Made by a program: the position numbers and the translations under genes. The notes under the pieces were generated by a model. It was not told the DNA's origin. It made no database searches and worked only from the letters and a program-made list of their open reading frames with translations. From contig NZ_CP061205.1 in assembly GCF_015240255.1 (NCBI RefSeq), positions 3,024,501 to 3,088,500 of the forward strand: a stretch of 64,000 bases of DNA, in the 5' to 3' direction. The stretch comes from Kordiimonas pumila (lineage in GTDB: Bacteria; Pseudomonadota; Alphaproteobacteria; Sphingomonadales; Kordiimonadaceae). Numbering within the stretch: the first letter of the stretch is position 1; every line of letters begins with the position of its first letter. Of this stretch, positions 1 to 64,000 are shown piece by piece.

Positions 1-210
1 TACGCCGGGGCTTGATTCGAAAACCTTTGGCTTTTCACCTTTAAAAAAAACTGATGATACTTTAAAGCCGGCATAAGTAGCATAACTTGCACTTGTCGCC
101 TTCCTGCAGCTAGGGCAATGACAATGCCCAACCCATAGTGGCTCAGCAAAAATTTCTACTCTTACTGCCCCACAGAGACACTTCCCCTGAAACAAGCTGT
201 TATTATCCAT
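1..210 (-). CDS. GFA/CENP-V family zinc protein (C-terminus cut by window edge)
   Basis: Reading left off the window edge from an ATG at 208-210, the 70 visible codons give a typical glutathione-dependent formaldehyde-activating (GFA) N-terminus: CLCGAV near residue 11, then HCHCPSCRK near residue 30. Those cysteines are the zinc ligands of the family. The upstream AGGGAAGG is a plausible ribosome binding site. Members are small cytoplasmic zinc-binding proteins, and most are not true formaldehyde-activating enzymes, so no substrate is assigned. It lies 68 bp downstream of the PiuC-type gene on the same strand and could be read through from it. The C-terminal half is outside the window. Confidence 0.82.
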   Translation of the reverse strand, partial: MDNNSLFQGKCLCGAVRVEIFAEPLWVGHCHCPSCRKATSASYATYAGFKVSSVFFKGEKPKVFESSPGV

Positions 211-278
211 ACCTTCCCTCTAACATAAGATAAAAGTATGCCCCGTCTTTTTAACAATAACAAGGATGGAAAAACAGA

Positions 279-962
279 CTAAACTTCTGCCCACCGGCGT
301 ATTAAATTATGATAAAGCCCCGAAAGTTTAACCGCAACTGGGCTATCCACACCGTCTTTAGCGGATAACTCCTGTATAGACTGGTCAAAATCATACAGGT
401 GTTCACGCTGGCCTGCATCGCGGACCATGCTTTGCAGCCAAAAGAAAGAGCATAACCTTGTACCACTTGTTACAGGCTGCACATGATGCAGGCTCGTTGA
501 CGGGTACAACACCAAGCTGCCCGCGTCTAGTTTCACCTCCTGTGCGCCGTAGTTACTTTCTACAACCAGTTCGCCGCCTTCATATGTGGCAGGGTCATTT
601 AAAAACAGGGTAGCAGACAAATCTGTTCTAATCCGCACCGCCGTGCCCTTAACACCCCTGATAGAGTTATCAACGTGTGAGCCAAAATACTGGCCTCCAG
701 CATACCGGTTAAACAGGGGCGGAAATATTTTGTTTGGCAATGCCGCGGATATAAATGCAGGACTGCGGCCCAGCGCATCCAGAATAATATTACCCGCCTC
801 TTTTGCCTCAGGGCTTTCTTCTGGCAACTGTTCATTTTTCTTAACTTGCCCAGACTGCGCACCAGCAGTTACTTTACCATCAATCCACTGAGCAAATTCG
901 AGAAGTTTTCTGCAATATAAAACTTCGTCTGATGTCAAAATATCAGGGATACAAATCAACAT
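279..962 (-). CDS. piuC: PiuC/YbiX-type Fe(II)/2-oxoglutarate-dependent hydroxylase (PKHD-type)
   Basis: A 227-residue protein closely resembling E. coli YbiX and Pseudomonas PiuC. The iron-binding facial triad is visible as HVD (H96, D98) and a distal His in SLHHV (about H159), with the 2-oxoglutarate-binding Arg about ten residues later (R169). The start chosen is the internal ATG at 960-962, preceded by AAGGTGA; a longer reading from 1004 adds a tail not seen in the family. It follows a catecholate-type TonB-dependent receptor by 75 bp on the same strand, the classic piuA-piuC / fiu-ybiX arrangement. It is therefore probably part of the Fur-controlled iron response; the hydroxylated substrate is unknown. 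Confidence 0.9.
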   Translation of the reverse strand: MLICIPDILTSDEVLYCRKLLEFAQWIDGKVTAGAQSGQVKKNEQLPEESPEAKEAGNIILDALGRSPAFISAALPNKIFPPLFNRYAGGQYFGSHVDNSIRGVKGTAVRIRTDLSATLFLNDPATYEGGELVVESNYGAQEVKLDAGSLVLYPSTSLHHVQPVTSGTRLCSFFWLQSMVRDAGQREHLYDFDQSIQELSAKDGVDSPVAVKLSGLYHNLIRRWAEV

Positions 963-1037
963 GCTTTCACCTTTAATATAAAGAGGTTTCGCTGCGAAAA
1001 ACACAACGAAACCCTTCTGTTTTGCATAAGCTACGTT

Positions 1038-3314
1038 TTAAAAATCAACATCAAGTGTAATCAGTGCAGATCGCCCAGGCGCAATATATGTGAAGGGCGC
1101 ACTGCTTCTATACAGGCTGTCATAGTACACTTCATCAGTCAGGTTTTGCACATTAAGAGAAACACCAACCTTTTCTGTAAGCTGGTAGCTCGCGAACACA
1201 TCAAACCGCCAGTAAGATGGCAAAAAAGTTGTGCCTGCCGATGAAGTACCACCGTATACTTTACTGGAATAGTTTACCGAACCACCAACATCAAGGCCGG
1301 GGCCCATTTTGTATTTAGCAAGGACCGTAAAGCTGGTTTCGGCAACGTTTGGCAACTTGCCGCCTATGTCAGTCGTAACATTTGAAGCCAAAATTTCAGT
1401 ATCAAGTAGCGTAAGGCCGCCAAAGAGGCTTAAGCGTTCTGAAACATTACCTGAAAAACCAATTTCAAGACCATCAACACGCTGCCTGCCATCCAGCGTT
1501 GTCACCTCAGGCTCGCCTCGCCCCCCCGAGGTTACACGGCCATCCACTTTATCAATCCGGAAAACAGCAGCGCTTACCAGCAGATGCTCATCAAACAAGG
1601 CCCACTTGGTGCCCAGTTCATAGCTTTTGTTACGTTCTGGAGCCAAATCTTCATTACTTGCCGTAATGCCGCCATATGCAGCGCCGCCACCGTCAACCTG
1701 TTCGCCCGGCGGGTTAGAGGAAGAGCCAAAAGAAACATAAATATTGCCATTATCTCTTGGTTTATAGGTAACACCCGCATGCCAGTTCCAGAAACCCATG
1801 TCACTGTTGAATGTGCTATCACCACTGCGGCCACCAACGCTGGTATATTCAATCTGATAATCATCATACCGAATACCACCAAAAACCTGCACCTTGTCAG
1901 TTATTTCAATAGTGTCGATCAGGAAAATAGCCTTGGTATCAATATCAGATTTGGTATAGGCACCGCTTTCCTCACGGCCAAACACCCATTCCTGAAATGG
2001 ATCAGGGTTCCAAAGGTTTTGCAGAACCGTATATACAGAAACAACATCCCCCGTGCTTGGGTCTTCTGAATCAAGGAACGCATAAGGGTGATTTTCAATC
2101 TTCTCATTTGAATACTCAACCCCCGTTACAAAAGTATGCCTCATGCCGCCAAGCTCAGTACGCCATGTCAGGTCTGTCTGGCTGGATAGATATTTATTCG
2201 TCTGATTTCTGTTTTTAGGGGACGCTGAAACGGTCCAATTAGCGGGATCTGGGTCTGATACATCGGGGCGCTCAGGGGCTGATACAACATAGGCGTTCCA
2301 AGTGCTGCCGTAGCGCACCACGCTTCTGAGACTTAAGGATTCAGTCAAATCCGCTTCAAGCCGAGCTGTCAGAATATTGGCATTATTTTTGTGAAAGTCA
2401 CGTTCAACAAGGCCGTAAAAATTATGCCTATCGACATCAAATGGTTCATTATTAGCCACGTCATAAGCAACACCCCAATCTGGCAGAGCATCCGTTTCAA
2501 GATGGTAATAATCAACAGTTATTTTTGCAGCATCTGTAACCTTATAGGCTGCTGCAATCGCGGCACCCCAACGATCAGAATATACCTCGTCACGGCCTGC
2601 CACATCACTTTCATGGTACATGGCATTCACCCGTACAGACAGCTTATCTGTAAGAACACGGTTTACATCAAGTGTGCCGCGGCGGGTATTATCTGTGCCA
2701 AGCGTTATTTCAGCATCGCCAAAGTTTTCATCCTGCGGCGCTTTCGAGATCATACTAACGGCACCGCCTGTGGTGCCCCTACCACCAAAGGCAGAACTTG
2801 GCCCTTTGAAAATTTCAATCTGGTCAATTGCAAATGTTTCCCGCGATGTAACACCTGGATCGCGAACACCGTCGATATAAATATCATTACGGGCATCAAA
2901 CCCGCGAATAAACACACGGTCACCAAAGGCATTCCCGCCCTCACCCGTCCCAAGCGTTACGCCCGGCTGCACCCGCATCAGGTCACGGAAAGTGTTGGTG
3001 CCGGTATCATCAATCAGTTCCTTCGGGATAACTGTAATTGATTTTGCTGCATCCAGAATAGACTGTGTAAGCTTCGATGAAGCTGACCTATCAATTTTAT
3101 AGGGTGCAACAGGGTCTGCATATGGATTACGGCCTGCTTTTTCGCCCTCAATAACCATTTCTTCAATGTCAGCTTTATCAGCTGTATGTGGTGCAGGCTC
3201 AGCGGCATATGTAATTGAAGATGCGAGAGCCGCAGAAACCAGCCCTACAGTTCCAACCAGTGAACTACATTGCGGTAGCCCGCGCAATGACCGTGGTAAT
3301 TTTTGCGATGACAT
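1038..3314 (-). CDS. TonB-dependent siderophore receptor (catecholate, Fiu/PiuA-like)
   Basis: A 758-residue outer-membrane receptor. It has a signal peptide (residues 1 to about 38, ending in TYAAE), a TonB-box-like stretch near residue 50 (EEMVIEG), a plug domain with GVTLGTGEGGNAFGD and FIRGFDARNDIYIDG, then the long beta-barrel, ending in a C-terminal Phe (TLDVDF) as expected for BAM-dependent assembly. The plug motifs and the downstream PiuC gene point to catecholate-type ferric siderophores, but the ligand is inferred. A Fur-box-like sequence sits inside its promoter. No TonB/ExbB/ExbD is in the window, so the energiser is encoded elsewhere. Confidence 0.92.
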   Translation of the reverse strand: MSSQKLPRSLRGLPQCSSLVGTVGLVSAALASSITYAAEPAPHTADKADIEEMVIEGEKAGRNPYADPVAPYKIDRSASSKLTQSILDAAKSITVIPKELIDDTGTNTFRDLMRVQPGVTLGTGEGGNAFGDRVFIRGFDARNDIYIDGVRDPGVTSRETFAIDQIEIFKGPSSAFGGRGTTGGAVSMISKAPQDENFGDAEITLGTDNTRRGTLDVNRVLTDKLSVRVNAMYHESDVAGRDEVYSDRWGAAIAAAYKVTDAAKITVDYYHLETDALPDWGVAYDVANNEPFDVDRHNFYGLVERDFHKNNANILTARLEADLTESLSLRSVVRYGSTWNAYVVSAPERPDVSDPDPANWTVSASPKNRNQTNKYLSSQTDLTWRTELGGMRHTFVTGVEYSNEKIENHPYAFLDSEDPSTGDVVSVYTVLQNLWNPDPFQEWVFGREESGAYTKSDIDTKAIFLIDTIEITDKVQVFGGIRYDDYQIEYTSVGGRSGDSTFNSDMGFWNWHAGVTYKPRDNGNIYVSFGSSSNPPGEQVDGGGAAYGGITASNEDLAPERNKSYELGTKWALFDEHLLVSAAVFRIDKVDGRVTSGGRGEPEVTTLDGRQRVDGLEIGFSGNVSERLSLFGGLTLLDTEILASNVTTDIGGKLPNVAETSFTVLAKYKMGPGLDVGGSVNYSSKVYGGTSSAGTTFLPSYWRFDVFASYQLTEKVGVSLNVQNLTDEVYYDSLYRSSAPFTYIAPGRSALITLDVDF

Positions 3315-3394
3315 AATTTCCTCTTGGGTTCTTATATGATTATATAATTTAAAATGAAAATGCCTCTTAATAGCATCATTGAGTAACGCGCACC

Positions 3395-3422
3395 GTTATA
3401 TGCGATTCATTCTCATTTTCAA
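3395..3422 (-). promoter_or_regulatory. Promoter with overlapping Fur box for the receptor-piuC unit
   Basis: On the minus strand TTGAAA (3417-3422) and TATAAC (3395-3400) are 16 bp apart, a good sigma70-type promoter. The 19-bp sequence at 3402-3420 matches 12 of 19 positions of the GATAATGATAATCATTATC Fur consensus and fills the spacer. Binding of Fur-iron there would block RNA polymerase. The site lies about 80-110 bp upstream of the receptor start codon. Confidence 0.65.
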
Positions 3423-3547
3423 CACATAAAAACAAAGAAAGGAGATTTGAAGGAATTTATATATTCTTCGTTGGCTAAGAAGGTGACAAAGGGTCCGACC
3501 AACACATTGATGCTTATATATTTTTAAATATAATAACTGGCATAAAA

Positions 3548-4186
3548 TTAACCCGAGATAAGGGTAGAAATAAGCATCACTGCGACCAGCAACATAATAA
3601 CAGTAATTACACTATCCAGAATGCGCCAGGTTATAGGCTTTTTAAACATAGGTGCTGCTTTTTTTGCACCGTACCCAAGAAGATAAAACCAGACACCCGA
3701 AGCCGTGCACGCACCTAATAAGAACATAAGCCTCGTGGCCTCAGTAGCATATTTGACACTCACGCCGCCCACCAGCACCATTGTATCTATGTAAACCCAC
3801 GGATTTAGAAATGTGAATGCGAGAGCATGCATAACCGCAACAGAAACACCTCTCCCTTTAATGCCTTCTGCAGATTTTTCCATATCCTCAGACGTTAAAG
3901 CTTCAGGCTTTATTGCGCTCATCGCACTTTTACAGGCAAACCATAGTAAAAAACCGACCCCACCCCAACCAAGGGCCATTTTCAAGAGGCTATTATCTGC
4001 AATAACCTGCCCCACCCCCAAGACACCAAGCGCAATAAGAAGTGCATCTGACAAAAAACATGTCGTGGAAACAGCGCCCACATGCTGATGGCGTAGCCCT
4101 TGGCGCAAAACATATGCATTTTGCGGCCCAATCGCCATTATCAACCCGATAGAAAGAAGAAAACCCTCAAGCGCCGCCGTGACCAT
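3548..4186 (-). CDS. LysE/ArgO-family amino-acid exporter
   Basis: A 212-residue inner-membrane protein with the LysE/ArgO pattern: an N-terminal membrane segment followed by IGPQNAYVLRQG (residues 19-30), a second segment with SDALLIALG, and TFLNPWVYIDT in the fourth. Length and five to six hydrophobic stretches fit the family, which exports basic amino acids such as lysine or arginine. The exact substrate cannot be read from sequence. It starts 7 bp downstream of the epoxide-hydrolase-like gene and is probably co-transcribed with it. No LysG/ArgP-type regulator is adjacent. Confidence 0.88.
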   Translation of the reverse strand: MVTAALEGFLLSIGLIMAIGPQNAYVLRQGLRHQHVGAVSTTCFLSDALLIALGVLGVGQVIADNSLLKMALGWGGVGFLLWFACKSAMSAIKPEALTSEDMEKSAEGIKGRGVSVAVMHALAFTFLNPWVYIDTMVLVGGVSVKYATEATRLMFLLGACTASGVWFYLLGYGAKKAAPMFKKPITWRILDSVITVIMLLVAVMLISTLISG

Positions 4187-4193
4187 AAAATAC

Positions 4194-5189
4194 CTAAACC
4201 TTAAAATGCCTCAATAGCCAGTCTAGAAGTGCTGTATTTACCTCTGTCGCCTTTTCCTGCTGGCTCCAGTGCCCACACCCCTTTAGATCAACCCGCTCAA
4301 AAGGGCTACAAAGCGCTTCCATTCCATCAGCCAAGCGCGCGGGGCAAGCCCTGTCAAGATCAGCTGTTATCATAAGACATGGCTTTTGCACTTTTGGCAG
4401 TACACCGTCAACCAGAAAGGCTTGCTCAGCACGCCAGTTCTCCGCCATATTGCGGTACCAGTGAATAGGCCCTGTGAATCCACTTTCTGTAAATGCCGCA
4501 ATATAGCGCTGCAAATCAGATTCAGGCAGCAACAATTCACCACCCCATGCTTCTTCACCAGCTTCAAAAAGGCTTATCAAATCAAGGTTGCTAGCATTGA
4601 AAGACGGCTCCTGCTTATGCGCGGCGCTCGCCTTTGGCTTACGGAAAAAGAATTTTAACGTTTTCTCTATATCTTGCTCAAAAAGCGCCTCACAAGGCCC
4701 CTCTTCCTGAAAGCGTACAATATACATGGCTTCGCCAAGTTTTTCCCTGAATAGTGAAATGGGGTCAGATGGATAATGCCTCATCAACGGCACATTAAGC
4801 CCCGCACAGCCAAGCACTCTTTCACCAATATAAAATGGCAGAGACCATAAAATAATCGCGCCCCAATCATGCCCCACAAATACAGCTTTCTCAAGACCAT
4901 AGTGGTCCAGCAAACCTGCAATATCTCCGGTAAGGCAAGCAAGGGAATAGTTTTCTTTTCCTTCTGGAGCAGAAGCACCAGCATAGCCGCGCTGGTTTGG
5001 TGCTAAAACCGGATACCCCTCTCTTGCAAGAGCCTCCATCTGCTGGCGCCAGCTATAAGCAATTTCAGGAAAACCATGCAGGAAGATGACGGCAGGTTTA
5101 TCAGTGGCATCAAATGCCGGACCTCCTCGAAAAACCGGTAAAGTTACACCGTTGGTCGCCACCATTTCTGGCTGATCAAAATCAATCAT
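4194..5189 (-). CDS. Alpha/beta hydrolase, epoxide-hydrolase-like
   Basis: A 331-residue cytoplasmic alpha/beta-hydrolase. Features of soluble epoxide hydrolases are present: oxyanion motif HGFPE (residues 38-42), nucleophile elbow GHDWG with Asp108 in place of Ser, and the catalytic His in GCGHW (about H307). An Asp nucleophile supports epoxide hydrolase or haloalkane-dehalogenase-type chemistry rather than esterase activity; HGFPE and the cap-region tyrosines favour epoxide hydrolase. The start has a strong AGGGAAGGG ribosome binding site. The downstream LysE-type exporter is 7 bp away. The natural substrate is unknown. Confidence 0.85.
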   Translation of the reverse strand: MIDFDQPEMVATNGVTLPVFRGGPAFDATDKPAVIFLHGFPEIAYSWRQQMEALAREGYPVLAPNQRGYAGASAPEGKENYSLACLTGDIAGLLDHYGLEKAVFVGHDWGAIILWSLPFYIGERVLGCAGLNVPLMRHYPSDPISLFREKLGEAMYIVRFQEEGPCEALFEQDIEKTLKFFFRKPKASAAHKQEPSFNASNLDLISLFEAGEEAWGGELLLPESDLQRYIAAFTESGFTGPIHWYRNMAENWRAEQAFLVDGVLPKVQKPCLMITADLDRACPARLADGMEALCSPFERVDLKGCGHWSQQEKATEVNTALLDWLLRHFKV

Positions 5190-5228
5190 CGCTTTTCCCT
5201 TCCCTCTTTCACAGCCTAAGCTAAGGCA

Positions 5229-7112
5229 TTATAGCAGGCTGGCAAGGGCACGATCCGCGGCATCAATAGCACCATTCACATAAGCATAAGCAGACGCATC
5301 AGCATTTGCGATAGCGAGGTTACCAATTGTCTCTCTGCCCTTCACGTGGGGGCCTTGTTTTGGCCCCCATCCAATTGGGTCAAAAAGCTCATTATATTCA
5401 TAGGCATAACCATGCGGCCAGCGGTTCACGGTGATAGCCGCAATATCGCGTTCAACATCAAGCCCGTGCGTGCCAAAGCCGCCATCCAGCAAAGAAACAA
5501 TATCCGCCTCGTAATCCTCAAATGTTAAAGCGAGCAAATCATGCCGCCCCTCACGGTGCTGCTGCCGTGAGGGCAGGCCTCTGCGTGTCGGCACATGCAG
5601 CATGTGCATAACGATTGGTTCATCCGACGTATGCGGGAATAAATACCCCCCCATACTAACGGGAAAATCCAGCGACCCACTGGTAATCAGGTTGCCTGGC
5701 GCAAAAAACGAAGAAACGCCTGCCTTTTCAAAAGCGCGCCAGTTCCTAAGGGCAACATTTGTATAAACGAGCGGTACTTTTTCGGCATACTTCAGTGCCT
5801 CTTTCTGAGGAGCAGCCATTTCTGGCATGATGTGCGGCAATATGTTATTCCAGCAAGCCATAATGCCATAGCGCGCTGCTATCTTTTCCGTTTTGCCGTC
5901 CCTAACATAGGTGACCTCAACACCGTCAGCGGTGTTTCTGGCATCAACAGCAATACTCGAAAGCCGAATACGAACTGCGTTTGAATCTCGGTCCAGCCGA
6001 TCATAGTGCACTGTTGCTGGCACAACAGAATCCATATCAACATCGCCTATAGCATCAGGGATAAGCTTTGCAACACAAAGGCGCGCGATAGAGGCATTTC
6101 CATCAGGAAAATGGAAAATATAAGGATCATCGCCGTAGCTCGTTTCAACATGAGCATCATCAAGCCCTAGCCCAAAGGTTGCTGGGTCACCCATGCGGTA
6201 AACCTCTAGCCCTGATATAGCATCCCAGCCCAGCCCCCAAAGCCCGTATGATTGAACCCGCAGTATATGCAGTGCCTTATCGCTTAGGCCCAAGTTGTCG
6301 CGGAGGCAAGATTCAAAAGAATGGCTACGCAGGTAAGCTTTTTTCTCCTCAAGGCTCATCTCTGCCAGCCAGTCAATACGGTCAATAAATAGTTTAGTCA
6401 GCGCCGTTTTGTCTGTGCTGGATAAGGGCATATCCTGAATTACAGCCGCTAATTCGGCCTTTTGCTCTGTATTATCCCAGTTCCAGAAACCGTTATAGCC
6501 ACCATTATCCCGGCGCACATAAAGGCTATCGACACCATATGTTTTAGCATTCAGGTACAAAGCATCGCCTAAATGGCGGCGTGAATAATAAGACCGGTCA
6601 TAGTAGCGATAAAACTTCTCAACATCGATTGTAAGTTTCTTCAAAAAACTGGCAGCGACCGGGCTATAATGTGAAGGAGTATCAATTGACTGGCTACCGC
6701 CGTAGCCAATAAGCTTTTTGCCATCAACAGTGAATTCGTTGCGCTTGGCATGCCCACCAAAATCATCATGGTTATCAAGCAGTAGAATTCTCGCTTTGCT
6801 ACCAAGCTTTTCCTGCGCCATAACCGCAGCACTTAAACCGCTTATGCCAGCCCCAACAATAACCATATCATATGGCTTATCGGTAATCTCTTGTGGGCGT
6901 TCAAACTGCTCGCCAGCCCATGCAACCTGATGCGCCGCTTCAAAACTGCCTTCATGGGTGCCACGAAGGCCGGTTTTTGCAGGTGGATACACCCACTTGG
7001 AAACAGGGTCTGCAAGCAGGCCAGTTGTAATTCCAGGGGTTGCAACCAAAACAGACGCCGCCGCCACACCAGATAAAAATTCCCGACGATCAATATTACC
7101 AAGCTTTTTCAC
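5229..7112 (-). CDS. Tat-exported FAD/NAD(P)-binding amine-oxidase-like flavoprotein
   Basis: Starting at the GTG at 7110-7112 (AAAAGG upstream) the product is 627 residues. The N-terminus has a twin-arginine signal (DRREFLSG, about residues 9-16, then a hydrophobic segment), followed by a Rossmann FAD motif (VGAGISGLSAA) near residue 87 and GGHAKRNEF near 118. The overall look matches the spermidine-dehydrogenase-like NAD(P)-binding family, so a periplasmic amine oxidoreductase is likely but the substrate is not established. A longer reading to 7316 would overlap the divergent gene at 7244 and bury the Tat signal, so GTG is preferred. The divergent neighbour starts 131 bp away. Confidence 0.82.
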   Translation of the reverse strand: MKKLGNIDRREFLSGVAAASVLVATPGITTGLLADPVSKWVYPPAKTGLRGTHEGSFEAAHQVAWAGEQFERPQEITDKPYDMVIVGAGISGLSAAVMAQEKLGSKARILLLDNHDDFGGHAKRNEFTVDGKKLIGYGGSQSIDTPSHYSPVAASFLKKLTIDVEKFYRYYDRSYYSRRHLGDALYLNAKTYGVDSLYVRRDNGGYNGFWNWDNTEQKAELAAVIQDMPLSSTDKTALTKLFIDRIDWLAEMSLEEKKAYLRSHSFESCLRDNLGLSDKALHILRVQSYGLWGLGWDAISGLEVYRMGDPATFGLGLDDAHVETSYGDDPYIFHFPDGNASIARLCVAKLIPDAIGDVDMDSVVPATVHYDRLDRDSNAVRIRLSSIAVDARNTADGVEVTYVRDGKTEKIAARYGIMACWNNILPHIMPEMAAPQKEALKYAEKVPLVYTNVALRNWRAFEKAGVSSFFAPGNLITSGSLDFPVSMGGYLFPHTSDEPIVMHMLHVPTRRGLPSRQQHREGRHDLLALTFEDYEADIVSLLDGGFGTHGLDVERDIAAITVNRWPHGYAYEYNELFDPIGWGPKQGPHVKGRETIGNLAIANADASAYAYVNGAIDAADRALASLL

Positions 7113-7243
7113 AAAAGAACCTTTTCTTGCATTTTTCCCCCAATCGACGCAGTCTTGATACATTGTGCACAGCTTATTATTATTTTGCCATGCCCTATAT
7201 ACGATATATTTAGCGTTTATCTCCTTTTTGGCCAGTAACACGT

Positions 7244-7858
7244 ATGAACAATAGCATTCAATCTGGTGAATATTTTCACGTTGTACACCGTAAAAACTAT
7301 ATCCCATACGAGCCACTGCAAGAGGGTGATAGCTTTTCAGTTGGCACAGAGATAAATCCGTTTTTTCGGTATTATGAAAAAGCCCGTGAATATAAAGTTA
7401 AGGGCCCTGACGGCCCTATGACAGTACCTGCCCTTCGGTTTTTAGCTGACATCAAGCATGGCAGGATAAAGTGCCCTGACCTGCCAAAGCAGGCACTTTC
7501 CATAGCCAACCATTACAACACATTGGCACGCGAACTTATTCTGGAAGAGGTACGGCTACGTATAAACCCCAAAGCCCCTTCAAGGAAAACCTGTTTGTGG
7601 GTTTCAGAAAACCTTGAACTCGCATTAATATGGAAGAAAAAAATCATTGGCCGCTCACGGGTTATGCGCCTGCGCCTTGAGGGTAGTTTTCACACAGGAG
7701 ATGCACGCCTGATGATGAATGAAAGCGAGCCTCTGTCAGTTGCCTACAGCAAGGCTGAACGGTACTGGCACGGTGACATGTCTGATCGCCCTTTGCCTGA
7801 AACTCTTTTCAGTGGCTCAGCGACCGTCCTCGAAGAAATAAAACCACCTAAAGAATAA
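7244..7858 (+). CDS. Uncharacterised protein, DUF2441 / ADP-ribosyltransferase-fold-like
   Basis: A 204-residue soluble protein with no signal peptide. The opening FHVVHRKNY...LQEGDSF and the mid-protein RINPKAPSRKTCLWVS followed by an aliphatic/aromatic stretch resemble DUF2441-type proteins, which are linked to the ADP-ribosyltransferase fold. This is pattern recall, not a search result. No catalytic R-S-E or H-Y-E triad is obvious, so enzymatic activity is not claimed. No good ribosome binding site precedes the ATG. It is divergent from the Tat flavoprotein gene and convergent with the nuclease gene, so it is probably monocistronic. Confidence 0.6.
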   Translation: MNNSIQSGEYFHVVHRKNYIPYEPLQEGDSFSVGTEINPFFRYYEKAREYKVKGPDGPMTVPALRFLADIKHGRIKCPDLPKQALSIANHYNTLARELILEEVRLRINPKAPSRKTCLWVSENLELALIWKKKIIGRSRVMRLRLEGSFHTGDARLMMNESEPLSVAYSKAERYWHGDMSDRPLPETLFSGSATVLEEIKPPKE

Positions 7859-7874
7859 ACCTACTATGGTAGAA

Positions 7875-8342
7875 CTAGCACCATCCCCTGCGTATTCCGC
7901 CGGCATAGGGCCTTGCATATCCCGTGCGCAGCATAGTTGCATTTACATTTTCATGATGCTCATTATAAACAACAGCAAGCAACCGACCATACCTGTCCCT
8001 TCCTTCAATCGCCAGAGACACATTTGTTGTTAAAAGGCTTTTTAAGGTATCGCGTTGTTTTAATGCGAGCGCTCTTTCTCTTACACATTTAGCGCTTCCC
8101 AATTCTGCTGTATCAATATCAAGCAGACGAACACGTTCCACCGTATATGTATCGTGCATTTTTACAGTTATTGTATCACCATCATAAACATGCCTAACCT
8201 CAGCCCCCACCAGCTCAATGTCAGCTGTTGTCGTTGTTGCATAGACCATAAAAATAACGACGAAAATGAAGGCCAGTGGCCATGTCATTTCGACCTTATT
8301 TATTAAGCGCTTACGCCTTCTTTTAAATGCAATAACAGTCAT
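7875..8342 (-). CDS. Membrane-anchored staphylococcal-nuclease-like protein
   Basis: A 155-residue protein with a basic N-terminus (FKRRRKRLINK), one membrane segment at about residues 20-37, and an SNase domain. Conserved nuclease features are VYDGDTI (residues 52-58), VRLLDIDTAE (Arg72, Glu80) and GRDRYGR (Arg at about 117), matching the Arg35/Glu43/Arg87 active site of micrococcal nuclease. The C-terminus ARPYAGGIRRGWC is typical of proteobacterial thermonuclease-like proteins. It probably acts on nucleic acids on the outer face of the inner membrane. The gene is convergent with the preceding plus-strand gene (16 bp between stops). Confidence 0.85.
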   Translation of the reverse strand: MTVIAFKRRRKRLINKVEMTWPLAFIFVVIFMVYATTTTADIELVGAEVRHVYDGDTITVKMHDTYTVERVRLLDIDTAELGSAKCVRERALALKQRDTLKSLLTTNVSLAIEGRDRYGRLLAVVYNEHHENVNATMLRTGYARPYAGGIRRGWC

Positions 8343-8455
8343 GCGAGGTAATCACGTCGTTTTCCCTCTATAACAATCTCGCACAAAAAGTCATAAGTCC
8401 ATGAAAGCACTTAATTTTATTAAATTCATACCCTCATAAAAATTTAAACTGGTGT

Positions 8456-8935
8456 TTAAAGCAAAGCTTCTATGTCCTTACGTATACTCTCCGGTTTATC
8501 AAGAGGGGCATACCGGCGAACCACTTCACCGTCCTTCCCGATTAGAAACTTGGTAAAATTCCATTTAATTTTCTCTGTACCCAAAATCCCCGGCTTTACA
8601 GCCTTCAAGTATTTATAAAGCGGGTCTGCCTCTGGGCCATTCACGTCAATCTTGGAAAACATTGGGAACGATACGCCGTAATTAATCTGGCAAAACTCGC
8701 CTATTTCATCGTTTGATCCAGGGTCCTGCTTACCAAACTGATTGCAGGGAAACCCAAGAATAACGAGGCCTTTATCTTTCAGGTCTTTGAACAGCTTTTC
8801 CAAGCCTTCAAATTGCGGTGTAAAACCACACTTAGAGGCCGTATTAACAATAAGCAGGACCTTGCCTTTGTAAGCCTCCAAACTCTCGTCTTTTCCATTT
8901 AAGCGGGCGCAGCTAAAATCATGAACACCAGACAT
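8456..8935 (-). CDS. gpx: Glutathione peroxidase family protein (Cys-type)
   Basis: A 159-residue thiol peroxidase. The catalytic tetrad is visible: Cys36 in NTASKCGFT (cysteine instead of selenocysteine), Gln70 in NQFGKQDPG, and Trp125-Asn126 in WNFTKF. A possible resolving cysteine is C64 in GFPCNQ, or C82; bacterial Cys-Gpx often use thioredoxin rather than glutathione. There is no signal peptide, so it acts in the cytoplasm on hydrogen or lipid peroxides. A GGGAG ribosome binding site precedes the ATG. Flanking genes on this strand are separated by gaps of about 100 bp, so it is likely a single-gene unit. Confidence 0.93.
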
Positions 8936-9032
8936 CTCACATCTCCCTATAGATTCTTTACAGAGAGATGGTAGGGCTTTTTAGAGAATAGGCAAGAAAG
9001 CCGTCCATAGTTTGCTATTTAAACCTACAAAA

Positions 9033-9845
9033 TCAATGCAGGAAGAAGGTACCTCTTAAAACTTCAATAGCCTGACCCGCTATATAGACCTTACCATCGC
9101 CGGGTACTCTTAACCACAAATCCCCTCCGCGCTTTGAAATTTGCCGGGCATACAGTTCTTGCTTGGCTAACCTTTTTGCCCAAAACGGCCCAGACATACA
9201 GTGCGCAGACCCTGTAACAGGGTCTTCGTTAATGCCGTGGTTAGGGAAAAAGCACCGCGAAACAAAATCAACATTACCAAGGCCTTTAGCTGTAGCGATA
9301 AAGCCGTACGGTGCAAATGCCTTTAGGGCAAAAAGGTCAGGCTCTAGCCCAAGAATAACTTCAGGGCTGTCGTATATAAGCAGCAAATCCCTGTCCCCAT
9401 CATCGCCTTTGTAAACCTCTTGTGGCTCAGCCCCCATAGCAGCAGCTAAACCTACAGGAAGAGTAATAGGGGCAGCTCTTAGTTCCGGAAAACATAGCTC
9501 CAATTTTCCATTTTTCTTTTCAACGGTTAAAATGCCTGAAAGTGTTAAGAACCTCAGCTTAGACATATCGTGCCGAAAATGCCGGAAAATAACATACGCT
9601 GCAGCAAGCGTTGCATGGCCACAAAGCTTCACTTCTGTTTCTGGCGTAAACCAGCGCAAATGATAGTCAGCCTCTATGCCGTCCAGAGGTGTATAATAGG
9701 CCGTTTCTGCCAGATTGTTCTCTGCCGCAATTGTTTGAAGGCTTTCATCTGGCAAAAATTCTGTTAACGGGCATATGGCAGCCGGGTTACCTTGAAAAGC
9801 AACATCCGTGAACGCATCAATTTGATAAAGGGGGATTTCCTGCAT
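9033..9845 (-). CDS. PhzF family isomerase
   Basis: A 270-residue protein of the PhzF/diaminopimelate-epimerase-like fold. The N-terminus (YQIDAFTDVAFQGNPAA) and NNLAETAYY with the catalytic Glu (E47, equivalent to Glu45 of PhzF) are clear, as are LCGHATLAAAY and DPVTGSAHC, which line the active site in both half-domains. PhzF itself isomerises a phenazine precursor, but no other phenazine genes are present, so it is probably a housekeeping member of unknown substrate. It lies 22 bp downstream of the ArsC-like gene and may belong to the same transcript as that gene and the cation transporter. Confidence 0.9.
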   Translation of the reverse strand: MQEIPLYQIDAFTDVAFQGNPAAICPLTEFLPDESLQTIAAENNLAETAYYTPLDGIEADYHLRWFTPETEVKLCGHATLAAAYVIFRHFRHDMSKLRFLTLSGILTVEKKNGKLELCFPELRAAPITLPVGLAAAMGAEPQEVYKGDDGDRDLLLIYDSPEVILGLEPDLFALKAFAPYGFIATAKGLGNVDFVSRCFFPNHGINEDPVTGSAHCMSGPFWAKRLAKQELYARQISKRGGDLWLRVPGDGKVYIAGQAIEVLRGTFFLH

Positions 9846-9867
9846 TTTCCATCACTTTAAGAAAGGT

Positions 9868-10230
9868 TTATGCCTGTGCCCAAGCCTTGATGTCATCTTG
9901 ATCTTTTGGCGCAAAACCAAGCCGGTAATCACCCGCCTTTTCCCACACAGGGCGCTTAATAAGCGCATCATGCTCCAACATTAAAGAGTTGGCTTTCTCT
10001 CTTGTGATGTCGGTTTTATCGCTATCAGGCAGCTTGCGCCACGTTGTGCCTCGTGTATTCAACAAAGCTTCATACCCAAGCGCCTCTTCAAGACGGCTAA
10101 TAAGCGCTGCATCAAACACATCTTTCCTGAAATCATGAAAACGATAGTTGATACCGGCCGTATCAAGCCAGCTTCTCGCTTTTTTTACAGTATCACAGTT
10201 CTTAATGCCGTATAAAACTAGCACACTCAT
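9868..10230 (-). CDS. ArsC/Spx family protein (YffB-like)
   Basis: A 120-residue thioredoxin-fold protein. The N-terminal LYGIKNCDTVKKARSWLD has the single Cys and the basic residues of the YffB branch of the arsenate-reductase (ArsC) family, and GTTWRKL fits the middle of the domain. YffB-type proteins are thought to be glutathione-dependent thiol reductases; arsenate reduction is not supported by any neighbouring ars gene. The start codon overlaps the stop of the upstream cation transporter gene by 4 bp (ATGA), indicating translational coupling. Confidence 0.88.
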   Translation of the reverse strand: MSVLVLYGIKNCDTVKKARSWLDTAGINYRFHDFRKDVFDAALISRLEEALGYEALLNTRGTTWRKLPDSDKTDITREKANSLMLEHDALIKRPVWEKAGDYRLGFAPKDQDDIKAWAQA

Positions 10231-11144
10231 TCCTCCAGTTTTGGTAATTCCTCAAATGTTTGTTCAACAGAGCGCTCAGATGACGGTTCAATGTGAATAA
10301 CAATATCAGCGTCTGGAAATTCTTCGCTTAAGGTCGCTTCAATTTCCGTTGCAATCATATGGCCCTCGTTAACACTAAGGTTGCCATCAACTTCAATATT
10401 CATTTGGATAAAACAATCACGCCCAGCCTGTCTGGTTTTTAGCTGGTTCAGGCCTCGCACACCGGGGCTTTCATGGGCAAGGTTAAAAATAGTTTCCCTG
10501 TCACGGTCTGACAGTTCCTTGTCCATCAGCATATCCAGCGCGGGCTTTACAATATCGTATGCGCCGTAAACAATATAAGCGGCTATCATCAACCCGGCAA
10601 TGCCATCAACACTGGACACCCCCATAGAGACAGCATAAGCCGATGCCATAACACCCAAATTGAGCAATAGATCACCCTTATAGTGTAAATTATCACCCGC
10701 TATAGCAAGCGAGCCTGTTTTCTTCACTACATAGGCTTGAAAAACGACAAGAATGAGCGACAGTACAATCGCAAGCCCTGATACAGCTATAACAAGGTTG
10801 CTTGCCCTGGCCTCTTGCGGATCAGTAATCTGGCCAATGGCTTCAAGGGCAATAAAAACGGCAGAACCTGACATAACAGCCGCCTGAAACAAACCTGCCA
10901 AAGCTTCAGCCTTACCGTGGCCAAAACGGTGCTCCTCATCAGCAGGTGTAAGCGCCGTTTTAATAGCAAACAATGTAACAAGCGATGCCGCAAGATCCAG
11001 AAACGAATCTGTAAGCGAGCCAAACATGGCAACAGAATCTGAAAGCCACCATGCAACTGCCTTGGTGAGCACCAAGGTAAAAGACACAGTTATAGCCGCG
11101 CGGCTTGCCCAGCGCATCAACATGCCAGCTTTGGCTTTATCCAT
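10227..11144 (-). CDS. Cation diffusion facilitator (FieF-like)
   Basis: A 305-residue inner-membrane metal/proton antiporter. Six hydrophobic segments are followed by a cytoplasmic C-terminal domain of about 90 residues. The metal-binding motifs are DSFLD (segment 2) and HRFGHGKAEAL just after segment 3, with another Asp in segment 5 (VDGIAG). These match FieF/YiiP-type transporters exporting Zn(II) or Fe(II). The C-terminal domain carries QMNIEVDGNLSVNEGH and HIEP, as in CDF dimerisation domains. It overlaps the ArsC-like gene by 4 bp. Which metal is carried cannot be told from sequence. Confidence 0.9.
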   Translation of the reverse strand: MDKAKAGMLMRWASRAAITVSFTLVLTKAVAWWLSDSVAMFGSLTDSFLDLAASLVTLFAIKTALTPADEEHRFGHGKAEALAGLFQAAVMSGSAVFIALEAIGQITDPQEARASNLVIAVSGLAIVLSLILVVFQAYVVKKTGSLAIAGDNLHYKGDLLLNLGVMASAYAVSMGVSSVDGIAGLMIAAYIVYGAYDIVKPALDMLMDKELSDRDRETIFNLAHESPGVRGLNQLKTRQAGRDCFIQMNIEVDGNLSVNEGHMIATEIEATLSEEFPDADIVIHIEPSSERSVEQTFEELPKLEE

Positions 11145-11238
11145 CTGTCTTTGGTTCCTTAAAACTATTTATAGTGTGCTCGGCAGAATAGCGGCGGATA
11201 TATGAAAATACACAGAAAAATGAACAGGTATAAAAATA

Positions 11239-11266
11239 AAACGCCCCACAGTTATGCAGGGCGTTT
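11239..11266 (-). terminator. Rho-independent terminator of the F0 operon
   Basis: AAACGCCC (11239-11246) pairs with GGGCGTTT (11259-11266) across a 12-nt loop. Read on the minus strand the right arm is followed by a T-rich tract (TTTATTTTTA). It lies about 35 bp downstream of the atpF stop. Confidence 0.8.
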
Positions 11267-11299
11267 GGGTACTCAGAACACGTTACTCAGAACAAATTT

Positions 11300-11803
11300 C
11301 TAATGAAGCTTTTGCTCAACTTCAGAGATAGCAGCATCAACGAGTGTTTTACCATTTTTGCCTTTAAGGCTTTCAGCAAGAACACTTGTTGCAGCTTTAA
11401 TTGCTACTTCGGTGGCAACAGCTTTAACTTCTTTGACAGCAGCGGCTTCAGCTTGTTTGATTTTATTTGCTGCAGATTTTTCTCGGCGGTCTATCATCAA
11501 AGCCAGATCAGTTTTCGCGGCTTCTATCATGATTTTTGCGTCACTTTCAGCTTGCGCTAAAATTTCGGCAGCATCGCTTTCAGCATCACGCTGTTTGCGT
11601 TGATAATCATGCAAAAGCGTTTCAGCTTCATCTCTGAGAGACTTTGCTTCTTCGATCTGTTTACGGATTTCTTCTGATTTAGCATCCAACAGCGCTGCAA
11701 TTGACTTATGCGCTTTCAGCCAAACCACGCCACCAACAAACACTACAAACGAACAGCCAACCCAAAATGTAGGATCTGCATAGAACATTTCACCCGATGC
11801 CAT
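11300..11803 (-). CDS. atpF: ATP synthase F0 subunit b
   Basis: A 167-residue peripheral-stalk subunit. One N-terminal membrane segment (FWVGCSFVVFVGGVVWL) is followed by a long charged, alanine-rich helix that forms the coiled stalk, then a conserved C-terminal region (AIKAATSVLAESL). The start is the ATG at 11801-11803, one base after the stop of the upstream b' gene and behind GGGAG; a reading extended to 11827 would overlap b'. It is the last gene of the F0 operon, immediately before the terminator. Two b-type subunits (b and b') are usual in alphaproteobacteria. Confidence 0.93.
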   Translation of the reverse strand: MASGEMFYADPTFWVGCSFVVFVGGVVWLKAHKSIAALLDAKSEEIRKQIEEAKSLRDEAETLLHDYQRKQRDAESDAAEILAQAESDAKIMIEAAKTDLALMIDRREKSAANKIKQAEAAAVKEVKAVATEVAIKAATSVLAESLKGKNGKTLVDAAISEVEQKLH

Positions 11804-11804
11804 C

Positions 11805-12353
11805 TTATGCTCCCTTGACTGTATCAAGAGCTGCTTTCACAGCATCGTTTACAGCTTTGTCTTTTGGTTCAATACCACCGAGCTTGGCAATCACTTGCGT
11901 TGCAACCTCTGTCGCGACAGAATCAATGCTCAAAAGAGCTTCTTCACGAGCCTTTGCAATTGCTTTTTCAGCCTTATCGGCTTTTGTACCAAGCTTCTTA
12001 TCCAGCGCAGCTTGCGCTTTGGCAATATCAGCCTGAATGGTTTCTTTCGTAGCAACAATAACTTGCTGTGCCTTAGCGCGGGCATCTGTCACAGAGGCTT
12101 CGTAAGCCACTCTTATTTCTTCAGCTTCATTTCTTAGGCGTTCCGCCGTATCAAGGTCGGTTGCGACTTTTTCCTCGCGTTCCCCCATCACTTTTGAAAT
12201 GCGAGGTAAAACCATTCTGGAAACAACAAGAAACAACACCAGAAATGTTAGCACCAGCCAAGCAAGCTGGTTGGTAAATGTACCATCAGCAATAACATTG
12301 AGCTGCGGCAAACCTGCTGGTTGTTCAACTACTTCTGTATGGGCGTCTGCCAT
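11805..12353 (-). CDS. ATP synthase F0 subunit b'
   Basis: A 182-residue b-type stalk subunit. After a short polar N-terminus (ADAHTEVVEQPAG) comes the single membrane segment (QLAWLVLTFLVLFLVVSRM) and a PRI motif, then a long helix rich in Ala, Glu and Lys. The position between atpE and atpF and the longer soluble N-terminus identify it as b' rather than b. ATG at 12351-12353 has GAGG upstream; a GTG sits immediately before it. It forms a heterodimer with the downstream b subunit, connecting the F0 a subunit to the F1 head. Confidence 0.92.
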   Translation of the reverse strand: MADAHTEVVEQPAGLPQLNVIADGTFTNQLAWLVLTFLVLFLVVSRMVLPRISKVMGEREEKVATDLDTAERLRNEAEEIRVAYEASVTDARAKAQQVIVATKETIQADIAKAQAALDKKLGTKADKAEKAIAKAREEALLSIDSVATEVATQVIAKLGGIEPKDKAVNDAVKAALDTVKGA

Positions 12354-12439
12354 CACATGCCTCTATGGCTTGAGTTTCAATTTCAGTTCATGCCTGAGCA
12401 GAACCATGCCACATGATTATCATCTGGGCATTTGGTAAG

Positions 12440-12460
12440 CGGTGCGGAAAAGCCGCACCG
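12440..12460 (-). other. Intercistronic hairpin between atpE and the b' gene
   Basis: CGGTGCGG (12440-12447) and CCGCACCG (12453-12460) form a perfect 8-bp GC-rich stem with a 5-nt loop, 20 bases after the atpE stop. No T-tract follows on the minus strand, so it does not look like a full terminator. It could protect the 3' end of an atpE-rich processed mRNA, which would help produce the many c subunits needed; that role is inferred. Confidence 0.6.
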
Positions 12461-12479
12461 TACCTGCTATTTTCTGTTC

Positions 12480-12704
12480 TTATGCGAACAGGATCAGGAA
12501 TGCGATAACCAGTGCGAACAGGCCTGTTGCTTCTGTCAGTGCGAAGCCGATCAGCAGGTTCGTGAACTGCTTAGGGGCAGCAGATGGGTTACGCAGTGCA
12601 CCAGAAAGGTAGCTACCGAAGATGTTACCAAGACCAATACCAATACCAGCAAGTGCAAGTGTCGCAATACCAGCACCAATCATTTTTGCAGCTTCGAGTT
12701 CCAT
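12480..12704 (-). CDS. atpE: ATP synthase F0 subunit c
   Basis: A 74-residue proteolipid with two membrane helices. The glycine-rich first helix (AGIGIGLGNIFGSYLSGALRN), the cytoplasmic RNP loop and the proton-carrying Glu in the second helix (FALTEATGLFAL) are all present. No sodium-binding signature is evident, so proton coupling is expected. It forms the rotor ring and is needed in about ten or more copies. The gene sits between atpB and the b' gene; the 126-bp gap after it contains a strong hairpin. Confidence 0.97.
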   Translation of the reverse strand: MELEAAKMIGAGIATLALAGIGIGLGNIFGSYLSGALRNPSAAPKQFTNLLIGFALTEATGLFALVIAFLILFA

Positions 12705-12758
12705 ATTGAATTCCTTCTCTACTATATAAGGTAATACGTTGAAAAATGTTTGCCTGTT

Positions 12759-13508
12759 TTAGTGTGAAGGATGCATTGCATCATTCAAATAAATACAGGT
12801 CAGAATTGTGAATACATACGCTTGCAGGCACGCCACCAAAATTTCAAGGCCTGTTAAGAGTACATTCACAGCAAACGGGACAACCGCGCCCACCATGCCA
12901 ACCACACCAGCAGCCGCTAGACTGATAATGAAACCGGCAAAAACTTTCATCATAATGTGGCCTGCAAGCATATTGGCAAACAAACGCACAGAAAGACTGA
13001 TAGGACGGGTGCAATAAGAAATGACTTCAATCGCCACAATAAGTGGCAAGAGCCAGAAAGGCACACCAGACGGTGCAAACAGTTTCAAATAGCCTGCACC
13101 ATTTTTGATGAAGCCGATGATTGTTACACCGATAAAAATAAAAATCGCCATCGCAAAGTTAACAGCAATATGACTGGTCACTGTAAAGCTGTATGGCAGC
13201 ATACCAGCAAGGTTTAGCCCCAGAACAAAAACAAACAGGCTAAAGATAAACGGGAAATATTTCTTACCGTCTTTACCCACGTTATCGCGGATCATGCCTG
13301 CAATAAAACTGTAGGTTAACTCTACCATTACCTGCCAACGACCCGGCACAAGGCTTCGCTTGCTCGCACCGCCAACCAGGAACAGAGAAAGAGCACTAAC
13401 CACCAGAACCATAACAAGTGAACTGTTAGTAAAGGAAACATCGATCCCAGCGATCTCAATCTCTGCGTACGGTTTTACATTAAACTGTTCAATCGGACTA
13501 TGGGCCAC
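12759..13508 (-). CDS. atpB: ATP synthase F0 subunit a
   Basis: A 249-residue inner-membrane protein with five to six hydrophobic segments. The essential arginine of the proton half-channels is visible in ISLSVRLFANMLAGH near residue 170, and the N-terminal PIEQFNVKPYAEIEIAGIDVSFTN is typical of alphaproteobacterial subunit a. It lies 52 bp downstream of atpI and 54 bp upstream of atpE, all on the minus strand from one promoter. Confidence 0.97.
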   Translation of the reverse strand: MAHSPIEQFNVKPYAEIEIAGIDVSFTNSSLVMVLVVSALSLFLVGGASKRSLVPGRWQVMVELTYSFIAGMIRDNVGKDGKKYFPFIFSLFVFVLGLNLAGMLPYSFTVTSHIAVNFAMAIFIFIGVTIIGFIKNGAGYLKLFAPSGVPFWLLPLIVAIEVISYCTRPISLSVRLFANMLAGHIMMKVFAGFIISLAAAGVVGMVGAVVPFAVNVLLTGLEILVACLQAYVFTILTCIYLNDAMHPSH

Positions 13509-13560
13509 GGCTACGATCTCTTTACTTTATGCCCTTCCGGTAAAGGAAAAGCGGTCAAAT

Positions 13561-13869
13561 TCAATTAGCTTCTTCGTCAGCATCCTGCATACGACGCGCA
13601 TCCCGTATCACATTCCGCACACCACTTGCAAACCCAAGTATCAATAAGACGATTAAAAAAAGCGGTTTTGTGTCGAACCATGTGTCAAACCAGTACCCGA
13701 TAAAGGCTCCAACGCCGCTACCAACAACCAGTTCCGCACTCATCTTCAAGGCTGCACCTAGAGGTGAAACAGGAGGTTCCTCCTGCCATTCTTCGGGCAC
13801 TTCCTTGCGGGCTCGGCTTAACCGCTCTTCGAAAGAAGCTTGCTTCGGGTCTTTTTCTCTATCACCCAT
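13561..13869 (-). CDS. atpI: ATP synthase protein I (AtpI / AtpZ family)
   Basis: A 102-residue protein opening the F0 operon. A polar N-terminal half (FEERLSRARKEVPEEWQEEP) is followed by two membrane segments with the glycine pattern GSGVGAFIGYWFD and FLIVLLILGFASGVRN. AtpI proteins aid assembly of the c ring and may transport magnesium; alphaproteobacterial versions are often labelled AtpZ/I. The promoter lies 74-102 bp upstream. Confidence 0.9.
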   Translation of the reverse strand: MGDREKDPKQASFEERLSRARKEVPEEWQEEPPVSPLGAALKMSAELVVGSGVGAFIGYWFDTWFDTKPLFLIVLLILGFASGVRNVIRDARRMQDADEEAN

Positions 13870-13942
13870 AACAAACCGCCTTTTCGTCTGCGTTTCTACC
13901 GGGGCACCTGACCTAAATCAAGGTGCTGCCAAAGGCGGTTGC

Positions 13943-13971
13943 AACATAGTGAAGCCCCTCCGCCCTGTCAA
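13943..13971 (-). promoter_or_regulatory. Promoter of the F0 ATP synthase operon
   Basis: On the minus strand a perfect -35 hexamer TTGACA (13966-13971) is followed after 17 bp by TATGTT (13943-13948). It lies between smc and atpI and points at atpI. Spacing and hexamers fit a housekeeping sigma70 promoter. Confidence 0.75.
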
Positions 13972-14028
13972 GGTGCAATAAAAATATACTAACCACTTGT
14001 AATATAACCGAAATATCGAAAATAGCAA

Positions 14029-17000
14029 TTAACTCACATCTCGAAATTCTTCTGCCTGCTCCAAGTCAACAGAAACAAGGGTAGAGATTCCGCGTTCTGA
14101 CATCGTCACCCCAAACAGCCGCTGCATCCGCGACATAGATACAGCATTGTGTGATACTATCAAAAAACGTGTATTTGTGCGCTTGATCATATCATCCAGA
14201 AGGTTACAGAATCGCTCAACATTTGCATCGTCAAGCGGGGCATCAACTTCATCAAGTACACAGATAGGTGCCGGATTCGTAATAAACACAGCAAAAATCA
14301 AGGAAAGGGCTGTCAGGGCCTGTTCTCCACCGGACAACAAAGACAGCGCCTGCAAGCGTTTACCAGGCGGACTTGCAAAAATCTCCAGTCCTGCATCCAG
14401 CGGATCATCTGATTCTGTCAGCTCAAGGTGGGCTTCACCGCCTCCAAACAAGCTTTTAAACAGTTCGCCAAAATGGTTATTTACCACTTCAAATGCAGTC
14501 AAAAGACGTTGACGACCTTCTTTATTGAGGCTCCCGATTGCCTGCCGAAGGCGGGCAATGGCGGCTTCAAGGTCTGTTCTTTCGCGCACCAAATGGTCCA
14601 TCTGCTCGCTGATCTCAGCCAGTTCTTCATCAGCCCGCAGGTTAACAGCACCTAGTCTGTCTCGTTCGCGCTTCAGTTTCTCAAGCTTTATTTCAAGAAC
14701 CGTAACATCTGGCAAACTATCGCTCGCCGCGAGTTCAACCTTTTCCAAAAGCCGGGTTGGTGCACACTCAAAGCGCTCAGCAATATGATCAGCAATATCT
14801 TTACGGCGGCTCACGGCTGTCTCCAGCGCGGCGTCGGCCCTGATTTGCCTTTCTTTTACAGTAGACAGGCTTTCCTGAATGTCTTTCAGGGCTTTGTCTT
14901 TTTCTGCAAGCACAGCCTCTGATGATACAAGGGCATCACTGGTCTGCTGGCGCGCCTTTTCCGCCTCAGCCAAATGGTTCAAAAGCTGCTGTTTACGCTT
15001 TTCCATTTCATCAGGGCTTGCTTCTGCTGCTGCAAGCTGTTTTTCCGCTGATGCCGCACGGTCATCAAGCGACTTAATCTGCTTTGTTGCACTTGATACC
15101 CTAAGCGACCAGGCACCACTTTCTGTTTTAATAGCAGAAAGCCTGTCACTGCGAACTTGTGCTTCACGGCGCAGACCATCATAAACACCGCGTGCCGCGC
15201 TTAAGTCGTGTCGTAGTTTCTCAACTTTAGTCCGTACTTCAGATAGCTCTTTTTCAAGCTTTTCATTTTGCGGTAAGTCGGCAATTTTTTTATTAATGTC
15301 AGCAAGCCTGGCGTCCGTTTCTTTTTCTTCGGTTTGCAAACGGCCCATTGATTCCTTAATCATAGTAACCTTGCTGTCCCGCTTACTGGCTTCCTGCTCA
15401 GCGTTTACAAGTACCCGGCGCTTATCAGCCAGTTCTTTCTCGGCGTGCTGGCGCATTGCCCGCTGACTTTGCTCCACTGCGCGAGCTTTTTCGTGAGCCT
15501 CAAAGGCTATTTCAGCCGTTTTAACAGCCTCTGCGTATTTCTCTTCAAGGCTTTGCAACTGGGTTTGCAGACTTTCCAGCCGGTTTTGCTGCTGCAGTCG
15601 CAGGGCTGCCTGCGTTGGTGCACCGGCTTTTACAACATAACCATCCCAGCGCCATAACTTACCTTCCCTATCCACCACTGATTGCCCGGGCTTTAGGCCT
15701 GAGGTATTGGGTGTGGTAGCACCACTTACAATGCCAGTGTATGCCAATTTCCGGGCGAGAACTGCTGGCACGGTTACGTACAGAGATAGTGGTTCAACCC
15801 CCTTGGGCCAGCTTGGGGCTGCCAACGCCTCAAGCTTTTGCCAAAACCTGCTAGCATCAGGGTTTTTACCGGCTTCCGCTTCGCTGCCAAAGGCAATACC
15901 TGCTGCTGTTTCATACCCCGGCTTTGCTTTTAATTCACTGGCAACAGGGCTATCATCATCATTTTCAAGAACCAGCATTTTTACAAGGCTCGAAATTTCA
16001 CCAGACAGGGCTTTAACCTGCCCTTCCATTTCAGCACGAGAGGCATCAACAGTATTCCGTGCTGTACGGGCTTGCGCTGTGGCAGCCTCTGATACAACAA
16101 GTGCTTCGTCAGACCTTGCTAGGGCCGCCTCTGCATCCAGCACCGCTTTTTCTGCCATTTTCAAGGCCGCGACAATTTCATCTTGTGCCGACATGGCTGT
16201 AAGTTCATTTGCCTGCCGAGCCTGTTCTGATACTAGCTGATCTTTGCGCCGCGCCACAGCAAGCTTATCGCTCTCCAAACTTGACCTCCGCGCCCGAGCC
16301 TGTGCGGCTTGTTCGCTTAAAGTATCAAACTCGGATTCCGCCCCGCTTGCTTCTTTCGCGGCAGTTTCCAGTGCTTCTCGTGCAGCTATCTCCGCCTCTT
16401 TTTCTGCGTCACGCGCTGCTTCAAGACGGGCTTTTTCCGTATTCAGGCGGTCTAGAGCAGACTGTGAATCTGCAATAATTTCCTGCTCACGCACCTTATC
16501 TGATGTAACCTGCTCCAGCATAGCACGCAGGGAAAGCGCAGCCTGTTTGCGTCGCTCAGACTCAAGTTCAAGGTTTTCTTTTTCAATAGATAGTCGCTGT
16601 AGTTTAGCAGCGGCTTCTGCATCCGCCTCCCTCAACGGCGGTAACATAGCCGCTGTTACAGCCTGTGCTGTTGAAATTTCGGCAACCTTTTTAGTGATGG
16701 TTGCAACTTCAGATTCTGCCGCTCTCAGGCCTTGTTCAACCCGGATAACCTCTTCTGAAGCGAGTTTCCATTTAATGAACAGCAAGCTTGCCTCTGCCTG
16801 CCTGATTTCACCAGAAATAGATCGGTACCGTACAGCTTGGTTTGCCTGACGCTTCAGGCCTGATATCTGGCTTTCCATAGCCTGCACAACGTCTTGTACT
16901 CTAACAAGATTACCCTCTGCGCTTTTGAGGCGGCTTTCAGCTTCTTTTCTGCGGGTATGGAGGCCAGATATACCTGCAGCCTCCTCCAATATCTGTCGCC

Positions 17001-17478
17001 TATCCTGCGGTTTGGCATTAATCAGGCTACCAATTCGGCCTTGACTTACTAGCGCTGGCGAATGTGCGCCAGTTGCGGCATCTGCGAACAAAAGCTGCAC
17101 ATCTTTTTGCCGTACATCTTTACCGTTAATACGGTAGGCAGAGCCGGATTCCCGCTCAATTCGGCGAGTTATTTCAATAGTATCTTCATTATTATATTCT
17201 GCGGGGGCGGTACGTTCAAAATTATCAATAACAAGTGTAACTTCCGCCATATTACGAGCCGGCCTGCGATCAGTACCAGCAAAAATAACATCATCCATGC
17301 CTGCGCCGCGCAGCGACTTGGCACGATTTTCCCCCATAACCCAGCGAATAGCTTCAAGAAGATTGGATTTGCCGCAACCGTTCGGCCCCACCACACCTGT
17401 GAGGCCGTTTTCTATATGAAGCTCGGTTGGGTCTACAAATGATTTAAACCCTGATAGACGCAAGCGCGAAAAACGCAT
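14029..17478 (-). CDS. smc: Chromosome segregation ATPase SMC
   Basis: A 1149-residue SMC protein. The N-terminal head has Walker A GPNGCGKSN (residues 31-39), followed by a first coiled coil to about residue 480. The hinge lies at about 500-620 and includes GTVSGAT-like and VVDREGKLWRWDGYVV segments; a second coiled coil follows. The C-terminal head has the ABC signature LSGGEQALTAL and Walker B ICVLDEVDAPLDDANV. The length is normal. It dimerises through the hinge and organises the chromosome with ScpA/ScpB, which are not in this window. A terminator-like hairpin separates it from the upstream DsbA-like gene. Confidence 0.97.
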   Translation of the reverse strand: MRFSRLRLSGFKSFVDPTELHIENGLTGVVGPNGCGKSNLLEAIRWVMGENRAKSLRGAGMDDVIFAGTDRRPARNMAEVTLVIDNFERTAPAEYNNEDTIEITRRIERESGSAYRINGKDVRQKDVQLLFADAATGAHSPALVSQGRIGSLINAKPQDRRQILEEAAGISGLHTRRKEAESRLKSAEGNLVRVQDVVQAMESQISGLKRQANQAVRYRSISGEIRQAEASLLFIKWKLASEEVIRVEQGLRAAESEVATITKKVAEISTAQAVTAAMLPPLREADAEAAAKLQRLSIEKENLELESERRKQAALSLRAMLEQVTSDKVREQEIIADSQSALDRLNTEKARLEAARDAEKEAEIAAREALETAAKEASGAESEFDTLSEQAAQARARRSSLESDKLAVARRKDQLVSEQARQANELTAMSAQDEIVAALKMAEKAVLDAEAALARSDEALVVSEAATAQARTARNTVDASRAEMEGQVKALSGEISSLVKMLVLENDDDSPVASELKAKPGYETAAGIAFGSEAEAGKNPDASRFWQKLEALAAPSWPKGVEPLSLYVTVPAVLARKLAYTGIVSGATTPNTSGLKPGQSVVDREGKLWRWDGYVVKAGAPTQAALRLQQQNRLESLQTQLQSLEEKYAEAVKTAEIAFEAHEKARAVEQSQRAMRQHAEKELADKRRVLVNAEQEASKRDSKVTMIKESMGRLQTEEKETDARLADINKKIADLPQNEKLEKELSEVRTKVEKLRHDLSAARGVYDGLRREAQVRSDRLSAIKTESGAWSLRVSSATKQIKSLDDRAASAEKQLAAAEASPDEMEKRKQQLLNHLAEAEKARQQTSDALVSSEAVLAEKDKALKDIQESLSTVKERQIRADAALETAVSRRKDIADHIAERFECAPTRLLEKVELAASDSLPDVTVLEIKLEKLKRERDRLGAVNLRADEELAEISEQMDHLVRERTDLEAAIARLRQAIGSLNKEGRQRLLTAFEVVNNHFGELFKSLFGGGEAHLELTESDDPLDAGLEIFASPPGKRLQALSLLSGGEQALTALSLIFAVFITNPAPICVLDEVDAPLDDANVERFCNLLDDMIKRTNTRFLIVSHNAVSMSRMQRLFGVTMSERGISTLVSVDLEQAEEFRDVS

Positions 17479-17505
17479 GGCCCTGGTTTACTCCCCCTCT
17501 ATAGA

Positions 17506-17535
17506 AAATAGCCTAAGCCCCCGCTCAGGCTATTT
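17506..17535 (-). terminator. Terminator or attenuator between the DsbA-like gene and smc
   Basis: Read on the minus strand, AAATAGCCTGAGC pairs with GCTTAGGCTATTT (13 bp with one G-U) around a GGGG loop, followed by TTCT. It sits 5 bp after the DsbA-like stop and 27 bp before the smc start codon, so it should reduce read-through into smc or act as an attenuator. Confidence 0.75.
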
Positions 17536-17540
17536 CAGCG

Positions 17541-18230
17541 TTAAAGTGCGTCTTCTATTGCAGCAGCAAGATCATCCCACTCATACTTTTCTTGTACAGT
17601 GCCATCCACAATGATGGTGGGTGTACCAGTAATTTCAAACTCATCTTTGCCGTCAGTGGTCATTTTCACCAAATGCTTGTGCATTTCAGTGTTGGAAAGA
17701 CAGCGATCAAAGGTCGTACGGCTCATATTAACTGTTCTGCGCGCCAATGCCGCAAGTCCATCAACAGGGTCCTTTTCTCGCATCCATTCCGCCTGACGGC
17801 TAAAAAAAACCTTCATAAGTTTTTTGGCTGTTTCTTCATCGCCGCAACGCGCAACAGTAGAGGCAGCCATATCAACACGGTTCAATAAAAAATTTCGGTA
17901 TATGAGCTTAACTTTGCCTGTTGCGATGTAGTTTTCTTCAATTTTTGGGAAAATCTCTGTCGCAAAATGGGCACAGTGCGGGCATGTAAGGGACGCATAT
18001 TCAATGAGCGTAACAGGTGCGTCTGCAGCGCCGTATGTAATGTCGCCCCATGTGATACCTTCTGCTTGCTCAGCAGAGGCTGTGGCGCTTGCCTCACTCT
18101 CTGCAACCGGTGTATTTACGGTTTCTGCTGTGTCTGTTTTTGCGGTTTCGCTTTCATCGCATGCCGCAACCGCCAGCAGAAGCCCGCCAACTAAGAAACG
18201 AAGAACTATATCAAATTTATTGTGTATCAT
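17541..18230 (-). CDS. DsbA-like thioredoxin-fold lipoprotein
   Basis: A 229-residue protein with a lipoprotein signal (basic start, hydrophobic core, LAVAAC lipobox), a Thr/Glu/Ala-rich linker to about residue 65, then a DsbA-type domain. Redox motif is CPHC in YASLTCPHCAHF near residue 87, and a cis-proline loop is in ITGTPTIIVDG near the C-terminus. It is probably a membrane-tethered periplasmic oxidoreductase of the DsbA/Com1 type (thioredoxin_4). The chosen ATG at 18228-18230 has GAGGG upstream; an in-frame ATG at 18248 lacks one. It follows a paralogue 102 bp upstream. Confidence 0.87.
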   Translation of the reverse strand: MIHNKFDIVLRFLVGGLLLAVAACDESETAKTDTAETVNTPVAESEASATASAEQAEGITWGDITYGAADAPVTLIEYASLTCPHCAHFATEIFPKIEENYIATGKVKLIYRNFLLNRVDMAASTVARCGDEETAKKLMKVFFSRQAEWMREKDPVDGLAALARRTVNMSRTTFDRCLSNTEMHKHLVKMTTDGKDEFEITGTPTIIVDGTVQEKYEWDDLAAAIEDAL

Positions 18231-18332
18231 ATTACCCTCACACACCATATATTGTGTTTTAACCCGAAAATACTGTGATGACGAGTCATTTTTATGACTC
18301 CCCTTCTGATCTACTTAAAACTCTAGAAACAG

Positions 18333-18977
18333 CTAGTTACCGCCTGTCGCTAAAGTTATTTTTTCTTTAAGGTCGTCATAGTCTTTAAATGCGACTTTTG
18401 TACCGTTAATAATGATGGCAGGCACCGATGAAATATCATAGGTATCGTGCCCTTCCTTCATTTTCTTCACAAGTCCTTGCATCATAGCGCCGTCTGCCAT
18501 GCATTCGTTCACTTTGGCAAGGCTAATACCATGAAGATAGGCAATAGACGTGATAGCTGCAGCCTGATTTTCTGCAGTAGCCCAATCGCTTTGCTCTGCA
18601 AAATACGCTTCAACCAACTCTTTGGTTAATTCCTTATTATCTGTACAGCGTACGGTGGTTGCAACAGCCATATCTAAACGGTCACGAATAAAGTTCCGAA
18701 AAACCAGTTTCACTTTACCCGTCGAGATAAAGTTCTCTTTAAGATACGGCATCATTTCTACAGAAAAATGGGCGCAGTGCGGGCACGTAAAAGAAGCATA
18801 CTCTATCACTTCAACCGGGGCATTTGGGTCACCGTAGATGATATCTTCAATTTCAATCGGCACAACTTCAGTAGCAGGCACAGCTTCATCTGCAGCACTT
18901 GCTGCAAGTGAAACAAGAATATACCCAAACATACCCAGCCCAGATTTAACAAACGCCTTCATACCCATACCTTTCAC
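18333..18977 (-). CDS. DsbA-like periplasmic thiol-disulfide oxidoreductase
   Basis: A paralogue of the following gene: a Sec-type signal (MKAFVKSGLGMFGYILVSLAASAAD) replaces the lipobox, and the domain has CPHC in YASFTCPHCAHF and a cis-proline in SSVPAIIINGT. The GTG at 18975-18977 has GAGGG seven bases upstream; ATG codons at 18968 and 18962 are alternatives and give a cleaner signal peptide. A reading from 19028 would overlap the DUF721 gene. About 215 residues. Shared spacing (DITYGA and DIIYGD before the redox motif) indicates tandem duplication. It probably forms disulfides in secreted proteins. Confidence 0.85.
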   Translation of the reverse strand: MKGMGMKAFVKSGLGMFGYILVSLAASAADEAVPATEVVPIEIEDIIYGDPNAPVEVIEYASFTCPHCAHFSVEMMPYLKENFISTGKVKLVFRNFIRDRLDMAVATTVRCTDNKELTKELVEAYFAEQSDWATAENQAAAITSIAYLHGISLAKVNECMADGAMMQGLVKKMKEGHDTYDISSVPAIIINGTKVAFKDYDDLKEKITLATGGN

Positions 18978-18993
18978 GTTACAACCCTCATGA

Positions 18994-19512
18994 TTACTCT
19001 TTTTTATTCGACAAAACCATTTCGCCAAGGCTTTTCAAGGCCTGCTGTAAAGGGCTTAAATCTTTTTCACCCACCAGAATGTCCAGCTTTTGCTGTTCTG
19101 GCGCTGACAGTCTTTTTTTTGTGAGAGCAGTTTTTCTAATAACTTTATGCAACGGTCCCTGCTTCACTTCAAGGGAAGCAACAGCACCATACCCAAAAAA
19201 CCTGTTAACCTGTTCAATAACGCGGTGGCTTTTGTGTTGCAGTAGCGGTGCAAATGCAGACTCGCACCTAACAACAAGCTTTGCCCCCATACGCTGCCCA
19301 CGAGGAAATAAAAGCTGCACCGGCACAGTGCACGCCGCAAGTTCTGCCCCAACAATATGCGGCCAGCGCGTCACAACCTCTGCCTGAGCAAAGCCTTTGG
19401 CTCTGATAGCAGGTGAAATAAAGGCCAAAGCAACTTTTGAAGCTGCCGTTGTCTTGTTCAGACGTGGCACCTGTTTTTTTGTTTTTGCTTTTTTTTCACT
19501 TTCAACAGCCAT
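18994..19512 (-). CDS. DUF721 / DciA-like protein
   Basis: A 172-residue basic protein. A disordered lysine-rich N-terminus precedes a DUF721 domain with RWPHIVGAELAACTVPVQLLFPRG and KLVVRCESAFAPLLQHKSHRVIEQVNRFFGYGAV, the pattern of DciA proteins. DciA is the helicase loader used by bacteria without DnaC or DnaI, interacting with DnaB and DNA. The neighbourhood (mutY divergent, DsbA-like and smc downstream) is conserved in alphaproteobacteria as I recall. It is convincing by family resemblance; loader function here is inferred. Confidence 0.8.
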   Translation of the reverse strand: MAVESEKKAKTKKQVPRLNKTTAASKVALAFISPAIRAKGFAQAEVVTRWPHIVGAELAACTVPVQLLFPRGQRMGAKLVVRCESAFAPLLQHKSHRVIEQVNRFFGYGAVASLEVKQGPLHKVIRKTALTKKRLSAPEQQKLDILVGEKDLSPLQQALKSLGEMVLSNKKE

Positions 19513-19612
19513 TTGGCTTGCCCTTCAATGCGGCTTCGCTATGGTTTCCCATGTCAGAAACCTACAGTAAAGAAATGCAGGCACAAGCCTAAACCTTCAG
19601 GATCAACCCCTT

Positions 19613-20656
19613 GTGAACAAAGATTTTTCAAAAGACCTGCTTGACTGGTACGACAGGCATCAACGTACCCTGCCTTGGCGTGCAAAATCTGGCGTTACAG
19701 CAGACCCTTACCATGTTTGGCTTTCTGAAATTATGTTGCAACAAACGACTGTTGCAACCGTAAAAGCCTATTTTGAGAAATTCTTGCGGTTATGGCCTTC
19801 CGTTGAAAACCTTGCCGCAGCTCCGCTCGATAGCGTTTTAAAAGAATGGGCAGGACTTGGTTATTATGCACGCGCCAGAAACCTGCATAAATGTGCTGGT
19901 GTCATCGTCAACGACCATAACGGCACATTTCCCGAAACAGAAGCTGCGCTCAGGTCCCTGCCGGGTATAGGTGATTACACAGCAGCTGCTATTATAGCGA
20001 TTGCCTTTAACCGACACGCGGCGGTTGTAGACGGTAACATAGAACGTATTATAGCGCGCTGTTACCGTATCAGCACCCCGCTGCCTACTGCGAAAAAACC
20101 AATTAGAGAAGTTGTTGAGGGCCTTACCCCCAACACTCGCCCCGGGGACTTTGCCCAAGCGATGATGGACTTGGGCGCAAGCCATTGCAGCCCCAAAAAG
20201 CCAAGCTGCATGTTGTGCCCGCTACCCCGACACTGTGAAGCCCATAAAACTGGGGATATGGAAAATTACCCCGTCAAAGCACCTAAAAAAGAAAAGCCCA
20301 CTCGTCGTGCCATCAGTTTTTGGCTAGTACACGATGGGCATTTACTACTTGAACGCCGCCCTCCCAAGGGGCTTCTCGGTGGTATGCCAGGGCTTTTCTC
20401 AACCCCATGGGTTGAGCGGCCTGATTTCCCGGTGAAAACAGAATGGCTGGAACACACGCCCACTGATGATTACTGGAAACCCGTTTCTGGTATGGCAAAA
20501 CACACATTTACCCATTTCCACCTGCTAACACAGCTGGTTACAGCTAAAGCACGCGCGCGGCACAATGTGGAAAATGGTTTCTGGCACCCGATTGAGGACC
20601 TTGCCAATATAGGCCTACCCACAGCCTATAAAAAAATAGCTGATTTAATGCTCTAA
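19613..20656 (+). CDS. mutY: A/G-specific adenine glycosylase MutY
   Basis: A 347-residue base-excision repair enzyme that removes adenine opposite 8-oxoguanine. Features are the catalytic Glu39 in SEIMLQQT, the helix-hairpin-helix LPGIGDYTA, Asp140 in AVVDGNIERI, and the 4Fe-4S motif C192-x6-C199-x2-C202-x5-C208. The C-terminal third is the NUDIX-like domain that recognises 8-oxoG. The start is GTG at 19613. Divergent from the DUF721 gene, about 100 bp apart. Confidence 0.96.
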   Translation: MNKDFSKDLLDWYDRHQRTLPWRAKSGVTADPYHVWLSEIMLQQTTVATVKAYFEKFLRLWPSVENLAAAPLDSVLKEWAGLGYYARARNLHKCAGVIVNDHNGTFPETEAALRSLPGIGDYTAAAIIAIAFNRHAAVVDGNIERIIARCYRISTPLPTAKKPIREVVEGLTPNTRPGDFAQAMMDLGASHCSPKKPSCMLCPLPRHCEAHKTGDMENYPVKAPKKEKPTRRAISFWLVHDGHLLLERRPPKGLLGGMPGLFSTPWVERPDFPVKTEWLEHTPTDDYWKPVSGMAKHTFTHFHLLTQLVTAKARARHNVENGFWHPIEDLANIGLPTAYKKIADLML

Positions 20657-20693
20657 ACACCAATAAAACGTATAAGCCTTCGCCACTCTTAAA

Positions 20694-20722
20694 TTGACAA
20701 ACCAGTATTCGACCTATCCTAT
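20694..20722 (+). promoter_or_regulatory. Promoter of the S10 peptidase gene
   Basis: TTGACA (20694-20699) and TCCTAT (20717-20722) are separated by 17 bp, with the start codon 46 bp downstream. The -35 is consensus; the -10 matches 4 of 6. Confidence 0.55.
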
Positions 20723-20767
20723 AGATAAGCATACTTGGCATTATTCAAGACACTCGGGGGAGTTATT

Positions 20768-22294
20768 ATGGTTATGCGCAGATACTTAAAAAAAGCCTGC
20801 CTTATTACAGCTGTTTTTAGTGCGCTTTACTCAGCAGCCTATGCTGACGAAGAAAAAAGTGAAGACCTGCCCATACCCGAAGCTGTCTCTATTGTTACAG
20901 AGCACAAAGGCACATTTAGTGGCACAAAAATGGATTATACTGCCACGGTTTCTAATCTGCTGTTGAAAAACGAGGAAGGAGACATTTATGCAAGCGCCTT
21001 CACAACAGCCTATATAGCCAAAACCCCAACAAAGAGCCGCCCTGTTACCTTTGTTTTTAATGGTGGCCCCGGGTCATCATCCACATGGCTTCATATGGGC
21101 CTTGTAGGCCCGAAACGCGTTGTTGTGCCAAGTGATGCAGATGATGCCGGGCTAGCCCCTTATGAAATGGTCGAGAATGAATTTTCAATCCTTGACCTAA
21201 CCGATATTGTAATGATTGACCCCATTGGCACAGGATACAGCCGCCTAGCGGGAAAAGGCAAACCCGCCAATGTTTACGGGCTGGAGGAAGATGCCAGCAC
21301 TGTTGCGCAGGTTGTGCGCGAATGGGTACGCAAGAACAATCGCTGGAATGCCCCAAAGTTCATTATGGGGGAAAGCTTTGGCACCACACGGGCCGCCGCA
21401 ATGATGCCATATCTGGAAGCTGGACCTGAGGCAATACGTGTAAACGGCTTAATTCTCATTTCCCAAGCGCTTGATTATACAGGTAGCACACCTGCCCATA
21501 ATAACCTTGTTGCCTATGTTACCTACCTGCCAACAATGGCGGCAACTGCATGGTATCATAACAAGCTTGTAAACAGGCCTGAAAACCTCGAATCTTATCT
21601 CGAAGAAGTCCGCGCTTTTGCGACAAAAGAATATCTGCCTGCTCTCTTTATGGGATCGGGTATTGATACAGCAACGTTCGATGCAGTTGCCACCAAACTT
21701 GCAAAGTACCTAGGGCTTGAAGTGGATTACGTGAAACGCGCTAACTTAAGAGTTTTAGGTGGTCGCTTCGTGAAGGAACTGATGCGTGATAAAGGCCTGT
21801 CGACAGGCCGGCTTGATGCCCGTTATTTAACCGATGAAATAGACGATACTGCAGAAACTGTAGACTATGATGCAGGATCTGCGGCACTGAGCGGCGCATA
21901 TTCTGCTGCAATCCATCACTATCTTCGTAATGACCTTAACGTAAACTTCGAAGAGCCCTATTATATATACGGCCCTGAAGTGGGCAAAAACTGGATATGG
22001 CAAGGCGCTGGCGAGAATCACGACGAGCCAGTTTATGTAAACTCAGCGCCCCAGCTTGCTAGGGCAATGCGCTATAACCCCTCCTTAAAAGTGATGGTCG
22101 CCTCAGGCTACTTTGATTTCGCTACACCCTTTTTTGATGCAGAATATACCTTTAACCGCCACGGTATTGATATGACGCGTGTAACCATGACTTACTACCC
22201 AGCCGGGCATATGATGTATGTTCACCAACCATCACTTGAAGCTGTAGTGGTTGATATACGGGCCTTTTATAAAAATAACCCTTTAAGCAGGTAG
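20768..22294 (+). CDS. S10 serine carboxypeptidase-like peptidase
   Basis: A 508-residue secreted peptidase. It has a signal peptide (MRRYLKKACLIT... to AYAD), the S10 oxyanion-region motif NGGPGSSS (about residue 97), the nucleophile in GESFGTTRAA, an Asp in YFDFATP and the catalytic His in PAGHMMYVH. The start is the ATG at 20768-20770 with GGGGAG five bases upstream. The family cleaves C-terminal residues, usually at acidic pH, in the periplasm or outside the cell. The stop is 11 bp from that of the convergent hydrolase gene. Confidence 0.92.
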   Translation: MVMRRYLKKACLITAVFSALYSAAYADEEKSEDLPIPEAVSIVTEHKGTFSGTKMDYTATVSNLLLKNEEGDIYASAFTTAYIAKTPTKSRPVTFVFNGGPGSSSTWLHMGLVGPKRVVVPSDADDAGLAPYEMVENEFSILDLTDIVMIDPIGTGYSRLAGKGKPANVYGLEEDASTVAQVVREWVRKNNRWNAPKFIMGESFGTTRAAAMMPYLEAGPEAIRVNGLILISQALDYTGSTPAHNNLVAYVTYLPTMAATAWYHNKLVNRPENLESYLEEVRAFATKEYLPALFMGSGIDTATFDAVATKLAKYLGLEVDYVKRANLRVLGGRFVKELMRDKGLSTGRLDARYLTDEIDDTAETVDYDAGSAALSGAYSAAIHHYLRNDLNVNFEEPYYIYGPEVGKNWIWQGAGENHDEPVYVNSAPQLARAMRYNPSLKVMVASGYFDFATPFFDAEYTFNRHGIDMTRVTMTYYPAGHMMYVHQPSLEAVVVDIRAFYKNNPLSR

Positions 22295-22305
22295 ACTTGG
22301 GGAGC

Positions 22306-23196
22306 TTACATCCAGCCCTTGTCTGAAAGTGATAAAAACCCGTCAACAGCTTCGGTGGCAACAGGCTCAGTCAGCCACGGCGCATGGCCTACATTTGGCA
22401 CCTCGACAGATAACAGGGTTGGCACCTGCTTCTTGAGGCGTGTAACTGTTTTATCAGCCAGTAAATCTGAAATACCGCCTCGCAATAAAAGTGTTGGCCT
22501 ATTGCGGGCCAATTTACGAAACTTGAACCACAGTAGTGCTGACAACATTTTAAGAGACAAAGGTTTAATCGCCCGGAAAACTTTAGCATCATAGTCAAAG
22601 GCTGGAAGACCGTGTTCATTTTCCCGAAACGTACAACGAGCCATTTTCTGCCATTCAACGTCCGTAAAATTTGGGTAAGCCGCAATACCAATCATTTTAG
22701 TGTAAGCTACTGCATCGTCCCAAGTTTTTACATGTGCCCCTTGCCCCGCGTATGATGCAATACGGGCAATACCCGCTGGGTCCACACTTGGGCCAATATC
22801 ATTAAGAACAGCGCCTGCTATACGGCTGAGGTTATAGCCTGCAAGCGTCACTATAATTAAACCGCCTAGTGACGTACCAATAAAATGTGCACGCTCTATA
22901 CCTAAGGATTCTAAAAAGCCATCTACATCCCGTGCATAAACATCTGGGCGGTAATTTCTCTTATTCGTATCATACTCAGATTGGCCGCGCCCGCGCATAT
23001 CGAGGGAAATTACCCTTCTACCCTGTGCAGACAAATATGTTGCTATATCGTCAAAGTCACGGACATTACGGGTTAGACCATGTAAACAAACAACAGGTAA
23101 CAAACCGGGGATATGGGTGTTTGCAGGGTAATCGCGGCCTTTTAACGCTAAGCCATCGCTGGATTGCCAGCTTATAATCTTAAAGTTACTACTCAC
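22306..23196 (-). CDS. Alpha/beta hydrolase
   Basis: A 296-residue serine hydrolase, read from a GTG start at 23194-23196 with AAGGGA seven bases upstream (the in-frame ATG at 23226 lies in the terminator hairpin). Motifs are CLHGLTRN (oxyanion), DMRGRGQSEYD, the nucleophile elbow GTSLGGL and the catalytic His in NVGHAPWL. It resembles esterase/lipase-type enzymes with a small cap domain. No signal peptide. Substrate unknown; it follows the TonB-dependent receptor gene but a terminator lies between. Confidence 0.85.
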   Translation of the reverse strand: MSSNFKIISWQSSDGLALKGRDYPANTHIPGLLPVVCLHGLTRNVRDFDDIATYLSAQGRRVISLDMRGRGQSEYDTNKRNYRPDVYARDVDGFLESLGIERAHFIGTSLGGLIIVTLAGYNLSRIAGAVLNDIGPSVDPAGIARIASYAGQGAHVKTWDDAVAYTKMIGIAAYPNFTDVEWQKMARCTFRENEHGLPAFDYDAKVFRAIKPLSLKMLSALLWFKFRKLARNRPTLLLRGGISDLLADKTVTRLKKQVPTLLSVEVPNVGHAPWLTEPVATEAVDGFLSLSDKGWM

Positions 23197-23216
23197 AAAA
23201 CAATCCCTTGTGAAAA

Positions 23217-23238
23217 GCCGGTGCAAAAAAGCACCGGC
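23217..23238 (-). terminator. Terminator of the TonB-dependent receptor gene
   Basis: GCCGGTGC (23217-23224) and GCACCGGC (23231-23238) form a perfect 8-bp stem with an A6 loop on the plus strand; the minus-strand transcript continues with TTTTC. It lies 8 bp after the receptor stop (23247). Confidence 0.8.
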
Positions 23239-23246
23239 ATTCAGTT

Positions 23247-25595
23247 TTAAAAGCGGTATTCAACCGATGCAGTAACAGTACGCGGCGGGCCATAAAAACC
23301 AACCACAGCATCGCCGTATGCAAGGCCCGGGAAGTTATAGGCCCCTGTACGGTACTCTTCATCGGCCAAATTGCGGCCATGAATACCAACACGCCAGCTA
23401 TCAGAAGCAGAGGTCCAGACAATGCTCATATCAACAAGCTGGTACGCCCCTTGATCCACTGCCGGAATTGGCGTTTCAAACATAGAAGTGCCGCTTCTGA
23501 ATGACATGGCACCACGCACGTTTACAGAGCCATTTTTGCCTAAGTCGAAAAGATATGTGAAGCCCACATTACCATTCCATTCAGGGGTGTTTTGGAAGAC
23601 ACGGCTATCAGCCACGTTCCCTAAAACAAAAGCAGGCGAACCGCCAGGATTTGGCACATAAGCAAAATATTCATCAAATGATGCATCAATATAACCAATG
23701 GCAGTATCGATACTGAACGCATCAGTCAGTTGTGCTTTTGCTTCAAGCTCAATCCCTTTAATTGTAGAGTTACCAACGTTATCAACAAAACTTACAACAC
23801 CTGTACCGGTAGAGTTTATCTGCTGGCTCGTAACCTGCTGACCATCATATTTTGCCTGAAATACTGCTGTGGCAACCGACAGGCGGCGATCAAAGAACTC
23901 ACCTTTAAAGCCAATTTCGTATGTATCAACTTTTTCAGGAGCATACCCATTCACTGTATCAGGTGTGGCAGTCGCATCGCCGCGCATGTCAAACCCGCCA
24001 GACTTGAAGCCTTTACTGTAGCTAGCGTAAACATTGCTATTATCGCTAAGTTTATAAGACACACTGACACGCGGCGTAAATTCTTCGAATGTCAGTTCGT
24101 TGGTATAATCTGTTAATTGCTGAAGAAGGATACCGTCACGGCCTGTAACCGGGCTACCTTGACCAAGGTAATTTGCCTTAAAAACAATCCCTTCTTTTTC
24201 TTCACGTGTCCAGCGACCACCAAGCGAGATATTAATCCGCTCTGATATATCGACATCAACATCAGCAAACAAAGCATAAGATTTTGTATCGACACTACCA
24301 CTTGTGCCCTGTGTAAGGCTAGGCGTAGGTGCACCCGGTAAGGCAGAAGCTGCAATACCAAGAATAGTGTCATACGCCCCTTGTGCCATTGCTTTCATAT
24401 AGTAAGCACCAATAACACCACGCCAATTTTCATAACTCAGAAGCGCTTGTACTTCTTGGGAAAATTGGTGATCGTCATACACGCTTGGTGGTGCAACAAC
24501 ATCAAATAAAGGCTCAGGTGTACCATCAAAATCGATCCCATCACCGTGGGTAACACCTTCCCTGTAAGCCGTAACAGACTTAAGGGTCAGCGCATCACTT
24601 ACAGTCCATTCCGCCAGCATTGAAATACCTTGGGTAATAACCTCGTTGTTATCGCCAACGCCAGACCATGTATCATAGACACCTTCCTGAACAGGGAAAG
24701 CCTCTGCTGGAATATCAATATTAAACGGTGCGCCCGTAAAAGGTGCGCCGCCAAATGCCGCAGGAATAGGCAGTTCACGGTGACCATGATTTGCCTGAGA
24801 ATCGTCTTCTGTACGGTCGGCTGAAATGCGGAAAAACAAATCAGTAGAAGGTGTTGCTTCTAGTGTTAAGCGGCCAGACCACGATTTTTTATTATTTGTT
24901 TCAGAACCCGTATAAAAGTTCGTCCCGTACCCATCCCGGTTATAAATGCCTACAGCCGCACCAACCTTGATAATATCACCAAGCGGAACAGACCCAGAGG
25001 CGATCAGATCGTGCTGCCCAAAGGTACCTACGTTCGCGCGCACTTTCATAGATGGGTCTTCACTCAAACGTGCTGTTACATATTTAACCGCGCCGCCAAT
25101 AGTGTTACGCCCATAAAGTGTGCCTTGTGGCCCCCTTAGGACCTCAATACGCTCAATATCAAAAATATCGAGAATGGCGCCTTGTGGTCGTGCAATGTAA
25201 ACATCATCAACATAGAGACCTACACCCGGCTCAAAACCCCAAAGAGGGTCCTGCTGGCCAATACCACGAATAAAGGTTGTTAGGGTTGAGTTTGTTCCGC
25301 GCGCAACCTGCAACGTTAAGTTGGGTGTCATGCGCTGCAATGCAGTGATGTCAGTAGCACCGCTCAAATCAAGTTGTTCACCGCTTTGAACAGATAAAGC
25401 GATTGGTACATCTACCAGTGTTTCCTCGCGGCGACGTGCTGTTACTACAATTTCATCAAAAAAACGCTGATCAGCCACCATGACTTCATTGTCATCCGCG
25501 GCGAAAACGGCAGGCACAGCGCCTTCCATTACACACATTATGGCAGCAAGTGAAATAGCGGTTGCCCTTGAGTATCGTTTCGTATGCTTTAACAT
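23247..25595 (-). CDS. TonB-dependent receptor
   Basis: A 782-residue outer-membrane receptor. The signal peptide is followed by a TonB box (DEIVVTARRREE, about residues 46-58), a plug with FIRGIGQQDP, GVGLYVDDVYIARPQG, VLRGPQGTLYGRNTIGGAVKYVT, and a barrel ending in ASVEYRF. This plug style is common in the large receptor families of sphingomonads and related marine alphaproteobacteria that take up organic molecules rather than only siderophores. The ligand is unknown. A TetR-type regulator is divergent, and a 24-bp palindrome lies between them, so expression is probably substrate-controlled rather than iron-controlled. Confidence 0.93.
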   Translation of the reverse strand: MLKHTKRYSRATAISLAAIMCVMEGAVPAVFAADDNEVMVADQRFFDEIVVTARRREETLVDVPIALSVQSGEQLDLSGATDITALQRMTPNLTLQVARGTNSTLTTFIRGIGQQDPLWGFEPGVGLYVDDVYIARPQGAILDIFDIERIEVLRGPQGTLYGRNTIGGAVKYVTARLSEDPSMKVRANVGTFGQHDLIASGSVPLGDIIKVGAAVGIYNRDGYGTNFYTGSETNNKKSWSGRLTLEATPSTDLFFRISADRTEDDSQANHGHRELPIPAAFGGAPFTGAPFNIDIPAEAFPVQEGVYDTWSGVGDNNEVITQGISMLAEWTVSDALTLKSVTAYREGVTHGDGIDFDGTPEPLFDVVAPPSVYDDHQFSQEVQALLSYENWRGVIGAYYMKAMAQGAYDTILGIAASALPGAPTPSLTQGTSGSVDTKSYALFADVDVDISERINISLGGRWTREEKEGIVFKANYLGQGSPVTGRDGILLQQLTDYTNELTFEEFTPRVSVSYKLSDNSNVYASYSKGFKSGGFDMRGDATATPDTVNGYAPEKVDTYEIGFKGEFFDRRLSVATAVFQAKYDGQQVTSQQINSTGTGVVSFVDNVGNSTIKGIELEAKAQLTDAFSIDTAIGYIDASFDEYFAYVPNPGGSPAFVLGNVADSRVFQNTPEWNGNVGFTYLFDLGKNGSVNVRGAMSFRSGTSMFETPIPAVDQGAYQLVDMSIVWTSASDSWRVGIHGRNLADEEYRTGAYNFPGLAYGDAVVGFYGPPRTVTASVEYRF

Positions 25596-25660
25596 TTTTT
25601 AATTCCCCAGTTGTATCGTTCCCTTATCGCAGATTGCGCATAAACATAATAGAGTCAACT

Positions 25661-25684
25661 TATTTATTGGTTGTCCAATAAATA
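25661..25684. promoter_or_regulatory. Perfect inverted repeat, candidate TetR operator
   Basis: TATTTATTGG (25661-25670), a 4-bp spacer and its exact complement CCAATAAATA (25675-25684) form a 24-bp palindrome. It lies between the divergent starts of the TonB-dependent receptor (25595) and the TetR gene (25766). A dimeric TetR regulator normally binds such a site; placement suggests control of both genes. Confidence 0.65.
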
Positions 25685-25765
25685 TTTTTTAAAAGCACTT
25701 GCCAACAATACCTGAGCCACGCATGTTTATAAGGGTACCTCCATGTAAGCCAGAAAAGCAGTAGT

Positions 25766-26464
25766 ATGACCAAAAGCAACACAGTCGCCGAACAAGCTAC
25801 CAGAAAACAGCGCACACAAGCCGGACGCAGAGAAGAATCGTGTGAACGAATACTCGATGCTGCAGAAGAGCTTTTTAGTCGCAGAGGCTATCACGGCGTT
25901 ACAGTTCGTGAAATTGCAACCAACTCTGGCGTCGATACGTCCCTACTGCATTATTATTTTGGATCAAAAACTAGCCTTTTCAATGCCGTAATCAGCCGTA
26001 GAGCTAGCAACATTAATGAAACCCGGCTCAAAGCGTTACAGGAATATGAAAAAGCACATGAAGGCTCTATGACTGCAGAGGGTGTGATTGAAGCCTATTT
26101 AACACCAACCTTTAGCATCATGATGGCAGGCGATGCAGGCACCCTGAACTACGGTGCACTCATTGCCAAAATCAACAGCACTGCATTCACTGAAGACTTT
26201 GATATTGCACCGTCGCCTTTTGACTTTGTAGTGCAACGGTTTATTGGCATGCTGAAAAAGGTCCGTCCAGAGTGCCGAGATGCTGAGCTATACTGGTTTT
26301 ACCACTTGCTTTCCGGCGCCATTACCCTATCGCTTGCTCAAACAGGGCGCATTGATGCCTTGTCAGAAGGTGCGTGTAAATCATCAGACTTTAAAGCCAT
26401 TCTTACCCACATGACACAGGTATTTGGGCACGGGTTTGCGGCACTTACACCCCCTATTGATTGA
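25766..26464 (+). CDS. TetR family transcriptional regulator
   Basis: A 232-residue regulator. The N-terminal helix-turn-helix (residues about 25-70) has RILDAAEELFSRRGYHGVTVREIA and a recognition helix in GVDTSLLHYYFGSKTSLF, as in TetR_N. The C-terminal effector domain is predicted helical and is not assigned to a known subgroup; the length with an extended N-terminus fits CerR/RutR-like members only loosely. It is divergent from the receptor at 23247 with a perfect inverted repeat in between, so the receptor is its likely target and the effector may be the receptor's substrate. Confidence 0.88.
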   Translation: MTKSNTVAEQATRKQRTQAGRREESCERILDAAEELFSRRGYHGVTVREIATNSGVDTSLLHYYFGSKTSLFNAVISRRASNINETRLKALQEYEKAHEGSMTAEGVIEAYLTPTFSIMMAGDAGTLNYGALIAKINSTAFTEDFDIAPSPFDFVVQRFIGMLKKVRPECRDAELYWFYHLLSGAITLSLAQTGRIDALSEGACKSSDFKAILTHMTQVFGHGFAALTPPID

Positions 26465-26490
26465 AAACAACGCAGCCTCTACGAAAGAAA

Positions 26491-26521
26491 AAGGCCCTCA
26501 AGGATATACCTTGAAGGCCTT
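26491..26521 (-). terminator. Terminator of groESL
   Basis: On the minus strand AAGGCCTTCAAGG (26521 to 26509) pairs with CCTTGAGGGCCTT (26503 to 26491), 13 bp with one U-G wobble, loop 5 nt, then TTTTTC. It lies about 40 bp after the groL stop. On the plus strand (TetR transcript) the wobble becomes a C-A mismatch and no T-tract follows, so it acts mainly on groESL. Confidence 0.85.
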
Positions 26522-26559
26522 AAACTATTTAGCAGGCAAACTGCAATGAAACGGCTGGC

Positions 26560-28233
<1,674 letters not shown>

Positions 28234-28273
28234 TTAAATGTTAAACTATAGGACTAAAATTGGGTTCGAGTGG

Positions 28274-28561
28274 TTACTCGATAATACCCATAATGTCAGA
28301 TTCTTTCATGATCAGCAGATCAACGCCGTCAACTTTAACTTCTGTGCCAGACCATTTGCCGAACAGAACTTTGTCACCCGCTTTAACGTCAAGAGGTGTA
28401 ACAGTGCCGTCTTCAGCTTTGTTGCCAGTGCCAACAGCAATTACATTACCTTCTGATGGTTTTTCTTGTGCATTATCTGGCAGAATGATGCCGCCAGCAG
28501 TTTTTGCTTCACTTTCAATGCGCTTGACCAATACACGGTCATGGAGCGGACGAAGAGCCAT
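28274..28561 (-). CDS. groS: Co-chaperonin GroES
   Basis: A 95-residue protein with the usual GroES features: [12 protein letters not shown] at the N-terminus, the mobile-loop region [19 protein letters not shown] (residues about 17-35), and [27 protein letters not shown]. It caps the GroEL cage as a heptamer. TAGGAG precedes the ATG. First gene of the groESL operon. Confidence 0.99.
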
Positions 28562-28599
28562 GGTTTGTCTCCTAATTGATAAACCTAATCATATGATTA

Positions 28600-28626
28600 T
28601 TAGCACTCACCATGCATGAGTGCTAA
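28600..28626. promoter_or_regulatory. CIRCE element (HrcA operator)
   Basis: TTAGCACTC (28600-28608), a 9-bp spacer and GAGTGCTAA (28618-28626) match the CIRCE consensus TTAGCACTC-N9-GAGTGCTAA exactly. It lies just downstream of the groESL promoter, about 40 bp ahead of groS, where HrcA binding would block transcription or be part of the 5' leader. No hrcA gene is in this window. Confidence 0.96.
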
Positions 28627-28636
28627 TGCATGGCCT

Positions 28637-28665
28637 ATGTAATCTCTATACGGAGGGGGTTCAAG
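28637..28665 (-). promoter_or_regulatory. groESL promoter
   Basis: On the minus strand CTTGAA (28660-28665) and TTACAT (28637-28642) are 17 bp apart; the CIRCE begins 10 bp downstream of the -10. The -35 fits both sigma70 and the CTTGAA-type -35 of RpoH (sigma32) promoters, so dual HrcA/RpoH control is plausible. Confidence 0.55.
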
Positions 28666-28773
28666 GGGTAAAAAAGATTCTTTTTTATAGATTTTTAGGA
28701 AGCTACTTCGAAGCCGCGTTTAAGCCACCTAGAATAGGCGGCTTAAACTGCTCATGAGTTTAGAAGAATTCGC

Positions 28774-30552
28774 TTACAGTTTCATCATCGGCAGTGGCGC
28801 TTTTTGTACGCTGGCTTTATCAAGAAGCAGCTTGGTTTGTGCAGCAGCTTCAGTGTTACCAAGTTTTGTCTGTGTTCTCATCAACCCGTAAAGTGACCAT
28901 GCGCTATTGGGGTGGCGAATAAGGCTTGCTTCAAAAGCACGCTCTGCTTCCACGAACCTACCCGCTTTAAAGAGCGCAGCCCCAAGGCTTTGCTCAACAG
29001 CATAATACCAGAAAGGTGGTTCCATATAGGGCATACTGTCTTGCAGAACAATTGCATCCTGCCACAAAGAAATAGCCTTGTCGTTTTCACCCTTGGCCAT
29101 ATGGTATTTCGCCCATATGGTTTTCCCCGCAAGCTCAAGAATAGTGGCAGCCGGAATACCAGACGTTTTCACCTTCTCGGCCCCCATAAGGATTTTGATC
29201 TGCTCTGCCTCTTCAAGAGCGCGGTCATCGCCTGCTTCAGCCAGCACGGCACCACGCGCATAATGCCACATGGCCTTTAAGTAAGGCTGGCTAAGCGGGG
29301 GCTGCTCTAACCCCATAACCGTATCCAGTGATGCAAACTGCGAATATGCAAAATAGGAAGCAGCCTTAATGGGGGCAATCCATTCCGCCTCTTTCAAAAT
29401 GGCCAAAGGAATAAGCTTGTCAATTTTACCAGCATACTCCAGTGATGTTTTTGCATCTCCCGCCATCTGCGCCGACACCAGTACAAAATGCACATTGTGT
29501 GGGTAATACCCATAGCGGTAGATGGCAGAACCTGTTGTTTGATTTAGGTAATTCTCATCAACCGCCACAGCCTTCACGTTAAGGTTTAAGCTATCCACAT
29601 ACCGGCCAACACGAAAATATATATGCCCTGGCATATGCACAAGGTGCCCGGAACCGGGCGCAAGGCCCGCGAGTTTGTCTGCGTATGGCTCAGCCTGCTT
29701 CACCTTTGTACTTGCTTCATATAAATGGATCAGCAGATGAATAGCCCCGTAGTGATCAGGGTTACTTGCCAAGGTTTTTTCTATTTGGGTTATGGCGCGT
29801 TTTATAGCCGGCTTGGGTGTTGTGAAATCACGTTCCCAGTAATCCCACGGCGTTGTGTCCATGAGGGCTTCTGCGTACAGAACAGCAATGTCTTCATCTT
29901 CAGGAAAGGCTGCAGCAACCTCGGCCATCGCACCAGCGAAACGCTTATCCAGCTCGGCACGGGGCAAGGTTTCATCATCGCTGTACCGCATCACCAGCGC
30001 ATCAATCAGGGCAGCTTCCGTCAGCGAAGCATCGTCTTTATATGCGAGCGCTGTATCAAGGGCGGTAAGCGCTTGTTCAACAGCCTCAGGTCCCATCGCC
30101 GGATCATTGATATTGGGGCCAAGCGCCATCGCTTCACCCCAATAGCAAATTGCACATTCAGGGTCTAATTCCTGAGCCTTTTTAAAAGCACGGATCGCTT
30201 CCCAGTGATTGAACCCATACATAAGGGCAAAGCCCTGTGTGAAAAAAGCTTGTGCTTTAGGGTTAACACTGGAAATACTAAACTCCCGCCCATCAAGCCC
30301 TGGCATAAGTGAAACCGGATTATTTACTGGCGCGGCAGCATGCGCAGCACTAGATAGAAGGTGCATAAGCTCAGGTTTAAAAAAGGTACCACGTTCAGCC
30401 CCCGCCTTACCGCATATATTAAGGTTCGCGGCCTGCGGTTCAAAGATATAGTTTTCCGCAGGTAATTCTCTTGCACTGTCATTGTCGCTTATAAGCGTAG
30501 GAACTAGTAACAGGCTTCCAAACAGGGTAACAGGAAGAATGGCCGGTTTCAT
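28774..30552 (-). CDS. TPR-repeat protein with signal sequence
   Basis: A 592-residue exported protein. The start is the ATG at 30550-30552 behind GGGGA. A hydrophobic N-terminal signal (ILPVTLFGSLLLVPTLIS) is followed by a family pattern: AQAFFTQGFALMYGFNHWEAIRAFKKAQELDPECAICYWGEAMALGPNIN. TPR-like helix pairs occur here and again near the C-terminus (EAERAFEASLIRHPNSAWSLYGLMRT). A CxxC (CAIC) and histidine-rich stretches (HLVHMPGHIYFRVGRY) recur in this family, so metal or heme binding is possible but no CxxCH is present. Function unknown; probably periplasmic. Confidence 0.75.
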   Translation of the reverse strand: MKPAILPVTLFGSLLLVPTLISDNDSARELPAENYIFEPQAANLNICGKAGAERGTFFKPELMHLLSSAAHAAAPVNNPVSLMPGLDGREFSISSVNPKAQAFFTQGFALMYGFNHWEAIRAFKKAQELDPECAICYWGEAMALGPNINDPAMGPEAVEQALTALDTALAYKDDASLTEAALIDALVMRYSDDETLPRAELDKRFAGAMAEVAAAFPEDEDIAVLYAEALMDTTPWDYWERDFTTPKPAIKRAITQIEKTLASNPDHYGAIHLLIHLYEASTKVKQAEPYADKLAGLAPGSGHLVHMPGHIYFRVGRYVDSLNLNVKAVAVDENYLNQTTGSAIYRYGYYPHNVHFVLVSAQMAGDAKTSLEYAGKIDKLIPLAILKEAEWIAPIKAASYFAYSQFASLDTVMGLEQPPLSQPYLKAMWHYARGAVLAEAGDDRALEEAEQIKILMGAEKVKTSGIPAATILELAGKTIWAKYHMAKGENDKAISLWQDAIVLQDSMPYMEPPFWYYAVEQSLGAALFKAGRFVEAERAFEASLIRHPNSAWSLYGLMRTQTKLGNTEAAAQTKLLLDKASVQKAPLPMMKL

Positions 30553-30749
30553 TTTAATTTCCCCAAAAATCAATGATCCTGAAAGTGAAAATACTCATAT
30601 TTCATCTGTGCCGCAGCATTAGGGCTTAGTCTATCTAAAAAAATGCATATCTCCAACCCCGCATTGCAGTATTGGCAAGCATTTCATGCACAGGTGTATC
30701 TTAGCTAAAGCATAAAAATTAGAGAACATCAAAAAAGGCAAAGCATTTG

Positions 30750-31172
30750 CTAGGCTTTAATGCGTTTTAAAATACCACTGAAAGTCATAATAATACGATC
30801 CCCGGTAAACACTTCCCCTCGCACAAACAGTAACGAACGTGTTGCGCGCACAATATCGCCCTTTGCCTCAATCAGGTCCCCTTCCATGCCGGCAGACACA
30901 AATTCCGAGTTAAACCCAACCGTTACACAGCGCCCTTCAAGCTGATCGCGGGCAATAGCAAACAGGGCATAATCAGCAAAGCTCATGAGCAAGCCGCCGT
31001 GTAAGGGACCAGAACCATTACAGTGGCGTTTTTCAGCCCAAAATGCCGCCTTGCATGTGCCGTCACCATTTTCCTTCAAATAAAAAGGCCCAATCATATC
31101 CTCGAAGGGGTCACTATCACCCCAAACCCTATAGCCATGTTTGGTTAGGTCTTTTCCAATCTCAGTTGTCAT
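30750..31172 (-). CDS. Hotdog-fold PaaI-type thioesterase family protein
   Basis: A 140-residue protein read from ATG at 31170-31172 (AAGGA six bases upstream). It has GPFYLKENGDGTCKAAFWAEKRHCNGSGPLHGGLLMSFADYALFAIA, in which HGGLLMSFAD is the hotdog-fold thioesterase signature around the central helix. The end (KGDIVRATRSLLFVRGEVFTGDRIIMTFSGILKRI) forms the beta-strands. It probably hydrolyses an acyl-CoA thioester. It starts 10 bp after the stop of the sialidase-like gene and may be co-transcribed. Confidence 0.84.
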   Translation of the reverse strand: MTTEIGKDLTKHGYRVWGDSDPFEDMIGPFYLKENGDGTCKAAFWAEKRHCNGSGPLHGGLLMSFADYALFAIARDQLEGRCVTVGFNSEFVSAGMEGDLIEAKGDIVRATRSLLFVRGEVFTGDRIIMTFSGILKRIKA

Positions 31173-31182
31173 TCGTAATCCT

Positions 31183-32313
31183 TTAGCACAATTCCAGAAC
31201 GGAGGCTTCAATGCCGCGAATACCTTTATCATCCGCAATATAGTATGCAATCAAAACACGCCCATCTTTCAGGAGGGTTGCAGACGGATAGCCCGTATCG
31301 CGGCTCGGGCTATCATCCCTAATAATAATTTCCGGTGCGCTCGCGATATCCTGCCCCTGCTCCACAATCCGCGCACGCACCCCCATTGGGTTGTGCCTGT
31401 ATCCATACACCAGCAATAAACGCCCATCTTGTAACACAAGCCCATCATACGGATGCCCTATAATGTCAACAGTCTCTGGTGTACCGAAGCTATAACCTCC
31501 ATCATCAGATTGGGAAATTATCAATTTGTCGTCGTTATTTTTTGTACGGTGAAAAGCCGTAATTTTACCCTCAGGCCAGCGTGCCAGTGTTGGTTCTTGC
31601 AACCCCACATTCCCTGCTGAAACATAGCCTTCCTGATAGTGCCAGCTTTCGCCTTGATCACATGAACGGAAAAAACGCGTAACAGCTTCCTTTTCACCTT
31701 CGATGGACCAGAAATATCCAGCCAGCAACAAATCGCCATTATCACATTCAATCATGCGCCCTTTAAAAGCGCCAGTACCGGTAATTTCTGGCCACTCAAA
31801 AGATTTCACCTTTGGATCAGCAGGTACCTCAAAGGGGGCAGACCATGTGCACCCCTCATCATCACTATAGCGAATATAACTACTGTGGAAAATATAGCCC
31901 GCGCCCATATGCTCTGAGCTGGTTACCGAAACACCACGTTCTTCAAGCTTGTCACGTACCTCAATGGTTATAGGATACCAGCGAAAACTATATTGAAAAA
32001 GTCGCCCAGCCCGTGTTCGAAACAGGTTACCATCCTGGTCGCCGGCTTCAGCATGCACCGGCAATATTTGAGGCTGCAGCAAAACGTTTATGTCTGGGTC
32101 AAAGCGCATGAAAGCGATATGCGACCGAAAATGCACATGATCAACACTGTTGAAATCTTCAGGCGCTATATCACCAAGCAGCCACCGGTGGTCTGGTGCC
32201 CGCCGAAAAGCCAGCAATATATTCCCCGAAGCAGTGGTTACAACTGACGGAAAGGCTGAAAAAAAGCGCTTAGAGCGATATAGCACCAGCGGAGAGTCAA
32301 CTTTCACCACCAT
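31183..32313 (-). CDS. BNR/Asp-box sialidase-like beta-propeller protein
   Basis: A 376-residue protein without an obvious signal peptide. Three Asp-box (BNR) motifs are visible: YSDDEGCTWSAP near residue 155, SCDQGESW near 215 and SQSDDGGYSF near 265, spaced as in a six-bladed propeller. An early Arg in the FRRAPDHRW region could be one of the sialidase arginine triad, but I cannot confirm the full triad, Glu or Tyr. It could be a sialidase or a lyase-like relative (glycosyl hydrolase clan E). No signal peptide argues for a cytoplasmic role on small sugar conjugates. Confidence 0.7.
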   Translation of the reverse strand: MVVKVDSPLVLYRSKRFFSAFPSVVTTASGNILLAFRRAPDHRWLLGDIAPEDFNSVDHVHFRSHIAFMRFDPDINVLLQPQILPVHAEAGDQDGNLFRTRAGRLFQYSFRWYPITIEVRDKLEERGVSVTSSEHMGAGYIFHSSYIRYSDDEGCTWSAPFEVPADPKVKSFEWPEITGTGAFKGRMIECDNGDLLLAGYFWSIEGEKEAVTRFFRSCDQGESWHYQEGYVSAGNVGLQEPTLARWPEGKITAFHRTKNNDDKLIISQSDDGGYSFGTPETVDIIGHPYDGLVLQDGRLLLVYGYRHNPMGVRARIVEQGQDIASAPEIIIRDDSPSRDTGYPSATLLKDGRVLIAYYIADDKGIRGIEASVLELC

Positions 32314-32450
32314 ACTGCCTGCACCTTTCCGTTAATCACCGCTTGGGCGGAACCATATGAGTTACATCAGTAAATGACTATACTTTAGAAATATCTTTGC
32401 ATTTATCGCGAATGTTCAGCAACATTTTGTAAAGGATATTTTGCAACTTA

Positions 32451-32468
32451 GGCATAGCTTCCTATATA
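32451..32468 (+). promoter_or_regulatory. Weak promoter candidate upstream of sppA
   Basis: TTGCAA starts at 32451, and TATATA lies at 32463-32468; the two overlap into one AT-rich -35/-10 region with a short spacer of 6 bp, so a single consensus promoter cannot be claimed. The TATATA lies 43 bp before the sppA ATG and is a plausible -10. Confidence 0.25.
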
Positions 32469-32510
32469 GAGGTTTAATAAAGTTACCATACAGCCAAGGA
32501 GTAGAAGCTG

Positions 32511-34355
32511 ATGAAGGGTATTTGGGCACTTATCAAGTTTGTTGGAAAATTCGTCCAAGGCCTTGGCAGTTTTACGATTGGCGTTATCGTACTACTGGGA
32601 CTTTTTGGTATAATGGTCGCAACCAATAGTAAGCAATCCAACATTCCCGCAATTGAAGACGGCTCCGTTCTTATCCTTTGGCCACAAGGTAATATTGTTG
32701 AGCTAACACAGTTGCAGGACCCTCTCGCAACCCTGTTTCCGCAGTATAGCAACCAGATTGTGGAAACCAGTATACACGATATTACAACTGCCTTGAAACG
32801 GGCAAAAGCAGACAAACGCATTGCAGCAATGGCGCTTATTACAGATTCGCTTGCAGGTGCTGCACCCAGCCACTTGCATACGATAGCCGCCGCAATTCGC
32901 GACTTTAAATCAAGCGGTAAAAAAGTATATGCACTGTCCTCTTCCTACACACAGGCAGACTATATGTTAGCTGCAGAAGCTGATAAAATTTACATGAACC
33001 CTTACGGCAGCATTATGATGACAGGCTATGGTTCATACCCGACCTATTTTAAAGGGTTGCTGGAAAAAATTGGCGCAACAGTGAATGTCTTCAGAGTTGG
33101 CACCTATAAAGCAGCGGTGGAGCCTTTTATTCGCGATGATATGTCTGATGCTGCAAAAGAAGCAAACCTCGCATATCTCAGCAGCTTGTGGGATCAATAT
33201 ACAGGATCAATTGAAACTGCGCGTGGGTTAAACACCGGCAGCCTGAATACCAGCATTAATTCTATGGCTGAAAATCTCCGCGCTGCGGAAGGTGACTTTG
33301 GCACCCTTGCTTTAAACACAGGCCTTGTTGACGAGCTTTCACCACGCCAAACATGGCGTAAAGCGCTTATTGATGAATACGGCCTTGATGCAACCGGTGT
33401 TTCATTCAAACAGGTTCATTTCCAGAATTATCTGGCCGCGACCAACCGCTACACTGCAAAACCCAATAAAATCGCGGTTATCACCGCACAAGGCAATATT
33501 GTTATGGGTGAAGGCCCTGTTAATGTTGCCGCAGCTGAAACCCTGATAGGTTATATCAGGGAAGCCCGCAACACCCCTGAAACAGCCGCTATTGTACTGC
33601 GTGTTGATAGCCCTGGCGGCTCTGCTTTTGCATCAGAATTGATACGTCAGGAACTGGTAGCTGCACAAGACCAAGGCATTAAGGTGATTGCTTCCATGGG
33701 GCCTGTTGCCGCCTCTGGTGGTTACTGGATATCAGCAACCTCTGACGAAATATGGGCAGACCCATCAACCATAACAGGCTCTATTGGCATATTTGGCCTT
33801 GTTCCAACTTTTGAAAACACGCTTGATAAACTAGGGGTTCATACCGACGGTGTGGGTACAACGGCACTGGCAGGTGCCTTTGATGTTACCCGCCCAATGA
33901 GTGATATGAGTAAAGATATCATCCAGCAAAATATTGAAGCCGGATATGCCCGGTTTATTAATCTTGTTTCCAAGGGTCGCGGCATGCCACCAGAAGCCGT
34001 TGACAGAATAGCCCAAGGCCGCGTTTGGTCAGGCGAAACCGCTTTACAGCTTGGCCTAGTTGACCAGCTAGGTGGCTTTGACGACGCTGTTGCTGCCGCC
34101 GCTAAAGCAGCAAATGTTGAAGACTATGAAGTTGTATTTTACCGCGACAGGCCTAATGAATTTGAACAAGCCATTGCTGATTTACTAAACTCGTCTATCG
34201 GTATGGATGCTGTTAAGCCCCTATTTTCAGGCAGCCAGAACCCTGTTATGCAAACCGCAATGGAAGTGAAAAAAGGCATAGATGTTTTAAACAACCTCAA
34301 TGATCCAGCCGGCAGCTATATTGTCTGCCTAGTGTGTGATGTGAGGGTAAAATGA
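32511..34355 (+). CDS. sppA: Signal peptide peptidase SppA (67K type)
   Basis: A 614-residue inner-membrane protease. One N-terminal membrane segment (residues 17-35) precedes two tandem S49 domains. The catalytic dyad is visible: Lys199 in [13 protein letters not shown] and Ser401 in [12 protein letters not shown], matching E. coli Lys209 and Ser409. It cleaves remnant signal peptides in the membrane. AAGGAG precedes the ATG. The gene overlaps msrB by 4 bp. Confidence 0.95.
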
Positions 34356-34750
34356 CAAAAAAAATTGAAAAATCAGATAGTGTCTGGCGTGCAGAGTTAA
34401 CGCCTGAGCAATATGCAGTATGCCGCTGCGGCGGCACAGAGGCGCCCTTCACAGGTAAATACTGTGATACAAAAACAGACGGCATATACCACTGTGCCGC
34501 CTGTAAGGCCCCTTTGTTTGATAGTATCACAAAATACGAATCTGGTAGTGGCTGGCCAAGCTTTTGGGCGGGCATATCCGACGACGCTATTACGGAAAAA
34601 ACAGATACCACACACGGCATGGTGCGCACGGAAATACTATGTGCACGATGTGACAGCCATTTGGGCCATGTCTTTCCAGATGGGCCACAACCAACGGGCC
34701 TGCGCTATTGCACAAATTCAGCTTCCCTTGACCTTAAAAAACGGGACTAA
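34352..34750 (+). CDS. msrB: Peptide methionine-R-sulfoxide reductase MsrB
   Basis: A 132-residue zinc enzyme. The zinc pairs are CAAC and CARC, and the catalytic Cys is in RYCTNSASL at about residue 123; GHVFPDGP and SGSGWPSFW are typical. An extra pair of cysteines near the N-terminus ([11 protein letters not shown]) replaces the usual REKGTERPF and is unusual. It reduces methionine-R-sulfoxide in proteins and is coupled to sppA by a 4-bp overlap. No signal peptide, so cytoplasmic. Its stop overlaps the convergent DUF3667 gene's stop. Confidence 0.94.
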
Positions 34751-35808
34751 AGCTCCCTTAGGCCGGTAAATATAACCTGCGCAAGCACAAGCATCATAAA
34801 AGTGAAATAGATAACCCAAATAAAGCCTGCTTTCAGGAAGGCTTTTATGATGCCTTGGTCTTCTGCCACCTTAAGCGCGATGATCAAATAAACACTGCTG
34901 CCCCACCAGAACAAGTCCATCCCTAGCGCCCCTCCCCACAAGGGGACAACGCCGATAAGGGCGATAAACAACAGGAACAGGAAAGAATGGAAATGAAGGG
35001 AAAACACAAGCTGGTGCATATAATAGCCTGTTTTACCCCAATGAAACACTCGTAGCAGAAGTGCAAAAAATGGCACCAGCACAAACATGGCGCGCGGTAG
35101 CCATTTATTAAAAAGCTGATTAAATTTCTCCGGGTCTTCAAGCGCCCGGGCAAACCCCGCTGCAGCTTCGCCCACTACCCCCGCTAAATCTGGCAACCCT
35201 TCAACCAACTCCTGATGTAACTGTGCCATATGCTCTGGTGAAATACCCGTGCGTTTCTCCTCTGATATGGGCACAAACATGCCTACGCTTATGGTGTACG
35301 GCACAGACAGGCTAATAGGGAAATCGCTATAGCCTTTTTCTTCATGTGCACTGCCTTCAGGCACGGTCGTGTCATTAGGTATAACCTTCACATCCAAAAT
35401 AGCTATATTTGCAGCAGAAATAATTAGGAAAAATATAACAGATACAATCACATAAAGCCTGAGCGGCGGCGAAAAACGCGCCCGCATACCCTTCATATAA
35501 GCATATGTTAAGCCACCCGGCGCCAAAACTAGCAAAACAATCGTTTTAAGCAAACGGCTGTCAGAAGAAAAAACACTATCAAGCATGTCGCGTATCAGGG
35601 TCCATATTGGGCGCCTCAGCTCTGAATCCTGCTGGCCACAGATATGGCAATAATGACCGGTCAATTTTGTATGGCAGTTTTTACAATAGGACACATCATC
35701 GGCAGCAATAATAGCCGCCTCTTCCCGCGCTTTTACCTGCTGCAACTCAGTGCGCTGCCTGACAACAGACAACGGCTTATCAAGCTTGCTTGCTAGCCAC
35801 TTTTGCAT
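34747..35808 (-). CDS. DUF3667 membrane protein with zinc ribbon
   Basis: A 353-residue protein. The N-terminal third has [18 protein letters not shown], a four-cysteine zinc-ribbon-like motif near residue 42, followed by [22 protein letters not shown] and [33 protein letters not shown], which are typical of DUF3667 proteins. About five membrane segments lie in the rest. The N-terminus has no signal, so the ribbon is probably cytoplasmic. Function unknown. Convergent with msrB; the stop codons overlap by 4 bp. Confidence 0.8.
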
Positions 35809-35870
35809 ACCTGCCCTCCTACCCTACTGGCACGAGCATAAAAGAAAGCAGCATATCTATGCAACAAGGC

Positions 35871-36524
35871 TTATTGGCGGGCTAAAACCTTATCGGCAAC
35901 AAACTGGTTATTCTGGCGTTCGGCACCAAAGGTCGAAAGCGCCCCATGCCCCGGCACAAAGGTTACATCATTGCCAAGCGGCCAAAGCTTTTTGGTGATC
36001 GAGCTTATCAAGTCGTCAAAATTTCCTTTTGGGAAATCTGTCCGGCCAATACTGCCCTGAAACAGCACGTCACCAACAAAAGCAACCTTGTGTGCTTCAT
36101 TATAAAGCACAATGTGCCCGGGGGTGTGCCCGGGGGTGTGCAACACAGTCAACTTTTCACTCCCAACCATAATCTCGTCACCATCATTCAGCCATTCATC
36201 TGGCACACAGCACCTAAGGCCCGGCATACCATATTGGGCGGCGTGTTCTTCAATCCCGTCTAGCCAGAATTTATCGTCTTTGTGAGGGCCAATGATCGGA
36301 AGACCTAGCTGCTCTTTTAAGTCCTGCGAGCCGCCAGCATGGTCTAGGTGCCCGTGCGTGAGGATGATTTTGGTAATATTCACACCAAGTTTATCCACTA
36401 CTTCACGCAGCTTTTGTACATCTCCGCCCGGGTCCACAAATGCACCTTCCATGGTTTTATCATCCCATATGATACTGCAATTTTGGGAAAAAGCCGTTAC
36501 CGGAACAATTTGCGCTTTAAGCAT
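35871..36524 (-). CDS. MBL-fold metallohydrolase (glyoxalase-II-like, YcbL type)
   Basis: A 217-residue cytoplasmic hydrolase from the ATG at 36522-36524 (AGGAG five bases upstream). The dinuclear metal motif THGHLDHAGG (HxHxDH) is clear, with further ligands in HTPGHTPGH and FVGDVLFQGSIGRTDF and the final PGHG. The short length without the glyoxalase II C-terminal domain fits YcbL-type hydrolases. It probably cleaves thioesters of glutathione or similar; the exact substrate is not shown. Confidence 0.9.
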   Translation of the reverse strand: MLKAQIVPVTAFSQNCSIIWDDKTMEGAFVDPGGDVQKLREVVDKLGVNITKIILTHGHLDHAGGSQDLKEQLGLPIIGPHKDDKFWLDGIEEHAAQYGMPGLRCCVPDEWLNDGDEIMVGSEKLTVLHTPGHTPGHIVLYNEAHKVAFVGDVLFQGSIGRTDFPKGNFDDLISSITKKLWPLGNDVTFVPGHGALSTFGAERQNNQFVADKVLARQ

Positions 36525-36855
36525 GGAAACTCCTGACAAGGTGATAACATGTGATGTTACTTAAGGGTAACGAACAAGAAGGCAAGCTTCAAGTCATCAA
36601 CCGTGATAAATTTAGCCCCTATCACAGTTTAATTTCTCAAAAATCCTCAACACCGCCATACAGAATAGGACAGCGACCCAAAAGTGCCTCCACTAGTGCG
36701 TTCTTTATCGTTCTTTTATTTTTTTGCATTTCTCACACATCGATTCCTGATTTGAAGACAGCTAGCTTCTGTAACTGAGAGGTATTTCTGCGATGAACAC
36801 AGCGACACCTTTAGGGCCAACACAGATTAATACACTAGCAAAAGGAGCAAGTATT
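36525..36855. other. Intergenic stretch without a recognised gene
   Basis: About 330 bp between the MBL hydrolase gene and the divergent OB-like gene. It is AT-rich with short poly-T runs. I see no RNA gene, riboswitch or credible small gene; an in-frame ATG at 36793 could extend the next gene by 21 residues, but lacks the AAGGAG found before the start at 36856. It probably holds the two divergent promoters. Confidence 0.5.
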
Positions 36856-37515
36856 ATGTCTATCAAAAATACAACAGCTATCGTATCACTCAGTTTTTTA
36901 TTGGCATCAACAAGCGTGTTCGCTGACCAGACACCAACGAACATGACGATTGACCAGTTGCCTGAAAAAGGCGCTGTAACACTAACTGGCGTCGTGAAAG
37001 AAGTGAATGCTGAAGATAAAGAGTTTATTCTTCAGGACAGCAAAGGGGACACCATTGATGTTCAGTCAACAAAAATACTGAGCGTTAAAAAAGGCGACAC
37101 CGTTACCATTAAAGGTAATATGGATGATGACTTCATGGGTGTTGGTCAGGAGATTGACGCAACCGACATTAAGATTGTTGGCATGATGGATAGTTCTGCA
37201 CTTAAAGATAAAGCCAAAAAAACTGAAGACTATGCTTCAGCTAAGCTTGATGGCAGTGAATATACTGCGATTGATGCTCTACCCGATGAAGGATATGTGA
37301 CCATATCCGGTACGGTGGAAGCGGTTAACCGTGATGACCGCTCTTTCACACTGCGTGATAGCGCTGGCGATACAATTGACGTGCACACGCAATCAGCCAT
37401 AATGGTTGATAAAGGTCAGGTTGTAAAAGTGAATGGCCGGATGGACGATGAAGTAGCCGGCATGGGCGAACAGATCGTATCTGCCACAGTTAAAGTGGTT
37501 AAACAGCCTTCATAA
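36856..37515 (+). CDS. Exported protein with two tandem OB-fold-like repeats
   Basis: A 219-residue protein with a signal peptide (residues 1-23, ending SVFAD) and two similar repeats at about residues 30-109 and 137-216. Each carries a DQLPEKGAVTLTGVV / DALPDEGYVTISGTV opening, a DSKGDTIDV / DSAGDTIDV core, a KGxxVxxxGxMDD turn and an end with IKIV or VKVV. This resembles the bacterial OB-fold (BOF/YgiW-type) layout but I do not claim a named family. A 27-residue charged linker joins them. The start at 36856 has AAGGAG; terminator follows. Likely periplasmic stress or ligand-binding role, unknown. Confidence 0.75.
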   Translation: MSIKNTTAIVSLSFLLASTSVFADQTPTNMTIDQLPEKGAVTLTGVVKEVNAEDKEFILQDSKGDTIDVQSTKILSVKKGDTVTIKGNMDDDFMGVGQEIDATDIKIVGMMDSSALKDKAKKTEDYASAKLDGSEYTAIDALPDEGYVTISGTVEAVNRDDRSFTLRDSAGDTIDVHTQSAIMVDKGQVVKVNGRMDDEVAGMGEQIVSATVKVVKQPS

Positions 37516-37535
37516 CCCTAGCAAAAAAACACCTA

Positions 37536-37567
37536 AGGCGGCTCTAGGTTTCCTGAGCCGCCTTTTT
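37536..37567 (+). terminator. Rho-independent terminator of the OB-like gene
   Basis: AGGCGGCTC (37536-37544) and GAGCCGCCT (37555-37563) form a perfect 9-bp stem with a 10-nt loop, followed by TTTT. It lies 20 bp after the stop. Confidence 0.88.
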
Positions 37568-37674
37568 CTATGGCAACTAGTATTTTACTGTTTTGTGAGA
37601 ACGCATAATCTACTTGCCTTTTACAACATGACAACCGACAAACAACTCGTTTATTTTATGAAAATGAGGGTTTG

Positions 37675-37839
37675 GTGGCTGCCATTATCATACTCATAAT
37701 ATCTCTGTGTCTTGCGGGCTGTGCTATTGTTACAGTGCCGGTAAAAGTTGCAACCAAAACCGCAGGAACTGCCATTGACATAACCACTACAGCAGTTGAT
37801 ATGGCAATACCTGACGGTGAAGTGACAAACACAAAATAA
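37675..37839 (+). CDS. Tiny lipoprotein
   Basis: A 54-residue frame from GTG (37675-37677), with GAGG five bases upstream, to TAA at 37837-37839. The hydrophobic N-terminus ends in a lipobox LAGC (Cys16), then comes a VPVKVATKTAGTAIDITTTAVD segment, a Val/Thr/Ala pattern common in small proteobacterial lipoproteins. No ATG is in frame, and the n-region lacks a positive charge, so the start is not certain; TTG at 37672 is an alternative. It lies between a terminator and the Fur box of the next gene, so it is probably transcribed from its own promoter. Confidence 0.62.
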   Translation: MAAIIILIISLCLAGCAIVTVPVKVATKTAGTAIDITTTAVDMAIPDGEVTNTK

Positions 37840-37931
37840 CGGCCGTGCCTCTTGCTCTAAATATGCACTGCATATCACCTCCCCCTTGTATTTCGATATT
37901 TTAATGAAATTATAATTTTCATATTGCAATT

Positions 37932-37950
37932 AATAATGATTATCATTATC
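37932..37950. promoter_or_regulatory. Fur box upstream of a TonB-dependent receptor
   Basis: AATAATGATTATCATTATC matches 17 of 19 positions of the Fur consensus GATAATGATAATCATTATC. It lies 138 bp upstream of the receptor start at 38088, and a TTGCAA at 37924-37929 with TATCGT 17 bp downstream would place the box within a promoter. Iron repression of this receptor is strongly indicated. Confidence 0.85.
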
Positions 37951-38087
37951 GTCCGGCCCCGTAACTAATTTACAGCACTAAACCAGCTTATATGTGCATG
38001 GCAGCAGGCATATTTCTCACATGTCTTTTCATATTGGCAGGCTCGCTCCCTTGAAGAATGACTATTATTTTATGAAAGAAATTTGCC

Positions 38088-40307
38088 ATGCGTTTTCAAA
38101 ACTTATCCCATATAGCAGTACTTGCTGCGACAACCGCATTAGCGCCTTCAGGCTATGCCTATGCAGAATCCAGCACTGCATCAAATAAAGATATTACCGA
38201 AATTGTTGTAACAGCTACGGGGGAAACCCGCTCGTTTGGTGGTTCGAAAACTGACACCCCTCTTATAGAGCTACCGCAATCTGTTTCCGTTATCACGCGG
38301 GAAGAAATGGACCTGCGCGCTGTTCATACTGTTGCTGATGCCCTAGCCTATACAGCGGGTGTACAGTCTGAAGCATCTGGCATTGATAGCCGGGTTGATG
38401 ATGTTACCGTTCGCGGCTTTTCTGCGGGCGGATTTAGTACTAACAATAATTTTGTTGATGGCCTGCGCTTACCAACTGGTGGTCAGTGGACCCGCACCTC
38501 CTTCGACCCGTTTGGTTTGCAACAGATTGAAGTTTTAAAAGGCCCGTCTGGTGTTCTCTTTGGGCAGGTAGCACCCGGCGGCATCGTAAACCTGATTAGC
38601 AAGCGCCCCATGGGCACTGCCCACGGCGAGGTTATGTTGCAAACAGCAGTCTACACCGACTTTGACCGCGCCCAGTTTCAAGGTGCTGTAGATTTTGGTG
38701 GCCCTATTGATGACGCGGGCAAGTTTATGTACCGGATGGTTGGTGTTGTGCGTGACGGTGAAACCCAGATCGATGAAACCAGCAACAGCCGGTATTATAT
38801 TGCCCCAAGCTTTACATGGGCCCCAACCGCAGACACATCTTTCACCCTTCTGGCACAGTATCAGCGCGATGAAGGTGGCTCAACTTTCCAGTTTATGCCA
38901 GCAACAGGCACACTGTACGAAAGCAACGGCAGCCATATTAGCCTTGATACCTATATCGGCGAGCCAGACTGGAACAAATTTGACAGAAGCCAATATCTGA
39001 TCGGCTATGCCTTCGAGCACCGCTTTAATGAAAACCTGCAAATGCGCCAAAACCTGCGCTACACCCATATCAACACACTCTATCGGGCTTCTGTACTGCG
39101 CGGCGACACAGTCACTGACTGCGGCACGCTTGACGGCTGTATACCGGGGCAAACTATTAACCGGCGCGCCGTACAGGGTGCTGGTGAATCTGACGGTATT
39201 GCCGTTGATACACAGGTTGAAGGCAACGTGGAAACCGGCAACCTAAGCCACACACTTCTTGCAGGCTTTGATTATTTTCATACAGAATGGGAACATTACC
39301 GCGATCTCGTTTCATCCGCTGTTGTGTTACCACTTTTAGACTTTTATAACCCGGTCTATAGGGGCGCTGCCACCTACGTCGATAACCTCAGTCCCCAGAT
39401 TTATACGGAAACGGTTAGCAAGCAGACAGGTATCTATGCACAAGACCAGATCGCCTATGGTAACTTGCGGGTAACACTGGGCGGTCGCTACGACTGGTCA
39501 AAAGACGATAGCTATAATCCTGTGACAGATGTTGATACACTGACAAAAGCAGATGCCTTTACGTGGCGAACTGGGGCTGTTTATTTATTTGATAACGGCT
39601 TTGCGCCTTATGCCAGTTATTCAGAATCGTTCCAGCCGTCGAGCGGGAGCTATTTTGATGGTACAGCGTTTGATCCAACAACAGGCACCCAGTACGAAGC
39701 TGGTGTCCGTTACCAGCCACCAGGCTCAAATGCTTTTCTAACCTTTGGCGCTTATGAAATTACACAGCAGAATATAACCACCCCTGACCCAGACCCGGCA
39801 CATGTGTGTGGCACAGGGAACTGTTCTGTGCAAACAGGCGAAGGGCGCATCAGGGGCCTTGAACTGGAAGGTAAGGCCACCCTGCCCTTTGGTATGGCAG
39901 TGGTAGGTTCTGCCACCTATATGGACAGTGAAATAACGGAAACCAATACCGCCAGCGAACTTGGTAATGAACTGGCAAGCGTACCAAACTATATGGCCTC
40001 GCTTTTTGTTGATTACCGCTTCACTAAAGGCGGCCTAAACGGGACAGGCGTTGGCGGCGGCACTCGTTATGTTGGCAGCACCTACGGCAACAGCGCTAAC
40101 ACAATGGAAATTCCCGGCTATACGCTGTTTGACCTGTTCGCAAGGTATGATTTTGGCGTCAAAAACCAAAGCCTTGATGGGCTTATATTCTCGGTCAATG
40201 TCCGTAACCTTACCAACAAGCGTTATGTCGCAACTTGCACCAGTGTGGCATCGTGTTTTTATGGCTCAGGTAGAACAGTTAACATTCGTCTTCAGTATCT
40301 TTGGTAA
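38088..40307 (+). CDS. TonB-dependent ferric-siderophore receptor
   Basis: A 739-residue outer-membrane receptor. The signal peptide ends near AYAES, a TonB box follows (DITEIVVTA), then plug motifs LPQSVSVITREEMD, VTVRGFSAGGF, FVDGLRLPTG, GPSGVLFGQVAPGGIVNLIS and a barrel ending in IRLQYLW. This plug matches the hydroxamate/pyoverdine-type FhuA/FpvA group without an N-terminal signalling domain. The Fur box and the downstream membrane genes (DUF3325, DUF3649, PepSY) place it in iron uptake. A strong hairpin separates it from the next gene. Confidence 0.94.
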   Translation: MRFQNLSHIAVLAATTALAPSGYAYAESSTASNKDITEIVVTATGETRSFGGSKTDTPLIELPQSVSVITREEMDLRAVHTVADALAYTAGVQSEASGIDSRVDDVTVRGFSAGGFSTNNNFVDGLRLPTGGQWTRTSFDPFGLQQIEVLKGPSGVLFGQVAPGGIVNLISKRPMGTAHGEVMLQTAVYTDFDRAQFQGAVDFGGPIDDAGKFMYRMVGVVRDGETQIDETSNSRYYIAPSFTWAPTADTSFTLLAQYQRDEGGSTFQFMPATGTLYESNGSHISLDTYIGEPDWNKFDRSQYLIGYAFEHRFNENLQMRQNLRYTHINTLYRASVLRGDTVTDCGTLDGCIPGQTINRRAVQGAGESDGIAVDTQVEGNVETGNLSHTLLAGFDYFHTEWEHYRDLVSSAVVLPLLDFYNPVYRGAATYVDNLSPQIYTETVSKQTGIYAQDQIAYGNLRVTLGGRYDWSKDDSYNPVTDVDTLTKADAFTWRTGAVYLFDNGFAPYASYSESFQPSSGSYFDGTAFDPTTGTQYEAGVRYQPPGSNAFLTFGAYEITQQNITTPDPDPAHVCGTGNCSVQTGEGRIRGLELEGKATLPFGMAVVGSATYMDSEITETNTASELGNELASVPNYMASLFVDYRFTKGGLNGTGVGGGTRYVGSTYGNSANTMEIPGYTLFDLFARYDFGVKNQSLDGLIFSVNVRNLTNKRYVATCTSVASCFYGSGRTVNIRLQYLW

Positions 40308-40313
40308 ACAGCA

Positions 40314-40341
40314 GACTTCGCCGCCAAATGGCGGCGAAGTC
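40314..40341 (+). terminator. Strong hairpin between the receptor and DUF3325 genes
   Basis: GACTTCGCCGCC (40314-40325) and GGCGGCGAAGTC (40330-40341) form a perfect 12-bp GC-rich stem with an AAAT loop, then TTTG. It lies 7 bp after the receptor stop. It may terminate most transcripts or act as an attenuator or mRNA stabiliser, giving more receptor than inner-membrane proteins. Confidence 0.7.
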
Positions 40342-40377
40342 TTTGCATAATTTAAACAGCTAAAGGAATAGTGTATC

Positions 40378-40659
40378 ATGCCTGCAGAAATAATGGCAAT
40401 CGCAGCTGTGTTAAGCTGTATGTTAAGTGCTGCAACTTTTTATTTGGCTTCACCAAACCAGCGTATCCTTAAAAAGCCTTTTCCTAAAATAGCGATGTAC
40501 AGTAGCGCCAGTCTTTGCTTCTGCTTTTCGGCTTTTGCGCTCAATACTCTCATGACCCTAGCACCAACTATTTTTAGTATGGCCCTGCTTTACATGATGG
40601 TGTGGGCGCTTCTCCCATTCGTTGGCGTGCTGGACCAGGTACAAGGCCGAGCGAAATGA
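40378..40659 (+). CDS. DUF3325-like small membrane protein
   Basis: A 93-residue protein with three hydrophobic segments. SPNQRIL after the first segment is like the SPHQR motif of DUF3325 proteins, which are found with TonB-dependent receptors and PepSY proteins in iron-uptake operons. The stop overlaps the next start by 4 bp (ATGA). Assigned by operon context and a short motif, so moderate confidence. Confidence 0.68.
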   Translation: MPAEIMAIAAVLSCMLSAATFYLASPNQRILKKPFPKIAMYSSASLCFCFSAFALNTLMTLAPTIFSMALLYMMVWALLPFVGVLDQVQGRAK

Positions 40660-40958
40660 CCCCCTTACCTTACGCACTTTCCAGCAAAAACTGGATTGGA
40701 AAAGCAAGCGCTGGGGCAATTTTAGGGTTCAGTTTTGCCATAGCCCTATCCGGCCTTCTTGCCTGGTTTGGACCGGGTGGCCTTTTGGGTGGAATCAACA
40801 AGCTGCAAGTTAATATGTGGCTCGTGTCGCCTGTATGGGTTGCTGTTCTAAGTGTTTGTTTTCTTTTCAAAAATGGCTGGTCTGCATGGATGTGGCTTGG
40901 CCTCTTGAATTGTATTTGTTTTGGCGCGCTTTACGGCGGGCGTTTCTTGTTTTTCTAA
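40656..40958 (+). CDS. DUF3649-like small membrane protein
   Basis: A 100-residue protein with three hydrophobic segments (KASAGAILGFSFAIALSGLLA, SPVWVAVLSVCFLF, GLLNCICFGALYG). The ATG overlaps the DUF3325 stop. DUF3649 proteins occur beside DUF3325 and PepSY in siderophore-related operons; size and topology fit but sequence resemblance is weak. It ends 11 bp before the PepSY gene start. Confidence 0.6.
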   Translation: MTPLPYALSSKNWIGKASAGAILGFSFAIALSGLLAWFGPGGLLGGINKLQVNMWLVSPVWVAVLSVCFLFKNGWSAWMWLGLLNCICFGALYGGRFLFF

Positions 40959-40969
40959 AAGAGCTTATT

Positions 40970-42568
40970 ATGCGCACCGATATTATCAAACTTTATAAAG
41001 ACATTCATACGTGGGTTGGTATATGCAGCGGCCTAGCCTTGTTTATTGCTTTTTATGCCGGGGCCATAACAATGTTTGAAAAACAGATAAACGACTGGGC
41101 CAGCCCGCCTTCAGGTATAGAAGCACCTCTTGACCTGGCAGAAACTGACAGGCTACTGAATGCAACGATAGAGGCATACCCAGAAGTAAAAAGCAGCTAC
41201 CAAATTCACCTATACCCTTCGCCTTCAACACCTTCAAGTGTCATGTGGCATATACCGCTTGAACCAGAAAAAGGCAGGCGCAGCAAACAGGCTTATTATG
41301 CGGCCAGTTTTGCAGGTGACGGTACGGTTTTAAAAACAAAGCTTCAAAAACCTGAACTGGCACATTTCATCAATATCCTTCATCAACAAGTAGGCCTACC
41401 CTTCAGTCATGAAATTGCCATGCCTATTATGGGGGTAATAGCCCTTCTGTATTCATTGGCGCTCGTATCCGGAACAATCATATTAATTCCCAGTCTCGTG
41501 AAAGACCTGTTCCTGCTGCGTATTGGAAAAAACCTTAAGCGCATGTGGCTGGATGTTCACAATGTACTAGGGATTTTCAGCCTGCCTTTTCATATTGTTA
41601 TGGCTTTAACCTCGGTTATCTTTGCTTTTCATGACCAGATTTATGACACGCAGAACGTGGTTCTCTATGACAATAAAATAGCTGACCTCTGGGCAACAGG
41701 CACATTAAAGTACCCGCAGCACCCTGAAAATACACCCTTACTAGCCGTACCAACCCTGATAGAAAAACTGGCTGTTGATGCCCCTGACTTCAGGCCAACC
41801 ATTCTGCACTATACAACGCAGCCCGAGAAACAAACCACGCTCAGAATTGATGGCACCGATAGCCGCCGCCTTCTTCGCGGCCCAACATACGGCATTGCAA
41901 ATGCAGACCCTTATACCGGCGAACTGGTCGGCACAGGGATGATGCCGGGGCGCCAAGATGGTTGGGGTAGTGCACTGACCAGCTTTTTTGCCCTGCATTT
42001 TGGAGGTTACGGCGGCATATCAGTTCGCTGGGGGTATTTCTTTATGGGTCTTGCTGGCGCCTTTCTCTTTTATTCAGGTAATTTGCTGTGGGTAGAATCG
42101 CGGCGAAAAAAAGCCCGGCGCGGCGCCAATGTAGAGCAAAAAAAATCTACCGAATTCATGGGTAGCCTAACCGTTGGGGTTTCACTTGGTTCCATTATCG
42201 GGCTTTCTTTAACCATTGCTGCGGCCAAATGGCTCCACAGCTTTGCAGGCGACCTCGGCGCATGGCACAGCGGCCTATATTACATAGCCTTTCTTGCCGC
42301 AATTGGTGTTGCATTTGCCATGGGCGCAGCTAAGGCCTGTGTCACCCTATTGCACACAGCCGCACTAACAACACTCCTTATACCTCTATCGAGCCTCATA
42401 GGCCTTATAACAGACAACACGCCTACCTTTTACAATAGCTCCACCAGCGCCCTTAGTTTTGACTTCGTGGCAGCCATAGGCAGCCTGTGCTTCGCCCTTA
42501 TGGCAAAACGTGCATCAAGACGGATAGCAGAAGGCCCTACTGACAGCATTTGGTCAGCCGCAAGCTAA
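40970..42568 (+). CDS. PepSY-associated membrane protein (iron-uptake operon)
   Basis: A 532-residue inner-membrane protein from the ATG at 40970-40972. The opening KLYKDIHTWVGICSGLALFIAFYAGAITMFEKQI is the first PepSY_TM helix; MWLDVHNVLGIFSLPFHIVMALTSVIFAF carries paired His residues as in PepSY-type heme-coordinating helices; further helices lie at about residues 345, 390, 425 and 465. A periplasmic PepSY region lies between helices 1 and 2. In this setting such proteins are proposed to reduce ferric siderophores in the periplasm; that is inference. A reading beginning at 40817 would lie inside the previous gene, so it was discarded. Confidence 0.85.
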   Translation: MRTDIIKLYKDIHTWVGICSGLALFIAFYAGAITMFEKQINDWASPPSGIEAPLDLAETDRLLNATIEAYPEVKSSYQIHLYPSPSTPSSVMWHIPLEPEKGRRSKQAYYAASFAGDGTVLKTKLQKPELAHFINILHQQVGLPFSHEIAMPIMGVIALLYSLALVSGTIILIPSLVKDLFLLRIGKNLKRMWLDVHNVLGIFSLPFHIVMALTSVIFAFHDQIYDTQNVVLYDNKIADLWATGTLKYPQHPENTPLLAVPTLIEKLAVDAPDFRPTILHYTTQPEKQTTLRIDGTDSRRLLRGPTYGIANADPYTGELVGTGMMPGRQDGWGSALTSFFALHFGGYGGISVRWGYFFMGLAGAFLFYSGNLLWVESRRKKARRGANVEQKKSTEFMGSLTVGVSLGSIIGLSLTIAAAKWLHSFAGDLGAWHSGLYYIAFLAAIGVAFAMGAAKACVTLLHTAALTTLLIPLSSLIGLITDNTPTFYNSSTSALSFDFVAAIGSLCFALMAKRASRRIAEGPTDSIWSAAS

Positions 42569-42599
42569 CACAAAGAGACATCACGCAAAAAGATGACCG

Positions 42600-42615
42600 T
42601 GCAGCGAAAGCTGCA
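42600..42615 (-). terminator. Possible terminator after tRNA-Gln
   Basis: TGCAGC-GAAA-GCTGCA (42600-42615) is a 6-bp stem with a tetraloop. On the minus strand it is followed within ten bases by ATCTTTTT. It lies about 35 bp downstream of the tRNA; the T-tract is not adjacent, so it is weak. Confidence 0.4.
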
Positions 42616-42648
42616 TGGAATACTCTTGATTGTTTTGAAATCAGCTGA

Positions 42649-42723
42649 TGGCTGGGGCGGGAGGATTCGAACCTCCGCATACCGATACCAAAAACCGGTG
42701 CCTTACCGCTTGGCGACGCCCCA
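42649..42723 (-). tRNA. tRNA-Gln (UUG anticodon)
   Basis: The minus-strand cloverleaf starts TGGGGCG and ends CGCCCCA-G-CCA. The anticodon stem CCGGT pairs with ATCGG around the loop TTTTGGT, whose central TTG is the anticodon for glutamine. The T-loop GGTTCGAATCC is canonical. The CCA end is encoded (42649-42651). Located between the PepSY gene and the epimerase gene, opposite in direction to both. Confidence 0.97.
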
Positions 42724-42891
42724 CCAGCTGTGAGCGGGTTTTTAAAGAAACCGCATGGTGCTGTAAAGCCCTTTTTTATGCCTTTTCATACCTTTTCTTG
42801 CCAGACCTCACAAAAGAGTAACATTTATAGCAAAAACCTTGCCTCTAGATCAGTTTCAGATAAGTTTCTGATTAAAGGAAAAGGTGATTTT

Positions 42892-43884
42892 ATGACGATT
42901 CTGGTTACCGGCGCTGCGGGTTTCATTGGCATGCATGTATCACAGGCACTCCTTGCACGCGGAGAATCCGTTTTAGGTATTGATAACCTGAACGATTATT
43001 ACGACCCCGCCTTAAAACATGCACGCCTTACAGAACTTTCAAAAGAAAAGGCATTTTCTTTCAGTAAATGCGACTTTGCAGATGCCATCGCCCTGCGTGA
43101 AGTTACCAAAACACATAGAATCAGTGCTGTCATACATTTGGGGGCACAGGCTGGCGTTCGTTATTCAATTGAAAACCCAGCGGCCTATATACAGTCTAAT
43201 TTAGTCGGCCATGCAAATATCATGGAATTATGCCGTCATTCTGACACCGTAGATCATCTGGTTTATGCCAGTTCCAGCAGTGTTTACGGCGGCAACACCA
43301 AACAACCCTTCTCTGTTGACGACCCGGTCGAAACCCCTATTTCACTTTATGCTGCAACCAAACGCGCTGACGAGCTTCTGAGCCAAAGTTACGCGCACCT
43401 CTACAGCATGCCACAAACCGGCCTTAGGTTCTTTACCGTGTACGGCCCGTGGGGGCGGCCTGACATGGCTTACTGGCTGTTCACCGATGCTATTTTAAAC
43501 GGCAAGCCAATCAAAGTGTTTAACCACGGCGATATGTCCCGCGATTTCACATATATTGATGATATTGTAACGGGTATTCTCGCCGTTCTTGCCAGCCCTC
43601 CCCAAAAAGGCGATGACAATGCCTTTGGTAACCCCGCCCCTCACAAAATCTACAACATTGGCAATAACAAGCCAGAACAGTTGCTTCACATGATTGAAGT
43701 TCTTGAGACTGCCTTGGGGATGAAAGCTGAAAAACAGTTTGAACCCATGCAAGCTGGTGATGTGAAAAGCACCTTTGCAGATATATCAGCTTTAACCAAA
43801 GACTTTGGCTTTAAACCCAGCACATCGCTGGAAAGTGGTATACAGAACTTTGTTACATGGTACAGGCGCTATAAAGGCCTATAA
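42892..43884 (+). CDS. NAD-dependent epimerase (UDP-glucuronate 4-epimerase-like)
   Basis: A 330-residue short-chain dehydrogenase of the nucleotide-sugar epimerase type. The start at 42892-42894 (AAAGG upstream) places the Rossmann motif VTGAAGFIGMHV at residues 5-16. The GxxGxxG pattern, DNLNDYYDPALK, SSSSVYGG and YAATKRADE (catalytic Tyr and Lys) are evident, with FFTVYGPWGRPDMAYWLFTDAIL as in UDP-glucuronate epimerases. It supplies a sugar for surface polysaccharides. No other polysaccharide genes are next to it. Confidence 0.92.
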   Translation: MTILVTGAAGFIGMHVSQALLARGESVLGIDNLNDYYDPALKHARLTELSKEKAFSFSKCDFADAIALREVTKTHRISAVIHLGAQAGVRYSIENPAAYIQSNLVGHANIMELCRHSDTVDHLVYASSSSVYGGNTKQPFSVDDPVETPISLYAATKRADELLSQSYAHLYSMPQTGLRFFTVYGPWGRPDMAYWLFTDAILNGKPIKVFNHGDMSRDFTYIDDIVTGILAVLASPPQKGDDNAFGNPAPHKIYNIGNNKPEQLLHMIEVLETALGMKAEKQFEPMQAGDVKSTFADISALTKDFGFKPSTSLESGIQNFVTWYRRYKGL

Positions 43885-43898
43885 CTAGCCTGAACGCT

Positions 43899-44798
43899 TT
43901 ATAGTGAAAGCGTGTCAGCCATCACCCACCATGACGGCATGAGGGCCCTTATTCGCCTTGCGGCACTGTCTGCTTCCTTTTGGGTATTATAAAGAGCAAA
44001 GCAAGTGGCACCGCTACCAGACATCTGGACATACAAAGCTTGCTTATCCTGCTTTAAGAGGGAAAGTACCGCCACTATTTCAGGGCATAAAGTTTTAGAT
44101 GCAGCAAGCAAGCTATTATGAGTTTTTGCTTTTAAAAACTCAATGAAACGAAAGCTGTCTTTAGGTAGCACCCTACCCATCGGCGCATCAAATTGCTTAG
44201 CTTGCGCCCTGTAAGCTTTAAAAACCGCTGGTGTCGAAAGGGCAACTCCCGGATTGATGAGAACAACCCCATACTGTTTGGGCAGGTCGGCGGGCGCCAT
44301 GCATTCGCCTATTCCTGTAACATAAAGCGGCACATTATAGAGGCACGCTGGCACATCTGCGCCAAGCTGTAGGGCCAGACTTTCAAGGAAGTTTTTATTG
44401 CAGTCCAGCCCCCAAAAGGCATCAAGTGCAAGCAGTGTAGCCGCTGCATCAGCAGACCCACCGCCAATACCTGAGGCAACAGGCAGGTTTTTTTCTAGGC
44501 AAATAGTAACATCAAGCGGGCGAGCGGCATATTCAGCTAATATCGTCGCGGCCTTTAAAACCAGATTTTCTTTTGGGTCTAAACCCTTAAGATGTTTAGC
44601 AAAAAGCCCTTCCACCCGAAAACCCGGCAGGTCAGACTGTTTGATATGTATCTTGTCACCCTGTTTTGTGAAAGCAAACAGGCTTTCCAGTTCATGGTAA
44701 CCATTAGGGCGCCTGCCTGTAATATGCAAAAACAGGTTCAGCTTTGCTGGTGCATTTACGGTAATACTGTCATCAAGGTACCGGGTAACATACGGCAT
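43899..44798 (-). CDS. ispE: 4-diphosphocytidyl-2-C-methyl-D-erythritol kinase IspE
   Basis: A 299-residue GHMP kinase of the MEP isoprenoid pathway. APAKLNLFLHITGRRPNGYHELESLF near the N-terminus and the ATP loop PVASGIGGGSADAAATL near residue 88 are diagnostic. The Asp of the catalytic region is in ALDAFWGLD. The start is one base after the upstream TPR gene's stop (TGAAATG), so translation is probably coupled. It phosphorylates CDP-ME in the cytoplasm. Confidence 0.96.
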   Translation of the reverse strand: MPYVTRYLDDSITVNAPAKLNLFLHITGRRPNGYHELESLFAFTKQGDKIHIKQSDLPGFRVEGLFAKHLKGLDPKENLVLKAATILAEYAARPLDVTICLEKNLPVASGIGGGSADAAATLLALDAFWGLDCNKNFLESLALQLGADVPACLYNVPLYVTGIGECMAPADLPKQYGVVLINPGVALSTPAVFKAYRAQAKQFDAPMGRVLPKDSFRFIEFLKAKTHNSLLAASKTLCPEIVAVLSLLKQDKQALYVQMSGSGATCFALYNTQKEADSAARRIRALMPSWWVMADTLSL

Positions 44799-44799
44799 T

Positions 44800-46533
44800 T
44801 CATGGCTTTTCTTTAACGTCAGACAGGCCATTTTCAAGCTTTAGAAGAATAGTATCCCGTTCATCCTGCTTGAGTTCACCTTCCAGCGCATGACGCCACT
44901 GGAAACGGGCCTCTACCTTGCGGCCAACACGCCAGTATGCATCACCCAGGTGGTGGGTTATCGTTGCGTCCCCCGGCTCTAGTCGAACCGCCTTCTCAAG
45001 CGTTTCAACCGACTTTTGATAATCACCTGTTAAATAATAAACCCAGCCAAGGCTATCTACAATAAAGCCATCCAGCGGGCGCGCCTTAACAGCTTCTTCA
45101 ATCATGGTGCGGGCTTCATCAACATTTTCGCCGCGGTCAATCCAGCTATAGCCAAGATAGTTCAAAACACTCGGTTGTGTGCTGTTAAGCTTGAGGGCCA
45201 TTTTCATGTCACGTTCTGCAAGCGGCCAGTTGCCCGTGCGCTCATATGAAACCCCCCTCGCAAAATAAACGTACCAGTCATTTTCTTGTGGGGTTTTAAT
45301 TTGCGCAATAGCTTTATCGAAATATCCAATAGCTTCCGTAAACTTTTCTTTCCCTTGCAGGATACCAGCCAACGTAACGAGCATATCGTAATTGCCCGGT
45401 TCTTTTATCAAGGCATCACGAGTTAGTTCTTCTGCCAAATCAACCTGCCCACCGGCCTTTAAAACTTCAATACGCCGGGCATCTGCTGCCTTCTTAAAGG
45501 GGCTTGTTGGGGCAATGCTGTTAAATGCCCGCGCCGCAGCATCAGTTTTTTCAAGGCGTTCAAAAAGCGAGCCTAACATAAAGTATATATCGGACACCTC
45601 TGGTGTCAGGTATGATGCAACCCGCAAATAGACAATTGCAGTTTGTAACGACCCATTTTGCGCAAATTCGCTCGCAAGCCTGTAAAACACCATACTAAGG
45701 GCACCGTTTGGCGTATCAACCTGATGCGTAGGCGCCAAGCCATTTGTTACCTGCGCTCCTTCGCGCAGTAGAAAACTATGGCTTTCATATTTTGTAATCT
45801 GCTGACCTAAAAACTCCCGGGCGGCTTCTTTTTGGCCCATTTTATAAAGCATATGCGCATAGGCAATCACCGGCTGCAAAGATACAGAAGGTTCAATAGC
45901 CGTAACAACTTTATACTGCTCCGCAGCCTTGCCATAATCGCCTAAATAATCATAAATATAGGCTAGATGTTCCTGCTCTATACCTGCCAGCCGCGGGTTT
46001 TCTCCAAGCGGTGCCAATGCGGCTTGAGCCGCCACCAAATCACCCTCTGCGGCATAGCTCCAAGCGGACAAAATGGGCGCAATAATATAGCCGAAACCTG
46101 TCCCTAATCTCTCGTTCATGCGCAGCCGCACATCCGGCCAGTTTTTTTGCTTAAAGGCTTGAAGGACATAAAAGAGATGAACAAGATCGTCTTCTTCATC
46201 TACATTAGACATACTAATTTCTGCAGCAATTTTAGCCGCATCATCCATACGTCCTGCATAAATTAGCTGAAAGAAAGCACGGTCAGCAACAAACTTGCTG
46301 TCAGGGTCCAGCTTCAGGGCTTCGAGGTAATAATCAGCCGAGGCCTGATAGCGCTCGCTGTGCTGCGCTTCTGTTGCTGCAACAAATGGGCCGTAAAAGC
46401 TTGCGCTATCAGCGGTATAGCTATTTTCACTATAAAGCGGCGACACTGTCGGCGCGGCATCCTCCCCTGTAGAGGACACACAGCCGCCAGAAGCGAGCAA
46501 AAGGATAGTCGCAATAAGCGGCTGTAATTTCAT
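44800..46533 (-). CDS. TPR-repeat lipoprotein
   Basis: A 577-residue protein with a lipoprotein signal (ATILLLASGGC, Cys18) and about a dozen helix-pair repeats of the tetratricopeptide type, for example SADYYLEALKLDPDSKFVADRAFF and SVETLEKAVRLEPGDATITHHLGDAYWRVGRK. The repeat region covers most of the protein. Such proteins act as scaffolds for outer-membrane or periplasmic complexes. It immediately precedes ispE in the same transcript; the partner is unknown. Confidence 0.85.
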   Translation of the reverse strand: MKLQPLIATILLLASGGCVSSTGEDAAPTVSPLYSENSYTADSASFYGPFVAATEAQHSERYQASADYYLEALKLDPDSKFVADRAFFQLIYAGRMDDAAKIAAEISMSNVDEEDDLVHLFYVLQAFKQKNWPDVRLRMNERLGTGFGYIIAPILSAWSYAAEGDLVAAQAALAPLGENPRLAGIEQEHLAYIYDYLGDYGKAAEQYKVVTAIEPSVSLQPVIAYAHMLYKMGQKEAAREFLGQQITKYESHSFLLREGAQVTNGLAPTHQVDTPNGALSMVFYRLASEFAQNGSLQTAIVYLRVASYLTPEVSDIYFMLGSLFERLEKTDAAARAFNSIAPTSPFKKAADARRIEVLKAGGQVDLAEELTRDALIKEPGNYDMLVTLAGILQGKEKFTEAIGYFDKAIAQIKTPQENDWYVYFARGVSYERTGNWPLAERDMKMALKLNSTQPSVLNYLGYSWIDRGENVDEARTMIEEAVKARPLDGFIVDSLGWVYYLTGDYQKSVETLEKAVRLEPGDATITHHLGDAYWRVGRKVEARFQWRHALEGELKQDERDTILLKLENGLSDVKEKP

Positions 46534-46570
46534 AAAGAGGTTACACCTTTAATACCTAACAGAATATACT

Positions 46571-48229
46571 TTACATATTCGGATAGTTTGGTCCACCCCC
46601 ACCTTCAGGCACAACCCAGTTAATATTCTGCATGTAATCTTTAATGTCGCAGGTTTTACAGTGCACACAGTTTTGCGCATTGATCTGCAGGCGTTTCTCG
46701 TCTGGATTATCCCCAACAAACTCGTAAACACCGGCCGGGCAAAAACGCTGCTCAGGCCCGGCATAGTCTTTAAGGTTTACTGTCACAGGAATCATTTCAT
46801 CGGCAAGTTTCAGGTGAACCGGCTGGTCTTCCTCGTGGTTGGTGTTAGACAGAAAAACAGATGACAGTTTGTCGAATGTAAGTTTTCCGTCCGGTTTTGG
46901 GTAATCAATCGGTTTCGCTGTTTTAGCTTTTGCCAGCGCTTTATGATCCTTGTGAACATGCTTGAATGTCCACGGGAACAAAAAGCCAAGGCCAATATTA
47001 TTAAGCCACATATCGAGGCCCGAATACACAGTACCCAGCGTAATACCAAACTTTGACAAAGATGGCCGTGCATTCCGAACACGGTGCAGGTCTTTGTATA
47101 TCCAGCTATTTTTAAATGCTGTTTCGTAGCCCGTGAGCTCCACTTCACCCACAGAGCCTGCGGCAACTGCATCAAAAGCAGCTTCCGCCGCCAACATGCC
47201 AGATTTCATGGCATTATGGCTGCCTTTAATACGCGGCACATTTACAAACCCTGCCGCGCACCCAATAAGAGCACCGCCGGGGAACGAAAGCTTAGGTACA
47301 GATTGCAAGCCGCCTTCATTAATGGCGCGCGCACCGTATGATACGCGCCTGCCACCTTCGAGAATCTCTTTAACCGCAGGGTGCATTTTAAAGCGCTGCA
47401 TTTCATCAAACGGTGAAAGGTATGGATTTTCATAATCAAGGCCGACAACAAAACCGATCGCAACCTGATTATTTTCCTGATGGTAGATAAAGCCGCCGCC
47501 CACAGTGTCTGTCAGGGGCCAGCCCTGTGTATGGATAACCCGGCCCGGCACATGTTTTGCCGGATCAATATCCCACAGTTCCTTGATACCAATACCATAT
47601 GTCTGGTGGTCTGTGTCTGCGCGCAGGTTAAATTCTTTTTCAAGCTGCTTGGAGAGAGAGCCACGGCAGCCTTCCGCAAACAACGTATATTTAGCATGCA
47701 GTTCCATGCCAGGCATATGGCTTGCCTTAGGTTCGCCGTCACGGCCAATACCCATGTCACCTGTTGCAACACCTTTTACGCGGCCATCCTCATGGAACAA
47801 AACCTCAGCGCCTGCAAAACCCGGGTAAACTTCTACACCAAGCGCTTCTGCCTGTTCCCCAAGCCAACGACACAGGTTCCCAAGCGAAAGTGTATACATG
47901 CCTTTGTTCGACATAAGCGGCGGCAGTAAAAAATGCGGAAAATCAATTTTGCCTTTTTCAGACAGTATCCAGTGATGGTTATCTGTAACAGGCGTATTGA
48001 GAGGTGCACCTTTTTCTTTCCAGTCAGGTAGCAGTTCGTTCAGGGCGATCGGGTCAACAACGGCACCAGAGAGAATATGCGCCCCAACTTCAGAGCCTTT
48101 CTCAATAACGCAAACTGTTAATTCCTGATCTTTTTCCTGAGCCAGTTGCATTAAGCGAATTGCTGCTGATAACCCCGCCGGGCCACCACCAACAATCACT
48201 ACATCAAATTCCATGGATTCACGTTCCAT
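46571..48229 (-). CDS. Electron transfer flavoprotein-ubiquinone oxidoreductase
   Basis: A 552-residue membrane-bound flavoprotein. The FAD motif [16 protein letters not shown] is at residues about 10-25, with [15 protein letters not shown] and the C-terminal 4Fe-4S region (CPAGVYEF then [33 protein letters not shown]). It passes electrons from ETF (fatty-acid and amino-acid oxidation) to quinone. Start at ATG 48227-48229, AAGGAG upstream. The partner ETF genes are not in the window. Confidence 0.96.
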
Positions 48230-48513
48230 CTGCCACTCCTTCACTCGTCCTGAAGCCCATATCGCCATGGGGCTTATGCACCAAATTCGTCCTTAGGCCT
48301 AAACGTAACTTTGGTCGACTATCATTTTTTTCAAGTCTTATGCCTGCCCTTAAAGAAAAGGTCAAATAGTTGAAAAAAACAAAGGCTTTTATGGTTACCT
48401 AAAGTAGGAGTTACTATAAATTATCAAAACAGTCTCTGATACTCTTAAAATTTTCACTGCAAAATAATATCTTCCCGCCTATATTGGGGCGAAACTGAAA
48501 GCAGGTAATTTTC

Positions 48514-49371
48514 ATGAACCAAGGCATGGCAGAAAATCACGACCCCAAAGCTCTTCTTGAATGGTATATTGCCATGGGGGTTGATGAAGTTATTGCCGAT
48601 ACTCCAGTGGACAGGTTCACGGAACCTAAGAATCAAAACACACCTTCTGCCATAACACAGCCTGCCTCAGCCTCACATGCTGCAAGGCCGGTTACCCGCA
48701 CGCCCTTGCCTGATGCCGCCCAAATACCAACACCTATTGCAGCAAGGCCAACACAGCCTACAAGCGGGGCCGGGGCAGAAGCTGCCTTGAAAGTTGCTAC
48801 AGCATGCACGTCTATCGCTGAGCTTAAAGAAGCACTTGAAGCTTTTGATGGTGGGCTTTTGAAACGCTCGGCCAAAAACACTGTCTTTGCAGACGGCGCG
48901 CCAGACAGCCCCTTAATGGTGATAGGTGACACGCCCGGCAGTGAAGAAGATATATCCGGCACCCCTTTTGTGGGGCCTGCGGGTATCCTCCTTGATAAAA
49001 TGCTGGCTGCTATTGATATGGGGCGCGGGCGCGGTGCCTATCTCACAAACCTTTGCCCGTGGCGACCGCTTGGGAATGCTGTGCCTGACGCAAAAACCAT
49101 TGAGATGCTATTACCCTTTACGAAGCGCCACATTGAACTGGCTGCCCCAAAGGTAATTATGCTGCTTGGTGGGTTGCCGATGAAAGCCCTGTTCGATACA
49201 TCTGACGGTATTTCAAGGCAGCGCGGCAAATGGAAAGAACTGACAATTGCTGACCATAATTTTGCTGCAATAGCTACATATCATCCTGACTTCCTGCTAA
49301 GCCAGCCTTTGCAAAAGGCTGCTGCATGGCACGACCTGCTATTAATTAAGGAAAAATTGACCCAGTTATGA
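48514..49371 (+). CDS. Uracil-DNA glycosylase family 4/5-like protein without cluster cysteines
   Basis: A 285-residue protein. The C-terminal 160 residues fit the UDG superfamily: VIGDTPGSEEDISGTPFVGPAG (motif 1, usually GEAPG), TNLCPWRPLGN, LLGGLP and ATYHPDFLLSQPLQK (motif 3). The N-terminal 100 residues are Pro/Ala/Thr-rich linker after a short conserved start. The protein has only two cysteines, so the usual 4Fe-4S cluster cannot be bound by four of them; the positions expected for CxxC and CxPF cysteines hold Gly and Leu. Its stop overlaps the SLT gene start by 4 bp. Uracil excision is inferred. Confidence 0.82.
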   Translation: MNQGMAENHDPKALLEWYIAMGVDEVIADTPVDRFTEPKNQNTPSAITQPASASHAARPVTRTPLPDAAQIPTPIAARPTQPTSGAGAEAALKVATACTSIAELKEALEAFDGGLLKRSAKNTVFADGAPDSPLMVIGDTPGSEEDISGTPFVGPAGILLDKMLAAIDMGRGRGAYLTNLCPWRPLGNAVPDAKTIEMLLPFTKRHIELAAPKVIMLLGGLPMKALFDTSDGISRQRGKWKELTIADHNFAAIATYHPDFLLSQPLQKAAAWHDLLLIKEKLTQL

Positions 49372-51152
49372 GTATGATAAGCATCTCCGCGATCTTTAGA
49401 AATAACTGGTTCAGTGCTTTTGCGCTTTGCACATGCCTTTTTGCTGTCTCTGAACAGGCTTATAGCGCCCCCCAGACTAGTTCTGTTATTCCAGAGATAC
49501 TGACGGCCGCCGATATTGAACGCTATCAGGAAATATTCGCTCTTCAGGAACAGGCCCAGTGGCAAACAGCCGACAAGCTGATTAAAAAACTGAAAAACCC
49601 GATTCTACTAGGGCATGTGGAATTTCAGCGCTACATGCACCCAACAGGCTACCGCAGTAAATTTAATGAACTATCTAAATGGCTCAGCCAGTATGCAGAC
49701 CACCCAGACGCATGGCGGCTGTACCGGCTGGCGCGCAAAAGGCAAGGCAAAGCAGCAACGCCCCAGCGCCCCATTGACACACGCTACCCCGGCGTAACCG
49801 GGCAAGCAGGCACACCCAAACCGCCGCTGCCGCCACGCAATATTCATGAACGCCGTTCTATCACCACTTTTGCAGCCAACGTACGTAAATATGTCCGTAA
49901 AGGCGAACCCGAATGGGCAGAAAAACGCTACTGGGCCATGGAGCGCCGGGATCTGTTGGTGCCACACGAAAAAGCCAACGCGCTGGAGCGTATCGCCGCT
50001 AGCTATTACTATAAAGGTAATGACGAGAAAGCGATTATTCTAGCAAGCCTTGCGGCTGACCTTGCTCGCGAAAGTGAGCCCGAAAGCGACTGGATTGCAG
50101 GCCTTGCACTGTGGCGAACTGGTGACATTGAAGGGGCCTATAAACATTTCAAACTCTTGAGCGATGCCGAACAAGCAAGTGACTGGCTCTTGGCTGCTGG
50201 TAATTTCTGGGCCAGTCGGTCTGCCCTCAGGTTTGGCGACTATGACGATTCTATAAGCTACCTAAAACGTGCCAGCACCTACCATGAAACCTTTTACGGG
50301 CTGCTGGCTGGCCGCCAACTTGGTATTATTCCCGATATTGACTGGTCAGTACCTGAGCTAACAAAAGCCTATATGCAAACGCTGCTGGCTTACCCTGCCA
50401 CCAAACGGGCGCTAGCCCTTGCTGAAATAGGCCGAAATGACATGGCCGATGAAGAACTACGGCTGTTATGGGGCCGTGAAGGCACGGATGTGCAATCAGA
50501 GCTTCTGGCTCTGTCTGCCGCCCTTAATCTTCCAGCACTGCAAACCCGGCTTGGCCGCGCTGGTGGCACGGGTGAAACCCCCACTACAGCGACCCGCTAC
50601 CCCTTGCCTGACTGGGAACCTGCTGGCGGCTTTAATCTTGATAAAGCCCTGATATTTGCCATGGTTAAAAAAGAAAGTGATTTCCGCATACAAGCCAAAA
50701 GCCGGGTTGGGGCTGGTGGCCTTATGCAGGTAATGCCCTCAACAGCCCATTTTATAACCAAAAAAGGCTCGCTGTTGCGGCGTAACAGTAAACGCCTGTA
50801 CGAGCCTGAATTCAACATGGCACTAGGGCAGCGCTATATTGAATACCTTATGGAAATGGACTATGTAGAAGGCAACCTGTTTATGACCCTTGCGGCCTAT
50901 AATGGTGGCCCCGGTAGCCTGATGTCCTGGCGCAGAGAAGTAGATTACGGTGCAGACCCCTTACTCTTCATTGAATCGATCGGTTTCTATGAAACCCGTA
51001 ATTATATTGAACGTGTTATGGCAAACCTCTGGCTCTACCGCATGCGAATGGGGCAAGACACACCAAGCCTTGATGCCATAGCAGCAGGTGCATGGCCTAT
51101 TTTAGAGCGCCTTGACACAGAAGTGCCAGAAAGCCCCGACGAAGCACGCTAA
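49368..51152 (+). CDS. Lytic murein transglycosylase (SLT family)
   Basis: A 594-residue periplasmic enzyme. A signal peptide (NWFSAFALCTCLFAVSEQAYSA) precedes a superhelical domain of about 370 residues, as in Slt70, then an SLT domain with FAMVKKESDF (catalytic Glu), GAGGLMQVMPST and LAAYNGGPG near residues 420-540. It cleaves peptidoglycan without hydrolysis. It overlaps the upstream UDG-like gene by 4 bp. An insert rich in Pro at about residues 135-160 separates repeats. Confidence 0.92.
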   Translation: MSMISISAIFRNNWFSAFALCTCLFAVSEQAYSAPQTSSVIPEILTAADIERYQEIFALQEQAQWQTADKLIKKLKNPILLGHVEFQRYMHPTGYRSKFNELSKWLSQYADHPDAWRLYRLARKRQGKAATPQRPIDTRYPGVTGQAGTPKPPLPPRNIHERRSITTFAANVRKYVRKGEPEWAEKRYWAMERRDLLVPHEKANALERIAASYYYKGNDEKAIILASLAADLARESEPESDWIAGLALWRTGDIEGAYKHFKLLSDAEQASDWLLAAGNFWASRSALRFGDYDDSISYLKRASTYHETFYGLLAGRQLGIIPDIDWSVPELTKAYMQTLLAYPATKRALALAEIGRNDMADEELRLLWGREGTDVQSELLALSAALNLPALQTRLGRAGGTGETPTTATRYPLPDWEPAGGFNLDKALIFAMVKKESDFRIQAKSRVGAGGLMQVMPSTAHFITKKGSLLRRNSKRLYEPEFNMALGQRYIEYLMEMDYVEGNLFMTLAAYNGGPGSLMSWRREVDYGADPLLFIESIGFYETRNYIERVMANLWLYRMRMGQDTPSLDAIAAGAWPILERLDTEVPESPDEAR

Positions 51153-51182
51153 AGCTATTTAGTAAATTAAAGGACTGATACC

Positions 51183-51713
51183 GTGGCTAAAATTGATGAA
51201 ACCCGCACCTTTATTGCCGTAAACATTGCTATTATGACGGTGTCTGACACCAGGACAGAGGCTGACGACACATCAGGCGACACCTTAGCAGACCGCGTTC
51301 ATAAAGCAGGTCATACTATAGCTGCCAGAGCGATTGTAAAAGATGACAAGCCCTCTATCACCGCACAGCTACAAGCATGGATGGCCGATAAAAACATTGA
51401 TGTTGTCATTTCAACAGGTGGCACCGGCATCACCGGCCGCGATGTAACACCAGAATGCTTTGAAGCACTTTATACAAAAGCCATACCGGGTTTTGGCGAA
51501 CTCTTCAGAATGCTTTCGTATGATACGATCGGCACCAGTACAATTCAGAGCCGTGCAACAGGCGGCATTGCCGGTACTACACTGTTGTTTGCCCTGCCCG
51601 GCTCCACCGGTGCCGTAAAAGACGGCTGGGACAAAATCCTTTCCACCCAACTCGACAACCGCTACCGCCCTTGTAATTTTGTTGAACTAATGTCCCGCTT
51701 CGGTGAAGTGTAA
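51183..51713 (+). CDS. moaB: Molybdenum cofactor biosynthesis protein MoaB
   Basis: A 176-residue MoCF-binding protein, starting at GTG 51183. The signature DVVISTGGTGITGRDVTPE and the trailing ALPGSTGAVKDGWDKIL match MoaB/MogA; the length and N-terminal AVNIAIMTVSDTRTEADDTSG favour MoaB. It binds molybdopterin; adenylylation is established for MogA-type relatives. No other molybdopterin gene is nearby. Follows the SLT gene by 30 bp. Confidence 0.94.
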   Translation: MAKIDETRTFIAVNIAIMTVSDTRTEADDTSGDTLADRVHKAGHTIAARAIVKDDKPSITAQLQAWMADKNIDVVISTGGTGITGRDVTPECFEALYTKAIPGFGELFRMLSYDTIGTSTIQSRATGGIAGTTLLFALPGSTGAVKDGWDKILSTQLDNRYRPCNFVELMSRFGEV

Positions 51714-51879
51714 ATCTGAAATATTTTTTTGATACTTGTAGAAATAAAACCTCTGTAAGCGCCAAATATAGTAGCAATCAGGCCAAAAAACGAAATAATC
51801 AGACTTTATGCTTTTAATTGGAATGCCTGCTGATTAGTCTCCCGTACAACAAAAAACAAAGAACCACAGGGAGTTTGGT

Positions 51880-53385
51880 GTGTCTTCATTTAAACGATTA
51901 GTAGCAAGCTTGGGAATTTGGGCACTATTTGCTATGCCTGCTCTGGCCGATGAAGGGCTGGAAAGCCGGGGTGGATTTGTTGATTTTATCGTTGCTGTGA
52001 TTAATGGATTTGGCAACTTTGTATTTAGCAAGATCAACCTGTTCGGCGTCCATATAGAATGGATTGTTGCCTTCCTTGCCCTCCCTATGATCCTGCTGAC
52101 CGTCTATTTCAAGTTCATTAACCTCACTAGCTTCAAGCGCGCTTTAAACATTGTTAGAGGCCGCTATAATGATGATACAGCCCCCGGTGAAGTAACGCAG
52201 TTTCAAGCCCTTTCCACAGCTCTGTCTGGCACCGTTGGCCTTGGTAACATTGCAGGTGTTGCCGTTGCCATTAGCATTGGCGGGCCGGGTGCCACTTTCT
52301 GGATGATCCTGATTGGCTTTTGCGCCATGTCGCTTAAATTTGCCGAGTGTACACTCGGTGTAAAATACCGGATTATTCATCCAGATGGCACTGTATCTGG
52401 TGGCCCTATGTACTATCTGGAGCAGGGCCTGAAAAATAAAGGCATGGGGAAACTCGGCAAAATACTTGCCTGGTCCTATGCTATTATTGCCATCCCAACC
52501 ATGGCGCAGATAGCGCAGGTAAACCAGTCCTATGAAGCCGTTGCTGCCGTTACAGGTTTTGATAGCGACTTTTCAAAATGGTCCTTCGGCCTTGTTGTTA
52601 CCTTCCTGACTGTCATTGTTATTTTTGGTGGCCTTAAGTCTATTGCAAAAGTAACCGCCCGCCTTGTTCCTGCGATGGCAGCCATCTATATCGGTGCGGC
52701 TCTGGTTATCATTCTTGGCCACTTTAGCCATATTCCAGATGCTTTCATCACTATTTTCTCAAATGCCTTTACCTCAGACGCAGGCATGGGCGGTGTCGTT
52801 GGCTCGCTCGTGATCGCCATGCAGCGCGCGGTATATTCTACAGAAGCGGGGATTGGCTCTGCCACTATCGCGCACTCAGCCGCCAAAACACATGAGCCCG
52901 TTTCAGAAGGTATGGTTGCCCTTATGGAACCTTTCATCGATACAGTGATTGTCTGTACCATGACCGCACTGGTTATTGTTATTACTGGCACCTATACGGC
53001 AAGTGAAGGCGCGACCGGCATATCAATGACCGCCGCTGCTTTTGGTTCTGTTATTAGCTGGTTCCCATGGGTTCTTGCCCTTGCTGCGTTCCTGTTTGCC
53101 TATTCAACCATTATTAGCTGGTCCTATTATTCCAGCCGGTCATGGGAATTTCTTTTTGGCGGTTCAAAACGGTCTATGACAATCTTTAAGGTTGTGTTCT
53201 GCTTGTTCCTTATACCCGGCCCCCTCCTCACTGTAGGGGAAGTGTATCTGGTAATGGATAGCCTGTTCTTCATGCTTGCAGTTCCCAACATCATCGGAAT
53301 TTATATTATGGCTCCAGAGATTAAACGCGATTTGAAAAGCTATCTTTCCCGTTTGAAATCTGGTGAAATAAAAATGGTGAAATAA
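51880..53385 (+). CDS. Alanine/glycine:cation symporter (AGCS family)
   Basis: A 501-residue inner-membrane transporter starting at GTG 51880 (GGGAG upstream). It begins with a periplasmic-entry segment and has about ten hydrophobic segments. Family signature ALSGTVGLGNIAGVAVAISIGGPGATFWM is at residues about 108-136, and a second conserved run is GGPMYYLEQGL. It imports alanine or glycine with sodium or protons. It is followed by the SnoaL-like gene by 18 bp, possibly in one transcript. Confidence 0.93.
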   Translation: MSSFKRLVASLGIWALFAMPALADEGLESRGGFVDFIVAVINGFGNFVFSKINLFGVHIEWIVAFLALPMILLTVYFKFINLTSFKRALNIVRGRYNDDTAPGEVTQFQALSTALSGTVGLGNIAGVAVAISIGGPGATFWMILIGFCAMSLKFAECTLGVKYRIIHPDGTVSGGPMYYLEQGLKNKGMGKLGKILAWSYAIIAIPTMAQIAQVNQSYEAVAAVTGFDSDFSKWSFGLVVTFLTVIVIFGGLKSIAKVTARLVPAMAAIYIGAALVIILGHFSHIPDAFITIFSNAFTSDAGMGGVVGSLVIAMQRAVYSTEAGIGSATIAHSAAKTHEPVSEGMVALMEPFIDTVIVCTMTALVIVITGTYTASEGATGISMTAAAFGSVISWFPWVLALAAFLFAYSTIISWSYYSSRSWEFLFGGSKRSMTIFKVVFCLFLIPGPLLTVGEVYLVMDSLFFMLAVPNIIGIYIMAPEIKRDLKSYLSRLKSGEIKMVK

Positions 53386-53403
53386 ACTTTTGGAGGGGCA
53401 CAG

Positions 53404-53886
53404 ATGCTACGACAACTATTTTGGGGGTTCTTTATAATCTGTGCCCTGTTTACAAAGCCTGCACTTGCAACCGGCAAAGAAAGCATTGACCAAACCCTTG
53501 ATGCTTTCCACCACGCTGCTGCTGAGGCAGACTGGGATGCATATTTCGCCCTAACTTCCGATGACCTTATATTCCTTGGAACAGATGCTTCTGAACGGTG
53601 GGATAAAGCCGTATTTCGTGCCTACGCTGAAAAATCAACCGGATGGGTTTATTACCCAAAAGAGAGACATATTAACCTAACCCCAGACGGTAACAGCGCG
53701 TGGTTCGATGAAATTCTGGAAAGTGTTAATTATGGCACCAGTCGGGGTACAGGCATACTGATTCGCACAAATAACGGCTGGAAAATTTCTCAGTATCATC
53801 TCACGTTTCCCATACCAAACGAGCTGGCGGCAGGAATCACACAGCAGATTCAAACATTTGAAGCCCGGCAAAAAACAGGCCAATAA
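53404..53886 (+). CDS. Exported SnoaL/NTF2-like domain protein
   Basis: A 160-residue protein with a signal peptide (ending KPALATG) and a SnoaL/DUF4440-type alpha-beta fold: LDAFHHAAAEADWDAYFALTSDDLIFLGTDASERWDKAVFRAYAEK, then RHINLTPDGNSAWFDEIL and TGILIRTNNGWKISQYHLTF. This family makes a cone-shaped pocket with diverse small-molecule ligands; none is identified. Ribosome binding site GGAGGGG is strong. It follows the symporter by 18 bp. Confidence 0.82.
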   Translation: MLRQLFWGFFIICALFTKPALATGKESIDQTLDAFHHAAAEADWDAYFALTSDDLIFLGTDASERWDKAVFRAYAEKSTGWVYYPKERHINLTPDGNSAWFDEILESVNYGTSRGTGILIRTNNGWKISQYHLTFPIPNELAAGITQQIQTFEARQKTGQ

Positions 53887-53972
53887 TAGGTCAAGCCTCT
53901 TGTCTTGTATGATCAAAAAAAGTAGCTCATGCTACCGTCTCAATTCATACTTGGTAATGACAGGGGACGGCC

Positions 53973-54614
53973 ATGTCTGTTACGGGTGTTTTTAAACAAT
54001 TACTGGAATATTGGGAACAACTGCCGCGTGAAAACGGTCAGTATCTGCCTACTTTACATGCGGTCAACCCCGGTATCATGCACGATATCCTGCCAAAGCT
54101 GGCTCTCCTGAAAAGGCTGGACAAATATAATGTCCTTATTTCCATGATGGGGTCGCAGGCCGATACCCAGTGGCAGGGTTCCATGATCGGCGTTAATGCC
54201 TTTGATCTCACCTCTCCCGGCTTAAAGGAAAATGCCGCCAGCTTTTATAGCGCCGTACTAGATCAGCCCAGTGCCGCAGTTGTTAGAAAAGCTAATATTC
54301 TGAAAAAAAATATCCAAACATCAATCGCCTCGCTTTATTTACCTCTCGCTGACAAAGAAGGCAGCCCCAGCTATATTGTTGGCTGTAGTGTCTATGAAAA
54401 CACCCAGCTTCAAAACCGCGATAATGACCGGCTTATACTTGATCGCCACAACATTAGCGGCGTGCAGTTTATTGATCTTGGCCACGGCCTGCCTAACTGG
54501 CGCTTCACGCCGCCGCCACAGCCCAAATCACCCATGTCTGTTACATCCCATAAATGGTGGGACAGGCTGCTCCCGGTCAGGCGGCCAATAAAAGACACAC
54601 GGCTTGATGCCTAA
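53973..54614 (+). CDS. PAS_5-like domain protein of unknown function
   Basis: A 213-residue soluble protein. The layout (W-E-Q-L-P-R at residues 14-20, PTLHAVNPGIMHDILPKLALLKRL, an aromatic/hydrophobic beta core with GSQADTQWQGSMIGVNAFDLTSPGLKENAASFYSAVLDQPSAAVVRKANI) resembles the PAS_5 group of alphaproteobacterial sensory domains, often found alone. No kinase or cyclase domain follows. A proline-rich tail ends the protein. GGGGA precedes the ATG. Convergent with the SDR gene. Confidence 0.68.
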   Translation: MSVTGVFKQLLEYWEQLPRENGQYLPTLHAVNPGIMHDILPKLALLKRLDKYNVLISMMGSQADTQWQGSMIGVNAFDLTSPGLKENAASFYSAVLDQPSAAVVRKANILKKNIQTSIASLYLPLADKEGSPSYIVGCSVYENTQLQNRDNDRLILDRHNISGVQFIDLGHGLPNWRFTPPPQPKSPMSVTSHKWWDRLLPVRRPIKDTRLDA

Positions 54615-54622
54615 CCAGTTTA

Positions 54623-55438
54623 TTAGCTCTCCGTTACGGTGGGTGCTAAGTTACCCGTAATTTTAAAAAGCAGGTTTGGGAAAAAGCGTTTAACCCACAA
54701 ACCTTGCATTTCCTTGCCAGTACCAACGGCAATTTCTTTTTTACCGCGCTTAAAGCCTTTCATAATTGCTTCAGCACAGGCTGTAACATCCATACCGCCA
54801 CTGATATTTTTATCCATTTTGCCAAATTTTTCACCGTCCCCTTTCAGCGCATTTTCAGAAATGGCTGTTCGAATAAAGCCGGGGGTTATGGTTGTTACAT
54901 GAATGCCTTGTCTATTTACCTCGGACCGTAAAGCATCGAAGAACCCCATCACAGCATGCTTTGCGGCACAGTAGCCCGTACGCTCTGCAACGCCTATTTT
55001 ACCCGCAACCGATGCTGTCACGGCTATATGCCCTGCCCCTTGCTCAAGCATATGGGGTAAAACCTGTTTTGTAAGGGCTATCTGCCCAAACACATCCACC
55101 TCAAACAAACGGCGATACGTTGCCATATCTGTATCAACACACAGTGAGCGCTGTGATATGCCCGCATTATTAAAAAGCATGTCGATACGGCCTTTAAAAC
55201 TGTGTGCTGCGGTGGTAATATCAGCAAACACTGCCTCGTCAGTTATATCGAAGGGCAATAGTTTAATATTGCTTTCAGAAACGCCGAATCTGGCACACTG
55301 TGCCGACACATGTGCCAGTACGTCCTCGCGGCGGGCAGACAAAATAAGAACCGCACCTGCTTTAGCCATTTCATAAGCAACAGCTTCACCAATCCCTGAT
55401 GAAGCCCCGGTTATCCAAACAACCTTATTTTCAAACAT
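54623..55438 (-). CDS. SDR family oxidoreductase
   Basis: A 271-residue short-chain dehydrogenase. Nucleotide motif TGASSGIGEAV at residues 10-20, NNAGISQ, the catalytic Ser in VTASVAG and YxxxK (YCAAKHA) are present. The C-terminus (KGFKRGKKEIAVGTGKEMQGLWVKRFFPNLLFKITG) is typical of the DltE/YdfG-like or CPBP dehydrogenases with membrane association. Substrate unknown. Convergent with the PAS-like gene, 8 bp apart. Confidence 0.9.
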   Translation of the reverse strand: MFENKVVWITGASSGIGEAVAYEMAKAGAVLILSARREDVLAHVSAQCARFGVSESNIKLLPFDITDEAVFADITTAAHSFKGRIDMLFNNAGISQRSLCVDTDMATYRRLFEVDVFGQIALTKQVLPHMLEQGAGHIAVTASVAGKIGVAERTGYCAAKHAVMGFFDALRSEVNRQGIHVTTITPGFIRTAISENALKGDGEKFGKMDKNISGGMDVTACAEAIMKGFKRGKKEIAVGTGKEMQGLWVKRFFPNLLFKITGNLAPTVTES

Positions 55439-55545
55439 GCTTAATTCCTTAATAATATCACCTCAATAGAGGATCAGACGAAAAGGCGCTTGATCTTCCA
55501 GCAGTATCAGGCCATTTTGCCGCAACATCAACAGACAGGTTTATA

Positions 55546-56352
55546 ATGCCCACAATTACTAGCATGCTGCGATACTCACTGCATATTGCCAACATCCGGC
55601 TGGAACTGTTGCTCATGCTATCTATCTTATCCGGTATTATCGCCAGTGTTGTCTATAAACCGGCCACCCGCATTCTGGAAACGGCTCTCGCCACATTAGG
55701 AGCATCCACAAATGAGGAAAACGGCGTTCACTCTTTTACAACTGCCCTTATAGAAAACAGCGGCCAATTAGTTATTGGTTATATTGGTTTACTTGTTGCC
55801 ACATCTTGCCTACTGCCCTTTTGGGCCCGCGTTTGTGCATCACCAGACCTAACACCTGCGAGTGGTTCATTCAGTGAAAATATTACCCGATCTGCTAAAG
55901 CCTGCCTCTATATGCTGCAGGCAACAATATTAACCGCTGTTGCGGCATCTATTGGTGGTACCTTTATCGTAACAGGTGTTTCTTTTCTTGGGGCTGCAGG
56001 CAGTATTATTATTTTATTTGGTGCACTTGCCATTCTTTGGCTAAGCCTGCTTTTAACCAGCATTGCCCATATTGTCATATGTGCAGTATCAATCGACAAG
56101 CCCCTATCCTTTGCGGCAGGCTGGTATCAGATAAAGCTTTTTATTCGGCAGGGCATTGGCTCTCTTGCAATTATCTGGCTTTCCATTTCGGTTGTGAATT
56201 TACTGCTCAGCAATCTCGTCGCAATATATCTGCCTGAAGAAACTAGGCTAACCGTTTCCCTTATTCTGAACGGTGCCGGTATGTTTCTGGTTTCTGCTTT
56301 GCACATTGGCGGGCTTTACAGCCTGCCCGGTGTTTCTGAAACAAACACATAA
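55546..56352 (+). CDS. Uncharacterised multi-span membrane protein
   Basis: A 268-residue protein of about six hydrophobic segments (residues roughly 18-37, 68-92, 120-146, 148-178, 198-224, 235-258). It has no signal peptide cleavage site and no family motif that I recognise. It lies alone between divergent SDR and convergent crotonase genes (stop 7 bp from that of the crotonase). Possibly a small transporter or membrane-stress protein; no function is assigned. Confidence 0.7.
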   Translation: MPTITSMLRYSLHIANIRLELLLMLSILSGIIASVVYKPATRILETALATLGASTNEENGVHSFTTALIENSGQLVIGYIGLLVATSCLLPFWARVCASPDLTPASGSFSENITRSAKACLYMLQATILTAVAASIGGTFIVTGVSFLGAAGSIIILFGALAILWLSLLLTSIAHIVICAVSIDKPLSFAAGWYQIKLFIRQGIGSLAIIWLSISVVNLLLSNLVAIYLPEETRLTVSLILNGAGMFLVSALHIGGLYSLPGVSETNT

Positions 56353-56359
56353 TTCCGGT

Positions 56360-57160
56360 TCAGCCATTCCATTTGAAATCAGCAGGCCTCTTTTCAAGAA
56401 AAGCTTTAATGCCTTCCACAGCATCCTCCTGAAGCTGGCACTCTCTAAAAATAGCTGCTGTTTCGGCACAGTCATCAACCTGACCATCAAGCACACGCTG
56501 GACATTTTTTTTCATATGCCGAATGGAATACTGCGAAACACGGGCAAGTTCAGACGCAAACTCTAGTACCGCAGCGTTATAGCAAGTGCTGGGGATAAGC
56601 TGGTCGATCAAACCAATAGACAAGGCTTCTTCAGCATCCAGAATTCGCCCCGTGAATAATAGCGACTTTGCTTTCGATGACCCGACCAGATCTATAAGTT
56701 GCTTGGTATCATTAAGGGGATAAACAATACCCAGTTTTGCTGGTGTAATACCCAGCCGTGCGGTGTCGCTGGCAAACCTAAAATCGCAGTGAATGGCAAT
56801 GCCGCACCCACCGCCAACACAGGCACCTTGAATACAGGCAATGGTTGGCTTCTCAGCCCGCGCCAGACTGCGCTGCGCTTCCCGTATTGCTAGCCTGTTG
56901 CTTTCTTGCCTGTCCGGATTTGTTGCAGCTACCTGCAGCTCTTCAATATCAGCGCCTGCCGCAAAAACTGTGTCTGAAGCGGAGACAACCAATATAACCC
57001 TAACATGTGGATCTGCATCAAGGGCCTTAACCGCCTCTGGTATTGCCCGCCACATCGCTTCCTTTAAAGCATTGCGCTTGGCAGCACGGTTTAAAACCAG
57101 CTTGCCAATGCTGCCTTCTTTATCGATGTAAACTAGCGATGTTTTGTCGTGAATATCCAT
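56360..57160 (-). CDS. Enoyl-CoA hydratase/isomerase family protein lacking both catalytic glutamates
   Basis: A 266-residue crotonase. FAAGADIEEL (oxyanion region, residues 66-75) and CVGGGCGIAIHCDFRFA (114-130) are clear. In classical enoyl-CoA hydratase the residue after GGGC is Glu144 and the one 20 further is Glu164; here these positions are Gly120 and Pro140 (ITPAKLG). The same GITPAKLG pattern occurs in a subgroup of crotonases, so it is a real family but hydratase activity is unlikely. Isomerase, decarboxylase or hydrolase chemistry is possible. 17 bp downstream of the SRAP gene. Confidence 0.86.
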   Translation of the reverse strand: MDIHDKTSLVYIDKEGSIGKLVLNRAAKRNALKEAMWRAIPEAVKALDADPHVRVILVVSASDTVFAAGADIEELQVAATNPDRQESNRLAIREAQRSLARAEKPTIACIQGACVGGGCGIAIHCDFRFASDTARLGITPAKLGIVYPLNDTKQLIDLVGSSKAKSLLFTGRILDAEEALSIGLIDQLIPSTCYNAAVLEFASELARVSQYSIRHMKKNVQRVLDGQVDDCAETAAIFRECQLQEDAVEGIKAFLEKRPADFKWNG

Positions 57161-57177
57161 AGAGCTGCACTAACCAT

Positions 57178-57870
57178 TTAAAAAAGAGTTGTTTGGCGAT
57201 CATCTTCTGCTGGCTGCAAACAGCCCGCACCTTCATAATGAACACTATTAACCTTTAGGCTCACCTTCTGCCACTCAAAAGCATGCTCGAGTACCCAATC
57301 AAAACTATCAAGAAACCCACGGGGCAGAGGATCGTGTGGCTCTAGCCAGCGGTTATAAGCACCTTTAGCCACCACAAGCGGCCGTCGGTGGTGCAAGCTT
57401 TTCATAGAACCAGATGTTGGTGCCGTTAAAATTGCCATTGTCTCGAGCCAAAATTCACCTGCCGGGCCATGCCAAACAGTCCATATGCCCGCAAACGCTG
57501 CAACTTCACCATTTGTGGGTTTTATCCAGTAAGGCCGCCGAATACCATGCTCAAGCTTCCACTCATACCAGCCATTCATAGGCACCAAACAGCGTCTGCG
57601 TTTGATAGACGATCGAAAGGATGGCTTTTCGATAACTGTTTCAATGCGTGCATTAATAAGGGGTTTGTCCCCTTTTTCTTTTTTCCATTCAGGCACCAGC
57701 CCCCATTCTACGGCTGCTAGCTCCTTCGTGCCCTGTTCCCCTTGCCTGATAACAAGAACAGGTTGCCGGGGAGCAATATTATAGCGGGGCGGGATCGCAT
57801 GCAGAACATCCAAATCAAACATGCTACGCAGCATATCTATGGGTGAGGTCAGAATATAGCGTCCACACAT
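57178..57870 (-). CDS. SRAP / HMCES-YedK family protein (abasic-site shielding)
   Basis: A 230-residue SOS response-associated peptidase family protein. Cys2 after Met removal (MCGRY) is the abasic-site crosslinking nucleophile. Other features are NIAPRQPV, NARIETVIEKPSFR, RRCLVPMNGWYEWK (active-site Glu) and LHHRRPLVV near residue 156, where His is expected. It covalently protects abasic sites in single-stranded DNA. It is divergent from the NUDIX gene, 65 bp apart. The usual HxRMP is HHRRP here. Confidence 0.94.
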   Translation of the reverse strand: MCGRYILTSPIDMLRSMFDLDVLHAIPPRYNIAPRQPVLVIRQGEQGTKELAAVEWGLVPEWKKEKGDKPLINARIETVIEKPSFRSSIKRRRCLVPMNGWYEWKLEHGIRRPYWIKPTNGEVAAFAGIWTVWHGPAGEFWLETMAILTAPTSGSMKSLHHRRPLVVAKGAYNRWLEPHDPLPRGFLDSFDWVLEHAFEWQKVSLKVNSVHYEGAGCLQPAEDDRQTTLF

Positions 57871-57935
57871 ATAGCTTGCTCTTTGTTAATACGGCCTACA
57901 ATAATACAAGAACAAAAGGAAATGACACGCCCCCT

Positions 57936-58382
57936 ATGCTAGATACAAGAAAAAACCCTATTCGGCCGATTGTTGGTGTTGGTGCTGTCGTTTTTAAAGA
58001 CCGCGAAGTTTTACTAATTCAGCGTGGAAAACCGCCCCTCATCGGTAGCTGGAGCATTCCGGGCGGTGCTCAAGAACTCGGCGAAACACTTGAAGAGGCT
58101 GTTATAAGAGAAATATTTGAAGAGACAGGTATAACGGCAAAAGTTGATAGCTTTTTAGACGTGGTTGATCTAATCCATCATGCAAAGGATGGCACCGTAG
58201 ACTATCATTATAGCTTGATAGACTATAGTGCTTCTTATATCTCAGGAAAAGTAACAGCTGGCGATGATGCCGCTGAAGCACGTTTCTTTCCATTAGAAGA
58301 AGCGCTGGATCTACCCTTGTGGGGTGAAACAAAACGTATAATACAAAAAGCTGCTACATTACGCGGCCTATATAAGGAATAA
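57936..58382 (+). CDS. NUDIX hydrolase
   Basis: A 148-residue hydrolase from the ATG at 57936-57938 (an upstream frame would overlap the SRAP gene). The Nudix box is complete: GAQELGETLEEAVIREIFEETGI. VGVGAVVFKDREVLLIQRGKPPLIGSWSIPGG precedes it. Closest in look to ADP-ribose pyrophosphatase/MutT-like phosphohydrolases; substrate unknown. A seven-codon frame (ATG at 57922) ends inside the gene's first codons and may affect initiation. Next gene starts 2 bp after the stop. Confidence 0.93.
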   Translation: MLDTRKNPIRPIVGVGAVVFKDREVLLIQRGKPPLIGSWSIPGGAQELGETLEEAVIREIFEETGITAKVDSFLDVVDLIHHAKDGTVDYHYSLIDYSASYISGKVTAGDDAAEARFFPLEEALDLPLWGETKRIIQKAATLRGLYKE

Positions 58383-58384
58383 TA

Positions 58385-58612
58385 ATGGACCCCAGACCCC
58401 AACGCCCATCATCTCGCAGCTTTTTTGGCATGCTTGCCATGATCTTTGGCTTGGGTGGCTATATTTTTCTGGCAGCTTTCATTGGTGAATTTTTCATTAC
58501 ATGGCCAATTTTACTGCAATCCGTTTATTATTTGATTGCAGGTCTGATCTGGACCTATGTGGCCGTAAAACTGCTACGCTGGATGGCAGCAGGGTACAAA
58601 AACAAAGAATAA
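58385..58612 (+). CDS. DUF2842-like small membrane protein
   Basis: A 75-residue protein with two membrane segments (GMLAMIFGLGGYIFLAAFIGEF and LLQSVYYLIAGLIWTYVAVKLL) and a basic end (RWMAAGYKNKE). It fits alphaproteobacterial DUF2842 proteins (two segments, IWxxP/xAxxLLRWM-like end). AAGGA precedes the ATG, 2 bp after the NUDIX stop, so translation is coupled. Function unknown. Confidence 0.75.
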   Translation: MDPRPQRPSSRSFFGMLAMIFGLGGYIFLAAFIGEFFITWPILLQSVYYLIAGLIWTYVAVKLLRWMAAGYKNKE

Positions 58613-58624
58613 CAAAACCAAGAC

Positions 58625-58652
58625 TTAGGGCTACTGGCACCAGCAGCCCTAA
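58625..58652. terminator. Hairpin between convergent DUF2842 and acyl-CoA ligase genes
   Basis: TTAGGGCT (58625-58632) and AGCCCTAA (58645-58652) pair, and an inner CTGG/CCAG extends the stem. It lies 12 bp after the DUF2842 stop and 9 bp before the ligase stop. No T-tract follows either arm, so termination could be bidirectional but weak. Confidence 0.55.
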
Positions 58653-58661
58653 CCCCATTAT

Positions 58662-60287
58662 TTATGCCAAAGGTAATTTATAGTCTTTAAACTGCTCTCG
58701 CAGTGTTAGTTTTGATATTTTACCAGTCGCGGTGTGCGGTAATTCAGTTACAAGAACAGTTGCATCAGGAAGCCACCATTTAGCAACTTTGTCAGACAAA
58801 AATTCTGTCATTTCCTCATGCGTTACTGATTTACCAGCCTCTGGCACAATAATCAAAAGCGGCCTCTCATCCCATTTAGGATGAAACACACCAATAACCG
58901 CTGCTTCCAAAACATTCGGATGTGCAACAGCTGCATTCTCCAGATCAATCGAGCTGATCCATTCGCCGCCTGACTTAATAACATCCTTGGAACGGTCAGT
59001 AATCTGCATGTAACCATATTCGTCGATCAGGGCAACATCACCGGTATCAAACCAGTTATCAGCTTCGAGAGCACTTGTTTCACTTTTGAAGTAACTATCA
59101 ATCACCCATGGGCCACGAACCATTAACCTGCCCGATGTTTTCCCGTCCCGTGGCAGCTTGTTGCCTTCTTCATCCTGAATGCTCATTTCAACGCCCATAA
59201 CCGAACGCCCTTGCTTACACTGAACATCCAGCTTTTGCTCTGGAGTAAGCCCCTGTACTGCTGCATTTTCGCTACCCAAGCTACCAAGTGGGCTGGTTTC
59301 AGTCATACCCCAAGCATGGTTAACGCGTACACCGTAACGTTCCTGAAAGGCTGCAATCATACTGCGCGGTGCCGCAGATCCACCAATAGTAACCGTTTCC
59401 ATCTTGCCGCAGTCTTTACCTGTTGCAGTAAGGTATTTCAGCATGCCCATCCAAATTGTAGGAACTGCTGCTGTTGTTGTAATACCTTCCCGTATCATTA
59501 ACATGTGCAATGTCTCAGGGTCATGGTGCGGCCCATTCAAGACAAGTTTGGCACCCGCCGCCGTTGCGGAATAAGGAATACCCCACGCGTTAGCATGGAA
59601 CATTGGCACAACAGGAAGAATAACGCTTAATGCCGTAATCCCCAGTGTATCACCCGAAAGTGCTAACAGTGTATGAAGGAAATTCGAACGATGTGAATAC
59701 AGCACCCCTTTTGGGTTACCGGTCGTGCCTGATGTATAACACAGTGAACAAGCTGTATTTTCGTCAAAAACTGGCCATTCATAAGTGCCACCCTCTGCTG
59801 CCAGCAGCTCCTCGTAACACAGGGCATTGGGCAAGCTTGTATCTGGCATATGATCACGGCCAACAAGAATAATATATTGCTTAACCGTCGTTAGGTGCTC
59901 TGCGATCTTCTCGATCAGTGGGACAAAAGTAATGTCCAGCATCAGAACCTTATCTTCTGCATGGTTTAAAATATAAACCAATTGCTCAGGAAAAAGCCGA
60001 GGGTTAACTGTATGGGTAACGGCCCCCATGCCAGAAGCACCATACCATATCTCCATATGGCGATGTGTATTCCATGCAAGTGTTGCAACCCGATCACCCA
60101 GAGTTACACCAAGTCGCCCTAGCGCCTGTGCGCACTTTTTGGAGCGATCAGATAGACCCGCGTAATTATAACGAAATTCGCCGCCCTCAGGCAGCATTGA
60201 AAAAACTTCACGTGATGGATGGTTAATAGCCGCATGGTCTAAAAATTTTGACACAAGAAGTGGCCAGTTCTGCATTTGCCCAAACAC
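58662..60287 (-). CDS. Long-chain acyl-CoA ligase (AMP-binding)
   Basis: A 541-residue adenylating enzyme. P-loop [19 protein letters not shown] near residue 187, [22 protein letters not shown] and the C-terminal Lys in [12 protein letters not shown] are canonical A-motifs. It activates medium or long-chain fatty acids to acyl-CoA. GGGGAG lies ten bases before a GTG start (60285-60287); an in-frame ATG four codons downstream is an alternative. With the ETF-QO gene, it supports fatty-acid breakdown. Confidence 0.94.
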
Positions 60288-60422
60288 TTGAATTTATCTC
60301 CCCGGTAAAAAACATAAAAATCATGTTCAATATAGGGCGTGCAGCCTATTATTCAAATCACAGAAGCAATAATATTAACAAAAACACACATGGCATCAGA
60401 GCAGTGCAGCGCACATGCTTGC

Positions 60423-60809
60423 CTACTTGGTAACAGTAATGTTTGTTAGGTCACCCGTTTGCTTATCAAGCAAAACTAAAACCGTTTTATCTGCACCTTT
60501 AAAATGCAAAATTAAATGTGCATTATCTGATGTAACTGCTTCAAAAACTGTCCCGGCTGGCACCTTTATTTCCCTGTCCTCTATCAGCATGTTCTGCTGT
60601 TTGCTCACCGCATGGCCAACCATTTGCTTTGCAGTAGTTTTTTTATGATCACCGCTGATTATTTTCATCAAAATAAGGCCCAGCATGCCGATAATAGCAA
60701 TACCAAGGACTGCCACAATAATTTTCAGAACTAGAGGCGCTTTTACATCTGAAATATTTTCATCACTTCCTGCACCATCAGGCGTGACATTTTGATTAGT
60801 AACAGTCAT
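60423..60809 (-). CDS. DUF6476-like single-span membrane protein
   Basis: A 128-residue protein read from ATG 60807-60809 (GGGGA upstream). A charged N-terminus (about 30 residues) is followed by one membrane segment (APLVLKIIVAVLGIAIIGMLGLILMKII), then a soluble region with IKVPAGTVFEAVTSDNAHLILHF and TVLVLLDKQTGDLTNITV. The arrangement next to rluD is like the DUF6476 proteins of other alphaproteobacteria; recall, not a search. Starts 11 bp from the rluD ATG. Function unknown. Confidence 0.65.
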   Translation of the reverse strand: MTVTNQNVTPDGAGSDENISDVKAPLVLKIIVAVLGIAIIGMLGLILMKIISGDHKKTTAKQMVGHAVSKQQNMLIEDREIKVPAGTVFEAVTSDNAHLILHFKGADKTVLVLLDKQTGDLTNITVTK

Positions 60810-60820
60810 AACAAGTCCCC

Positions 60821-61801
60821 ATGAAGAAGGATGTATTTCAAATAACAGTTGGCCCCGAAACCGAAGGTATTCGGCTTGATAAACTTTTGGCCGATGCAAT
60901 GCCAGATATTTCTCGATCGCGCGTTAAAGCGCTGATCAAGGAAGGCCAACTTGTTTCAGCTTCCGGCATTGTGCTTAGTCCGTCTTATAATGTCAAAAAA
61001 GGCGATAATTTTTCACTGTCCTTCCCTGAGCCAGAAGACGCTGACCCTATTGCTGAGAATATACCGCTTGATATTATTTTTGAAGATGAGCATCTGGTTG
61101 TTGTGAACAAACCAGCCGGTATGGTTGTACATCCTGCTCCCGGTAGCCCAAACGGTACACTTGTCAACGCGCTTCTCCATCACTGTAACGGCAGCCTGTC
61201 AGGTATTGGCGGCGTCAAACGCCCCGGCATTGTTCACCGTATTGACAAAGAAACCAGTGGCCTTCTGATTGTTGCAAAACATGACAAAGCTCATAACGGG
61301 CTTGCCGTGCAGTTTGCGGACCATTCGATTGAACGAACTTATATAGCGGTCTGTAAAGGACACCCAAAAAAACTGGCTGACCGAATTGAGGGAAACATAG
61401 CCCGCCATCCAGTGGATAGAAAAAGAATGGCCGTGGCACCAAGCGGCGGCAAGTGGGCTGCAACACATTATACTGTCAGCGCGTCCTATGCGCAGAGCGG
61501 CACACCGGTTGCCTCCCTTCTGGAATGTCGCCTTGAAACAGGCAGGACCCACCAGGTTCGTGTTCATATGGCGCATATTGGCCACCCGCTGGTTGGCGAC
61601 CCTGTTTACGGCCGAAATGCCATTGCAAACTCTATAAAAGGGGCGGCTAGAACCGCACTTGCATCTTTCCCTCGGCAGGCTTTGCATGCCAAATCGCTCG
61701 GTTTTATCCACCCTGTGTCGGGTACCCCCTTTAAATTCGAAAGTAGCCTACCATATGATATGGAAGCGCTTTTGAAGGTTCTGGAGCCGTATAAACTTTA
61801 G
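60821..61801 (+). CDS. rluD: 23S rRNA pseudouridine synthase RluD
   Basis: A 326-residue RNA-modifying enzyme. An N-terminal S4 domain (IRLDKLLADAMPDISRSRVKALIKEGQLV) is followed by the catalytic domain with NKPAGMVVHPAPG and the HRIDKETSGLLIV motif, Asp142 as the nucleophile, then the GRTHQVRVHMAHIGHPLVGDPVYG signature. It forms pseudouridines in helix 69 of 23S rRNA. A stop codon lies 12 bp upstream in frame, so the start at 60821 is forced; no clear ribosome binding site precedes it. Confidence 0.96.
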   Translation: MKKDVFQITVGPETEGIRLDKLLADAMPDISRSRVKALIKEGQLVSASGIVLSPSYNVKKGDNFSLSFPEPEDADPIAENIPLDIIFEDEHLVVVNKPAGMVVHPAPGSPNGTLVNALLHHCNGSLSGIGGVKRPGIVHRIDKETSGLLIVAKHDKAHNGLAVQFADHSIERTYIAVCKGHPKKLADRIEGNIARHPVDRKRMAVAPSGGKWAATHYTVSASYAQSGTPVASLLECRLETGRTHQVRVHMAHIGHPLVGDPVYGRNAIANSIKGAARTALASFPRQALHAKSLGFIHPVSGTPFKFESSLPYDMEALLKVLEPYKL

Positions 61802-61859
61802 TACCTTGCATTTTTTTGCCTTAATTGAACGACATAATAAAAGCAGGCGAGGATATAAC

Positions 61860-62753
61860 ATGACGTATCAAAGTAATTTACCAACTCTTACACCTGAAGG
61901 CAGTTTAAGCTCGTATTTACAGGAAATCCGTAAATACCCAATGCTTGAGGCCAATCAGGAGTATATGCTTGCAAAAGCTTGGGCCGAGCATGAAGACAGT
62001 GAAGCTGCACGCCAGCTTGTAACCAGCCACCTGCGACTTGTTGCTAAAATAGCCATGGGTTACAGAGGTTACGGCCTGCCTGTCGCAGACCTTATCTCTG
62101 AAGGTAATGTTGGCATGATGCAGGCGGTCAAGCGTTTTGACCCTGAAAAAGGATTCCGACTTGCAACATATGCTATGTGGTGGATCCGTGCGGCTATTCA
62201 GGAGTATATTCTCAGAAGCTGGAGCCTTGTAAAAATTGGTACTACAGCTGCACAGAAAAAACTGTTTTTTAACCTGCGCCGTATCAAAGGACAGATTGAA
62301 GCCATTGAAGAAGGTGACATGAGCCCTGAGAATGTCACCACGATTGCTGAAAAACTCGCAGTGCCCGAAGAAGATGTGGTGAACATGAACCGCCGCCTTT
62401 CAGCACATGACCATTCGCTTAATTCACCCTTGCGTGCTGATGCGGAAGGCGAATGGCAAGATTGGCTTGTCGACGACACCCCCGACCAAGAAACCACAAC
62501 GGCTGACAATGAAGAATATGAACAGCGCATGGAAATGTTGTCAAAAGCAATGAAAGGCCTGAACGAGCGTGAACGCCATATTCTAACAGAGCGGCGCTTG
62601 CATGAGCCTCCAACGACGCTTGAGGAGCTTTCTCAGCAGTATGATATAAGCCGCGAGCGTGTACGCCAAATTGAGGTACGTGCTTTTGAGAAAGTACAAA
62701 AGGCCATAACACAAATTGCATCAGATACCGGCAAAGGTAATCTGCAAGAATAA
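61860..62753 (+). CDS. rpoH: RNA polymerase heat-shock sigma factor RpoH
   Basis: A 297-residue sigma-70-family factor from ATG 61860-61862 (GAGGA upstream). It has region 2 with DLISEGNVGMMQAVKRFDPEKGFRLATYAMWWIRAAIQEYILRSWSLVK, the RpoH box-like AQKKLFFNLRRIKG (residues about 131-144) and region 4 with ERHILTERRLHEPPTTLEELSQQYDISRERVRQIE. It directs transcription of chaperone genes after heat shock, probably including groESL here. A terminator follows. It lies 58 bp after rluD. Confidence 0.96.
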   Translation: MTYQSNLPTLTPEGSLSSYLQEIRKYPMLEANQEYMLAKAWAEHEDSEAARQLVTSHLRLVAKIAMGYRGYGLPVADLISEGNVGMMQAVKRFDPEKGFRLATYAMWWIRAAIQEYILRSWSLVKIGTTAAQKKLFFNLRRIKGQIEAIEEGDMSPENVTTIAEKLAVPEEDVVNMNRRLSAHDHSLNSPLRADAEGEWQDWLVDDTPDQETTTADNEEYEQRMEMLSKAMKGLNERERHILTERRLHEPPTTLEELSQQYDISRERVRQIEVRAFEKVQKAITQIASDTGKGNLQE

Positions 62754-62820
62754 ATAGTCGCGGACACAAGGCCCCCACCTATAAAGTCTACAGGGTTTTG
62801 GAAATATACTTGTAAATGAA

Positions 62821-62842
62821 TATTGGGGCTCAAGCCCCAATA
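62821..62842. terminator. Terminator between convergent rpoH and the membrane-protein pair
   Basis: TATTGGGGC (62821-62829) and GCCCCAATA (62834-62842) form a perfect 9-bp stem with a TCAA loop. It lies 68 bp after rpoH and 16 bp before the opposing stop. The minus-strand continuation ATTCATTT is the more T-rich side. Confidence 0.7.
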
Positions 62843-62857
62843 AAGTGGCAGCGCATA

Positions 62858-63406
62858 CTATCTGGGCTGGACAGGCCCACCTGAACCTGGGCGCTGCAAT
62901 AGGTTTTGCGCAGCTCCCGGTCCTGTTTGGTCATCTTTATCCCCAAGAACTTCATGCCCCCACTGCTCTATTAAAGCCTGCCTCTGCGCCGCTATTTGCT
63001 TTAATCGGTCTTGCGAAAGTCCTTGTAATACAATAGCCGCAATGTGTGGCCCAATATAGATCAATGCATAGCCAAAAACGGCTGCTCCCCACATAATCAA
63101 CAAGTTAATTGGTTCCGCGATGGTTTCATAAACACTGCTTGGCCGGTGTATAACATCAGGAAGCATAAACAAAATACCGCACAGGTTGGTAAATGTGACA
63201 CACTGTAATTTAGCGCTTTTATTTTCGCCTTTACCCGTTAGGGCCAGCACCAGAGTTGGCACCATACCGGAACTAACAAGCACTGCTGCCTCAACACTGA
63301 AAATGGCAACCCCAACCAGCCCAATGATAAAGAGCGGCAAAAATCCACTCATTTCACCCGGGCTGCGGCGCCTAACCGGTTTCTTTTTCTTTTTTGCTAA
63401 CTTCAT
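62858..63406 (-). CDS. Uncharacterised three-span membrane protein
   Basis: A 182-residue protein, strongly basic at the start (KLAKKKKKPVRRR), with hydrophobic segments at about residues 21-57, 66-84 and 98-127 and a Gln/Gly/Pro-rich C-terminal tail. I do not recognise a family. It starts 6 bp downstream of the next minus-strand gene and is probably its operon partner. The basic N-terminus is most likely cytoplasmic. Confidence 0.7.
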   Translation of the reverse strand: MKLAKKKKKPVRRRSPGEMSGFLPLFIIGLVGVAIFSVEAAVLVSSGMVPTLVLALTGKGENKSAKLQCVTFTNLCGILFMLPDVIHRPSSVYETIAEPINLLIMWGAAVFGYALIYIGPHIAAIVLQGLSQDRLKQIAAQRQALIEQWGHEVLGDKDDQTGPGAAQNLLQRPGSGGPVQPR

Positions 63407-63412
63407 ACGTAT

Positions 63413-64000
63413 TTATGCCTGATAAAAAGTAAGAAAACTGATTGCCATGAAGGCAACAAAAGCCACAACTCTTGCGCCTCTGTATCCTTTTTGCCGTGCC
63501 TCTGGATCACGAGGTGATATTTTCTTTGATAACCTTGCTCTTTCTTTCTCGAGCTTGACCACAGCATTACAAGCCTGAGAAAACTCACGTGCATCAAGGG
63601 CCTGTATCTGTGTTAGGTTTACATCGGTAATAAGCTTGGTAATATCGCCCTCTTTTTTGACCTTATCCAATAATACCTGCACCTGTTCACGCCGTTTTTT
63701 ATTCTTTATATCCCTTACAGTTGGGGCTAAGCCGTCCACAAGCTTTTCTGTGAGATGGGGTAAAGCTTCCAGCTTCATACGCCGCTGTAACAGCCCAAAA
63801 AACTCCGCTGTCAAGCTATTAAACTTAGCTGGGTTACTTTGCACTGCCGCCAGTTTATTAAAGTCACGCTCTAGATCAACACCGTGTGTTGCGCAATAGG
63901 CCGCCACATGACGGTCAAGTAAAATGTTTTTACCGCCCCCAGCACTTGAAAGCCTATCAAGCGCCCGCAGCATTTGCTTTAAAGACCCAATCCACACATT
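63413..64000 (-). CDS. Uncharacterised protein with C-terminal membrane anchor (N-terminus off the window)
   Basis: The frame stays open to the right window edge, so the beginning is missing; 195 residues are visible. A GTG at 63995-63997 could be an internal codon. The body is charged and helical (RDIKNKKRREQVQVLLDKVKKEGDITKLI...) and a single hydrophobic stretch (VVAFVAFMAISFLTFY) ends the protein, as in tail-anchored proteins. Family not recognised. The upstream neighbour is outside the window; the downstream gene starts 6 bp later. Confidence 0.7.
   Translation of the reverse strand, partial: NVWIGSLKQMLRALDRLSSAGGGKNILLDRHVAAYCATHGVDLERDFNKLAAVQSNPAKFNSLTAEFFGLLQRRMKLEALPHLTEKLVDGLAPTVRDIKNKKRREQVQVLLDKVKKEGDITKLITDVNLTQIQALDAREFSQACNAVVKLEKERARLSKKISPRDPEARQKGYRGARVVAFVAFMAISFLTFYQA

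Follow-up and report, generated by a model that had tools for sequence, protein, structure and literature searches.

Background

Chi (HolC) has been described in alpha-, beta- and gammaproteobacteria and psi (HolD) in gammaproteobacteria only, with the psi site of chi appearing conserved elsewhere; the same two sources state the question of the missing psi as open (PMC3197488, PMC3290774). W57 and F64 of chi are reported to be essential for HolD binding, and E. coli YoaA uses the same site (PMC11981726). The presence of a conserved site is therefore by itself no proof of psi. P. aeruginosa psi is described as twice the length of its E. coli counterpart, with a disordered N-terminal part (PMC3197488), a description that likens it to the protein studied here.

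The other relevant systems are uracil-DNA glycosylases (UDGs). For families 4 and 5 the Fe-S cluster is described as non-essential for catalysis, and changes to the family-4 cysteines as costing part of the activity only (PMC5295032). UdgX has Fe-S cysteines and a motif of its own, GEQPG. BdiUng (5gn2), an alphaproteobacterial UDG outside family 1, is placed in a separate family (PMC8307549). Among the open-licence PMC papers listed in our search, none links psi with UDG, and no title reports essentiality or a replisome pull-down; the UDG superfamily of a curated resource may already include psi.

The window analyzed here is a stretch of 64,000 nucleotides of the Kordiimonas pumila genome (contig NZ_CP061205.1, positions 3,024,501 to 3,088,500). 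At 48514-49371 it carries an open reading frame that an initial annotation described as a UDG without Fe-S cysteines. We lean slightly towards regarding its product, the window protein, as a UDG tethered to the clamp loader and orthologous to psi, perhaps the missing psi of Alphaproteobacteria.

Results and discussion

The locus and its neighbors

The gene and its surroundings are laid out as follows, with residue numbers referring to the window protein.

46571..48268, minus strand: gene resembling an ETF-quinone oxidoreductase (ETF-QO, presumably; NCBIfam gave FixC-like models only, under cut-off), divergent neighbor
48514..49371, plus strand: CDS of 285 aa for a family-4-type UDG without a cluster, possibly a psi-like subunit of the clamp loader
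48547..48627, plus strand: N-terminal peptide, residues 12-38, KALLEWYIAMGVDEVIADTPVDRFTEP (alpha profile and profile chain)
48628..48804, plus strand: Pro/Ala-rich linker and connecting helix, residues 39-97 (from pLDDT)
48805..49368, plus strand: UDG domain, residues 98-285 (structure match)
48844..48855, plus strand: F111-D-G-G114, the former N-terminal CxxC, ligands 1 and 2 (alignment)
48925..48939, plus strand: motif A, G138-D-T-P-G142 (GE[AG]PG in canonical rows)
49048..49062, plus strand: N179 (N80 of TthUDGa), P182 (K83) and W183 (ligand Cys84) (alignment)
49108..49110, plus strand: L199, site of the fourth ligand, Cys100 (alignment)
49282..49284, plus strand: H257, the motif B histidine (H155), kept (alignment)
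49368..51152, plus strand: lytic transglycosylase-like gene (NCBIfam transglycosylase models, all under cut-off)
51183..51713, plus strand: moaB (TIGR02667, 247.4 bits, cut-off 222.4)
51880-53385, plus strand: multi-pass transporter-like ORF, which we take to resemble a sodium:alanine symporter

The 4-bp overlap noted earlier between the UDG and transglycosylase genes is real, as ATGA at 49368-49371 is common to the stop of one and the start of the other. Among testable loci, the same overlap recurs in 25 of 45 within the order and in 29 of 86 cluster-free ones overall. The overlap carries little information on function; the neighborhood of ETF-QO-like, UDG and transglycosylase genes is simply old. 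A chance or mis-annotated reading frame is ruled out by the Pfam, TIGR00758 and PDB matches and the confident fold described below.

A family-4 fold without cluster ligands

At E values up to 1, the only Pfam family matched by the window protein was PF03167 (UDG, 6.4e-24). The family-4 model TIGR00758 was exceeded (141.7 bits, cut-off 125.3), the protein fell under the cut-offs of the UdgX and archaeal UDG models of NCBIfam, and its closest PDB relative by sequence was T. thermophilus UDGa (3.1e-22). An AlphaFold prediction (window protein and 24 relatives) had a mean pLDDT of 83.6, with values mostly above 90 in the UDG domain, 83 in the block 111-120 where the CxxC was lost, and blocks of 49-61 across residues 31-80, of which about 39-80 are of low confidence. 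The modeled body matched S. tokodaii UDG4 (4zbx) with Z 27.9 over 187 residues and TthUDGa (1ui1) with Z 27.4 and an rmsd of 1.2 over 181. Its likeness to family 4 (1ui0/1ui1, 4zbx) thus lies in the fold (Z 27-28), the TIGR00758 match and the kept residues F152, N179 and H257, equivalent to F54, N80 and H155 of TthUDGa.

It differs from family 4 in its ligands and pocket. The four ligand columns read F111, G114, W183 and L199, and the only cysteines, C98 and C181, lie in none of them. The description as a UDG without Fe-S cysteines therefore stands, with all four columns non-Cys and the family-4 model over cut-off, and so do the two cysteines and the GDTPG motif at residues 138-142 that went with it. 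Glycine and leucine had been read at the CxxC and CxPF positions; this is right for G114 and L199, but Phe takes the first CxxC position and Trp that of the third ligand. Cluster ligands elsewhere in the structure are ruled out, C98 and C181 being the sole cysteines, and AlphaFold predicts an ordinary family-4 fold. In the pocket, motif A has Asp for Glu, giving GDTPG where family 4 has GE[AG]PG, A42 is replaced by Thr and K83 by P182. The N-terminal peptide and linker are absent from the solved family-4 chains of Thermus, Thermotoga and Sulfolobus.

UdgX has the same fold and is the nearest outgroup, but membership is ruled out by GDTPG instead of GEQPG and by a TIGR03914 score of 101.1 bits against a cut-off of 189.95. 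The likeness to BdiUng is one of UDG fold, at Z 14.5 only.

An old cluster-free branch in Alphaproteobacteria

Of 289 genomes of the class, 285 had a TIGR00758 match, over the cut-off in 263; some of the matches may be UdgX. Loci were taken as best matches, mostly one or two per family, a non-random sample in which identical proteins were counted once; L001 (= L005) and L002 and L004 (no match to our home-made profile) were dropped before counting. The resulting alignment held 216 UDG rows, namely 166 with Trp at the third ligand position, which defines the group and which we call W-rows, and 50 others. All 166 W-rows are alphaproteobacterial. Their Cys1 column never holds Cys (F in 141, Y in 18, others in 7), Cys2 is present in 126 and Cys4 in 127, and 10 have no ligand cysteine at all. 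Among the 50 others, 37 non-alpha, non-UdgX rows carry both CxxC cysteines (all four cysteines in 36), and the remainder are 8 UdgX rows, the family-5-like gene of the window genome and 4 of another group (L135-L137 and L139, the last misaligned in the ligand columns). Apart from that family-5-like protein, no alpha row in the alignment had Cys at position 3.

In a tree of 149 rows, built by a quick method with no bootstrap and leaving out L056, L058, L060, L061, L141 and every second alpha row from outside the order, the W-rows fell on one side of a branch with SH-aLRT 97; the CCxC rows received 94 and UdgX 100. The suggestion of a cluster-free branch is thereby borne out as a single clade, class-wide rather than local. 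Close relatives with four cysteines were looked for among the 19 aligned genus members, the window protein included, and there were none. The ligand columns read F-G-W-C, with Cys4 only, in 18 of these 19 rows and F-G-W-L in the window row, and GEAPG is found in 14. Given the class-wide clade and these genus rows, the loss of the cluster is old, and GDTPG and the loss of the last cysteine are recent. As read from the aligned sequences, we show here that a class-wide branch lost Cys1 and Cys3, whose columns now hold Phe or Tyr and Trp, respectively, with a piecemeal loss of Cys2 or Cys4 following. Such a loss is tolerable, since changing the cysteines is described as lowering family-4 activity only in part (PMC5295032).

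An N-terminal peptide linked stepwise to psi

Neither the N-terminal peptide nor a connection to psi was part of the initial annotation. The starts of the W-rows resemble LLxWxxxMGVDEAIxDxPVDRF followed by a disordered, Pro/Ala-rich linker, and in the AlphaFold model residues 11-20 form a helix (mean pLDDT about 74). The solved family-4 chains of Thermus, Thermotoga and Sulfolobus, at 192-205 aa, leave no room for such a peptide. An alpha peptide profile (27 columns) recovered 157 of 166 W-rows at p<0.01, a mostly circular result, as 107 of the rows built the profile; L099 and L112 also scored at p<0.01, but off the motif.

Related starts are present in non-alpha UDG rows as well, and a chain of profile comparisons over 46 columns leads through them to psi: alpha to f16x (30.1, E 1.1e-7), f16x to f159 (18.4, E 4e-4), f159 to beta (23.9, E 1.5e-5) and beta to psi (43.3, E 9.1e-11). 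Every step scored above its best of 54 control windows (11.6-16.0 per set). The alpha set was 104 of the 166 rows, chosen by pattern; selection by hand or pattern, with the glycine as anchor, gave the f16x, f159 and beta sets. Compared directly, alpha peptide and psi scored 13.3, under the best control of 16.0 though in the same register, and none of the psi N-termini exceeded chance with the alpha profile (best p 0.32). Direct homology of the psi and alpha peptides, by PSSM or profile, was thus not significant, and the link between them rests on the chain. Of the 37 canonical UDG4s, a psi PSSM recognized 3 at p<0.01; it also gave 15.0 for one UdgX row, above the control maximum of 13.1.

Psi and UDG genes at the TsaB-RimI locus

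The psi model PF03603 matched in 14 of 150 genomes of the phylum; there was no match in the window protein at E up to 1, nor in its genome at 0.01. We class the protein neither as psi, for want of a match to the psi model, nor as a canonical family-4 UDG, since it has no ligands. When 12 psi rows were compared by hhalign with nine beta/gamma-type UDG4 rows, which were chosen and of which 8 are RimI-linked, residues 1-21 matched with a probability of 89.4 and E 2.1e-6. The 27-residue psi chain 3gli_O, described in complex with the clamp loader (PMC13213242), covers the same region. The Pfam psi model itself reached residues 4-25 of the canonical UDG4 L203 at E 0.016, under its cut-off. With 27 unselected UDG4 rows the match lay on the body and had a probability of 26.6 (P 6.9e-4); with the alpha set, P was 0.048. 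PDB searches retrieved no UDG with the psi profile, no psi with a profile of the inactive intermediates described below, and neither with L232 alone. The psi structures 1em8 and 3sxu were absent among the 50 Foldseek and VIA-align matches listed, which is uninformative either way.

RimI was encoded at 12 of the 14 psi loci, at 9 of the 37 canonical UDG4 loci, at all 4 loci of inactive intermediates and at none of the 8 UdgX loci. These are lower bounds, since the loci are best matches with flanks differing from 1.5 to 5 kb. Near alpha W-row genes there was no RimI (0/166) within the flanks covered. The clearest layouts come from family f185, which we take to be Burkholderiaceae/Polynucleobacter. 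Genome G511 has TsaB-RimI-UDG4, the last with four cysteines, and LplT about 1.1 kb further on; G454 has TsaB-RimI-psi-LplT and no TIGR00758 match, its psi exceeding the PF03603 cut-off (8.6e-6). The names TsaB, RimI and LplT rest on matches over NCBIfam cut-offs. G479, of the same genus as G454, shows the same layout, with LplT assigned by eye. The four intermediates (L239-L242) keep TsaB-RimI and the peptide and match TIGR00758 at 3e-12 to 4e-10, and they are without motif A and most of the catalytic letters. They matched UDG4 at E 3.9e-34 and the psi body weakly (P 4.2e-4). We consider it likely that UDG4, inactive UDG4 and psi are one orthologous family in Pseudomonadota.

The window protein would accordingly resemble psi (1em8, 3sxu, 3gli) in its N-terminal peptide and, by putative descent, in its UDG-like body. 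It differs from psi in having no PF03603 match, in keeping most of the UDG active site and in lying away from rimI.

Chi in the window genome and the phylum

Chi (PF04364) was found in 192 of 199 genomes of the phylum. The window genome has a HolC (1.8e-30, NF004347 over cut-off) that keeps both W57 and F64, which gives the window protein a psi-like context. Two genomes speak against a psi role: G114 has a related protein (L257) and no chi, and G437 a UDG4 with the peptide and no chi. Two complete genomes of f184, G450 and G457, have neither chi nor a TIGR00758 match.

Active-site drift and other UDG genes

The catalytic E/F/N/H set is kept in 144 of 166 W-rows and altered in 22, the window row by Glu to Asp only; among canonical rows it is intact in 34 of 37. 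Its retention in the 144 W-rows indicates that catalysis is still selected in most lineages. Motif A is also lost in f5, a family of the window's order that we take to be Sphingomonadaceae. All 10 f5 genomes searched have the orthologue, placed between the ETF-QO-like and transglycosylase genes, and all 10 have chi. GExPG is absent in 10/10 and the motif B histidine in about half. None of these orthologues was among the rows building the peptide profile, and 8 of the 10 scored above the best of 6000 controls (23.8-35.4 against 17.96); the other two are L271 at 16.1 and L270, whose start position is not fixed, at 1.4. L258 and L260, from two further families, are similar (peptide scores 16.8 and 20.8) and adjoin a transglycosylase gene.

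The window genome carries three more UDG-superfamily genes, with the family labels of L003 and L004 presumed from motifs and that of L004 also from TIGR00628.

G000:C1:3275658-3276122: L002, GQAPG protein with cysteines (no NCBIfam match at 1e-5)
G000:C1:2773206-2773712: L003, family-5-like UDG
G000:C1:3773401-3773877: L004, family-1 Ung (TIGR00628, 1.1e-81)

Ung was searched for in 80 genomes out of the 139 with a W-row; one of them, G189, has no W-row, so that 79 were counted. Family-1 Ung is patchy, occurring in 19 of the 80. It was present in 9 of 18 W-genomes with an altered active site and in 10 of 61 with an intact one (Fisher p 0.009), an association that was not supported in an independent-pairs test. 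We therefore draw no conclusion on Ung, and its presence as a cause of active-site decay is left open.

Interpretation

For the alpha members, the window protein included, the sequences leave it evenly balanced whether they dock on DnaX and serve as psi. The peptide would sit in the DnaX (tau/gamma) collar as the psi peptide does, and the UDG-fold body would bind chi, linking the clamp loader to SSB; where the active site survives, uracil could be removed at the fork as well. The window genome also encodes a family-1 Ung and two more UDG-like proteins with cysteines. Given the drift of its active site (Glu to Asp in motif A, loss of K83), we would expect the window protein to have weak or absent glycosylase activity, with the replisome link as the function that was kept. 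More tentatively, at a little under an even balance, family-4-type UDGs may be the missing psi of alpha- and many other proteobacterial replisomes, with a uracil glycosylase in the clamp loader, cluster-free in Alphaproteobacteria, and E. coli psi as a worn-down UDG that retains the docking peptide; its catalytic activity would have been lost, as repeatedly in several alpha and beta lineages. If a UDG-annotated protein is psi, the missing-psi gap closes and psi gains an origin. Many bacteria would then couple uracil surveillance to their clamp loader, and the class-wide cluster-free branch and its repeated active-site loss would be explained.

The main competitor, which we consider clearly less probable yet a serious one, is an ordinary repair UDG that happens to be cluster-free, its peptide being a docking tag for another partner or a targeting tail and the likeness to psi being limited to beta/gamma relatives. 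Retention of E/F/N/H in 144 of 166 W-rows, the family-4 fold and model score, the non-significant direct comparison of alpha and psi peptides and the described dispensability of the Fe-S cluster for family 4/5 catalysis (PMC5295032) all fit such an enzyme. A pure repair function does not explain why the peptide mostly stays where motif A has gone, as in 10/10 f5 orthologues and several other lineages, and each step of the peptide chain to psi is significant.

A shift of specificity towards hypoxanthine, xanthine or other bases, through GDTPG and the change of K83-C84 to P-W, appears improbable. The pocket does differ at three positions (E to D, A42 to T, K83 to P), and BdiUng, a different cluster-free UDG, is described as having broad specificity (PMC8307549); however, it matches far less well in structure (Z 14.5, against 27.9 for 4zbx), the equivalents of F54, N80 and H155 are kept, and plain GEAPG is present in 14 of 19 genus rows. 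We give still less credence to a decaying relic that was freed by the acquisition of family-1 Ung and has no present function: the raw Ung association that would suggest it fails the independent-pairs test, and the ORF is intact, the fold confident, and the peptide and locus kept across the order. The reading as a clamp-loader-tethered UDG orthologous to psi is the one that we prefer to all three.

Divergent relatives

Three transglycosylase-linked orthologues without motif A come from small genomes of the class (L275 and L276 in G082 and G271, L279 in G104). The peptide is not recognizable in them, with scores of -1.4, -0.7 and 6.1 for L275, L276 and L279. A further divergent cluster-free group comprises L058, L060, L061 and L257, which have a TDxP-type motif A and no asparagine at the N80 position; the N-termini of the group read GVKWEL, GVQWEL or GIQWEL. 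L058, L060 and L061 come from rumen and gut metagenome Alphaproteobacteria.
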